Below, one piece after another: positions 1 to 39,120 of a stretch of 39,120 nucleotides of DNA. The notes beneath the pieces were generated by a model that made no database searches, was not told the DNA's origin, and saw only the letters and a program-made list of their open reading frames with translations. This stretch comes from Candidatus Nanopelagicales bacterium (GTDB lineage Bacteria > Actinomycetota > Actinomycetes > S36-B12 > GCA-2699445): assembly GCA_030700225.1 (NCBI GenBank), contig JAUYJT010000061.1, positions 1 through 39,120 of the forward strand, read 5' to 3'. Both the position numbers and the translations under genes were made by a program. How positions within the stretch are numbered: the stretch's first letter is position 1; each line of letters opens with the position of its first letter.

Positions 1-47
1 CAGCCCTGTTCGTCCACTGGCAACTAACCCCTATCCCCACACGCTGA
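1..47 (+). CDS. group II intron reverse transcriptase/maturase, C-terminal end (partial)
   Basis: Reading from base 3, the last 14 codons give ALFVHWQLTPIPTR and then TGA at 45-47. A C-terminal Leu-Phe-(Ala/Val)-His-Trp segment shortly before the stop is typical of bacterial group II intron-encoded proteins, whose X and HNH/zinc-like regions lie just upstream. The stop sits 7 bases before a canonical domain V, as expected for an ORF in intron domain IV. The rest of the protein lies outside the window, so its integrity and subclass cannot be judged. The call rests mostly on the RNA domains next to it; the 14 residues alone would be weak. Confidence 0.7.
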   Translation, partial: ALFVHWQLTPIPTR

Positions 48-128
48 CCCGTGGGAGCCGGATGACAGGAGACCGTCACGTCCGGTTCTGCGAGAGCCGG
101 GGGGTGCAACTCCCCCCGGCTACTCACC
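1..128 (+). mobile_element. 3' end of a group II intron (domains V and VI)
   Basis: Bases 55-88 form a canonical 34-nt domain V. An 8-bp lower helix pairs 55-62 with 81-88 and includes the catalytic AGC triad with its G-U wobble. A 2-nt bulge lies on the 3' side, and the upper helix is capped by a GAGA tetraloop. Bases 92-125 form domain VI: GAG (92-94) pairs with CUC (123-125), AGCCGGGGGG (95-104) pairs with the C-rich strand 112-121, and A122 is left bulged as the branch-point adenosine. The 3' splice site should lie 5-7 nt further on, near 127-129. The intron runs in the same direction as the downstream genes. Its 5' end and insertion target are outside the window, so I cannot say whether it interrupts a gene or sits behind a terminator. 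Confidence 0.92.
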
Positions 129-190
129 TTTGCATCATCTGGGCCTCCGCAGGGGCGAATGACGGCGGCCCAGCGGATTCAGGATTAGTC

Positions 191-310
191 GTGAGCGAAC
201 AGACTCCGCCCCCGTGGTGGTGGGTTTCCTACAACTTGGCAGACTTCGTGTGGAACCGTCACGGGGTCCAGGCGGTTCGATTACGGGACATCCAGGAGGG
301 CACGACATGA
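191..310 (+). CDS. possible 39-aa small ORF or remnant of the intron's 3' exon
   Basis: A GTG at 191 opens a 39-codon frame containing a PPPWWW stretch and ending in a TGA (308-310) that overlaps the maoC-like ATG as ATGA. An AGGA lies about six bases before the GTG. The ATGA junction suggests translational coupling, and the frame is open back through the intron end, so this could instead be the C-terminal tail of a gene split by the group II intron. I recognise no family. Both the gene and its start are tentative; composition alone does not separate it from chance. Confidence 0.25.
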   Translation: MSEQTPPPWWWVSYNLADFVWNRHGVQAVRLRDIQEGTT

Positions 311-843
311 CCGTTCACGAGGCCAAACTCGGTCGGTGGCTTGAGGATTTCGAGTGCGGTGACGTATTCCAGCACCCGTTCGGTAGGACGATCTCGGAGG
401 CTGACTCGACGTGGTTCACGTTGCTCACGTGCAACACGAACCAGAATCACTTCAACGCGCATCTGGCTCAGAGCAACCCGATCAGCGGCGGCAAGATAAT
501 CGTCAACTCGGGGCTGACTGTGGCCCTGGTGCTGGGACTGTCCGTCATTGACATGTCCCAGAACGCGGTGGCCAATCTTGGGTGGACAGACATCAAGCTG
601 ACCCATCCCGTCTATGTCGGGGACACGATCTACGCCGAGTCGATCGTGCTGGACAAGCGAGAGTCGAAGAAGCGCCCGAACATGGGGATCATCACGATGA
701 AGACGCGGGCTCTGAACCAGGACGGCGACGAAGTGGCTTCCTACAAGCGCTCAGTCATGATCCCGAAACTGGAGTCGGGTATCGGGCAGAACTACTTCCC
801 CGAGGCTAAGGGCGGTCCGCTGCAACTGCCTGACCCCGTCTGA
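307..843 (+). CDS. MaoC-family mesaconyl-CoA hydratase-like protein
   Basis: A 178-aa hot-dog-fold MaoC dehydratase. The N-terminal GRWLEDFECGDVFQHPFGRT block, the WFTLLTCNTNQNHFNAH segment with the catalytic Asn/His region, and the C-terminal LNQDGDEVASYKRSVMI stretch resemble actinobacterial mesaconyl-CoA hydratases (MeaC/Mch type). These reversibly hydrate mesaconyl-CoA to beta-methylmalyl-CoA in the ethylmalonyl-CoA pathway or related C5-CoA metabolism. ATG 307 is chosen because AGGAGG lies at 294-299, while the frame upstream (from 214) reads into non-coding-like sequence. A methyltransferase follows 19 bases downstream in the same direction. No other ethylmalonyl-CoA pathway gene is in the window, so the substrate is inferred from resemblance only. 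A generic enoyl-CoA hydratase 2 is the alternative. Confidence 0.72.
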   Translation: MTVHEAKLGRWLEDFECGDVFQHPFGRTISEADSTWFTLLTCNTNQNHFNAHLAQSNPISGGKIIVNSGLTVALVLGLSVIDMSQNAVANLGWTDIKLTHPVYVGDTIYAESIVLDKRESKKRPNMGIITMKTRALNQDGDEVASYKRSVMIPKLESGIGQNYFPEAKGGPLQLPDPV

Positions 844-862
844 CCGGGCGAGAACCGTTGGC

Positions 863-1687
863 GTGGATACAGTCAGCCTGAACAAGGTATTCCACGATCA
901 TGAGTGCTCCTACTACGACGAACGCTTCGCCATCGCCCATGATGAGGCGGACGCGCGGGCCGCGCTGGCGGACGTGGAGTCGGCTCTGGGCCGCGATCTC
1001 GCGACTGATCACGTAGTCCTGGATGTCGGCTGCGGTACCGGATGGTTCGCGGCGGGTCTGGAGCGACTAGCGCCGGAAACTGTCGTCTTGGGACTGGATC
1101 TGTCGTCGGGAATGCTGTCGAAGGCTGCCGGGGCCGGGGCAAGCAGACTCATCCAGGCTCAATGCGAGGCAGTTCCACTGCCGGACTCGTGTGCTGATGC
1201 TGTTGTCAGCCGCGGCGTGCTGCACCACGTCCCCGACCCTGGCGCGGCACTGGCCGAATGGCGGCGGCTGGTCAAGCCGGATGGCGCGGTGCTGCTCGCC
1301 AGTGAGCCGACACCCGCGGTCGACCGAGCTGGGGCGGTACTTGTCCGGCACTTGCTCGCCATGCCCGGCCTTCGGGGCGGGCTATCCGAAGAGCAGGAGT
1401 TCTGGGAGATGGCCGCCATGGCGGCGAATCTTCACACCTTCACCAAGCCGGAGTTGGTCGAGATGTGCGTCGCGGCTGGGTTCACGCGCGTGTCGCTGGC
1501 AGCGACCGGGTTCAGCCAGACGCTGGTTATGACGGCGTCCTATGTCTTGCACGGCCACGCCCCTTCAGCGGCTGGGAGGGTCCCGTGGCGACGGCTGATC
1601 AGCTTCGCGGCGTCCGCTGACACGTTGCTGGATCGAGCGATCCCCGAACGTTGGCGCCACACCGTGGCGGGAGTGATCCGCCCCTGA
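863..1687 (+). CDS. class I SAM-dependent methyltransferase
   Basis: A 274-aa protein with a Rossmann-type methyltransferase domain of the Methyltransf_11/UbiE-like kind. Motif I is VLDVGCGTGWF near residues 50-60, the acidic strand-2 residue lies in LGLDLS, and the post-II segment AVVSRGVLHHVPDP matches the family's LHHV pattern. The C-terminal ~90 residues (after the FTKPEL segment) are less typical and may bind the acceptor. The GTG at 863 lies 19 bases after the preceding stop, and no strong ribosome-binding site is visible. The substrate cannot be inferred; small-molecule, quinone or lipid acceptors are all possible. The gene lies between a CoA-hydratase-like gene and the mraZ promoter and probably ends the upstream transcription unit. 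Confidence 0.75.
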   Translation: MDTVSLNKVFHDHECSYYDERFAIAHDEADARAALADVESALGRDLATDHVVLDVGCGTGWFAAGLERLAPETVVLGLDLSSGMLSKAAGAGASRLIQAQCEAVPLPDSCADAVVSRGVLHHVPDPGAALAEWRRLVKPDGAVLLASEPTPAVDRAGAVLVRHLLAMPGLRGGLSEEQEFWEMAAMAANLHTFTKPELVEMCVAAGFTRVSLAATGFSQTLVMTASYVLHGHAPSAAGRVPWRRLISFAASADTLLDRAIPERWRHTVAGVIRP

Positions 1688-1756
1688 CCGGGGGAGTCAG
1701 ACGGCCGCTAGTCACGTTGGGAATCCGAACTCGGGAAAGCCAGGGCTTCGAATTGG

Positions 1757-1784
1757 TTGACAGTGGGGCATTGTGGATTAGAGT
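1757..1784 (+). promoter_or_regulatory. promoter of the mraZ/dcw operon
   Basis: TTGACA at 1757-1762 is a perfect -35 consensus. TAGAGT at 1779-1784 is a good -10 at 16-bp spacing. Transcription would start near 1791, leaving a leader of about 35 nt before the mraZ ATG at 1826. This is the only strong promoter I see for the cell-wall and division cluster before ftsZ. Confidence 0.65.
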
Positions 1785-1796
1785 GGAGGGAAATGG
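1763..1796 (+). promoter_or_regulatory. MraZ operator: four 10-bp-spaced GTGG-type repeats
   Basis: GTGG starts at 1763, 1773 and 1783, and the variant ATGG at 1793, giving an exact 10-bp period so that all repeats face the same side of the helix. MraZ is known to bind tandem (G)TGG-containing direct repeats upstream of its own gene with about this spacing. The array covers the promoter spacer, the -10 and the likely start site, so bound MraZ should repress. Site placement is seen directly; function is inferred from the family. Confidence 0.75.
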
Positions 1797-1825
1797 AGGA
1801 CTAGCTAGGCTAGGGAGGTGGGTCC

Positions 1826-2257
1826 ATGCTTCTTGGCACGCACCAGCCCCGGCTGGATGAGAAGGGAAGGATGGTTCTGCCATCCAAGTTCCGCCAGGAG
1901 TTCGCCGACGGCGTCGTGATGACCAAGGGGCAGGACCGCTGCGTCGTCCTGTGGCCCAGCGCTGAATTCTCGAAGTACTCAGAGCGCCTCAACGAGGCAT
2001 CACGCTCCAATGCGGCTGTGCGGTCGTATCTGAGAGTCCTGTTCTCCAGCGCCTTCGACCAGAGCCTGGACAAGCAGGGCAGGGTCTCCGTGCCAGCCGC
2101 TCTGCGGGATTTCGCCTCGCTGGACCGTGACGTCGTGATCACAGGTAACGGCTCGACCGCCGAGGTTTGGAACGGCCCAGCCTGGCAGGACTACGTGTCC
2201 GGTCAGGAAGCGTCTTTCTCTGATCTCGCCGAGGAGGTGGTGCCAGGGCTCTTCTGA
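1826..2257 (+). CDS. mraZ: transcriptional regulator MraZ
   Basis: A 143-aa protein with two SpoVT/AbrB-like swapped-hairpin domains, marked by DEKGRMVLPSKFR near residues 12-24 and DKQGRVSVPAALR near 80-92. MraZ forms a ring-shaped multimer and binds the direct repeats upstream of its own gene, controlling the dcw operon. The length is typical. The start is supported by a GGGAGGTGG ribosome-binding site at 1813-1821. It is the first gene of the division/cell-wall cluster, 189 bases before rsmH. That gap is longer than any other junction up to ftsQ and could hold a secondary promoter, though I found no convincing one. Confidence 0.97.
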   Translation: MLLGTHQPRLDEKGRMVLPSKFRQEFADGVVMTKGQDRCVVLWPSAEFSKYSERLNEASRSNAAVRSYLRVLFSSAFDQSLDKQGRVSVPAALRDFASLDRDVVITGNGSTAEVWNGPAWQDYVSGQEASFSDLAEEVVPGLF

Positions 2258-2446
2258 CGTGACATGAGGCCTCCGCCCGCGGCATCTGACGTTCTTCCCC
2301 GTCGTCAGAATGTTGATCGGACGACGTATCGACGTCGGCTGACCTGAAGTGCTGATGCGCCCGGCGGGAGGGGACCTGATATCACGGCTGAGTCTCTGGT
2401 AGAGCCTGAGGGTTTGCCCTATCGGCGTGACTGAGAGGGTGAGCAC

Positions 2447-3427
2447 ATGCGCAGCGCAGCCCGATCGCCGCGCCCGCACGAGCCAGTGATGCCGGAACGG
2501 ATCGTGGAACTGCTGACTCCGGCCTTGGGTGCCGGAGATGTGTTCGTCGACGCCACCCTTGGGCTCGGCGGTCACAGCGCGGAGATACTGCGCGAGCGGC
2601 CTAGCACTTGGGTCATAGGGATCGACCTAGACAGTCAGGCGCTTGCCGCGGCTGGCGAATTCATCGGGACGGCGTCACATCTGGATCTCGTGCATTCCAG
2701 GTTCGACGCCCTGCGCGAGATCCTCAGTGACCTTGATGCTGGAGCACCGTCAGCGGTGCTATTCGACCTCGGCGTGTCAAGCCTTCAGTTGGACAGCGAC
2801 GAGCGGGGGTTCGCCTATTCTCGTGACACAAGCCTGGATATGCGCATGGACTCAGAAGGTTCTATGAGCGCGGCGGATGTTGTGAATAGCTACAGCACAG
2901 GGGAGTTGGCGAGGGTGTTCTTCCAGTACGGAGAGGAACGCCACGCACGGAGAATCGCGACCGCTATCGCACGGCGCAGAGACGAGCACGCGATCCAGAC
3001 ATCCGGTGAGTTGACCGACGTGATTTGGCAGGCTCTCCCGGCCGCGGCGCGGCGCAAGGGCGGACATCCCGCCAAGCGCGTATTCCAGGCGCTGCGCATT
3101 GAGGTGAACGAGGAACTGATCGCGCTGCGCGCCGGGCTGGCTGCCGCTCTGGCAGTAGTCAGAGTCGGGGGGCGTGTCGCGGTGTTGTCCTACCACTCGC
3201 TGGAAGACAGGATCGTCAAACGAGCGTTCGCGGCGGGGATCAAGCCGGCAGTGTTGCCTGGCCTGCCGGTGATACCGCAGGAGTCTCAACCATGGCTTGA
3301 GGCGCTGACTCGTGGAGCTGAGCGGCCGAGCCAGACCGAAGTCGCCAGAAACCCGAGAGCTGCCTCGGCGCGTCTACGGGCCGTTGTAAAGATTCGGGAG
3401 ACCATCGGAGTGGAGGTGGGCGCATGA
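2447..3427 (+). CDS. rsmH: 16S rRNA (cytosine(1402)-N4)-methyltransferase RsmH (MraW)
   Basis: A 326-aa RsmH that methylates N4 of C1402 in the ribosomal P site using SAM. Family hallmarks are HEPVM near residue 11, the SAM motif VDATLGLGGHS, the FDLGVSSLQLD block, the FAYSRDTSLDMRMD segment, the AKRVFQALRIEVN segment and the C-terminal VLSYHSLEDRIVK. Length is within the normal range. It starts at ATG 2447 behind GAGAGGGTGA, and its stop overlaps the ftsL-like ATG as ATGA (3424-3427), implying translational coupling. mraZ-rsmH is the conserved opening of bacterial dcw clusters. Confidence 0.97.
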   Translation: MRSAARSPRPHEPVMPERIVELLTPALGAGDVFVDATLGLGGHSAEILRERPSTWVIGIDLDSQALAAAGEFIGTASHLDLVHSRFDALREILSDLDAGAPSAVLFDLGVSSLQLDSDERGFAYSRDTSLDMRMDSEGSMSAADVVNSYSTGELARVFFQYGEERHARRIATAIARRRDEHAIQTSGELTDVIWQALPAAARRKGGHPAKRVFQALRIEVNEELIALRAGLAAALAVVRVGGRVAVLSYHSLEDRIVKRAFAAGIKPAVLPGLPVIPQESQPWLEALTRGAERPSQTEVARNPRAASARLRAVVKIRETIGVEVGA

Positions 3428-4071
3428 GTACTCTGTTGCGACCCCGCCTTGTCTCTAGCCCGGAAGCTGGGCAGACTGACGCGGACGACTCGCCTCGGTC
3501 GCATCGGTCGCACAGACGGCGGGCAAACCGGCCGCGGAGTCGGCGCGTTGGGTCATATGAGGGAACGCCACGCGGATCAATGGGCACGGTGTCATTCGTG
3601 CTTCTGGTCGCCGCGATCCTGTCCGGAGGACTGATCGCGCTGCTGGTAATCAATAACTCTCTGGCACAAGGCTCCTTCGATCAGGCGAGATTGAGGGCGG
3701 AGAGCACTCGGCTGTTCGAACAGGAACAGGCCATGCGCCAGGAAGTTGAAAGACTGTCATCGCCGGGGGATCTGTCGAAGCGGGCCAAAGCGCTCGGCCT
3801 GGTTCCGGCTGCCACGATCGCATACCTGGACGTGGCGTCAGGCAGGATCTTGGGAGTGCCGCTCGCGGCCGGGGTCGCAGCGACCGCGCAGACCCAAGAA
3901 GACACAGTTCCCGCCCAAGACGCACCAGAGGCCGCGCCAGGCTCACTTGACCCGGCCATCGATTCCGCGACGACAGATTCCAGCGTGGAACCAGAATCGG
4001 GTAGCGGCGACGGCGCGACTATCTCCGGTGGAACCGCCTACGACCGGGCCGTAGTGAGCGGTGGAGGGTGA
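3424..4071 (+). CDS. ftsL: FtsL-like septum formation protein
   Basis: A 215-aa bitopic membrane protein. A basic, Arg-rich cytoplasmic region (to about residue 52) is followed by one transmembrane helix (about 56-78, VSFVLLVAAILSGGLIALLV) and a short periplasmic-side coiled coil (about 85-120, with RLRAESTRLFEQEQAMRQEVERL). A low-complexity acidic/Ala/Ser/Thr tail completes it. This topology and its position between rsmH and the division transpeptidase fit FtsL, which with a FtsB/DivIC partner and FtsQ activates FtsW-FtsI. Sequence identity in this family is low, so identification rests on topology and synteny. The long cytoplasmic head and tail are common in actinobacteria. It overlaps both neighbours (ATGA before, TGATG after). 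Confidence 0.82.
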   Translation: MSTLLRPRLVSSPEAGQTDADDSPRSHRSHRRRANRPRSRRVGSYEGTPRGSMGTVSFVLLVAAILSGGLIALLVINNSLAQGSFDQARLRAESTRLFEQEQAMRQEVERLSSPGDLSKRAKALGLVPAATIAYLDVASGRILGVPLAAGVAATAQTQEDTVPAQDAPEAAPGSLDPAIDSATTDSSVEPESGSGDGATISGGTAYDRAVVSGGG

Positions 4072-5897
4072 TGAGCACTCGTACACCCACTCGACCGAAG
4101 ACGCGCCCCGGGCCAGCCGCTGTGCCGCCACGGAACCGTCCGTTCAGACTCGCTGACTCACGGCGCAGGATCCAAGTGCTGCTGGTCGGTTTCGGATTTC
4201 TGCTGAGCCTATTCGGGGCTCGGCTGTTGGAGCTGCAGGCGATCAGGGGCGACGAACTGGCTGCTTCCGCCTTGGGTCAGCGCATCGTGACTTCGCCGAT
4301 TCCCGCTACGCGGGGCAAGATCACCGACAACAAGGGAAGGCCCCTGGCTGTCTCGGTTGAGGTGCGTGACATCACAGCGGATCAACAGGTGGTTGGACCA
4401 GATGGGCCGGCGGCCGCCGAAGTCCTGTCGCCGATTCTGGAGATGCCAGCTGCCGAACTGGAGCCTTTGCTAACCGGTACTAAGCGGTTCATCTACTTGA
4501 AGAAGGCCGTTCCGCCGCAGGTTTGGCGCGACATTCAGACCTGGCGGGCCGACGCGAACAACACCGGCAGAGTTCTGCAGGGAATATTCAGCGAGCGGCG
4601 CACGATCCGGGATTACCCGAACGGGTCACTATCCGCGGGTGTTGTCGGGTTCGTCAACGACGAAGGGCGGGGGGCCGTCGGGCTTGAGTACGGCCTCGAC
4701 GCCGAGCTGGCGGGCACTCCGGGATCGGTGACCTACGAACGGTCGGCCGAGGGCACCGAGATACCGACTTCGGACGTTCAGCGCGTCGACCCCCAGCCGG
4801 GGACCGACGTGCGCCTGACGCTGGACGCGGATCTGCAGTGGGCTGCCCAGAATGCCGTAGCCGCCATGGTCAAGAAATCGAAGTCCGATTTCGGGATGGC
4901 CGTCGTGATTGAGATCGGCACCGGCCGCGTCCTGGCCATGGTGACGGCTCCCAGCTTTGACCCCAACGATCCAGGCAAGGTAAAGCCGGAACGCTGGACC
5001 AATCGGCCAGTGACATGGGGAATGGAACCTGGGTCCACGGCGAAGCTGATGTCAATCTCAGCGGTACTGGACCAAGGTGCGCTGAATCCGCGCAGCAAAG
5101 TCGTTGTCCCGGGCTTGTTGACCCGGGGCAGCAGAGTATTCCGCGATTCCCACGCTCACGGAATAGAGCAATTGACCCTCGCGGGGGTGCTGGCTGAGTC
5201 GAGCAACATCGGGACGATCCTCGCCTCGGAGGAGATCGGTGGACGCAAGCTCTACGACTACCTGAAGGCGTATGGGGTTGGAGAGCCGAGCGGAGTGGAC
5301 TATCCCGGGGCACAGACCGGTTATGTGCCCGCCCCTAGCGACTGGTCTGACAGCACGTTTCCGACTTTGGCCTTCGGCCAGGGGATGTCGCTGACGGCTC
5401 TACAGATCGCGAACATCGTGGCGACGATTGGGAACGACGGGGTCAGGGTTCAGCCCAGGTTGATTGACGGCATGGTCCGCCCCGACGGGACCTCGACAGC
5501 TACGGCGCCTGTGGAGCAGGGTCGGGTCATCTCGCGCAAGACGGCTCAGACAATGCAGCGCATGATGCAGCTCGTTCTTCAGGAGGGCGGTACAGCCGCT
5601 GGTGAAGGGGTCCCCGGCTACTTGATGGGAGGCAAGACCGGCACGGCCCTGCGCTACGACGAGAAATGTGGCTGCTACAGCGGCTACACGGCTTCGTTCC
5701 TTGGGATGGCGCCCGCGGATGAACCCCGACTGGCCGTCGGCGCCTGGTTCGACCATCCACGGGCTGGGTACTACGGCTCCGAGCTCGCCGCTCCAGTGGT
5801 GAAGAAGATAATGACCGCTGCTTTGGCGTCTCAAAACATCCCGGCCACGGGTGGCAAGCCGGCTCACTTCCCGCTGCGCGCTGATGGGCCCCGCTGA
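4071..5897 (+). CDS. ftsI: division-specific class B penicillin-binding protein (FtsI/PBP3)
   Basis: A peptidoglycan D,D-transpeptidase of about 608 aa acting at the septum with FtsW. After a basic N-terminus there is one membrane anchor (about residues 34-52), a PBP-dimer domain (including ATRGKITDNKGRPLAVS) and a C-terminal transpeptidase domain. All active-site motifs are intact: S-T-A-K at 322-325 (nucleophile Ser322), S-S-N at 377-379 and K-T-G at 522-524. No PASTA repeats are present. ATG 4071 is used because it overlaps the ftsL stop as TGATG; an in-frame GTG directly before it (4068) is possible. Cysteines in DEKCGCYSGY after the KTG motif are unusual but outside the catalytic triad motifs. 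Confidence 0.95.
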   Translation: MSTRTPTRPKTRPGPAAVPPRNRPFRLADSRRRIQVLLVGFGFLLSLFGARLLELQAIRGDELAASALGQRIVTSPIPATRGKITDNKGRPLAVSVEVRDITADQQVVGPDGPAAAEVLSPILEMPAAELEPLLTGTKRFIYLKKAVPPQVWRDIQTWRADANNTGRVLQGIFSERRTIRDYPNGSLSAGVVGFVNDEGRGAVGLEYGLDAELAGTPGSVTYERSAEGTEIPTSDVQRVDPQPGTDVRLTLDADLQWAAQNAVAAMVKKSKSDFGMAVVIEIGTGRVLAMVTAPSFDPNDPGKVKPERWTNRPVTWGMEPGSTAKLMSISAVLDQGALNPRSKVVVPGLLTRGSRVFRDSHAHGIEQLTLAGVLAESSNIGTILASEEIGGRKLYDYLKAYGVGEPSGVDYPGAQTGYVPAPSDWSDSTFPTLAFGQGMSLTALQIANIVATIGNDGVRVQPRLIDGMVRPDGTSTATAPVEQGRVISRKTAQTMQRMMQLVLQEGGTAAGEGVPGYLMGGKTGTALRYDEKCGCYSGYTASFLGMAPADEPRLAVGAWFDHPRAGYYGSELAAPVVKKIMTAALASQNIPATGGKPAHFPLRADGPR

Positions 5898-5905
5898 GCC
5901 ACATC

Positions 5906-7417
5906 ATGGAGCAGCGTCCTTCGGTGGTTGCCCGCCGGATCGCCGACGCCCCGTCCTTGTGTGGAACGCGGTCCGTGGAGGGCCTGGAAGTTGTGGTCAC
6001 CGGCATCACTCATGACTCCCGTCGGGTGCGGCCTGGTGACCTGTATGTCGCGTTGCCTGGTGCGCGAACTCACGGGGCGCGGTTTTGTGAGCAGGCCGAG
6101 ACTCGCGGCGCGGTCGCGATCCTGACCGATGAGGCGGGCGCACGCATTGGAGTGCCACCGGGGATCCCCGTCATCCAGGTGAGCCGACCAAGGGCGATTC
6201 TGGGGGACCTATCCGCGTGGGCCTACGGCAACCCCGCCGACGATCTGACGATGATCGGCGTCACGGGAACGAATGGCAAGACCACGACCACGTACCTGTT
6301 GGAGGCTGGCCTGTCGGCGGCGGGTCTACTCACTGGCGTCATCGGCACTACTGGCGTCCACGTCGGCCCCGATCGTTGGCCCAGTGCGCGCACGACACCA
6401 GAGGCGCCAGATCTTCACGCGCTGTTGGGCGTGATGAGGGATGCGCGCGTGACTCACGTGGCGATGGAGGTATCCAGCCACGCACTTGCGCTGGGCCGCC
6501 TTGACGGTGTCGTGTTCGATCTTGCCGCTTTCACGAATCTCAGCCAGGACCATCTGGACTTCCATGCCTCCATGCAGGACTACTACGCGGCCAAGGCGGG
6601 TCTGTTTGATCCCGGTCGCGCGGAATCGGCCCTGATTTGCGTTGACGACGACTGGGGTCGGCGGTTGGCGTCCGGTTGCCAGATACCGGCCCGCACCTAC
6701 TCCCTGGTGGCCGATGCGGACTGGACCATCGGGGATCTTGAAGTCGCGGAGTCAGGAGCCTGGGAGGGAATCGCCGTCGGACCGGGCGGAGTTCGGACTC
6801 GGCTTGGTTCGGGCCTGCCGGGTCGGTTCAACCAAGCCAATGCACTTGGCGCCCTGGCGTGCTGCGCCGCCCTTGGTATCGACCTGGCCGTGGCCGCGGA
6901 CGGGATCAGGGAATGTCGAGGGGTCCCAGGGCGCATGGAGGTAGTCGTAACCGGCGACTACTGCGGCATCGTGGACTACGCCCACTCCCCGGACTCGGTC
7001 GCGCGGGCCATCGAGACGGCCAGGCATCTATCTACCGGTCGCGTTCTCGTGGCTATCGGCTGTGGGGGGGACCGGGACTCGGCGAAGCGCGGCGACATGG
7101 GTAGGGCGGCAGCCGCTGGTTCTGACCTTCTGGTCGTGACAGACGACAATCCGAGGTCAGAGGAGCCCGGCACGATCCGCGCTGCCGTGCTTGACGGGGT
7201 CGCGCGAGTTCCCAGCTCATCCCGGCCGGAGACGGTTCAGATCGCTGATCGCAGGGCCGCAATAGGCTTCCTGGTGTCGCGCGCGTCGCGGGGAGACGTC
7301 GTGCTCGTGTTGGGCAAGGGTGACGAGTCAGGACAGGAGGTCTCGGGCGTGGTCTATCCCTTCGATGACCGCGAGGTTCTCGCGGAACTGGCCGCCGAGG
7401 GGAGGAACGAAGCGTGA
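5906..7417 (+). CDS. murE: UDP-MurNAc-L-Ala-D-Glu:meso-diaminopimelate ligase MurE
   Basis: A 503-aa cytoplasmic Mur ligase that adds the third stem-peptide residue using ATP. The P-loop is GVTGTNGKTTTTYL. The carbamylated-lysine region and the KRGDMGRAA segment are present, and the substrate-selecting motif reads DDNPRSE. DNPR is the signature of meso-diaminopimelate-specific MurE, as opposed to the lysine-specific form, so the organism should make DAP-type peptidoglycan. The gene starts 8 bases after ftsI with only a weak ribosome-binding site, and its stop overlaps murF as GTGA. Confidence 0.96.
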   Translation: MEQRPSVVARRIADAPSLCGTRSVEGLEVVVTGITHDSRRVRPGDLYVALPGARTHGARFCEQAETRGAVAILTDEAGARIGVPPGIPVIQVSRPRAILGDLSAWAYGNPADDLTMIGVTGTNGKTTTTYLLEAGLSAAGLLTGVIGTTGVHVGPDRWPSARTTPEAPDLHALLGVMRDARVTHVAMEVSSHALALGRLDGVVFDLAAFTNLSQDHLDFHASMQDYYAAKAGLFDPGRAESALICVDDDWGRRLASGCQIPARTYSLVADADWTIGDLEVAESGAWEGIAVGPGGVRTRLGSGLPGRFNQANALGALACCAALGIDLAVAADGIRECRGVPGRMEVVVTGDYCGIVDYAHSPDSVARAIETARHLSTGRVLVAIGCGGDRDSAKRGDMGRAAAAGSDLLVVTDDNPRSEEPGTIRAAVLDGVARVPSSSRPETVQIADRRAAIGFLVSRASRGDVVLVLGKGDESGQEVSGVVYPFDDREVLAELAAEGRNEA

Positions 7418-8817
7418 TCCCCATGACGCTCCGGGAGATCTCGGACATCACTTCAGGGCGACTCCATCAGGACGACGGGGCTGGTGAACCGGTCTTGGGC
7501 GTAGTAGCGGACTCGCGCGAGGTTTCACCCGGTGACTTGTTCGTCGCCATCGCCGGAGATCGCGTAGACGGCCACGATTTCGTGGATCAGGCGATGTCCC
7601 TCGGAGCTCGAGGGGTCCTAGCGGAACGCGAAGTTCCTGCCCCAGCGGTGATCGTGCCCGACTCGCTCGCGGCACTGGGCCAGATCGCGTCACACGTGCG
7701 TGGGAGCCTGCCGGAGGCGAAGGTAGTCGGTGTTACCGGATCATCCGGCAAGACCACGACAAAGGACCTGATGGCGTCCGTCATGGGATGGCGCGGCCCG
7801 GTAGTCGCTCCGGTTGGCTCCTACAATACGGAGCTCGGATTACCCCTTACTGTCTTGACCGCGGACGCTGGTACGCGGACTCTCGTGTTGGAGATGGGAG
7901 CCCGGGGGTCAGGGCACGTCGAGTATCTGTGCGGGATCGCGCGCCCGGATGTGGGCGTAGTGCTGAACGTCGGTTCGGCCCACTTAGGTGAGTTCGGTAG
8001 TCGCGCGAACATAGCGGCGTCCAAAGCGGAGCTGGTCGGGTGTCTGCCGCCAGAGGGCACAGCGGTCCTCAACGCTGACGACAACGCTGTGCTGGCGATG
8101 AGGCAGATGACCACGGCGAATGTAGTCACATTCGGCGTTTCGGCCGGAAGTGATGTCCGAGTCGTTGACGTGAGCTTGGACGACTGCGCGCGCCCTACGT
8201 TCGACCTGGAGTACCGAGGAAAGCGAGCAGCGGTCCGGCTGCGTCTGAGCGGCGAGCACAACGTAATGAACGCGGCCGCTGCCGCAGCCGTTGGCTTGTC
8301 GCTAGGTCTGCCTCTGTCGGAAGTGGCACAGGCTCTCGGGGAGGCGGCTCCTGGGAAGTGGCGGATGCAGGTGCAAGTCACGCCCGGCGGTGTGACCGTC
8401 GTCAACGACGCTTACAACGCGAACCCTGAATCGATGGCCGCCGGCCTCAAGGCGCTGGTTTCGATGGCGCGGAGTCGTGGAGTGCGGTGCTGGGCGGTGC
8501 TGGGCGAGATGAGGGAGCTAGGTCCAGGTTCGGCCGAAGCTCACGACGCCATCGGTCGCCTGGCGGTCCGGCTGGATGTTCCGAAGCTCATCGCAGTCGG
8601 GCCGGGGGCTCGCGCCATCCATCAGGCGGCCTCGCACGAAGGATCCTGGTCGGGTGAATCGGCATGGGTGCCAGACGCGGCCTCGGCACTCGGTGTCCTG
8701 GTTGAGGGTTTGCGACCCACGGATATTGTCTTGGTCAAGGCGTCGCGCGCCGTCGGCCTTGAGGGTGTAGCTGAGGGACTTATGGCTGACAGCGAGGGGC
8801 GGTGTGGCGCCTCTTGA
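7414..8817 (+). CDS. murF: UDP-MurNAc-tripeptide D-Ala-D-Ala ligase MurF
   Basis: A 467-aa ligase that attaches the D-Ala-D-Ala dipeptide to complete the UDP-MurNAc pentapeptide. The P-loop is GVTGSSGKTTTKDL, followed by the family segments LVLEMGARGSGH (Glu and Mg2+ site), NVGSAHLGEFGS and VVNDAYNANPESM. The GTG start at 7414 overlaps the murE stop and follows GAGGGGAGGA; ATG 7423 is an alternative. It overlaps mraY by 16 bases. No ddl gene is in the window, so D-Ala-D-Ala must be made from a locus elsewhere. Confidence 0.96.
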   Translation: MIPMTLREISDITSGRLHQDDGAGEPVLGVVADSREVSPGDLFVAIAGDRVDGHDFVDQAMSLGARGVLAEREVPAPAVIVPDSLAALGQIASHVRGSLPEAKVVGVTGSSGKTTTKDLMASVMGWRGPVVAPVGSYNTELGLPLTVLTADAGTRTLVLEMGARGSGHVEYLCGIARPDVGVVLNVGSAHLGEFGSRANIAASKAELVGCLPPEGTAVLNADDNAVLAMRQMTTANVVTFGVSAGSDVRVVDVSLDDCARPTFDLEYRGKRAAVRLRLSGEHNVMNAAAAAAVGLSLGLPLSEVAQALGEAAPGKWRMQVQVTPGGVTVVNDAYNANPESMAAGLKALVSMARSRGVRCWAVLGEMRELGPGSAEAHDAIGRLAVRLDVPKLIAVGPGARAIHQAASHEGSWSGESAWVPDAASALGVLVEGLRPTDIVLVKASRAVGLEGVAEGLMADSEGRCGAS

Positions 8818-9881
8818 CGCTGATAATCCTTTCGGGTGGCCTGAGCGTCCTGGTTTCTCTTCTTGGCACGCCCCTGTTGATCAGTAGGTTGCGGCGCAGA
8901 GGGTACGCGCAGGCGATCAGGCAATCCACGGCCGAGATCAACTACCCGGCGCATGACAGCAAGCAGGGCACTCCGTCGATGGGCGGGCTGGCGATGATCC
9001 TGGCGATCCTGGTTGGGTACCTGGGCACTCACGCGGTCTTCTGGTCAGCGCCTTCGGCGTCCGGGCTACTCGCCCTGTGGCTCATTCTCGGCCTGGCGGC
9101 CGTTGGGCTCGCCGACGACTATCTGAAGATATTCAAGCGGAGGTCAACCGGGGTCAGGGCGCGCACCAAGCTGATAGGGCAGGCATTCGTGGCGGTCACT
9201 TTCGCCCTGTTGAGCGTGCAGTTTCCCGACGCGAATGGGATCACTCCGGCCTCGCAGGCCATCTCGTTCGTGAAGGACACCCCGCTAGTGCTTCCGGTCG
9301 CGATATTCGTGCTGTGGGTGTGGTTCCTCGTAACTTCCACGACCAATGGCGTGAACCTGACGGACGGGCTGGACGGGCTCGCGACCGGAGCAGCGCTGGC
9401 TTCCTTCGTGACCTACATCGTGATCACGGGGTGGCAGTTCGGCCAGTCGTGCGGGCGGTCACCAGTTGAGGCCTGCTTTGAGGTCCGCGATCCGCTTGAC
9501 CTGACGGTCCTGGCATCCGCGTGCGCGGGTGCGTGCTTCGGCTTCCTGTGGTGGAACACTCATCCGGCCCGCATCTTCATGGGCGACACCGGTTCCCTGG
9601 CTCTTGGGGGTGGCATCGCCGCGCTGGCGATTCTCAGCCGCACCGAGCTTCTGCTGCTGCTGGTCGGGGGGCTGTTCGTGCTGGTTACGGCTTCGGTGAT
9701 TTTGCAGGTCGCCTCGTTCAAGCTGACCAGGCGGCGGATTTTCCGAATGGCTCCTTTGCATCATCATTTCGAACTGAAGGGGTGGCCGGAATCCCTGATT
9801 GTGGTCAGGTTTTGGATCATCCAGGGTCTGTTCATCGGCGCGGCGGTGACTGTCTTCTTCGCCGAGTGGGTCGTGCTGTGA
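8802..9881 (+). CDS. mraY: phospho-MurNAc-pentapeptide translocase MraY
   Basis: A 359-aa polytopic membrane enzyme with about ten transmembrane helices. It transfers phospho-MurNAc-pentapeptide from UDP to undecaprenyl phosphate, making lipid I. Diagnostic segments are GTPSMGG near residue 57, the Asp pair in LADDYLK, NGVNLTDGLDGLA, the FMGDTGSLALGG loop and PLHHHFELKGW near the C-terminus (the histidine motif). GTG 8802 follows GAGGGG and lies inside the murF coding sequence. Its stop overlaps the murD GTG as GTGA. Confidence 0.97.
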   Translation: MWRLLTLIILSGGLSVLVSLLGTPLLISRLRRRGYAQAIRQSTAEINYPAHDSKQGTPSMGGLAMILAILVGYLGTHAVFWSAPSASGLLALWLILGLAAVGLADDYLKIFKRRSTGVRARTKLIGQAFVAVTFALLSVQFPDANGITPASQAISFVKDTPLVLPVAIFVLWVWFLVTSTTNGVNLTDGLDGLATGAALASFVTYIVITGWQFGQSCGRSPVEACFEVRDPLDLTVLASACAGACFGFLWWNTHPARIFMGDTGSLALGGGIAALAILSRTELLLLLVGGLFVLVTASVILQVASFKLTRRRIFRMAPLHHHFELKGWPESLIVVRFWIIQGLFIGAAVTVFFAEWVVL

Positions 9882-11317
9882 CGCTGGATCTGGACGGCTC
9901 ACCGAAGTGGTCGGCAGTGCGCGCGTGTGTGGCTGGGATAGGCGTCGCTGGATTCGCTAGCGCGAAGGCTCTGGCCCTGGCTGGGGCGAGTGTGATCGCG
10001 GTTGACCGCGGCACGAGCGCTGAGCACGAACTCCTGGCCACCAGACTGCGTGACGTTGGCGCGGAAGTTCGGCTCGGCGACGGTGATTCCCTTCCCGAGG
10101 GCGTGGATCTTCTGGTCGTCTCCCCGGGGTTCCCGCCAAACGCGCCAATCATCGCCCAAGCGTTGAAGCGCGGCGTCGAGGTCTGGGGTGAGTTGGAGCT
10201 GGCGTGGCGGCTCAGGGGACCGGGCGCTGCTCCTTGGCTGGCTATCACGGGAACGAACGGCAAGACAACGACGTGCCTCATGCTGGAATCCATGCTCAGG
10301 GCCGCCGGTCACCGGGCCATCGCGGCCGGCAACATTGGCGTGTCCCTCGTGGGCGCTGTAGTGCGCGGAGGACTCGATGTCATAGCTGTTGAAGTCTCCT
10401 CGCACCAGTTGCCGTTCTGGCACACGGTGAGCCCGCTGGCCGCGGTTTGCCTGAACGTCTCCGCGGACCACTTGGACCACTTCGGCACGATGGATGCGTA
10501 CATCGCGACCAAGGCGCGAGTGTTCGACAGGTGTCAGATCGCGGCCGTGTACAACATCGCGGATCAGGCCACAAGGCGAATGGCCGAGGCCGGTGCGCTG
10601 GCGCCGGGGTGCCGCGTGATCGGGTTCGGGCCGCGGCCGCCCCAGCCTGGGCAACTCGGGGTTGTTGACGATCACCTCGTTGACCGGGCTTTCGGTGGCT
10701 CCGCCGCGGACGGGGTGGAGATCGCGTCGCTTTCCGATGTGCGTCCCTTCGCCCCTCACAACGTCGCCAACGCTCTGGCAGCGGCGTCATTGGCCAGGGC
10801 CTTCGGTATCGACGAGGAGGCCGTCGGTGAAGGATTACGTCAATTCGTCCCTGCGCGGCATCGCATGGCCGATCTGGGGATGGTCGGCGACGTCCGTTTC
10901 GTGGATGACTCCAAGGCGACCAATGTCGACGCCGCTCGGACCGCGCTGATGGCGCAAGAGCCCGTGGTGTGGATCGCTGGTGGGACCGCTAAGGGTCAGG
11001 ACTTCGACGAGTTGGTCCGCGATTGCGCCGACCGGATGCGTGGCGTCGTCCTGCTCGGCGCCGACCGAGGCCTCATCTTGGAAGCTCTGCGACGACACGC
11101 GCCGGGGATACCCGTAGTTGAGGTCCGGTCGACGGACACTGGAGCGGTTGGCGAAGTCGTCGCGGCGGCGGTTGACATGGCACAACCTGGGGACACGGTC
11201 TTGTTGGCTCCAGGATGCGCGTCATGGGACATGTTCGATGACTATGCCCAGCGCGGAGACAGATTCGCCGAGGAGGTCGTGAACCTTCGCGAGGCCCGTG
11301 GGGAGAGCCGTGATTGA
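9878..11317 (+). CDS. murD: UDP-N-acetylmuramoylalanine:D-glutamate ligase MurD
   Basis: A 479-aa Mur ligase that adds D-glutamate to UDP-MurNAc-L-Ala. The N-terminal Rossmann-like domain begins VAGIGVAGFASAKAL, the ATP P-loop is AITGTNGKTTT (about residues 121-131), and VEVSSHQLPF and the NVSADHLDHFGTMDAYIATKARVF block follow. The C-terminal domain contains RFVDDSKATNVDAA, a MurD-specific pattern. The frame stays open far upstream within mraY, but GTG 9878, overlapping the mraY stop, gives the standard N-terminus and length. The C-terminus overlaps ftsW. Confidence 0.96.
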   Translation: MTLDLDGSPKWSAVRACVAGIGVAGFASAKALALAGASVIAVDRGTSAEHELLATRLRDVGAEVRLGDGDSLPEGVDLLVVSPGFPPNAPIIAQALKRGVEVWGELELAWRLRGPGAAPWLAITGTNGKTTTCLMLESMLRAAGHRAIAAGNIGVSLVGAVVRGGLDVIAVEVSSHQLPFWHTVSPLAAVCLNVSADHLDHFGTMDAYIATKARVFDRCQIAAVYNIADQATRRMAEAGALAPGCRVIGFGPRPPQPGQLGVVDDHLVDRAFGGSAADGVEIASLSDVRPFAPHNVANALAAASLARAFGIDEEAVGEGLRQFVPARHRMADLGMVGDVRFVDDSKATNVDAARTALMAQEPVVWIAGGTAKGQDFDELVRDCADRMRGVVLLGADRGLILEALRRHAPGIPVVEVRSTDTGAVGEVVAAAVDMAQPGDTVLLAPGCASWDMFDDYAQRGDRFAEEVVNLREARGESRD

Positions 11318-12494
11318 TACGTCAGTTCAGGAAGGGCCGACGCTGCGTGATCGATTGCGGACGCACCCGGCCAGCATCTACTACTTGATGTTGGGTTCGA
11401 CTCTGTTCTTGCTTCTGCTAGGCGTGACCATGGTGTGGTCCGCGTCGGCCATCGACTCCATTCGGGAATCGGGGAGCAGTACCGGGCTGGTGTCGAAGCA
11501 GGCGCTGTTCGCCGCCCTCGGACTGGTCGCGATGTTATTCGCGGCCAAGCTGCCGGTGTCGACGCTTCGCGCCGCCGCATGGCCGTTCATGGGCGTGACG
11601 TTGGCGCTGCTTGTCCTAGTGTTGGTCGTTGGCGTTTCTGTGTTCGGTCAGAAGAACTGGCTTGAGCTTGGCGGACCGTTCCGGTTGCAGCCATCGGAGA
11701 TCGCGAAGCTGGCGTTCATCGTGTGGGCGGCTGGAGTCTTGGCGCGCAAGCGTCGCGATGTCATGGACTGGCAGACCCTGCTGGTTCCAGTCGTCCCCGT
11801 TGGCGGGGTCTTGATGTTCCTGGTCGTGGCCGAGGGAGACTTCGGGAACGCCATGATCATCGGCGTGATCATGATCGGGATGCTCTTCGCCTTCGGGGCC
11901 CCGCTGCGACTCTTCGGGTGGGCGGCGGTGGTCGCTGCCGGAGGCGTGGTCGTGGTAAGCCTCATGGCGGAGCACCGGATAAGGCGCTTGACGGCGTTCC
12001 TGGACCAGGATGCCGACACGCTCGACGGGGCGTGGCAGGTCACTCAGGGCACCTATGCGCTCGGGACTGGTGGTTGGTGGGGAGTGGGGCTGGGCGCGAG
12101 CCGCGAGAAGTGGGGCAGTCTTCCGGCGGCCCACACCGACTTCATCCTTCCCGTCATCGGCGAGGAGCTGGGCCTGTTCGGGACGCTGGCCGTACTTGGG
12201 TTGTTCGCGGTGCTCGTATACGCGCTGTTGCGGCTCGCCTGCGTGACGTCTGATCTGTACGTCCGCTTGCTCGGCGTCGGCGTCGGGGTGTGGTTGATGA
12301 TCCAAGTGATCACGAACGTGGGCGCGGCACTGAAGATGCTCCCGATCACAGGCGTGGTTCTGCCGCTGGTTTCGTACGGCGGCTCGTCGCTCATACCCCT
12401 ACTCGTCGGAATTGGGTTACTGCTCGGCGCTGCCCGAGGACACTCCCGACGCGGGAGATCCGCTGGGTCCGGTCAGCTGGCAGCCGACGGATGA
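11310..12494 (+). CDS. ftsW: lipid II polymerase FtsW (SEDS family)
   Basis: A polytopic SEDS protein of about 394 aa with roughly ten membrane helices, the septal peptidoglycan glycosyltransferase partner of FtsI. SEDS signatures include LQPSEIAKLAF, the AEGDFGNAMII loop (aspartate-containing region), GVGLGASREKWGSLPAAHTDFILPVIGEELG written here in part only (HTDFILPVIGEE), and the C-terminal LPLVSYGGSSLIP. GTG 11310 is preferred because GGGGAGA precedes it at 5 bases; GTG 11298 would add four residues. It overlaps murD by 8 bases, and its stop overlaps murG as ATGA. Confidence 0.95.
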   Translation: MIDTSVQEGPTLRDRLRTHPASIYYLMLGSTLFLLLLGVTMVWSASAIDSIRESGSSTGLVSKQALFAALGLVAMLFAAKLPVSTLRAAAWPFMGVTLALLVLVLVVGVSVFGQKNWLELGGPFRLQPSEIAKLAFIVWAAGVLARKRRDVMDWQTLLVPVVPVGGVLMFLVVAEGDFGNAMIIGVIMIGMLFAFGAPLRLFGWAAVVAAGGVVVVSLMAEHRIRRLTAFLDQDADTLDGAWQVTQGTYALGTGGWWGVGLGASREKWGSLPAAHTDFILPVIGEELGLFGTLAVLGLFAVLVYALLRLACVTSDLYVRLLGVGVGVWLMIQVITNVGAALKMLPITGVVLPLVSYGGSSLIPLLVGIGLLLGAARGHSRRGRSAGSGQLAADG

Positions 12495-13576
12495 GCGGTG
12501 CTGAGCTGCTCCATGTCGTCTTGGCTGGCGGGGGCACCGGCGGCCATATCGAACCGGCTCTAAACCTCGCGACGCAGTTGCGTGCCCGGCGCCCGGATCT
12601 GCGGATCACGGCTCTTGGGACAGCGCGGGGTCTTGAGGTGGACCTGATCCCGCGGCGCGGATACGACTTGGAGTTGATCCCGGCAGTGCCGCTGCCGAGG
12701 CGCCCGGGAAGGGACGCGGCCACGTTGCCCGTCCGCCTCGTTCGGGCCGTTCGTGCCACGCGCGACGTCCTGGCCAGACTCGATGCTGACGTCGTCGTCG
12801 GGTTTGGCGGGTATACGTCCATCCCGGCATACCTGGCGGCTTGGCGTGAACACAGCCCGTTCGTTGTCCACGAAGCCAACGCCAAGGCGGGTCTGGCGAA
12901 CCGGATTGGCGCCAGATTGACCCCGTTCGTCGCGGAGAACTACGCGGGGTCACTCAAGGGAGCGGTCACTCTGGGCTGCCCGCTGCGCCCCTCCATAGCG
13001 TCGCTGGACCGTGCACGATGTCGTGAGGACTCCCGCGTGTCTCTGGGCTTGGATCCAGACCGCAGCACTTTGCTCGTGTTCGGCGGATCCCAGGGAGCGG
13101 AGCGGCTCAATGAGTCTGTGGCTGGGGCGCTGCCAGCTCTCCTGGGTGCCGGTATTCAGGTAATCCACGCGGTCGGGCAACGAAACGAGTTGCCGCCGAC
13201 TGAGCCGGGCTACCAGCCTCTTGCTTTCATTGAGCACATGGATATCGCATACGCGGCGGCTGACCTGGCAGTGTGCCGGGCAGGGGCAATGACTTGCGCC
13301 GAGTTGACCGCGGTTGGGTTGCCTGCGATCTACGTCCCTTACGCGGTGGGAAACGGGGAGCAGCGCTTCAACGCGCAGCCCGTGGTTCGAGCCGGTGGGG
13401 GCCTGATGGTCTTGGACTCCGAGATGAACCCCGACACGCTGCTACGTGCTTCGCTGCCATTGCTGCGCGAACCAGCCAGACTTGAGGCCATGTCAAGCCA
13501 TGCCTCGTCCTACGGAATCCGAGACGCGGCCGCACGTTTGGCGGACATGGTGGAGCACGCTGCGGGGGTGATTTGA
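12491..13576 (+). CDS. murG: UDP-GlcNAc:lipid I N-acetylglucosaminyltransferase MurG
   Basis: A 361-aa GT28-family GT-B enzyme on the inner membrane face. It adds GlcNAc to lipid I to form lipid II. The N-terminal glycine loop LAGGGTGGHIEPALNLA, the GFGGYTSIPAYLAA stretch, VHEANAKAGLANR, the second glycine loop FGGSQGAERLNES and the UDP-GlcNAc-binding region CRAGAMTCAEL...GNGEQRFNAQ are all present. ATG 12491 overlaps the ftsW stop; the open frame reads further upstream but only within ftsW. It is followed by murC with a TGATG overlap. Confidence 0.96.
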   Translation: MSGAELLHVVLAGGGTGGHIEPALNLATQLRARRPDLRITALGTARGLEVDLIPRRGYDLELIPAVPLPRRPGRDAATLPVRLVRAVRATRDVLARLDADVVVGFGGYTSIPAYLAAWREHSPFVVHEANAKAGLANRIGARLTPFVAENYAGSLKGAVTLGCPLRPSIASLDRARCREDSRVSLGLDPDRSTLLVFGGSQGAERLNESVAGALPALLGAGIQVIHAVGQRNELPPTEPGYQPLAFIEHMDIAYAAADLAVCRAGAMTCAELTAVGLPAIYVPYAVGNGEQRFNAQPVVRAGGGLMVLDSEMNPDTLLRASLPLLREPARLEAMSSHASSYGIRDAAARLADMVEHAAGVI

Positions 13577-15021
13577 TGCCCACGCCGGAGCCGCGACCTG
13601 GCGATCTGGGGCGGGTTCACATCCTCGGAATCGGCGGGTCTGGCCAGTCCGGCCTGGCTCGGCTCATGCTTGATCGCGGCATTGCCGTATCGGGCAGCGA
13701 TGTGCGCGACGCCGCCCGGATGCGATCGCTGGCCAGCGAGGGCGTGAAGGTCTACGTCGGTCACGACGCAGCGCATCTTGGATCAGGACGTGAGTCAGCG
13801 GACACCGTCATAGTCACCTCGGTTATCGCCGAAGACAACCCGGAGCTCGTCGAGGCCCGTGACCGAGGCTTGCGGATTCTGACGAGAGCACAGGGGCTGG
13901 CGATCATGATCGCGGGAAGCCGGATTGTCGGAATAAGCGGTACGCACGGGAAGACGACGACGACATCGATGATCACCGTCTGCCTCAACAAGTGCGGCGC
14001 TGATCCGTCGTTCGCCATTGGCAGTGAAGTCCACGACTTGGGCAGCAACGCACACACTGGCTCCAGTGATTTGTTCATCGTTGAGGCCGACGAAAGCGAC
14101 GGGGCCTTCATGCTGATGGATCCCGTGGCGGTCGCGGTGACCAACGTGGAGCCGGACCACATGAACTTCTGGGGGACCTTTGACGCCCTCGAAGCAGCTT
14201 TCGACGACTTCGTCGCACTGCCGGCGAAGAACGACGGGTTCTCCGTCGTGTGGTGCGATGAGCCAGCCAGCCGGGCCCTGGCGGCACGCGCCACCGACAA
14301 GGGCGTGAACGTGTTGACCTATGGAGAGTCTCCCGACGCTGACTACAGGGTGAAGATCCTCGGCAGTGAACGCGCCGGCTACAAGTTCAACGTGTCGCGA
14401 GAGGGCGAGAGCCTCGGGGATGTGACGCTGCGGGTGCCTGGGCGCCACAATGCCTTGAACGCGACTGCCGCCTTGGCCATCTGCGACGGACTCGGCTACG
14501 ACACTTCTGTCGTGATGCGGGGTCTTAGCGAGTACGCGGGCGCCCGGCGCCGCTTCGAGTTCAAGGGAGAGGCCGGGGGGGTGAGGGTCTATGACGACTT
14601 CGCGCACCACCCGACAGCGGTTCACGCCACGTTGGCGGCCGCGCGGGAATTCGTCGGGTCGGGGCGAGTCATCGTGGCGTTCCAACCGCTCCACTACTAC
14701 CGCGTCGCCATGTTTGGCCGTGAGTTCGGTCAGGCGCTCGGACTCGCGGATGAGCTAGTGATCCTTGAGGTGTGCGGGGCCGGGGAGGAGCCTATCCCCG
14801 GCGCGAGCGGTCAGTCGCTGGTCGCGAAAGTGCCGCTTCCAGCCGGTCACGTCGTGTTCGAGCCCTCCTGGTCCAATGCGCCCGAGCGCCTGGCTTCGCT
14901 AGTCCGGCCGGGGGACATCATCATGACGGTTGGCCCAGAAGATGTTGCCCTACTGGGCCCGGAAGTGTTGGCGCTGCTACGAGAGCGCCAGGAGGCTCAA
15001 CCTGGGCGGGATCCTCGGTGA
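13576..15021 (+). CDS. murC: UDP-N-acetylmuramate:L-alanine ligase MurC
   Basis: A 481-aa Mur ligase that adds the first stem-peptide residue, L-alanine, to UDP-MurNAc. The N-terminal domain begins VHILGIGGSGQSGLARLM. The MurC-type P-loop is GISGTHGKTTTTSM (His in place of the Asn of MurD and MurE), followed by VEADESDGAFM and VEPDHMNFW. The C-terminal segments DDFAHHPTAVHATL and AFQPLHYYRV match the family (usual form F.PH.YSR; here Leu-His-Tyr-Tyr-Arg). ATG 13576 overlaps the murG stop (TGATG); a TTG just before it is less likely. The stop overlaps the ftsQ GTG as GTGA. Confidence 0.95.
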   Translation: MPTPEPRPGDLGRVHILGIGGSGQSGLARLMLDRGIAVSGSDVRDAARMRSLASEGVKVYVGHDAAHLGSGRESADTVIVTSVIAEDNPELVEARDRGLRILTRAQGLAIMIAGSRIVGISGTHGKTTTTSMITVCLNKCGADPSFAIGSEVHDLGSNAHTGSSDLFIVEADESDGAFMLMDPVAVAVTNVEPDHMNFWGTFDALEAAFDDFVALPAKNDGFSVVWCDEPASRALAARATDKGVNVLTYGESPDADYRVKILGSERAGYKFNVSREGESLGDVTLRVPGRHNALNATAALAICDGLGYDTSVVMRGLSEYAGARRRFEFKGEAGGVRVYDDFAHHPTAVHATLAAAREFVGSGRVIVAFQPLHYYRVAMFGREFGQALGLADELVILEVCGAGEEPIPGASGQSLVAKVPLPAGHVVFEPSWSNAPERLASLVRPGDIIMTVGPEDVALLGPEVLALLRERQEAQPGRDPR

Positions 15022-15812
15022 GATCCACAATCAACGTCTTGTCGCAACTGATCGCTGAGGACGAAGATCCAGGGGATCCTCAGGTCAAGCTCAGCAAGCC
15101 GAAGCGCTCAAGGCTGCGCCTTGCGATCTACGCGAGTCTGCTGGCCCTAGCCCTAGTAGCCATAGGCTGGCTAGGGTCGTGGAATTCGCCGATCCCTGTG
15201 CGCGAAGTCGTGGTTGAGGGGAGCGACGAGGCGTCGAAGGCGGAGATACTCCAGGTGGCGGCCCTGCGGGAGGGAACGCGCATCAATGAGGTCGACACCG
15301 ACGGGATCGCGGAGCGGGTCGTTGCGATCTCTGGGATCGAACAGGTTGATGTTGAGATCTCCCGTCCCTGGTCGATCGTGATTCGCGTGGTGCAGCGGCA
15401 TCCGTTCGCAGTCGTGGCCATGGACGAGGGCTACTCGGTCATAGACGAGTTCGGCGATGAGATCCGCACGGCGCGAGGCGCCCCCAAACGCCTCCCAGTG
15501 GCGCAGGGCGATAGTGAGCAGATGCCGCTGTTGTTGTCGATACTTGGGGAGTTGCCTGAGGACTTCCGGCGCGGCATCGCCTCAGCTCAGATCGACAAGG
15601 GCGGATACGCGGTCCTGAAACTGCGCCAGGGCGGAGCCACAGTCATCTGGGGGTCCGCAAGCCAGGCTGAGGAGAAGTTGGCGGTCCTAGCCGCGCTGCT
15701 GCCCCGGAAGGCGAAGACATACAACGTGTCTGTGCCAGAAAGGCCCGCGATGACCGGGAGCCTGGACCTGCCCAAGGAGAATCGGGAGCCGCAGGCCTTA
15801 GATCGACGTTGA
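15018..15812 (+). CDS. ftsQ: cell division protein FtsQ/DivIB
   Basis: A 264-aa bitopic protein. A cytoplasmic N-terminus of about 35 residues is followed by one membrane helix (about 36-56, LAIYASLLALALVAIGWLGS). A POTRA domain (about 62-130, IPVREVVVEGSDEASKAEILQVA...WSIVIRVVQRHPFAVV, quoted in part) and a FtsQ/DivIB beta domain complete it. FtsQ links early and late divisome proteins and binds the FtsL/FtsB pair. GTG 15018 overlaps the murC stop; open frame further upstream is a shadow within murC. It is the last gene before a 247-base non-coding gap ahead of ftsZ. Confidence 0.93.
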   Translation: MRSTINVLSQLIAEDEDPGDPQVKLSKPKRSRLRLAIYASLLALALVAIGWLGSWNSPIPVREVVVEGSDEASKAEILQVAALREGTRINEVDTDGIAERVVAISGIEQVDVEISRPWSIVIRVVQRHPFAVVAMDEGYSVIDEFGDEIRTARGAPKRLPVAQGDSEQMPLLLSILGELPEDFRRGIASAQIDKGGYAVLKLRQGGATVIWGSASQAEEKLAVLAALLPRKAKTYNVSVPERPAMTGSLDLPKENREPQALDRR

Positions 15813-15850
15813 GTCCGGTCAGCGGGCGGCGCGAGCCCAGGATCGATGCA

Positions 15851-15994
15851 AACCTAAGGTTGACGTTGAGACTTTTCCTCAAGAAATCGCCAGATTGCGT
15901 TGCGGGGGGTCTTGCGGTGTGGTGTGACGCGCATTACCTTCGACCAAGGCCGCAGGTAGACCAAGCATCGACCTCAAGTCGAGGTGTAGGTCGA
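15851..15994 (+). promoter_or_regulatory. ftsZ leader with inverted repeats (putative promoter/regulatory region)
   Basis: The 247-base gap between ftsQ and ftsZ contains AACCTAAGGTT at 15851-15861 (a perfect palindrome) overlapping a TTGACG at 15860-15865. It also contains two CCTCAAG motifs (15877-15883 and 15972-15978). The second lies in a nested inverted repeat, ACCTC(15971)...GAGGT(15985), inside TCGACCT(15968)...AGGTCGA(15994). The two hairpins are mutually exclusive. A separate ftsZ promoter is expected here because ftsZ is the first gene after the long gap, but I could not assign a convincing -10. The repeats are seen directly; function is inferred. Confidence 0.4.
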
Positions 15995-16059
15995 GAGGTG
16001 GCCCTGGGGATTTCGGATTAACTTGGCCGCTTGATGGCGGCATGGGAGGGGACTTCGTC

Positions 16060-17217
16060 GTGGCAGCTCCGCAGAACTATCTAGCCATAATCAAAGTCGT
16101 AGGAATCGGGGGCGGTGGCGTCAACGCCGTGAATCGGATGATTGAGGTTGGGCTCAAGGGCGTTGAGTTCATCGCGATCAACACCGATGCTCAGGCACTG
16201 CTGATGAGTGACGCTGATGTCAAGTTGGACATAGGGCGTGATTTGACGCGGGGGCTCGGGGCTGGGGCTGATCCGGTTGTGGGACAGCAGGCAGCTGAAG
16301 ATCACGCCGACGAGATCGAGGAAGTGCTCAAGGGCGCCGACATGGTGTTCGTCACCGCCGGCGAGGGCGGTGGAACCGGTACCGGTGGCGCCCCAGTTAT
16401 CGCGCGCACCGCTCGCAGTCTTGGGGCACTCACCATCGGAGTTGTGACCCGTCCCTTCGGGTTCGAGGGCAGGCGGCGCAGCACCCAGGCCGAGACCGGC
16501 ATTGAGGCGCTTCGCGGTGAAGTCGACACTTTGATAGTCATCCCGAATGACCGCCTGCTGTCTCTGACGGATCGTCAGATCAGCGTCATCGACGCTTTCC
16601 GCCAGGCGGACCACGTTCTTCTGCAGGGAGTTTCTGGAATCACGGACCTGATCACGACGCCCGGACTGATCAACCTCGACTTCGCGGACGTGAAGTCGGT
16701 GATGCAGGGTGCGGGATCTGCGCTGATGGGGATCGGTTCTTCCAGGGGCGAGGATCGCGCGATCGCCGCCGCCGAGTGTGCCATCTCAAGCCCGCTGCTC
16801 GAAGCGAGCATCGAGGGAGCTCACGGAGTGCTCATGTCGATAGCGGGCGGAAGCGATCTTGGGCTGTTCGAGATCAATGGGGCGGCTCGCCTCGTTGCCG
16901 AGGCAGCGCATCCGGACTCGAACATTATCTTCGGAACGGTCATCGACGACACTTTGGGCGACGAGGTCCGAGTGACAGTGATCGCAGCCGGATTCGACGG
17001 CGGCATGCCGAAGTCCCGTTCCGAAGTCGCGTCCGAGAGGATCAGTCTTCCGGACTCAGACACGGTCGGTGTTTCCCGGTCTGGCGCCCGCGAGGTGCGG
17101 GAGCCGGCGTATGCCACTGGGGTGCCAGCGGGAAGCGGCGGGACACCCGTGGAGCCCAGGCGGATCGTGTTCGACGCTGTGGATGATGACCTGGACATCC
17201 CTGACTTCCTGAAGTGA
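16060..17217 (+). CDS. ftsZ: cell division GTPase FtsZ
   Basis: A 385-aa tubulin homologue that polymerises into the Z ring. The N-terminal domain begins [16 protein letters not shown]. The tubulin signature GGGTGTG is near residues 103-109, followed by PFGFEGRRR and the T7-loop region [11 protein letters not shown]. The C-terminal linker is short (about residues 320-370), and the conserved tail [10 protein letters not shown] is intact; that tail is the docking site for SepF in actinobacteria. GTG 16060 is chosen over ATG 16042 because GGGAGGGG (16044-16051) sits 8 bases before it and the product then has the usual MAAPQNYLA start. The stop overlaps yggS as GTGA. Confidence 0.98.
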
Positions 17218-17927
17218 CGCTTGATGTCAGAGATGATCTCGCAGTAGGCCTGGAGCGTACTCGGAGCCGTATCATGGCCGCCGCCAATGCGTGCGGGAGA
17301 GATGCGGGGGAGGTGACACTGATCGCTGTCACCAAGACCTGGTCCGCTAGCCACGTCAGACACCTGGCGAGGCTGGGAGTTCGCGATTTCGGGGAGAATC
17401 GGGACCAGGAGGCTCGCACGAAAGCCGAGGCGTGTGCCGATCTGGACATCAACTGGCATTTCGTCGGACAGTTGCAGCGCAACAAGGCCTCGTCGGTGGT
17501 TCGGTACGCGGACTTCGTTCACTCGGTCGACCGGGTACCGCTGTGCCGGGCTCTCGACTCGGCCGCAGCCAAGGTTGGACGACGTATCAAGGTATTCGCG
17601 CAGGTGAATCTGCAGGCTGGCCCGCAGTCAGCCCGCACCGGACGGGGTGGCGCCAACGCCGATGATCTAGAGCGCGTGTGCGCCGCTGTGCGGTCCGCGC
17701 AGCACCTGGATCTGATCGGCTTGATGGCCGTGCCGCCGTTGGGTCAGGACCCTGCGGATGCGTACAAGCGTCTGGCTGTTCTGCGGCAGTCGGTTCTGCG
17801 GGACTTTCCGGAGGCGGCGTGCCTGTCGGCCGGGATGAGTAGCGATATCGAGTTGGCGATCCGCGCGGGTGCGACACACGTGCGGGTTGGCACGGCGGTG
17901 TGCGGGTATCGAGAGAATGTCAGGTAA
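17214..17927 (+). CDS. yggS: YggS-family PLP homeostasis protein
   Basis: A 237-aa single-domain TIM-barrel pyridoxal-phosphate-binding protein (PLPBP/YggS, alanine-racemase N-terminal fold). The PLP lysine lies in LIAVTKTW near residue 39. [25 protein letters not shown] and [25 protein letters not shown] follow the family pattern, ending with the phosphate-binding Arg-Val-Gly-Thr. These proteins are thought to buffer intracellular PLP rather than catalyse racemisation. GTG 17214 overlaps the ftsZ stop. In most actinobacteria a pgeF (YfiH) gene lies between ftsZ and yggS; here the two are directly coupled. Confidence 0.94.
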
Positions 17928-18053
17928 CGTCGTGGCACGGAATCCTTCCGACCTCCCCATAGGTGGGCCGGGGCTGAGTCAGTCCAGGTCTCGACTATGG
18001 TTTGGCCGGGGAGCAACCGTGGCACCTCACTTCCCCACGCGAGGAGCGGGATC

Positions 18054-18548
18054 ATGGCGACAGCGATGAAGCGGCTAGGTGTGTACCTCGGACTTGTCGA
18101 GGACGAGCCTGGCTACGACGGATACGACAACGGGCAGGATGGCCGCGGGTTCGGCTACTCCGATTCCGGGTCTAGCTCGGCTAGCGCCGCGTTGGCGACC
18201 GCGACGCAGAGTCTGGAACCGGTCGATCTGCGCAAGCCAGCCAGGTCCCCGGCTGTCGCTCCGGTCGACCCCTACAGCATTCACACGATCCATCCGCGCT
18301 CATACAATGACGCGCGGCGGATCGGCGAGGAGTTCCGCGCCGGGTCACCCGTGATCATGAACCTCACCGAGATGGATGACTCCGACGCCAAGCGCATCGT
18401 CGATTTCGCCGCTGGCTTGGTCTTCGCGATGCGAGGAAGCATCGAGCGGGTCACTCAGAAGGTGTTTCTGCTTTCGCCAGCCAACGTGGATGTCCGAGAT
18501 GCCCCGGCTGTGCGCCAGGCACGGGATGGCTTCTTCAACCAGAGCTGA
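18054..18548 (+). CDS. sepF: cell division protein SepF
   Basis: A 164-aa protein with an N-terminal amphipathic membrane-targeting helix ([17 protein letters not shown]), a linker rich in Ser, Gly and Ala (residues 20-75), and the C-terminal SepF/DUF552 domain (about 80-160). The domain contains [40 protein letters not shown] and [12 protein letters not shown]. SepF anchors FtsZ to the membrane and is the main FtsZ anchor in actinobacteria, which lack FtsA. ATG 18054 has GAGGAG at 7 bases. A 126-base gap precedes it, so it may have its own promoter. yggT starts 2 bases after its stop. Confidence 0.96.
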
Positions 18549-18550
18549 CC

Positions 18551-18844
18551 TTGCCACAGATCGCCGGCCTTCTGGCCACACTGCTGTGGCTGTACATGTT
18601 GGTATTGATAGGCCGATTGATCTTCGAGTGGGTTCAGGTCTTCGCGCGAAATTGGAAGCCGAGCGGGGTTCTGCTAGTGATAGCTGAGGCTATCTACACG
18701 GTGACCGACCCACCTCTGCGAGTGATTCGCAAGTTCCTTCCACCGATTAGAATCGGTCAGGTTGCCCTGGATCTGTCGTTCCTAGTGCTGATCGTGCTGC
18801 TGGGAGTCGTCGTTTCGGTCCTGTCGGCTTTCGCCGCCGCATAG
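18551..18844 (+). CDS. yggT: YggT-family integral membrane protein
   Basis: A 97-aa membrane protein with two hydrophobic helices (about residues 5-27 and 70-95) flanking a family-typical segment, VTDPPLRVIRKFLPPIRIGQVALDLSFLVL (quoted in two pieces: VTDPPLRVIRKFLPP and ALDLSFLVL). YggT proteins sit in actinobacterial and cyanobacterial division clusters and are linked genetically to division and osmotic robustness; the molecular role is unclear. The start is a TTG two bases after the sepF stop with no evident ribosome-binding site, so translation probably depends on sepF. It ends convergently with ileS, where divIVA usually follows. Confidence 0.9.
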   Translation: MPQIAGLLATLLWLYMLVLIGRLIFEWVQVFARNWKPSGVLLVIAEAIYTVTDPPLRVIRKFLPPIRIGQVALDLSFLVLIVLLGVVVSVLSAFAAA

Positions 18845-18879
18845 CGGATCGCAGCGCGTCGCCACCCGTGGATCAGCCG

Positions 18880-21800
18880 CTACTGCCGCTGGACCCAGAT
18901 CGTGAATTCAGGTTCGGTTGAAGGGAATCCCGGGCCCTCACACGTTCCCTGCTTCAGGTCGGTTGCGAGAACTTCTGCCGAGATGTTCTCCCGATGTTCG
19001 TCGACCGAGGCCGCGACTGTTGGGTCGTCGGAGTTCCACACCAAGGTGATGCGATCGCTCACATCGAGACCGCTGGACTTTCGTGCCTCCTGGGCCATTC
19101 GGATGAAGTACCGTGCCACGCCGGCGCGGATGAGGTCACCGGTCAGGCGCAAGTCCAGCGCGACGGTGTCCCCATCGGATGAGGCCACGGCCCAGCCTTC
19201 GAGCGGGGTTTCGGTTGTGATGACGTCATCAGCGGTGATCGCGACCGGGCCAAGCGACTCGACGCTGACTTCGGCCTGACCACTTGTCTGAAGCGCATTG
19301 GCGAGCGCCGCAGGGTCGCTGGATCGGATGGCATTGGCCACAGCTTGCGTGTCTTTGGAGAAGCGTTGTCCGAGGGACCTGAAGTTCGGCTTGATGGTTG
19401 TTCGCACGAGATCCTGGCCAGCGTCGGACAGCGCGCCGATGCCAACACAGTTCAGTTCCTCGGCCACTTGAGCACGCAGTTCGTCGGGAAGGTCATGCCA
19501 TCCTGCCGCGCCAATCAAAGCCGTGCGCAGAGGTTGGCGAGTACCGATTCCCGATTCCCCTCTGGCGGTCCGTCCGAGCTCCACGAGCCTGCGCACGAGT
19601 CGCATGTGAGCTATCAGTTCGTCATCCAGTGCGGATCTGTCGACTTCCGGCCAGAGCGCCAGGTGTACTGACTCGGGGTGGCCTGGGAGCCGGAACAAGT
19701 CCTGCCAGAGGCGCTCCGTGATGAAAGGTGCCAGTGGCGCCATCGCGAGTGTCAGCAGCCGCAGGCAGTCGTGGAGAGTGGACAAGGACGCCGGGTCGCC
19801 GACCCAGAATCGCCGCCTGGAGCGCCGGACGTACCAGTTGGACAGGTCGTCGATGAAACAGGCCAATTCCCGCCCGGCGGACTGGCTGTCGAATCGTTCG
19901 AGCGCTGCGTCCACCTCAGCAGTCATGCGGTGCGCCCGGGCCAAGGCCCAGCGATCGAGCACGTGGCGCTGGCTGACAGGTGGCGCCTGGTCAGCCGAAG
20001 CCGGATCCCATCCTGAGGCGCGTGCGTACAGAACCTGGAATGAGACCGTGCTCCAGTACGTCGCGAAGGTCTTGCGCCCAACTTCGGCTATGGCCTTGTG
20101 GCCGACGCGCCGGGCCTGCCACGGTGAGCCGCTGGCGAGCATGAACCAGCGCACGGCGTCCGCGCCGTGTTCGTCCATGAGCGGGATCGGATCCAGGACG
20201 TTGCCCAAGTGCTTGCTCATCTTGCGGCCTTCCTCATCGAGGATGTGGCCGAGACACAGGACGTTGCGGTAGGGGGACTGATTGAACACCAGGGTTCCGA
20301 TGGCCATGAGCGTGTAGAACCAGCCTCTGGTCTGGTCGATCGCCTCGCAGATGAAGTCCGCTGGGTAGCTTTCGGAGAATTCAGACCGTTGCCGGTGCGG
20401 ATACCCCTCCCCCTTCTCCCCCACTTCGTGGGGGAGCGGGCGGTACCCCCACTGGGCGAAGGGCATCGCGCCGGAGTCGTACCAGCAGTCGATTACTTCG
20501 GGCACTCGCGAAGCCGTACCTGAGCAGTCGGGGCACGGGATCGTCACCTCATCGACGAAGGGGCGGTGTGGGTCGAGTGACGACAGATCTCGCCCCGATA
20601 GTTCGGATAGTTCGGCCAGTGAGCCGACCGCGACCATGTGCGCATCGGGGCACCGCCAGATCGGCAGAGGAGTGCCCCAGTACCGATCCCTGGACAGTGC
20701 CCAGTCGACGTTGTTGTTGAGCCAGTCGCCGTAACGACCCCACTTGATCGATTCGGGGTACCAGTTCGTGTTCTCGTTCTGGTTCAGGAGCTCAGTCTTG
20801 ATTGCCGTCGTGCGTATGTACCAGGAAGGCTGCGCGTAGTAGAGCAGCGGCGTGTGGCAGCGCCAGCAGTGGGGGTAAGCGTGCTCGTAGGGGACGTGGG
20901 CGAAAAGCAGGCCGCGCTCGTCCAGGTCAGCGACGAGCTGGGCGTCCGCCTTCTTGAAGAAGACGCCGCCCACAAGCGGCAGGTCTGGGCGGAAGTGACC
21001 GTCAGGCAGTACGGGATTGACGACGGGCAGGTCGTAGTCCCGGGCGACGGCGAGGTCGTCCGCTCCGAAGGCTGGGGCGATGTGGACCAATCCGGTTCCG
21101 TCATCGGTAGTGACGTACTCGCCGTTGGTTATGTAGTGCGCGTCTGGCACGTCGACGAGCGAGAAGGGGGGCTGGTATCTGATGCGCTCCAGTTCAGAGC
21201 CCCGGAACCGGGCGAGCTCGGTGGCGGTGTCTGCGACTACCCGATCCGCTAGGGCGGCGGCGACAAGCAGCACCTCGCCATCGGTCGTGCGAACGACCAC
21301 ATACTCCGCGTCCGGCTTCGCGGCGACGGCGGTGTTCGACACTAGGGTCCAGGGGGTCGTCGTCCACACCAGCAGGTTGAGCCCTGGGAATCGCTCCTGC
21401 CACTTGGCGTCGAGCACGGGGAAGCGAACGTAGACGGACGGATCGACGACCGTTTCGTAGCCCTGCGCGAGTTCGTGGTCCGAAAGCCCTGTGCCGCAAC
21501 GCGGGCAGTAGGGCGCGACCCGGTGGTCCTGGACGAGCAGCCCCTTGTCGAAGATCTCCTTTATGGACCACCACACCGACTCGACGTATGAGGAGTCCAT
21601 GGTCCAGTACGCCGCGTCGAGGTCGACCCAGTAGCCCATCCGATGGGTCATGGCTTCGAACTGGTCCACGTGGCGCAGGACGGATTCGCGGCATTTGGCG
21701 TTGAACGCGGCGACTCCGTACTCTTCGATGTCCTCCTTGCCCGAGAAACCCAGTTCTTTCTCGACCGCGAGTTCGACCGGCAGCCCGTGGCAGTCCCAGC

Positions 21801-22053
21801 CAGCCCGGCGCGGAACGTGGTATCCCTTCATCGTGCGATGACGCGGGAATACGTCCTTGAAGACACGAGCTTCGACGTGGTGCGTGCCTGGAGTTCCGTT
21901 GGCTGTAGGCGGTCCCTCGTAGAACACCCAACGCTGCGCTCCAGATGTCTTGGCCAGTGACTTGCGGAAGATGTCTTCTTGGCGCCAGAAGTCCAGGATC
22001 CCCTTCTCCATGGCGGCCACGTCATCGATACGCGCGGGCATCTCGCGATACAT
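18880..22053 (-). CDS. ileS: isoleucyl-tRNA synthetase, type 2 (IleRS2) with GTHH signature
   Basis: A 1057-aa class Ia aminoacyl-tRNA synthetase that charges tRNA-Ile. The N-terminal catalytic signature reads P55-G56-T57-H58-H59 rather than PHxGH, so the first and third positions of HxGH are swapped. KMSKH is at 611-615. The CP1 editing domain includes WTTTPWTLVSNTAVA and GTGLVHIAPAFGADD. The anticodon-binding domain follows, and the C-terminus is of the eukaryote-like IleRS2 kind, without the IleRS1 zinc module. The start is ATG 22053 with GGAGGAG upstream; the frame continues further up without support. Only 89 bases separate it from the divergent DUF167 gene, too short for a T-box leader. 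In related genomes it is co-oriented with the dcw cluster; here it is inverted. Confidence 0.96.
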   Translation of the reverse strand: MYREMPARIDDVAAMEKGILDFWRQEDIFRKSLAKTSGAQRWVFYEGPPTANGTPGTHHVEARVFKDVFPRHRTMKGYHVPRRAGWDCHGLPVELAVEKELGFSGKEDIEEYGVAAFNAKCRESVLRHVDQFEAMTHRMGYWVDLDAAYWTMDSSYVESVWWSIKEIFDKGLLVQDHRVAPYCPRCGTGLSDHELAQGYETVVDPSVYVRFPVLDAKWQERFPGLNLLVWTTTPWTLVSNTAVAAKPDAEYVVVRTTDGEVLLVAAALADRVVADTATELARFRGSELERIRYQPPFSLVDVPDAHYITNGEYVTTDDGTGLVHIAPAFGADDLAVARDYDLPVVNPVLPDGHFRPDLPLVGGVFFKKADAQLVADLDERGLLFAHVPYEHAYPHCWRCHTPLLYYAQPSWYIRTTAIKTELLNQNENTNWYPESIKWGRYGDWLNNNVDWALSRDRYWGTPLPIWRCPDAHMVAVGSLAELSELSGRDLSSLDPHRPFVDEVTIPCPDCSGTASRVPEVIDCWYDSGAMPFAQWGYRPLPHEVGEKGEGYPHRQRSEFSESYPADFICEAIDQTRGWFYTLMAIGTLVFNQSPYRNVLCLGHILDEEGRKMSKHLGNVLDPIPLMDEHGADAVRWFMLASGSPWQARRVGHKAIAEVGRKTFATYWSTVSFQVLYARASGWDPASADQAPPVSQRHVLDRWALARAHRMTAEVDAALERFDSQSAGRELACFIDDLSNWYVRRSRRRFWVGDPASLSTLHDCLRLLTLAMAPLAPFITERLWQDLFRLPGHPESVHLALWPEVDRSALDDELIAHMRLVRRLVELGRTARGESGIGTRQPLRTALIGAAGWHDLPDELRAQVAEELNCVGIGALSDAGQDLVRTTIKPNFRSLGQRFSKDTQAVANAIRSSDPAALANALQTSGQAEVSVESLGPVAITADDVITTETPLEGWAVASSDGDTVALDLRLTGDLIRAGVARYFIRMAQEARKSSGLDVSDRITLVWNSDDPTVAASVDEHRENISAEVLATDLKQGTCEGPGFPSTEPEFTIWVQRQ

Positions 22054-22104
22054 GCTCTCCTCCACAGACCGATCGCGGCCCGCGAAGTGGTCCGATTGCG
22101 CGTC

Positions 22105-22122
22105 GGTCAGACTGGTCAGACT
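22105..22122 (+). repeat. perfect 9-bp tandem duplication in the ileS/DUF167 intergenic region
   Basis: GGTCAGACT occurs twice in direct succession (22105-22113 and 22114-22122) within the 89-base divergent intergenic region. It overlaps where promoter elements for either gene would lie. It may be an operator or a replication-slippage duplication; the sequence alone does not decide. Confidence 0.6.
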
Positions 22123-22142
22123 ACTCCACAGGAGGCGGACCG

Positions 22143-22469
22143 ATGAAGATCGCGACTCGCGTGAAGCCGGGAGCGGCACGTGCTCGCGTTGGCGGGGAGA
22201 GCTCGGAGGGCGAGCTTGTGATCGCGGTCACTGAGCGTGCCGTCGACGGTCAGGCGAGCGAGGCCGCGCGGAAAGCGCTGGCGCGAGCGCTCGGGGTCGC
22301 GCCCAGTCGCGTGCGATTGGCTCGCGGAGCACGGTCGAAGATCAAGCTTTGGGAGGTCGACTGTGAGCCAGGCGAGATTGTGGCCAGGGTGCGTGCTCTG
22401 CGCAGACAGGACCTGACCGGCAAGCCGGGCGGCGTCGCCGGGGGCGGGGAATCGTGCGCGCCCGCTTGA
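22143..22469 (+). CDS. DUF167 (YggU-family) protein
   Basis: A 108-aa basic protein of the DUF167 family. Characteristic segments are TRVKPGAARARVGG at the N-terminus, ERAVDGQASEAARKALARAL and VRLARGARSKIKLWEV. The function of this small conserved fold is not established. ATG 22143 is supported by AGGAGG at 22130-22135, 7 bases upstream. It is divergent from ileS, and its last bases contain the -35 of the promoter assigned to the following dksA-like gene. The C-terminal ~20 residues (Gly-rich) extend past the usual family end. Confidence 0.88.
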   Translation: MKIATRVKPGAARARVGGESSEGELVIAVTERAVDGQASEAARKALARALGVAPSRVRLARGARSKIKLWEVDCEPGEIVARVRALRRQDLTGKPGGVAGGGESCAPA

Positions 22470-22494
22470 TCGGATGGCAGATAGTTCCTACACT
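22466..22494 (+). promoter_or_regulatory. promoter of the TraR/DksA-like gene
   Basis: TTGATC (22466-22471) and TACACT (22489-22494) are separated by exactly 17 bp. Transcription would start near 22501, upstream of ATG 22529 and downstream of the alternative GTG 22454. The promoter therefore also argues for the shorter protein. Confidence 0.6.
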
Positions 22495-22528
22495 ACGGGG
22501 TCTGCTGCGTTCGGCGAATCGGAGAGTC

Positions 22529-23257
22529 ATGGCCAACGGGACCGTCGGTCGTCTGCGCCGAGCGGTGTCTGGTGCCGCCAGCCGGGTCGCGTCACGTGGT
22601 CGGGGCGCCACCGAAACGACGTCCGCCGCGCCGGTAAAGAAAGCACCGGCCACGAAGCGCAGGCCAGCGAAGAAACCCGCACCAGCCAAGAAGGCCGCAC
22701 CGGTGAAGAAGCCCGCGCCCGTGAAGAAGGCCGCGCCCGCCAAGAAGGCCGCGCCCGCGCCCGCCAAGAAGGCCGCGCCCGCCAAGAAGGCCGCGCCGGT
22801 GAAGAAAGCCCCACCCGCACCCGCCAAGAAAGCCGCACAGGTAAAGAAAGCCCCAGCCGGAAAAGGTCTCCTGCCGACTCGTCCGGGCGAGAAGCCATGG
22901 ACCAAGGCGGAGATCGAGGCCATGAGGCAGGAACTGGCCGATGACCTGATCGGGCTGGACGAGGAAATCGAGGCGCTTGACGCCGACCTAGCCGAGTTGA
23001 TCTCGGAGGGATTGGACCGGGCCGGAGACGACCCCGGGGACGCTGGAAGCAAGTCGTACGGGCGCGAGAGCGAGATGGCAATTGCCGACAACGTCCGGGA
23101 GATGCGCGATCAGGTGCGCATGGCTATCGAGCGCCTAAACTTCGGCGGTTTCGGGATCTGCGTGTCGTGCGGTGAGCCGATCGGCAAGCTGAGGCTGCGC
23201 GCGTTCCCGCGGGCAACGATGTGTATGGATTGCAAGCGCCAGCAGGAACGGCGCTGA
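22529..23257 (+). CDS. TraR/DksA-type zinc-finger protein with lysine/alanine/proline-rich tail
   Basis: A 242-aa protein. Residues about 35-120 are a low-complexity tract of repeated P-A-K-K-A units (over a dozen Lys pairs), resembling histone H1-like tails. Next come an acidic coiled-coil segment (about 130-175, with a DEEIEALDADLAELI run) and a DksA-like C4 zinc finger with cysteines at 211, 214, 232 and 235 (CVSCGEP...CMDC). DksA/TraR proteins enter the RNA polymerase secondary channel; the basic tail could bind DNA or RNA. ATG 22529 follows GGAGAG and the promoter at 22466-22494. It sits between ileS and lspA, the usual actinobacterial position. Repeat copy number may vary between strains. 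Confidence 0.9.
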   Translation: MANGTVGRLRRAVSGAASRVASRGRGATETTSAAPVKKAPATKRRPAKKPAPAKKAAPVKKPAPVKKAAPAKKAAPAPAKKAAPAKKAAPVKKAPPAPAKKAAQVKKAPAGKGLLPTRPGEKPWTKAEIEAMRQELADDLIGLDEEIEALDADLAELISEGLDRAGDDPGDAGSKSYGRESEMAIADNVREMRDQVRMAIERLNFGGFGICVSCGEPIGKLRLRAFPRATMCMDCKRQQERR

Positions 23258-23298
23258 GCACCGGAGCTGACACGCCAACTGACGTAGTCTGATGAGTC

Positions 23299-23865
23299 AT
23301 GATCACCCCGGCCACCAAAGTAACCCGGCGCGGTCTCGCCTGGGTCCTGGCCGTAGCGGTAGTCGTCGTGGGTGTAGATCAGTTCACCAAGTGGCTCGCC
23401 ATCAAGCACCTGGAAGGCCATCAGCCAGTGGAAGTCCTGGGCGACTTCCTGCGGCTGTCATTCGCGCGCAACTCTGGGGCGGCCTTCAGCATAGGGACGG
23501 GGCAGACCTGGATCTTCACAGTCATCGCTGTTTGCGTCGCGATCGGGATCCTATTCGCGGCCACGCGTGTCACTTCAGTGTTGTGGCTAGTCGACCTGGG
23601 GTTGCTGCTTGGGGGAGCGGCCGGGAACCTGGTGGACCGCGCGACCCAACCCCCTGGGTTCGGCATTGGTCACGTCGTCGACTTCATCCAGCTTCCGAAC
23701 TGGCCCGTCTTTAACGTTGCCGACATGTCCGTCGTCATAGCTGCGTGCGGATTGGTGGCTCTGACGGTATTCGGGGTGCCCGCAGCTCCGGCGAGCTCAG
23801 ACCCAGAGCCTGCCCAGGACGGACTGGGCGGCGTCTTGACCGCGCCGGACGGAGAAGCAGGGTGA
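23299..23865 (+). CDS. lspA: lipoprotein signal peptidase LspA
   Basis: A 188-aa aspartic protease of the membrane (signal peptidase II) that cleaves prolipoprotein signal peptides after diacylglyceryl transfer. It has four membrane helices and the conserved motifs VDQFTKW near residue 27, [18 protein letters not shown] and FNVADMSV; the two catalytic aspartates are in the last two motifs. A polar C-terminal tail of about 35 residues is an actinobacterial addition. No Shine-Dalgarno precedes ATG 23299; a TAGTCT at 23285-23290 could be a -10 giving a nearly leaderless transcript. The stop overlaps the next gene as GTGA. Confidence 0.95.
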
Positions 23866-24779
23866 CCGAGCGCCGGTTTTCGGTGCCGGAAGGGCTAGAG
23901 GGCGAACGCATCGACGCGGGGTTGGCCCGCCTTCTGGGGCTGTCCAGATCGAAAGCCGTGGATCTGATCGGCCGCGGGCTGGTACGTCTGGACGGCGCGG
24001 CTTGCGGGAAGTCTGACCGGATGAAGGCAGGGGACTGGCTGGAGGTGCAGATCCCGGATGAGCCAGCGCCGACCAAGCAGGCCCAGCCCGTACCGGGACT
24101 ACGAGTTCTCTACGAAGACCGTGACCTGATAGTCGTGGACAAGCCGATCGGAGTGGCGGCGCACGCCAGTCCCGGCTGGGAAGGGCCAACCGTTGTCGGC
24201 GGACTGGCTGCCGCTGGGTACCAGCTGTCTACGTTGGGCGCGGAGGAGCGGCGGGGCGTCGTTCACCGTTTGGACGTTGGAACCAGCGGGGTGATGGTTG
24301 TCGCTCGCAGCGAGAACGGGTACAGGGACCTTAAACGCCAGTTCCGGGACAGAACCGTGGTCAAGATCTACCACGCCCTTGTCCAAGGGCACCCGGACCC
24401 TTCGTCAGGCACGATCGACGCCCCGATCGGGCGGCACCCACGTCATGACTACAGGTTCGCCGTCGTCGCTGGCGGCAAGCCGAGCGTGACTCACTACGAC
24501 ACTGTGGAGGCGTTCCGATTCGCCAGTCTGCTCAGGGTTCGGCTGGAGACGGGCCGGACTCACCAGATCAGGGTGCACATGTCAGCGATTCATCACCCGT
24601 GCGTAGGTGACCTCACCTACGGAGCTGACCCGGAACTGGCCGCGCGTCTCGGGCTGACTCGGCAGTGGCTGCATGCGGCAGAGCTGACCCTGCGACAGCC
24701 ATCGAGCGGCGAGGAGCTCACCTTCCGGTCCGACTATCCCGATGATCTGGCCGAAGCGCTCCGTCGTCTCTCGGACTGA
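23862..24779 (+). CDS. RluA/RluD-family 23S rRNA pseudouridine synthase
   Basis: A 305-aa protein. An N-terminal S4 RNA-binding domain (about residues 12-70, with [22 protein letters not shown]) is followed by the pseudouridine synthase domain. Its catalytic aspartate is in [17 protein letters not shown], and the later motifs YHALVQG and [14 protein letters not shown] are present. It resembles RluD, which modifies helix 69 of 23S rRNA, but specificity within the RluA family cannot be fixed from sequence inspection. GTG 23862 overlaps the lspA stop; lspA-rluD is a conserved actinobacterial pair. It ends 19 bases from the convergent DUF2207 gene. Confidence 0.93.
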
Positions 24780-24798
24780 CACAGCGGGCGGCGCCGAG

Positions 24799-26598
24799 TC
24801 ACCAGGAGCCGCCCCCTCCGCCTCCCGACCCACCACCTGATGAGAATCCCCCTCCACCGCCGCCGGACGAGGACTGTGTCGCGCTGTAAGCGGCGACCGC
24901 GCCGGTCGACACTGACGCGACTCCGTAGGAGAGCGCTCGGCCCACGTAGTACGTGCTCATGGCGTTGCGGTACCCAACATCGTCGGTCGCCATTCCCACG
25001 TCGGGCTTACAGGCCTCGGCCCAGGTGTCCGCGCAGCCGAGCGCGACTGCCCAGGGCAGGTACTGAAGGAAGTACTGAACCTTCAGGCTGTAGTCGAATC
25101 TCTCAACTGAAGCCTTGGTCGACAGGGCAGTGCGCAGTCCGCAAACCGCGTCTCGGTTGTGCAATCCCTCGGGGCTTAGCGTCGTGGCGAGGTCGCGACC
25201 TGACCACAGGCCCGCTATGGCCGGAATCGCGAACAGCGCGCCCAGGGCTTGGGATTGCGAGGCGACTAGCGCCACGAACGCGATCGACGGAAGAAGCGCC
25301 GAGATCACGTGCAAGGCTTGGCCGGATCCCGACTTGGTGGCCTGGCCGGACGCGATGGCCGCAGCGGTCGATTCACTCTTAACCGCGGACATGGTGGACT
25401 GAATGATCTGCCCCATGGCCACGGATTTCGACTCGATGCGCTGCGAGCTACCCGGAACTCCTAAGCCAAGGTTGGTCAGGAGCGTCAGCGCGCCCGTCAT
25501 GTCGGTGGGCATGGGGGCTTCAGTGCGTTCGATGTTGATCCAGTCAGGCTTCTTCTTGGTGTTCATCTTGCTTGGGTCCACAGTCAGCTTCAGCACGCCG
25601 GCTGTTGACAACTGCAAGAGCAGAGCCTGGAAAGCGTCATCCACTGGCTTCTCATCCGCGGTCCACGTCAACTGCAGGATGTCGGGACCGGGTGCGACGA
25701 ACGACGGCGCCTGGCTCGCTGCAGGTTCCTTGCGCTTGCGGATCTGCCAGTAGAGCAGTGCCGCCGCTCCGAAGCCAAGAAGGATCAGCAGTGCTTGCAC
25801 AAGAGGCTGAGCCAGCGGTCTCTGTGCGTCGGCGACCGGGGTCGCGGTGAGGCCGGTCGGCGCGAATGTGGCTTTCCATGTAACGGGGGACTGGCGGGGG
25901 AGCGGACCAAGCTTCTGCGTGTAGGTGTCCTTCCCCGCGAGCTGTGGGGTGCATTCTCCGGTGTCGGTGATGCAGCGCAACCCGGTCGGCGGAGCCGGCA
26001 GCTTGGCTGTGATCGTTGCCGACTGCATCGGCATGGTCCACCCAACCCCAATGACGTCCCAGTACCACTGGTAGTCGGGGGAATCGGGGATGGTCGTGAT
26101 GGCACCCTTCGCCGACGTCGTGATGCGGTAGTGATTCACCGTGCCGCGCTTGTACGTCACGGCCGCGCTGCCGATTTTCGCCACCAGAAAATCGTTCTCG
26201 TAGTAGGTCGTGTACGGCTCGGGGGCGCACTTCCCCGCCTCTGAGCACAGCTCGATCTTCTTGATGGTGACGGGGTGGCGCACGTTCGGATCGACGCTGT
26301 TCTTCTCGTCGAAGAAGCGGAAGATGCCATGCTTCGTCTCAGTGAACCTGACGTCGAGCGTCTCGACGGAGTTCAGATCCCCGGTCGGGGACAGGTCATA
26401 CGCAACGTCGTAGCGCGAGATGATTGAAGTGTCGCTAGTGCTGGCTGACGAAGTGATCTGCGAAGTGATGTTCACTAGGGCCGGGAACGCCAGGATTGCG
26501 ATCCACACAGCGATGACCGCGAGGATGCGTAGTACGCGCGAGCGGTATGCCAGGTATGCGATTACGACGGCCGGTACCGCCACCCAGAGCCAGTCCAT
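24799..26598 (-). CDS. DUF2207-domain membrane protein with glycine-rich C-terminus
   Basis: A 599-aa membrane protein. Two N-terminal hydrophobic segments (about residues 5-45) are followed by an extracytoplasmic DUF2207-type domain (about 60-265, starting ISRYDVAYDLSPTGDL and including NHYRITTSAKG and WYWDVIGVGW). A membrane helix lies near 280-297, then a cytoplasmic region, a further hydrophobic pair around 430-465, and a C-terminal run of glycine and serine ending GGGGGGSW. The Gly-rich terminus resembles that of TPM/YgcG-type proteins. Function is unknown. Its start lies 6 bases after the lemA stop, and the LemA-DUF2207 pairing recurs in many bacteria, suggesting a shared envelope role. 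Confidence 0.85.
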   Translation of the reverse strand: MDWLWVAVPAVVIAYLAYRSRVLRILAVIAVWIAILAFPALVNITSQITSSASTSDTSIISRYDVAYDLSPTGDLNSVETLDVRFTETKHGIFRFFDEKNSVDPNVRHPVTIKKIELCSEAGKCAPEPYTTYYENDFLVAKIGSAAVTYKRGTVNHYRITTSAKGAITTIPDSPDYQWYWDVIGVGWTMPMQSATITAKLPAPPTGLRCITDTGECTPQLAGKDTYTQKLGPLPRQSPVTWKATFAPTGLTATPVADAQRPLAQPLVQALLILLGFGAAALLYWQIRKRKEPAASQAPSFVAPGPDILQLTWTADEKPVDDAFQALLLQLSTAGVLKLTVDPSKMNTKKKPDWINIERTEAPMPTDMTGALTLLTNLGLGVPGSSQRIESKSVAMGQIIQSTMSAVKSESTAAAIASGQATKSGSGQALHVISALLPSIAFVALVASQSQALGALFAIPAIAGLWSGRDLATTLSPEGLHNRDAVCGLRTALSTKASVERFDYSLKVQYFLQYLPWAVALGCADTWAEACKPDVGMATDDVGYRNAMSTYYVGRALSYGVASVSTGAVAAYSATQSSSGGGGGGFSSGGGSGGGGGGSW

Positions 26599-26604
26599 GG
26601 CGGG

Positions 26605-27198
26605 CTAGAACTCGACAGTCGGGGGCTTGATGGTCTCCTCAGCCGCCATCGTCTCGATGACACGAGTGCCGCTGACGTCGAGTATGTCGAAGTACTCGCG
26701 CTTGCTTTCGTGCATGGCCGATGCCGCGATGTTGAACGGGACCGTCTCGATCTTGGTGTTCCATTGGCGGACGACGTCGTTGTAGTACTGCCGACTGAAA
26801 GCGATGCGGTCTTCTGTGTCCACGAGCTGCTGCTGCAGTTCGCTGAAGTTCGTTGAGGCTTTGAGGTCTGGATACCCCTCGGACAGTGCGAAGAGGTTCT
26901 TCAGGGCTCCCGACAGAGCGTTCTCCGCCCCCGCGGCCGCTGCGGGCGAGCCAGCGGCCTGGACCGCGGTGTTGCGGGCCTCAGTCACAGCTTCGAGCGT
27001 GCCCTTCTCATGAGTCGCGTAGCCCTTCACCGTAGAAACGAGTGTGGGAATGAGGTCGTGCCGCCGCTTGAGCTGGACGCTGATCTGCGCCCAGGACTCA
27101 TCGACCTTGTTGCGCACCGATATCAGTGAGTTGTAGATGATCACGCCGACGATCACGATCAACACCACGATCGCCAGCAGGACAATGACCCAAACCAC
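26605..27198 (-). CDS. lemA: LemA family protein
   Basis: A 197-aa protein. One N-terminal membrane helix (about residues 2-24) is followed by the helical-bundle LemA domain. Family signatures are YNSLISVRNKVDESWAQI, LKRRHDLIPTLVSTVKGYA, NFSELQQQLVDTEDRIAFSRQYYNDVV and the C-terminal PFNIAASAM...REYF. LemA proteins are envelope proteins of uncertain function. The GTG start at 27198 has GGAGGAA 4-5 bases upstream; a longer frame from 27369 would overlap the divergent Nif3 gene and adds no recognisable sequence. It is the first gene of a two-gene unit with the DUF2207 protein. Confidence 0.92.
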   Translation of the reverse strand: MVWVIVLLAIVVLIVIVGVIIYNSLISVRNKVDESWAQISVQLKRRHDLIPTLVSTVKGYATHEKGTLEAVTEARNTAVQAAGSPAAAAGAENALSGALKNLFALSEGYPDLKASTNFSELQQQLVDTEDRIAFSRQYYNDVVRQWNTKIETVPFNIAASAMHESKREYFDILDVSGTRVIETMAAEETIKPPTVEF

Positions 27199-27307
27199 GG
27201 CTTCCTCCAGGTTTCGACGCTTGGTGTTCTGTGAGTCATTCTCCACCGCTGAGCACATTGATGCCGCATTGGGAGCTTGTGAGTTCCGGCTCGCATAGGG
27301 TGGCCCG

Positions 27308-28456
27308 GTGACTGACGTGTGGACGCTCGCCGAAGTAGTCGCTGTTGTTGAGAGACGCTTCGACCCCAATGTCGCCGAGGAATGGGACCGCGTTGGGCTT
27401 GTTTGCGGAGATCCCCATCAGCCCGTGACGTCGGTGATGTTCGCGGTAGATCCATTGCGGCCAGTCGTCGACGAGGCAATTGAGTCGGGGGCCCAGCTGC
27501 TGGTGACCCATCACCCGCTGCTCTTGGCGCCCGTCCACGGAGTACCTGCCACTACCGCCAAGGGCAAGATCGTGCATGACTTGATTCGCGCCGGTTGTGG
27601 TCTGCTGACCGTTCACACGAACGCGGACGTTGCCACCGATGGGGTTAGCGATGCCATCGCAGATGCGATCGGGCTCGTCTCGAGGCGCCCGATCCGTCCG
27701 ATTCCGGACCGCAGCATGGTCAAGATCGTTGTCAATGCGCTTCCGGGTAATGCCGAGGCCGTGATCGATGCGATGGCAGATGCTGGAGCTGGCCGAATTG
27801 GCGACTACGACCGGTGTGCCTACTGGGTTGACGGGGCAGGGCAGTTCCGCCCGCTCCCCGGTGCCGTCCCGCACGTTGGAAGCGTCGGTCAGACAGAGCT
27901 CGTGTCGGAGAGGAGGGTCGAGATGGTCGCACATGCCGACTTGGTGCCCGCGGTCGTCGAATCTCTGCGAGAGGCACACAGCTACGAGGAGCCGGCCTTC
28001 GATGTCATCGATCTGGTCGACTTGCCTGGCGGCCGGGGACTCGGGCGGGTCGGCACGCTGGAGTCAGCGATGACGGTTACCGGCTTGGCCAGGAGACTGA
28101 GTGCCGTGCTTCCCCTGACGGCCCATGGCGTGCGAGTCGCGGGCGACCCTGACGCGGAAGTTCGCACGGTGGCCGTTTGCGGCGGGGCCGGGGATTCCCT
28201 CCTGGGTGAAGTGCGCCGGATCAACGCTGACGCGTATGTGACCGGTGACTTGCGGCACCATCCCGTTACAGAGCATCTCGCCGATGGAGGTTGTCCCGTG
28301 GTGGACATCTCGCACTGGGCCGGTGAGTGGCTGTGGCTCCGCCACGCGGCGGACTTACTGCGTGCGCAGGCGGCATCTGGGGGCGTGAACCTGGAATGTC
28401 GGGTCTCGGACATTGTTACCGACCCTTGGACACTGCACGTTGGGAGCACCGTATGA
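27308..28456 (+). CDS. Nif3/DUF34 family metal-binding protein
   Basis: A 382-aa protein of the Nif3-like (DUF34) family, often labelled GTP cyclohydrolase 1 type 2 although that activity is not general. The N-terminal half has WDRVGLVCGD, the di-metal-binding LLVTHHPLLL and TVHTNADVA. The middle carries a PII/CutA1-like insert (about residues 135-235), and the C-terminal half contains DAYVTGDLRHHPV and VDISHWAGEW with the remaining His/Glu ligands. The GTG at 27308 lies in a 109-base divergent gap with lemA; an AGGGTGG 4 bases upstream may serve as ribosome-binding site. It overlaps the zinc-ribbon gene as ATGA, a conserved actinobacterial pair. Confidence 0.92.
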   Translation: MTDVWTLAEVVAVVERRFDPNVAEEWDRVGLVCGDPHQPVTSVMFAVDPLRPVVDEAIESGAQLLVTHHPLLLAPVHGVPATTAKGKIVHDLIRAGCGLLTVHTNADVATDGVSDAIADAIGLVSRRPIRPIPDRSMVKIVVNALPGNAEAVIDAMADAGAGRIGDYDRCAYWVDGAGQFRPLPGAVPHVGSVGQTELVSERRVEMVAHADLVPAVVESLREAHSYEEPAFDVIDLVDLPGGRGLGRVGTLESAMTVTGLARRLSAVLPLTAHGVRVAGDPDAEVRTVAVCGGAGDSLLGEVRRINADAYVTGDLRHHPVTEHLADGGCPVVDISHWAGEWLWLRHAADLLRAQAASGGVNLECRVSDIVTDPWTLHVGSTV

Positions 28457-29169
28457 AGGCTGATCCGTCTGCTCAACGGCGGTTACTCGATCTGCGGGAC
28501 ATCGACGGGAGTCTGTTGCGGCTACGCCACAGGGTGCGTCAGTTGCGGGAGGATCCGCGCGTCCGAGATCTGTCGGGGCGTGAGGGGGACATCAAGAACG
28601 AGCTGGTCCGTGTCGGCGCCGAGGCCCAGGACCTTGTCCGCCTGGTCACCAGGGCGGAGGATGAGACGGCCCGAGTACGGCAGCGGGCGAAGCGGGACCG
28701 CGAGATCGCGTCGTCGGGGGTGGGGGCACGCCAGCAACAGGATCTGCAACACGAGCTGGCGACCTTGGCGCGGCGAGAGAGCGAGCTTGTGGATGCCGAA
28801 CTGGAGCTCATGCAACGGCAGGAGGACCTGGCCACGATTATCGCGCAGCGTACCGGGCAGCTCGAGAAGCTGGGTCTAGAGCTGAAGGAGGCTGTCGAGG
28901 CACGAGATGCCGAACTGGCCCGGCTCGGCAGTGACGAGCGCGAGTTGGCGGCGCACAGGGCTGAACTTGTGTCTGGGATTCCGTCCGAGCTGGTGGGCGC
29001 GTACGAAGGAGTCAGGGCTGAACGGGGAGTTGGCGCGGCCGAGCTTGAGGGGAATCGGTGCATGGGTTGCCGACTGGATCTCGCGCCCATGGAAGCTGAA
29101 CGGATCAGGTCTGCCTCGCCCGACGAGGTGGAGTTCTGTGAGGAATGCGGCTGCGTTCTCGTGCGGTGA
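28453..29169 (+). CDS. C4-type zinc ribbon coiled-coil protein (CdsZ-like)
   Basis: A 238-aa protein. Residues about 5-180 form a long charged coiled-coil hairpin rich in Arg, Glu and Leu. The C-terminus carries a zinc ribbon, CMGCRLDL...FCEECGC, with two CxxC pairs. This matches the family that follows Nif3 in actinobacteria and other bacteria; structural relatives exist in Helicobacter and mycobacteria, and the physiological role is unsettled (RNA or RNA-polymerase association has been suggested for relatives). ATG 28453 overlaps the Nif3 stop as ATGA. The RNase H/CobC-like gene found next in many actinobacteria is missing; a palindromic element and rnpB follow instead. Confidence 0.88.
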   Translation: MKADPSAQRRLLDLRDIDGSLLRLRHRVRQLREDPRVRDLSGREGDIKNELVRVGAEAQDLVRLVTRAEDETARVRQRAKRDREIASSGVGARQQQDLQHELATLARRESELVDAELELMQRQEDLATIIAQRTGQLEKLGLELKEAVEARDAELARLGSDERELAAHRAELVSGIPSELVGAYEGVRAERGVGAAELEGNRCMGCRLDLAPMEAERIRSASPDEVEFCEECGCVLVR

Positions 29170-29223
29170 ACCTGTGCGTTGAGGCTGTCGCGGTGTCCGG
29201 GTCCCTCCATCCCCTCCGCCGCA

Positions 29224-29326
29224 GAAACGGCCGTTCCGGCCAAACGCGCCCTTTCGGGTACAGGCGCGCCCGTTGCAACGGTAGTTTCCTTGCGTAACGG
29301 GCGCGTTTGTCAGGAACGGCCGTTTC
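29224..29326. repeat. large GC-rich imperfect palindrome
   Basis: The left arm (29224-29253) and the reverse complement of the right arm (29296-29326) share GAAACGGCCGTTCC and AAACGCGCCC, separated by four partly mismatched bases. The ~42-nt centre holds a further copy of the inner motif (GCGCGCCCGTT at about 29264-29274) that can also pair with the right arm. The arms could fold into a cruciform or a very stable RNA hairpin. It lies between the zinc-ribbon gene and rnpB. It lacks a U-run, so a simple intrinsic terminator is not a full explanation; a REP/MITE-like dispersed element is an alternative. Confidence 0.7.
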
Positions 29327-29387
29327 CGCAGTGGGGGAGCCGCGCTGCGGGGTGGTGGCACGGCCCAGGAGCGGTATCCTGGCGAAG

Positions 29388-29770
29388 GATGAGCCAGCCG
29401 GGCAGTCGCGGCGCCTTAAACGTGGCGTCGAGGAAAGTCCGGACTCCACAGGGAAGGGTGGTGGGTAACACCCACCCGGGGTGACCCGCGGGACAGTGCC
29501 ACAGAAATCAAACCGCCGGCCGTTAGGCCGGTAAGGGTGAAACGGTGGTGTAAGAGACCACCAGCGGCTGGGGTGACTCAGTCGGCTAGGTAAACCCCAC
29601 CCGGAGCAAGGCCAAGAGGAAAGACCGAGAGGTCTGACTGCGCGAACGATGAGGGCGTCCCGTCCGAGTTCGCGGGTGGGCCGCATCAGGTTTCCGGTAA
29701 CGGAGGCCGCAGATGGATGGCTGCCGTCGGCTTCGGTCGGCACAGGATCCGGCTTATAGGCTGGCTCATC
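29388..29770 (+). ncRNA. rnpB: RNase P RNA (M1 RNA), bacterial type A
   Basis: The catalytic RNA of RNase P, which matures tRNA 5' ends. The outer helix P1 is formed by GATGAGCCAGCC (29388-29399) and its exact complement GGCTGGCTCATC (29759-29770). Conserved core elements are present in order: GAGGAAAGTCCGGA (29430-29443), ACAGAAATCAAACCGCC (about 29501-29517), GGTAAGGGTGAAACGG, the GAGGAAAGACCGAGAGG-like region, the TTTCCGGTAACGGAGGCCG segment, and CTTATAGG (29753-29760) before the 3' P1 strand. The 383-nt length is normal for actinobacteria. A TATCCT at 29375-29380 is a plausible -10 close to the 5' end. Confidence 0.95.
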
Positions 29771-29803
29771 CCCCAAACACGCTCTGACTAGGTGTGATGG
29801 GGG
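29770..29803 (+). terminator. possible hairpin terminator after rnpB
   Basis: CCCCC and ACAC (29770-29780) can pair with GTGT and GGGGG (29792-29803) around an 11-nt loop with a small internal loop. No T-run follows, so termination would have to be of the GC-rich actinobacterial kind. Weak call. Confidence 0.3.
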
Positions 29804-29861
29804 CCAGATCTGCGACGATGTCATCATCAACTACCGTGAGCCGATGGCGATGGGAGAGCGA

Positions 29862-30515
29862 ATGTCATATCGAGTAGTTCGCAACGCTGCTGTGTCAGCT
29901 GCCATAGCCGTGGCCCTGCTGATCCCAGCTGGAGCGATCGCTCAGGCCGCTGATGCATCCGGTTGCTCGGGTGAGGTGGTCTCCTCCGGCGCTGATCGGG
30001 GAGTAATCGACACGGTCACCCTGCCTGGCCCCGGCGGAACGAAGGACGACCCGTTCCGAGTGGATTCCAGTGGTTCGGTCGCTTGGAAGGGTAAGACCGC
30101 GAGCGTGATCACCGGCGGATCCTGGTCGGTGACCATCATGGGGATACCGTTCCGCAGCGGCACGTTTGACAACGAGGCCGGTGACGACAGCTCCAGCGGT
30201 GTGCAGGACTTGTCCGTGCTCCCAGCTCCTGTGAAGTGGTTCCTGATGGGTTCCGCACGGATTCCGGTTTCGGGCACCGTGAGCGGATCTGGCGGCACTT
30301 GCACCGCCAGCATGTACATCTCCGGATCAGGTTCTGCGACATTCTCGCCGCTGTTCCTGGCGGGTATCACGATGGCGCTCCTCGGCTTCCTCGGGCTTGT
30401 GGCGATGTTCGCCGGGACGAAGGTCGTTGGCATCGCAGCGGCTCCAGCCTCGCCGCCCCCGCCTCCCCCGCCGCCCCCGCCTCCGCCGCCGCCCGGACCT
30501 GGAGCAGTCGCATGA
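29862..30515 (+). CDS. secreted, C-terminally anchored protein with polyproline tail (unknown function)
   Basis: A 217-aa protein I do not recognise. A signal peptide (residues 1-30, basic start, hydrophobic core, AQA-A cleavage region) precedes an extracytoplasmic domain of about 130 residues rich in Gly, Ser and Val. That domain has two or three cysteines (Cys35 and one near residue 147) that could form a disulfide. A transmembrane helix (about 165-190) leads to a C-terminal cytoplasmic tail with 14 consecutive prolines. ATG 29862 is used because GGGAGAG lies 5 bases upstream; ATG 29844 is possible. The stop overlaps the next small membrane gene as ATGA. Polyproline synthesis should require EF-P. 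Confidence 0.75.
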   Translation: MSYRVVRNAAVSAAIAVALLIPAGAIAQAADASGCSGEVVSSGADRGVIDTVTLPGPGGTKDDPFRVDSSGSVAWKGKTASVITGGSWSVTIMGIPFRSGTFDNEAGDDSSSGVQDLSVLPAPVKWFLMGSARIPVSGTVSGSGGTCTASMYISGSGSATFSPLFLAGITMALLGFLGLVAMFAGTKVVGIAAAPASPPPPPPPPPPPPPPGPGAVA

Positions 30516-30730
30516 ACACGAAAACTCGACGCCGCCCAATCCTGGGCTTCTTCTCCGGGCTCGTATTCGCGATCGGTATCTCGCTGCTGCTGTTCGTCTA
30601 CGGCGTGCTTCCGATGACTGTGGTGTGGCTTGGCTTCGTCGCGTTAGCGGGTGCCGTCATCGGTGTCGTGCTGGCATACATCGCACCGGCCAGGGAGCCC
30701 GCGGACGGCGCGAGCACAGAATCCGCCTAG
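30512..30730 (+). CDS. small two-helix membrane protein (unknown function)
   Basis: A 72-aa protein with a basic N-terminus (MNTKTRRRP), two hydrophobic helices (about residues 10-30 and 36-58) and a short polar C-terminus. The ATG overlaps the stop of the polyproline protein, so the two are probably co-translated and may interact in the membrane. Its final codons overlap by 4 bases the stop of the convergent glycosyltransferase gene. No family recognised. Confidence 0.7.
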   Translation: MNTKTRRRPILGFFSGLVFAIGISLLLFVYGVLPMTVVWLGFVALAGAVIGVVLAYIAPAREPADGASTESA

Positions 30731-32073
30731 GGCGCCTGGATGTCGGCCGTCCGTGCCAACTTTCGGACCCGGCGGCGTGACTTCAGGTAGAGCCAGGGGC
30801 CTGCCACGAAGCCTCTACGTTCGGCCCTGACCAACTCCCTGGGGTACTCGTTCGTGCGAGATTGGTTCTTCTCCGAGTTGAGCGAGAACATACGCCGAAT
30901 GCCCCGGGGAACCACGCGCAGCAGACGCAGCTTGGCGCCGCGCAGGTGTAGGAACTCGCGGAACAGGTAGGCCGACAGGCCTGAGCCATACGCGGACATC
31001 TGCTGGCTCAGTGCGTCTACGCTCTGCCGGTGGAAGTGGCGCACCATGGCTCGCGGCTCGTAGACGATCGTTCCTCCGCTGGCGATCACTCTCAGGAACA
31101 TGTCGAGGTCCTCGCCGCCGCCAGCCGGAGTGCCAGCGCCGAGAGCCTCATCGAATCCGCCGAGTGCCCGCAGAGCCTCGGTCCGAAACGCCATGCTATT
31201 GCCGCTACCGAACAGGCCAGCCGAGAACGGGAACAGTCCGCCTCCGTCGCCTTGGGGCCCGAGTCTCCAAACGCTTGAGTCGGTCGTTGCGGTGCTCCAG
31301 ACCGTGCGCTTGTACCCCTTGGTGAATCCTGAGCCCTCCTCGAAGAGTTGCTCAGCCTCCGACAGCAGCGAGCCAGGCAAGACCAGTCCCGTCACAGAGG
31401 TGACTCCCAGGTCCTCGCTGAACGTGGCCGCCGTCGAGCGGAGCCAGCCCAGGTCCACGATGGCATCGTCGTCCGTGTACGCGATGAGATCGACGTCGGC
31501 TGCGAGCGCGGACCACAGTGCTGCGTTACGCGCGAACGACAGCCCAACCCGATGCGCAGGAAGCAGGAGGAGCCGGGTGTCGGCGATCTCGGCCACTACT
31601 CGGGCAGCGGCGCCCGACGAGGGCGCGTTGTCCACTACGACGACCGAGAAGTCGCCGACGTAGTCCTGTGCCAAGAGCGCACGGATGCTGGCGGGCAGCA
31701 TCGGATGCTGTCCCAGAGTGCATACCACGACGATTGCGCTTGGGGCTGGGCCTACGATATCCAGCCTGCGCGCGCACGCGCTGATCGGCGCCCGGCATGC
31801 AGTCACGAGGTCGTCCGCACACTCGATTTCGTCCGCCCTCACGTGCTCGGCGATCTCATCGCCAAACATCCCGCAGGCATCCTCACGCCAGGCGTCCGGT
31901 CCAGCGGGGACGCGATCTGGCTCGACAAGTAGCCCGCCCAGCGGCTCGGAATGAAGCCGAACGGTCAGGTGTAGTCCAGCGCCGACCGGGACACCATGAG
32001 GTTGGCTTGGATTCGACAGCTCCAGGTCTGCACAGAGCAAGGGCCTAAATCCCGCACCGGCTGAAGTAGTCAT
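30727..32073 (-). CDS. GT2-family glycosyltransferase with N-terminal extension
   Basis: A 448-aa protein. Residues about 1-110 are an extension I do not recognise (includes PLLCADLELSNPSQPHG). The GT-A domain begins at about 113 (SAIVVVCTLGQHPMLPASI). The nucleotide-sugar/metal motif is DDD at 201-203, and the acceptor-side acidic motif GGGEDLDMFLRV and the HFHR segment are typical of family 2. The C-terminus is basic and may associate with the membrane. No membrane helices are evident. GAGGAG lies upstream of ATG 32073. It is divergent from the flippase gene across a 93-base gap. Sugar specificity cannot be predicted; a role in exopolysaccharide assembly is inferred from its neighbours. Confidence 0.85.
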   Translation of the reverse strand: MTTSAGAGFRPLLCADLELSNPSQPHGVPVGAGLHLTVRLHSEPLGGLLVEPDRVPAGPDAWREDACGMFGDEIAEHVRADEIECADDLVTACRAPISACARRLDIVGPAPSAIVVVCTLGQHPMLPASIRALLAQDYVGDFSVVVVDNAPSSGAAARVVAEIADTRLLLLPAHRVGLSFARNAALWSALAADVDLIAYTDDDAIVDLGWLRSTAATFSEDLGVTSVTGLVLPGSLLSEAEQLFEEGSGFTKGYKRTVWSTATTDSSVWRLGPQGDGGGLFPFSAGLFGSGNSMAFRTEALRALGGFDEALGAGTPAGGGEDLDMFLRVIASGGTIVYEPRAMVRHFHRQSVDALSQQMSAYGSGLSAYLFREFLHLRGAKLRLLRVVPRGIRRMFSLNSEKNQSRTNEYPRELVRAERRGFVAGPWLYLKSRRRVRKLARTADIQAP

Positions 32074-32166
32074 TCCCGAACTCCTCGCTGAACGCAGCCT
32101 GCTACGAACCCAGTTGACTAGTATCTTGGCCCGCCGGGATGCCGCTCGCGGTGCCAGGATACGACC
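32074..32166. promoter_or_regulatory. divergent promoter region between GT2 and flippase genes
   Basis: The 93-base gap contains TAGTAT at 32120-32125, a fair -10 for the flippase gene with a roughly 35-nt leader. The palindrome ACTAGT (32118-32123) could support promoters on both strands. -35 elements are poor. Low-certainty assignment. Confidence 0.3.
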
Positions 32167-33462
32167 ATGCAGCAGGAAGCCAGACCGCTAATGCTGGTCA
32201 ACGCTGCGAGCCTGGCATCGGCGACCATTCTGACTTCCGGGCTGGGCGTTGTGTTCTGGGCACTCGCGGCGCGGCTCTATGATCCGGCCGGGATTGGGCT
32301 AGCGAATGCTCAGATCTCGTCCGCGACGCTGGTCGCGACCTTCGCTTCGCTGAACCTGGGCAGCATGCTGCTGCTCTACCTTCCCCGGGCTGGCCGTCAC
32401 ACCCGCTGGATACTGGTTCGTGCCCATGTCGTCGTCATCGCACTGAGCTTCGTAGCGGGCGCACTGTTCGTGGTGCTGGGACTCGGCGAGGACTACCTGT
32501 CCGATCCAGTGTCGATCGCGGTCTTCATCGTCGCGGTCCCGTCGCTCGCGATCTTCATGGAGCAGGCGGCGATCCTTCTGGCGATGGGGGCGGGCCCTGC
32601 CGTCACCGTCGAGAACGCTGTCTTCGCGATCGCCAAGATGGCCCTGCTGCCCGTATTCGCGGGCCTGGCTTTGGCCAGTGGGATCTTCGCCTCGTGGATT
32701 GTTCCGAATGTCCTGGTCGTGGTCGCCGTCGCGTATTTCACATTTGGCAAGCTGGTTCCGCGCCAGGAGCGGGCGGGTGAGAGCATCGAGCTTCCGCCCA
32801 GGCGGCATCTCTGGCCGCAGATGATCAAGCTCTACCTGAGTTACGTCGCTAGTCAGCTGACGGTCCTGGCCATTCCGCTGGTCATCATCTCCACACTGGG
32901 TGCGCAGCAGAACGGCTACCTGACGATGGCGTGGTTGATCGGGGTCGCGTTCGGCGCCCTCATCGTCAACATCACACAGTCCTTCAGCCAGGACGTTCGC
33001 AAGGGCCATGCGATCACGATGGTGGCCCTGAAGCGTCTGGCGGTGATGCTCGGCGTGATAGGAATCGGCGGAGGGGCGATCACGGTGATCGCCGCCCCAC
33101 TGATCCTCCACATTATGGCGCCCGGCTACGCATCGGCCAGCACCGGCGTGCTGCGTCTGATCGGTATCGCCGTGCCGCTTCAGGCGATCTGGTTGGCCAT
33201 GGCGGCGTTCCTGTGGTTGGAGGACCGAATCGGCTGGTTGGCGATCGGCAGTGGAGCGATCGCGGCTATCGCCATGGGCTGCACATTCGTGTTGGCTCCG
33301 GTGCTTGGAATAGCGTCGGCCGGCGTGGGCAGTCTGGCTGGCTTCGGCTCTCTGGCGCTGGTGAGCATAGTGCCGCTGATATGCAGAGTTCGGCGCGTGA
33401 AGGCAGGTCACGGCGACGACTGGGTCTGGACTGGTGACCGTCCGCCTACGCCCTCATCCTGA
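32167..33462 (+). CDS. polysaccharide flippase (Wzx/MOP-like membrane protein)
   Basis: A 431-aa polytopic protein with about 12 hydrophobic helices, typical of the multidrug/oligosaccharidyl-lipid/polysaccharide (MOP) exporter superfamily. An N-terminal ASLASATILTSGLGVVFWALAARLYDP segment (helix 1 followed by RLYDPAGIG; quoted in part here: FWALAARLYDP) matches the start of Wzx-like lipid-linked oligosaccharide flippases. It probably moves an undecaprenyl-linked glycan across the membrane. An AGGA precedes ATG 32167. The 3' end overlaps the convergent ATP-grasp gene by 17 bases. A teichoic or teichuronic acid flippase is an alternative; MurJ is less likely because MurJ proteins have about 14 helices and different flanking genes. 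Confidence 0.82.
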   Translation: MQQEARPLMLVNAASLASATILTSGLGVVFWALAARLYDPAGIGLANAQISSATLVATFASLNLGSMLLLYLPRAGRHTRWILVRAHVVVIALSFVAGALFVVLGLGEDYLSDPVSIAVFIVAVPSLAIFMEQAAILLAMGAGPAVTVENAVFAIAKMALLPVFAGLALASGIFASWIVPNVLVVVAVAYFTFGKLVPRQERAGESIELPPRRHLWPQMIKLYLSYVASQLTVLAIPLVIISTLGAQQNGYLTMAWLIGVAFGALIVNITQSFSQDVRKGHAITMVALKRLAVMLGVIGIGGGAITVIAAPLILHIMAPGYASASTGVLRLIGIAVPLQAIWLAMAAFLWLEDRIGWLAIGSGAIAAIAMGCTFVLAPVLGIASAGVGSLAGFGSLALVSIVPLICRVRRVKAGHGDDWVWTGDRPPTPSS

Positions 33463-34594
33463 GCCGCGCCCACTCCTGCGCTGTCGCCAACTCCACTTTC
33501 GCTCGTGAAACCGACGCCCAGCGGTTGCCGAGCCACCCGCGTCTGTACTCGATGATCTCGAGCGACTGCCGTCGGCGCAGCAACAGCGCTGACCTGGACG
33601 GCGAACAGGGAAAAGGGAATTGCAGCACTCGGTGGTACTCGCCATGGCGCACCTGGGCGGGCACCGGGCGCGGCCCCATGTCCAGGATGTGGAGGTACGC
33701 GCCGACGAAGTCCACGCCACAGGCCTGCAAAGCGGGCCAGGACCCGAACGCGCGGGCGTTCAGATCGATCAAGTAGGGGTTGCCGCGGTCGTCGATCACC
33801 CAATCGGCATTGAAGAAGCCTGTGTAGCCAATCTGTTCGACCAGTCGCCGCGTTAGACCCTCGATGCTGGGGTGAGACGTCACAGCCGCCAGAAGCGGCG
33901 GCCCTTTGGGATCGGTTGGCTCTGGATGTGAGAGGTAGGCCGCGGAGACGATCAAGTCTCCTTCCCGGGCGACCCCACCGGACTTGACCAGGCCCGTGCC
34001 GTGGAACGCCTGGACGAAAGGCGTGTCGCCCGACAAGGACGTCAGGTCATCCCAAGCGCGCGCGAGCTGATCAGCGTCTTCCGCGACACGCACTGCGGTG
34101 CCCGCGAATCCGGTCCTAGCCTTCACCACGACGGGGAAGGACCGTGCCGTCGGCCGGTCCCAAACTCGGGGAGTGGGAATGCCGAATCTCGCGACTGTCT
34201 CAGCCATCACCCACTTGTCGTACAAGACGGCGGGGTCGATCTGGCTTCCCACCCGTCGACCCAGAGCGGCAACCGGATTCGGCGCCGAGGCCACCGCTCG
34301 CGCCAGATCATCATGCGCTTGAACATCGACCACGTCGGTCCCCACTAGCGCGGGAAGATCAGCGTCCGGAATCGTTGCTGCCTGCCCCGGACGAGATCCC
34401 GGCACCACGAGTCTGCGCGGTCGGCCGTAGAGAGGCACGTCGAGTTGTTGCTGTGCGCGCAGGCGGGCCCCGCCCGGGCGGGCGGTCACGTGGCGCACGG
34501 CGAAGCCACGCATACGCAGGACTCCTGCCAAAGCGGAGAACGCTTCCCACGTGTGTCCGTCGACGAACAGAACTGCGGGCTTCTCGCGCGACAT
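33446..34594 (-). CDS. ATP-grasp ligase-like protein
   Basis: A 382-aa protein with an ATP-grasp fold of the carbamoyl-phosphate-synthase-like kind. An N-terminal pre-ATP-grasp region (about 1-120) is followed by YDKWVMAETVARFGIPTPRVWD, an ATP-binding lysine in VVVKAR (Lys158), GFAGTAVRV, FFNADWVID (261-269) and the metal-binding block LIDLNAR (275-281, where Asp replaces the common Glu of E-x-N-x-R). Such enzymes join a carboxylate to an amine or other nucleophile through an acyl phosphate. The substrate is unknown. GGAAGGGA lies 7 bases before ATG 34594. Its setting among glycan-assembly genes suggests modification of a sugar or lipid with an amide-linked group, which is inference. Confidence 0.82.
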   Translation of the reverse strand: MSREKPAVLFVDGHTWEAFSALAGVLRMRGFAVRHVTARPGGARLRAQQQLDVPLYGRPRRLVVPGSRPGQAATIPDADLPALVGTDVVDVQAHDDLARAVASAPNPVAALGRRVGSQIDPAVLYDKWVMAETVARFGIPTPRVWDRPTARSFPVVVKARTGFAGTAVRVAEDADQLARAWDDLTSLSGDTPFVQAFHGTGLVKSGGVAREGDLIVSAAYLSHPEPTDPKGPPLLAAVTSHPSIEGLTRRLVEQIGYTGFFNADWVIDDRGNPYLIDLNARAFGSWPALQACGVDFVGAYLHILDMGPRPVPAQVRHGEYHRVLQFPFPCSPSRSALLLRRRQSLEIIEYRRGWLGNRWASVSRAKVELATAQEWARLRMRA

Positions 34595-34687
34595 TCAGGC
34601 GGTCCCTTCCGAGTCCCGGCGCGCTCTGTCCAAACCGAAACTTCCGGTGATGAGCGCAACATCTGAGGGGTGGCGTTGTAAGGCTGT

Positions 34688-34734
34688 GCTCACCTACGCT
34701 GGTTGTGGGTGAGCCGCACGTGACTCATCGTAGG
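34688..34734 (+). promoter_or_regulatory. competing inverted repeats upstream of the GT2-GH16 unit
   Basis: GCTCACC (34688-34694) can pair with GGTGAGC (34708-34714). CCTACG (34693-34698) can pair with CGTAGG (34729-34734). The two helices share bases 34693-34694 and exclude each other. They lie in the 180-base divergent gap between the ATP-grasp and GT2 genes and could be a leader switch or operator. No known riboswitch motif was recognised. Confidence 0.3.
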
Positions 34735-34774
34735 CGGATCGCCCGATCGCTGACGATCGAACTGGAGAAGTGAG

Positions 34775-35677
34775 ATGTTCGGAAAACGCAAATCTGCCAG
34801 GCGTCGACGCGGCGAACCTGGACAGGATGGTGACACCGTGTCCGCACTGCCGAAGTACGAGCGCCGGCGTCCGGCGCGCGTAAGGCGGCCCTCCAATCCG
34901 CGCGTAAGTGTGATCGTGCCAGCGATGAACGAGGCCGCCAACATCCCCACCGTCTTGCCCGCCCTTGCTGACTATCACGAAGTGATTCTGGTCGACGGCC
35001 ACTCGACCGACGGCACTGTCGAAGCTGCGCGCCTGGCTCTGCCAAGCGTTCGTGTCATCGAACAGACCCGCACCGGCAAGGGAAACGCCATGGCTTGCGG
35101 ATTCGCGGTGGCAACTGGCGAGGTGATCGTGATGTTCGATGCCGATGGCTCCGCCGATCCCGCTGAGATTCCATGTTTCGTTCAGGCGTTGGTGGATGGG
35201 GCGGACTTGGCTAAGGGAAGCCGCTTCCTGGACGGCGGCGGCAGTGAAGACATCACACGCTTCCGCCGGTTGGGTAACTCAGGCCTGAACGCTCTCGCGA
35301 ATGTGCTGATAGGCAGGCACATGACCGACCTTTGCTACGGCTACAACGCGTTCTGGGCTGATCAGCTGTACCTGATCGACCTGCCCGATACGAACGCCGA
35401 GACCGACGAACCAATGCTGCCCGGCGACGGCTTCGAGATCGAGTCCCTAATCATCGGCCGGTTCGCCCTGTCTTCGGCGAACATCACGGAAGTTCCAAGC
35501 TTCGAGCGTGTACGTCACTACGGCACATCCAACCTCAACTCGGTTCGCGATGGCGTCAGGGTTCTGCGGACGATCCTCGAGGACAGGATGTACGCGAGGC
35601 GCATCCGCAGGCTCGCGCACCGCAGGCAGTCGCAGAACCGTCCGGCCCCAGCCATTCCGGGCTGGGTCAGAAGCTGA
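34775..35677 (+). CDS. GT2-family glycosyltransferase (DPM1/polyprenyl-phosphate type)
   Basis: A 300-aa protein. A very basic N-terminus (about 1-42) precedes a GT-A domain starting VSVIVPAMNEAANIPTVLPAL. DGHSTDGT (74-81) binds the nucleotide, and the metal motif is DAD (122-124) in FDADGSADP. KGSRFLDGGGSEDITRFRRLGN and DLCYGYNAFW follow the dolichyl-phosphate-mannose-synthase-like pattern. No membrane helices are seen, so it is a cytoplasmic or peripheral enzyme that may transfer a sugar to undecaprenyl phosphate. ATG 34775 follows GGAGAAG. The GH16 gene begins 15 bases downstream, forming a two-gene unit. Confidence 0.87.
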   Translation: MFGKRKSARRRRGEPGQDGDTVSALPKYERRRPARVRRPSNPRVSVIVPAMNEAANIPTVLPALADYHEVILVDGHSTDGTVEAARLALPSVRVIEQTRTGKGNAMACGFAVATGEVIVMFDADGSADPAEIPCFVQALVDGADLAKGSRFLDGGGSEDITRFRRLGNSGLNALANVLIGRHMTDLCYGYNAFWADQLYLIDLPDTNAETDEPMLPGDGFEIESLIIGRFALSSANITEVPSFERVRHYGTSNLNSVRDGVRVLRTILEDRMYARRIRRLAHRRQSQNRPAPAIPGWVRS

Positions 35678-35680
35678 ACG

Positions 35681-35699
35681 CCGCCACTCAAGATGGCGG
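35681..35699 (+). promoter_or_regulatory. hairpin enclosing the GH16 start codon
   Basis: CCGCCA (35681-35686) pairs perfectly with TGGCGG (35694-35699) around a 7-nt loop, and the ATG (35693-35695) sits at the loop/stem border. Ribosomes finishing the upstream gene 15 bases earlier would open it. Possible translational-coupling device; GC-rich chance pairing is not excluded. Confidence 0.35.
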
Positions 35700-36577
35700 A
35701 AGATCGAAGGGTCGCCGACACCGGCAGTAGAAAGACCGGGTTGCCCAGATCGTGGGCGATTCTGCTTGTCCTGACAGCGGTTCTGATCTTGGCCGGTGGC
35801 TTCCAGTCTGTGGGAGTGATCAACCTCGCTGGGGTGGCGGGACCGGTATCCGGTGGTGGCAAGGTCTCCAGCGAGACGACCGGCTGGACACCCATCTACC
35901 GGGAGGACTTCGATACTCCCGCGCCGCTGGGCTCGTTCCTGGTCACCTACGGATCCACCTTTGGCGCGTACCCGTATCCCTGGGCTGACACCAGCCGGAG
36001 CCTGCGCTCCGACCCCGGGTATTACCACCCTGGGAAGACCCTGTCCGTAGCTGACGGTGTCATGGATGCCTGGTTGCACTATGACGCTGAGCTCGGCCGT
36101 GTGCTGGTCGCGGCCCCGTACCCGAAGTTACCCAAGATGAGGTATGGACGCTTCGCGCTGAGGCTGCGTGCGCCAGCCGTTCACGGGTACCGAATCGCAC
36201 CGATGCTCTGGCCGGACTCCGATCGTTATCCCACCGACGGCGAGATCAACATGCCAGAAGGAGGGCTGGCGCGCCGCGAGTTCGTCGCCTACGCTCACTA
36301 CGCCCAGCCGACTGGGACTCCAGGGCCGACGCAGGACATCATCCCGACTGGCGTGAATGGTGAGGATTGGCACGTCTACGAGATCGCCTGGTCGCCGGGC
36401 AAGGTGGAGTTCTTCGTCGACGGTGAGAGCATCGGGGCCAGCACTCATGCCGTACCCGACAAGCCGATGCACTGGGTGTTGCAGTTCGAAACGCTGCTGA
36501 ACACGGAGTCTCCGTCGCGCAGCGCCGAAGCTCACGTTTACGTGGACTGGGTAGAGGCTTGGAAATGGGACGGCTAG
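35693..36577 (+). CDS. membrane-anchored GH16-family protein with altered ExNxxE motif
   Basis: A 294-aa protein. Residues about 18-40 are a membrane helix acting as signal anchor; the rest lies outside the cell and has the jelly-roll signatures of glycoside hydrolase family 16 (YGRFALRLRAP, HVYEIAWSPGKVEFFVDG, MHWVLQFET). The usual catalytic E-x-D-x-x-E is here Glu184-Ile-Asn186-Met-Pro-Glu189: nucleophile and acid/base glutamates are kept, but the central aspartate is asparagine. It could be a slow hydrolase, a transglycosylase, or a binding protein for beta-glucan-like or galactan chains. No ribosome-binding site precedes ATG 35693, which lies in a small hairpin. It is probably co-expressed with the upstream GT2. 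Confidence 0.85.
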   Translation: MAEDRRVADTGSRKTGLPRSWAILLVLTAVLILAGGFQSVGVINLAGVAGPVSGGGKVSSETTGWTPIYREDFDTPAPLGSFLVTYGSTFGAYPYPWADTSRSLRSDPGYYHPGKTLSVADGVMDAWLHYDAELGRVLVAAPYPKLPKMRYGRFALRLRAPAVHGYRIAPMLWPDSDRYPTDGEINMPEGGLARREFVAYAHYAQPTGTPGPTQDIIPTGVNGEDWHVYEIAWSPGKVEFFVDGESIGASTHAVPDKPMHWVLQFETLLNTESPSRSAEAHVYVDWVEAWKWDG

Positions 36578-36606
36578 CAGTCGGCTGATAGGTCGGCGCG
36601 CTCATG

Positions 36607-36801
36607 CTAGCCGATCTCGATGAACCGGATGATGACGATCGCGCCCCAGACAAGCACGGAACAGGCAGTGGCGATGAGGAGCTGGCGTCGCTGATCCGGT
36701 CGGCCGAGTCCTCCCTCCACGGCTGCGGTGGAGGCGAAGCAAAGCGCGAGGACGGCGAATGTGATCAGGACACCGAGCGGTTCCGAGATCAGGATTGTCA
36801 T
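36607..36801 (-). CDS. small membrane protein (unknown function)
   Basis: A 64-aa protein with two hydrophobic segments (about residues 8-28 and 42-60) separated by a charged turn (GRPDQRRQ). Its ATG overlaps the stop of the 117-aa membrane gene upstream (ATGA on the minus strand), which is the main reason to accept it over a longer frame through the same DNA. No family recognised. It is the last gene of a coupled minus-strand unit and ends 29 bases from the convergent GH16 gene. Confidence 0.6.
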   Translation of the reverse strand: MTILISEPLGVLITFAVLALCFASTAAVEGGLGRPDQRRQLLIATACSVLVWGAIVIIRFIEIG

Positions 36802-37151
36802 CGCGCCGCCTCTCGCGCCGCTCCACGGCGCAGAACCCACACCGACGTCGCCCAAACGATGACCGCCTGCAGCACGAGCGTACCCAGCCCCGACGACTCG
36901 CGGGCGTAGAGAACGATCAGGCTGCACAGGATGAGGGAGGCAAGCCCGATCGAAACGGCGACGGCGATCGCGAGCGCGACCGTCCGGATGCTCACCACGA
37001 GCAGCGTCGCGAATCCGACACCGAGAAGGCTGAACAGGCCCACAACCGGCATCCTGAGCCACACGGGCGCCTGCATCACAACGAGAAGGACGGACACCGC
37101 TGCCCACATGACCAAAGCCAGCGCGGCCCTCTGCGTCGATTCCGCGCTCAT
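36798..37151 (-). CDS. four-helix integral membrane protein (unknown function)
   Basis: A 117-aa protein with about four hydrophobic helices (roughly residues 8-26, 32-52, 57-80, 88-108) and a basic C-terminus. It overlaps by 4 bases both the 626-aa membrane gene before it and the 64-aa gene after it, so all three should be translated together. I recognise no family. A role as a subunit or assembly factor for the larger membrane protein is possible but inferred only from coupling. Confidence 0.7.
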   Translation of the reverse strand: MSAESTQRAALALVMWAAVSVLLVVMQAPVWLRMPVVGLFSLLGVGFATLLVVSIRTVALAIAVAVSIGLASLILCSLIVLYARESSGLGTLVLQAVIVWATSVWVLRRGAAREAAR

Positions 37152-39028
37152 GACTGCCTCCCAGGTGTCTGTGCGCTTCCGGCTGCGGCGGCCTGGGGCG
37201 GGCCGCCCGGAGACACGGACGGTGACTTGTCACCCACACGCACGAGGATCACGCCCGATGGGTTCCGGTAGACGATCTTGTACTGGCCCGAGGAAGTCAG
37301 CATCTCGACAAACACGTTCGCGAAGTCCGACGGTAGGCCATCGTTCTCGACCCCGTATTCGACCTGTGGCCGTGAGATGACGATGTAGGTTCCGACCGGG
37401 TTGTCTCCGATGAGTTTGTTGACCTGCTTGACGTCTGTCAGAGGCCATGAATCGAGCAGGTTTGGCGCCTCGTTGTACGAGGTGATGTCACGGTAGCTAG
37501 TCGGCCCGCCGTACCCCAGCGAGGCGATCGTGCTGCCGGCCGGTGCGAGCAGCGAGAACTCCTGGTCAAGCTGAAGATCCGTGTCCGAGATCCGCTCGAA
37601 GGACTCGTTCCCCCATTTCGCGAGAAGGAAGATCGGGAATGACAGTGCGATCACAGCCACAAACGCGACCCAAGTGTAAGGGCGAGACGCGGGCGGTCCT
37701 GGCGACACCAGGGCCGCTATCAGCATGGACGCCCCGGGCAGTGAGTAGAAGAACAGTCGCAAGATGCCTTCCCCGCCATACTCCTGCGAAACGACGATGA
37801 ACGCTGGTGCCGCTGTGAGGATCAGTAGCGGCAAGCTCACGGCCTTCCCGGTGCGCCAAAGCCGGATCGCGCCCAGTCCCGCCAGACCCCACACGAGCAG
37901 AGAGAAGACAAGTCGAGCGTTGACAACCTCCAGGTGGGCGCTGCTTCCCGTGAGCCGATTCCCCACGCCGCTCTCAACGACGGCATCGGCGCGACCGATC
38001 CCCCCGAAAATCTGGTCCAAGTGTCCGCTCCAGAACGGTTCCGCGGCATAGCTGAGCCACCCGACCATCGCCACGCCGATGAAGACGACGATCGGCCATG
38101 GGCGCAACCTTCCGACCACTGCGAGCAGCGTCAGGGGCACGGCAAGGGCCGGCGGCGTCAACTGATGGGTCGCGACGAGAGCGAACGTCAGGCCGGCCAG
38201 CAAGATCAGCAGCGCCAGCCGCGTCGTGTGACTCTCGGCTGTCTCGGGTGGCTCGTGACCGCGGTCGGCGGACCGGACGAGGGAACTGAGCCACGCCAAG
38301 CCGCGCCGAGGCGTGCGGACAGCCCAGGCCTGGATTCTGATCGACCACATGTCGGGATCCCGGTGACGCAGGTACGTCAGCACGATGGCGATGAACGTCA
38401 AGTAGAGAACGAACGCGACGGACTGGGGCGAGAAGTAGTCCTGCCCAACCCAGTCGGCCATTACGAAGACGATCACGCCGATCCAGGGGGCGCGCCATCC
38501 CTTCAAGGTCGCGCGGCCAATCGCGAGCAGCGGCGCCAGGTAGGCGAGGAGCAGGATGATTGGAGCCCACTTCAGCCAGACGACCGGGCTGGACGCTCCG
38601 GTCGCGTCCGTCAGAGCCGCGGATCCGGAGAAGAATCCGGGCCAAGAGAATCGGGCATCCATTGATGGGCTGGGATGGCCAAGAGAGATGATCGATTCGG
38701 TGAAGCTCGAGTGGAGCCAGGCCACCGGGAAACGCGGTTCGCTCTCCACAAAGCTCGCGGCCCCATGAACGAGGACGGTCAGTGCGACGACGCCAGTGAC
38801 CATCACTTCCGTGCACTGCCGGTGCCACCGCAGCGAGTTGGCCAGCACGGCGAGCACGACCGCAATCGCGACGTAGTAGGCGAGGGGCAGCGCCTGGATG
38901 AGTCCGTACGGGCCAATGGCGCTCTCGTCGCTGAAGCTCAGTGCGACAATTCCCACGCCCAGTGCCGCCAGAACTGTGCCCAGCGACGCCCACTTCATGC
39001 GGGCGCTGAGGTCAGTATCCCGTTTCAA
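37148..39028 (-). CDS. large polytopic membrane protein, GT-C glycosyltransferase-like
   Basis: A 626-aa protein with about 11-12 hydrophobic helices over residues 12-475, then an extracytoplasmic C-terminal domain (about 480-605) with no hydrophobic stretch and a Pro/Ala/Gln-rich tail. The design (many helices, long first loop with HSSFTESI..., acidic residues soon after helices, terminal soluble domain) resembles GT-C glycosyltransferases and O-antigen/EPS polymerase-like proteins, but I see no diagnostic motif. The start is TTG 39028, overlapping the upstream gene's TGA, with ACGGGGA nearby; ATG 38998 (Met11) is an alternative. Its stop overlaps the next membrane gene. Confidence 0.75.
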   Translation of the reverse strand: MKRDTDLSARMKWASLGTVLAALGVGIVALSFSDESAIGPYGLIQALPLAYYVAIAVVLAVLANSLRWHRQCTEVMVTGVVALTVLVHGAASFVESEPRFPVAWLHSSFTESIISLGHPSPSMDARFSWPGFFSGSAALTDATGASSPVVWLKWAPIILLLAYLAPLLAIGRATLKGWRAPWIGVIVFVMADWVGQDYFSPQSVAFVLYLTFIAIVLTYLRHRDPDMWSIRIQAWAVRTPRRGLAWLSSLVRSADRGHEPPETAESHTTRLALLILLAGLTFALVATHQLTPPALAVPLTLLAVVGRLRPWPIVVFIGVAMVGWLSYAAEPFWSGHLDQIFGGIGRADAVVESGVGNRLTGSSAHLEVVNARLVFSLLVWGLAGLGAIRLWRTGKAVSLPLLILTAAPAFIVVSQEYGGEGILRLFFYSLPGASMLIAALVSPGPPASRPYTWVAFVAVIALSFPIFLLAKWGNESFERISDTDLQLDQEFSLLAPAGSTIASLGYGGPTSYRDITSYNEAPNLLDSWPLTDVKQVNKLIGDNPVGTYIVISRPQVEYGVENDGLPSDFANVFVEMLTSSGQYKIVYRNPSGVILVRVGDKSPSVSPGGPPQAAAAGSAQTPGRQS

Positions 39029-39120
39029 GAAGTCCCCGTCCCGGTCGGTCGGCCACCGCGGCGGTCGGCCCTCGCGTGCAGCCGCTCGAGCCGAAGCCGC
39101 TGGATCTTGCCCGCCATGTA
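39025..39120 (-). CDS. C-terminal end of an upstream gene (partial, unknown)
   Basis: The minus strand is open from the window edge to a TGA at 39027-39025, giving the last 31 residues: a basic, amphipathic stretch (GKIQRLRLERLHARADRRGG) and a Gly/Thr end. The stop overlaps the TTG start of the 626-aa membrane gene by 3 bases (TTGA), as the other genes in this unit overlap. Basic C-terminal tails like this are common on membrane-associated glycosyltransferases, but the family cannot be determined from 31 residues. Confidence 0.55.
   Translation of the reverse strand, partial: YMAGKIQRLRLERLHARADRRGGRPTGTGTS

Follow-up and report, generated by a model that had tools for sequence, protein, structure and literature searches.

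How can a gene cluster with several glycosyltransferases and a flippase assemble a polysaccharide when it encodes neither an initiating phosphoglycosyltransferase (PGT) nor a Wzz chain-length regulator? This question is raised by a locus of Candidatus Nanopelagicales bacterium at positions 30727-39120 of the window, the stretch of 39,120 nucleotides analyzed here, which corresponds to positions 1-39,120 of contig C61 (JAUYJT010000061.1). An earlier note, made from the sequence alone, interpreted it as an undescribed exopolysaccharide assembly locus whose unusual part was the pairing of an ATP-grasp ligase with an altered GH16 protein. The listed components, namely two GT2 glycosyltransferases, a flippase, the ATP-grasp ligase, an anchored GH16 variant and a membrane set, were all present at the positions given, and the genes include divergent pairs as the note had recorded. 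We computed the gene content, co-conservation, gene fusions, folds and family matches of this locus and its relatives.

The contig is 108,049 bp long, and the locus runs past the window to position ~41,440. The note had proposed to look beyond 39.1 kb for initiating transferase, Wzy and Wzz-like genes. The locus does continue there with a third GT2 gene (GT2c, 39025-40176, minus strand, with its 3' end in the window at 39025-39120) and then a gene for a secreted canonical GH16 (40228-41439, minus strand), but PGT, Wzz and Wzy were not matched in any of 80 related loci by small custom profiles, that for Wzy consisting of one sequence; the observation that the window holds no PGT or Wzz thus extends to its relatives. 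The membrane set (36607-39028, minus strand) encodes proteins of 64, 117 and 626 amino acids with 2, 4 and ~11 hydrophobic segments, respectively, as counted by a 19-residue hydropathy window and not by a transmembrane predictor. Overlaps of four bases at each junction of GT2c, the 626-residue GT-C enzyme, mem117 and mem64 (TTGA, ATGA, ATGA) resemble those of a translationally coupled operon.

The note had stated beforehand that its reading would fall if the genes were not co-conserved in relatives, and a neighborhood comparison covering 80 loci and 99 genomes showed that they are co-conserved. A scan with the GT-C profile yielded 332 relatives, 80 of whose loci were analyzed; they occur in Actinomycetota, Chloroflexota and metagenome-assembled genomes labelled Acidobacteria and Dormibacteraeota. 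Besides the GT-C enzyme, GT2b was present in 63, GT2c in 69, Wzx in 64 and the 4-TM protein in 74 of the 80 loci, and all five genes lay within ~10 kb in 49. Where at least 8 kb were available on both sides, the set was complete in 42 of 55 loci, nearly always on one strand; Wzx was not within the flanks in seven of these (L059, L064, L084, L092, L100, L128, L137), GT2b in three, GT2c in two and the 4-TM protein in three. At the thresholds applied, none of 20 control regions of 20 kb from five actinomycete genomes contained any of the locus families. Among 99 genomes of the window's order, the same six, which represent four families, encode the GT-C enzyme, Wzx and close GH16 relatives; in G021 the Wzx and GT-C genes lie on different contigs. 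One locus of the larger set, L058, has the same sequence as G037:C278 and is therefore not independent of these genomes. The conserved core is GT2b, GT2c, Wzx, the GT-C membrane enzyme and its 4-TM partner. A literature search of open-licence PMC papers did not turn up an earlier account of these genes as a set, which, with the co-conservation, supports the claim of an undescribed polysaccharide assembly locus.

The second part of the earlier interpretation, that the ATP-grasp/GH16 pairing is the key feature, did not hold. The ATP-grasp ligase (33446-34594, minus strand; ATP-grasp_3, PF02655, E 6.2e-7) is not part of the core, as it is carried by nine of 99 genomes, of which just two also encode the GT-C enzyme. 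The 80 loci gave two weak matches only, and a scan of the genome collection found no relatives. It lies beside other polysaccharide genes in G001 and ~2 kb from a PGT gene in G037; given these two places, it may be a mobile modifier. The anchored GH16 protein (35693-36577, plus strand; PF00722, E 1.7e-9; single hydrophobic helix at residues 22-40) has its closest solved relatives among laminarinases (E ~3e-5) and carries ExNxxE (GEINMPE) in place of the ExDxxE motif, both glutamates being retained. Among 60 GH16 sequences, one row of which (L050:16849-17898) is an overlapping frame, 57 had ExDxxE, as does the secreted enzyme at 40228-41439, and two (window, G037) the asparagine variant. Both variants have a canonical GH16 nearby. 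GH16 was likewise rejected as a key part, with matches in just 22 of 80 loci and GH39-like proteins instead in others; a secreted hydrolase of either kind was found in 58, and polysaccharide deacetylases are linked to some loci. What is unusual is the pair of AglJ-like and AglG-like GT2 enzymes, the recurring fusion of Wzx to the GT-C enzyme, and a GT-C enzyme of oligosaccharyltransferase (OST) fold where Wzy would be expected.

The missing functions could be encoded elsewhere, so that the locus would belong to an ordinary Wzx/Wzy exopolysaccharide pathway in which the GT-C enzyme merely decorates the product. The loci resemble such a pathway in their Wzx flippase, several cytoplasmic glycosyltransferases and secreted hydrolases, and the genome of the window does encode one PF02397 PGT on C30, one Wzz on C15 and, at C61:78997 and C30:37676, two Wzy_C proteins. 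A PF02397 enzyme is found outside the locus in three of the six carrier genomes, this one included, but in none of G013, G021 and G044; Wzz (PF02706) and Wzy_C (PF04932) were each not found in three of the six. The locus is present in G013 (99% complete) and G044 (95%), neither of which has a match to any of the three families. Since, in addition, the loci themselves lack all three functions with the profiles used and it is the GT-C enzyme to which Wzx is fused, we regard this pathway as distinctly unlikely. Each of the six carrier genomes encodes at least two PF00953 enzymes, one of which is presumably MraY; synthesis may therefore start on a diphosphate in the manner of WecA.

Fusions among these proteins recur in the relatives. 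Wzx and the GT-C enzyme form one polypeptide in 19 loci belonging to five distinct groups on the GT-C tree, a reading of a quick tree with some unresolved forks and not a formal count. GT2c is fused to GT2a in 14 loci and GT2a to Wzx in L074, whose genome encodes a further GT2-Wzx protein on another contig. In L050, L053, L128 and L137, the 4-TM protein forms the N-terminal part of a fusion with the GT-C enzyme.

The Wzx-like protein (32167-33462, plus strand, 431 aa) has no Pfam match of its own and a predicted Wzx/MOP fold. Its model (pLDDT 90.4) matched WzxE best (9g9n, Z 31.0, rmsd 3.9 over 389 residues), followed by MurJ (Z 27.9); Polysacc_synt was matched by five of the 34 relatives aligned (A4), and the family falls within the MOP-superfamily flippases. 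By homology, the product is predicted to be a Wzx-like flippase of lipid-linked oligosaccharides. The GT-C enzyme (37148-39028, minus strand, 626 aa) was modelled with a pLDDT of 89.2 and a pTM of 0.90, and the prediction shows a GT-C_A fold with an extracytoplasmic C-terminal domain. The nearest folds are STT3 (8age, Z 22.7) and AglB (3waj, Z 22.2), aligned over 431-432 residues; ArnT (Z 18.1), AftA (Z 16.7) and AftD also matched. None of the 64 aligned family members (A3) matched any Pfam family, STT3 included, at E<=0.001, and PDB sequence searches with the GT-C and Wzx profiles returned nothing meaningful, the folds alone being informative. We propose that the GT-C enzyme may act outside as an en-bloc transferase or polymerase, although its OST-like predicted fold does not establish en-bloc transfer, with the single-sugar enzyme ArnT close behind.

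Its partner mem117 (36798-37151, minus strand), the 4-TM protein, has four hydrophobic segments, and its gene overlaps the GT-C gene by 4 bases. An iterated profile matched in 74 of 80 loci, fused N-termini included; some matches lie in open reading frames that were automatically assigned too early a start and overlap the GT-C gene, and these were not scored as fusions. The adjoining mem64 (36607-36801, minus strand; 64 aa) has two hydrophobic segments, and its gene overlaps that of mem117 by 4 bases; among the 80 loci it was matched in L058 only.

The STT3 and AglB folds raise the question whether the GT-C enzyme could be an oligosaccharyltransferase of bacteria, with S-layer-like or secreted proteins as acceptors of the flipped glycan, the more so as GT2b and GT2c resemble AglJ and AglG, enzymes of the archaeal N-glycosylation pathway (PMC3871713). 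However, the family lies outside Pfam STT3, the linked secreted GH16/GH39 enzymes and deacetylases suggest a polymer, and archaeal AepG shows that a DPM-like GT2 can feed exopolysaccharide synthesis (PMC9943897). Protein glycosylation appears very unlikely.

GT2b (34775-35677, plus strand; GT2 match E 7e-24) has AglJ as its top NCBIfam match (TIGR04182, E 2.4e-32; runner-up 65 bits), and its best PDB relative is the dolichol-phosphate mannose (DPM) synthase of P. furiosus (5mlz). GT2c matched AglG (NF041394, E 1.1e-46, residues 57-357). Both scored these models above all other NCBIfam models. At E<=1e-20, AglJ was matched by all 30 sampled GT2b and AglG by all 29 sampled GT2c sequences; this sample (A5) combines the sequences from the genome of the window with 29 of the 63 GT2b and 28 of the 64 GT2c sequences listed. 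The best genome-wide match to GT2b sits in the GT-C locus in six of six whole genomes. Individually scored members fell short of the equivalog cut-offs (112 and 114 vs 325 bits for AglJ; 159 vs 440 bits for AglG), and the sugars and the lipid therefore cannot be read from these matches. Judged from sequence similarity, GT2b is AglJ-like or dolichol-phosphate-sugar-synthase-like and is proposed to be the priming enzyme on polyprenyl phosphate. GT2a (30727-32073, minus strand; Glyco_tranf_2_3, PF13641, E 1.6e-16) is a cytoplasmic family-2 glycosyltransferase with ~100 additional N-terminal residues. Profiles do not tell it clearly apart from GT2c: once broadened, the GT2a profile also picks up GT2c, and the resulting count of 69 of 80 was therefore not used; a narrower profile found GT2a in 24 of 80 loci, plus the fusions.

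A DPM-synthase-like GT2b together with a GT-C fold that also matches ArnT, AftA and AftD would fit a three-component side-chain system, as in Gtr or the pentofuranose system that founded GT136. There, GT2b would make a polyprenyl-P-monosaccharide, the MATE/Wzx-like protein would flip it, and the GT-C enzyme would attach this one sugar to a polymer whose synthesis depends on other genes. The same three activities, a polyprenyl-P-sugar synthase, a MOP/MATE flippase and a GT-C enzyme, are described for the GT136 system, in which a MATE protein takes the place of a GtrA-type flippase (PMC11127046), the correspondence on the side of our locus being by homology and fold. In contrast to that system, the present locus has two further conserved GT2s; GT2c, AglG-like and in that respect a second-sugar enzyme, is conserved like GT2b, and the GT2c-GT2a and GT2a-Wzx fusions link extending enzymes to the flippase, whose fold is nearest to the oligosaccharide flippase WzxE. 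The small profiles detected no separate backbone polymerase in the loci. GtrA was not matched at E<=1 by six mem117 relatives or the window's two small membrane proteins, and mem117 was rejected as a GtrA protein. A single-sugar system of this kind is considered unlikely.

The GT-C profile gave one match in each of two genomes of Winogradskya, which is close to Actinoplanes, and both matches belong to the present locus. In Actinoplanes missouriensis, the seven-gene imp cluster serves the sporangium matrix polysaccharide and resembles our locus in a Wzx (ImpC), a small membrane protein (ImpD), a GT-C-type protein proposed as Wzy (ImpE), the lack of a PGT among its genes and a secreted hydrolase encoded next to it (GimB); it differs in having three GT4 and one GT2 cytoplasmic enzymes and a GH5 hydrolase (PMC12691653, PMC13390465). 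ImpE was compared by description only. In logic and order, from primer to extender to flippase to a GT-C_A enzyme of OST fold, the locus is like the Agl system of Haloferax volcanii (AglJ, AglG, AglI, AglE, flippase, AglB), whereas its AglJ and AglG scores lie under the equivalog cut-offs, its GT-C enzyme is outside the STT3 sequence family, and linked hydrolases and a 4-TM partner are added.

By homology, we give about an even chance to an Agl-like pathway in which a glycan is built on polyprenyl phosphate and then exported, with the OST-fold GT-C enzyme replacing Wzy. Every catalytic step, the step order, the lipid, the sugars and the acceptor are what we infer. GT2b would transfer the first sugar from a nucleotide sugar to polyprenyl phosphate, like Haloferax AglJ, so that a WbaP-type PGT would not be needed. 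GT2c, perhaps using hexuronic acid, and GT2a would extend it to a short oligosaccharide, which the Wzx-fold protein would flip across the membrane. The GT-C enzyme and its 4-TM partner would receive it directly from Wzx and pass it to the growing chain, in the place of Wzy. Finally, the secreted or anchored GH16 enzymes, or GH39-like proteins in other lineages, would trim or release the product, which deacetylases, where present, may modify. More tentatively, such a pathway may be widespread in Actinomycetota and Chloroflexota, with an AglJ-like start on polyprenyl monophosphate and an OST-fold GT-C enzyme, often one polypeptide with Wzx, that polymerizes or transfers whole oligosaccharides instead of Wzy.

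Many soil and freshwater bacteria share the cluster, which probably makes a sugar chain on a membrane lipid that is then flipped and attached outside by an OST-shaped enzyme. If this is true, it would represent a further route to bacterial surface polysaccharides, alongside those that depend on Wzx/Wzy, ABC transporters or synthases, and one that works without PGT, Wzy or Wzz, and it would provide a mechanism for a recurrent gene set whose core genes have no curated family names. Whether an OST-fold GT-C enzyme is able to act as a polymerase becomes a directly testable question, and the naturally occurring Wzx-GT-C fusions would allow the hand-over of a flipped lipid-linked glycan to be studied within one polypeptide.

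The genes named in the earlier note, namely two family-2 glycosyltransferases (GT2), a flippase, an ATP-grasp ligase, a GH16 variant and a GT-C-like membrane set, were all found in the window by gene calls and by Pfam and NCBIfam searches. The locus proposed there is real, but it extends past the window edge and is thus larger than originally described. On the host contig (108,049 bp, from an actinobacterial genome of 2.6 Mb and 96% completeness), a third GT2, GT2c, runs across the window edge at contig positions 39025-40176 on the minus strand, and the next gene on the contig (40228-41439, minus strand) encodes a secreted GH16 that has the canonical motif. These are followed by what appear, judging from their sequences, to be a D,D-peptidase-like gene and a methionine aminopeptidase gene. 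Four-base overlaps were found at each junction between GT2c, the 626-aa membrane protein (37148-39028, minus strand), its 4-TM partner mem117 and the 64-aa membrane protein mem64, an arrangement that resembles a translationally coupled operon.

Just upstream of the locus lies an RNase P RNA (RF00010, 301.7 bits; window 29390-29772, plus strand), flanked by genes for a zinc-ribbon-like protein and a secreted proline-tailed protein. The secreted product of the plus-strand gene at 29844-30515 contains a long run of prolines and has a hydrophobic segment at its C-terminus; neither Pfam nor NCBIfam gave a match for it. It is followed by a small membrane protein at about 30512-30730 (plus strand). 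A match to the group II intron family (RF00029, 52.7 bits) is located at the extreme start of the window (53-128, plus strand).

Among 99 genomes of the order, the GT-C enzyme was detected in six, drawn from four families. The same six carry the flippase Wzx at E ≤ 2e-43, with a single marginal 71-residue match elsewhere, and GH16 at E ≤ 2e-20, while other genomes reached at best 2e-9. Agreement of two such sets of six would have p ~1e-9 if the genomes were independent, which they are not. One scan of species genomes with the GT-C profile yielded 332 relatives, of which 80 were kept. Their carriers belong to Micromonosporaceae, Thermomonosporaceae, Streptosporangiaceae, Streptomycetaceae, Pseudonocardiaceae, Acidimicrobiaceae, Leucobacter and Chloroflexota, together with some MAGs, few in number, that carry the labels Acidobacteria and Dormibacteraeota. 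Among the carriers, Micromonospora, Actinomadura and Actinacidiphila can be cultured and are non-pathogenic. A neighbourhood comparison of these loci at fixed thresholds speaks against the refuting condition named in the earlier note, a lack of co-conservation in relatives: GT2b was found in 63/80, GT2c in 69/80, Wzx in 64/80 and the 4-TM protein in 74/80, and all five core genes, counting the GT-C enzyme, in 49/80. The same profiles found nothing in 20 control regions of 20 kb each from five actinomycete genomes. Among loci flanked by 8 kb or more in both directions, all five were present in 42/55; Wzx was not found in seven of these 55, GT2b in three, GT2c in two and the 4-TM protein in three. 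Frequent neighbours are a polysaccharide deacetylase (50/80), a GH39-like protein (36/80), a GNAT acetyltransferase (35/80) and GH16 (22/80).

The ATP-grasp ligase and the altered GH16, which had been singled out as the unusual part, proved to be accessory. An ExNxxE GH16 is accompanied by a canonical partner copy twice, in the window's genome and in G037. In the latter (locus L047), the two GH16 genes are convergent neighbours (1563-2441 and 2451-3437), one with ExNxxE and one with ExDxxE, and the ExNxxE protein follows what we take to be a lipobox-like signal. The ATP-grasp ligase of the window has a relative in genome G001, inside an exopolysaccharide-like locus (L009, 8058-14768) with Wzz-like, O-antigen-ligase-like, Wzx, glycosyltransferase and secreted glycosidase-like genes, named partly by sequence appearance.

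The 626-aa GT-C protein gave no match in Pfam or NCBIfam, and none of 64 relatives matched Pfam. A model built from 64 sequences was confident (pLDDT 89.2, pTM 0.90), and in a Foldseek search of the PDB (E ≤ 0.001) it matched 14 chains, all of them from enzymes of the GT-C class. A second structural comparison ranked yeast STT3 (Z 22.7), archaeal AglB (22.2) and ArnT (18.1) above AftA (16.7), PglB (16.5), AftD (14.9) and EmbB (13.6). Since most of the matches start only near residue 68 of the model, its first two helices appear to be an addition. In enzymes of the GT-C fold, acidic residues in outer loops one and two serve in metal binding or catalysis. Invariant in the family are Ala125, Pro130, Trp193, Gln196, Asp197, Tyr198, Pro201 and Gln202 (window numbering) and further residues including His288, Arg372, Tyr417-Gly-Gly-Glu420 and Arg424; Asp124, Arg126 and Trp129 are nearly so.

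The top NCBIfam model for GT2b is AglJ (112.5 bits; runner-up 65), its best solved relative being DPM synthase, and that for GT2c is AglG (159.5 bits across nearly the whole protein; runner-up 48). In a cross-locus sample at E ≤ 1e-20, AglJ matched 30/30 GT2b and AglG 29/29 GT2c, as counts of matching members without their identities. Individually scored, both fall below the equivalog cut-offs and therefore resemble AglJ and AglG rather than belonging to them. Of the 9 to 16 GT2b-like matches found in each of six whole actinomycete genomes, the best was always the copy at the GT-C locus, with a second, equally good copy in one genome. According to PMC3871713, dolichol phosphate in Haloferax receives its first two sugars from AglJ and AglG, and flipping and AglB-catalysed transfer come afterwards. 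Haloarcula has a further DPM-like GT2, AepG, described in PMC9943897 as making dolichol-phosphate glucuronic acid for an exopolysaccharide.

The window's Wzx (32167-33462, plus strand) had no Pfam match, and of 34 relatives five matched Polysacc_synt and three MatE. Its model (pLDDT 90.4) scored Z 31.0 against WzxE and 27.9 against MurJ, with MATE drug transporters lower (27.2 and less). A second paralogue in the same genome, 46% identical, adjoins a histidine kinase gene (L152, 9100-10413, contig C52).

Wzx and the GT-C domain share one open frame of 1142-1446 aa in 19 loci. On an informal reading of a quick tree, these fusions sit among unfused relatives in five separate groups: Streptosporangiaceae; Streptomycetaceae; Pseudonocardiaceae with a Frankiales MAG; Actinoallomurus with Actinomadura; and locus L107. 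GT2c and GT2a form a single protein in 14 loci, GT2a is fused to Wzx in L074, and in L050, L053, L128 and L137 the GT-C protein begins with the 4-TM protein as its N-terminal part. A physical or functional chain GT2c-GT2a-Wzx-GT-C-4TM is therefore likely. On contig 65 of the window's genome (L153, 4148-10103), a GT2::Wzx protein adjoins a polysaccharide deacetylase, and the two have a BsuBI/PstI-type restriction enzyme and a DNA methylase as neighbours; this cluster is possibly a satellite of the locus supplying the deacetylase that the window is without.

Small home-made profiles found no initiating phosphoglycosyltransferase (PGT), Wzz or Wzy-type protein in the 80 loci. PF02397 (initiating PGT), PF02706 (Wzz) and PF04932 (Wzy_C) each occur in three of the order's six carrier genomes; G013 (99% complete) lacks all three, as does its congener G044 (95%). 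PF00953, the family including WecA and MraY, has two or three matches in each of the six, so that the pathway may have a WecA-like start. Elsewhere in the window's genome, L151 (contig C30) combines a WbaP-like PGT with genes for a GT4, an epimerase and a methyltransferase and is a polysaccharide cluster separate from the locus.

The best fit, which we consider evenly poised, is a lipid-linked oligosaccharide pathway working like the archaeal Agl pathway. Priming by the AglJ-like enzyme would be followed by extension by the AglG-like enzyme and then further, Wzx would act after extension, and the OST-fold GT-C enzyme would come next, in the place of Wzy. The main rival, a three-component side-chain system as outlined in parts of PMC11127046, seems rather unlikely. 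No published description of the gene set was found among open-licence PMC papers. The closest described bacterial locus is imp of Actinoplanes (PMC12691653, PMC13390465), whose GT-C-type protein is likewise proposed to act as Wzy; its glycosyltransferases and hydrolase belong to other families. The locus itself is real, and the mechanism proposed for it is specific and putative. Because secreted hydrolases and deacetylases are linked to the locus, we favour a polysaccharide rather than a glycoprotein as its product.
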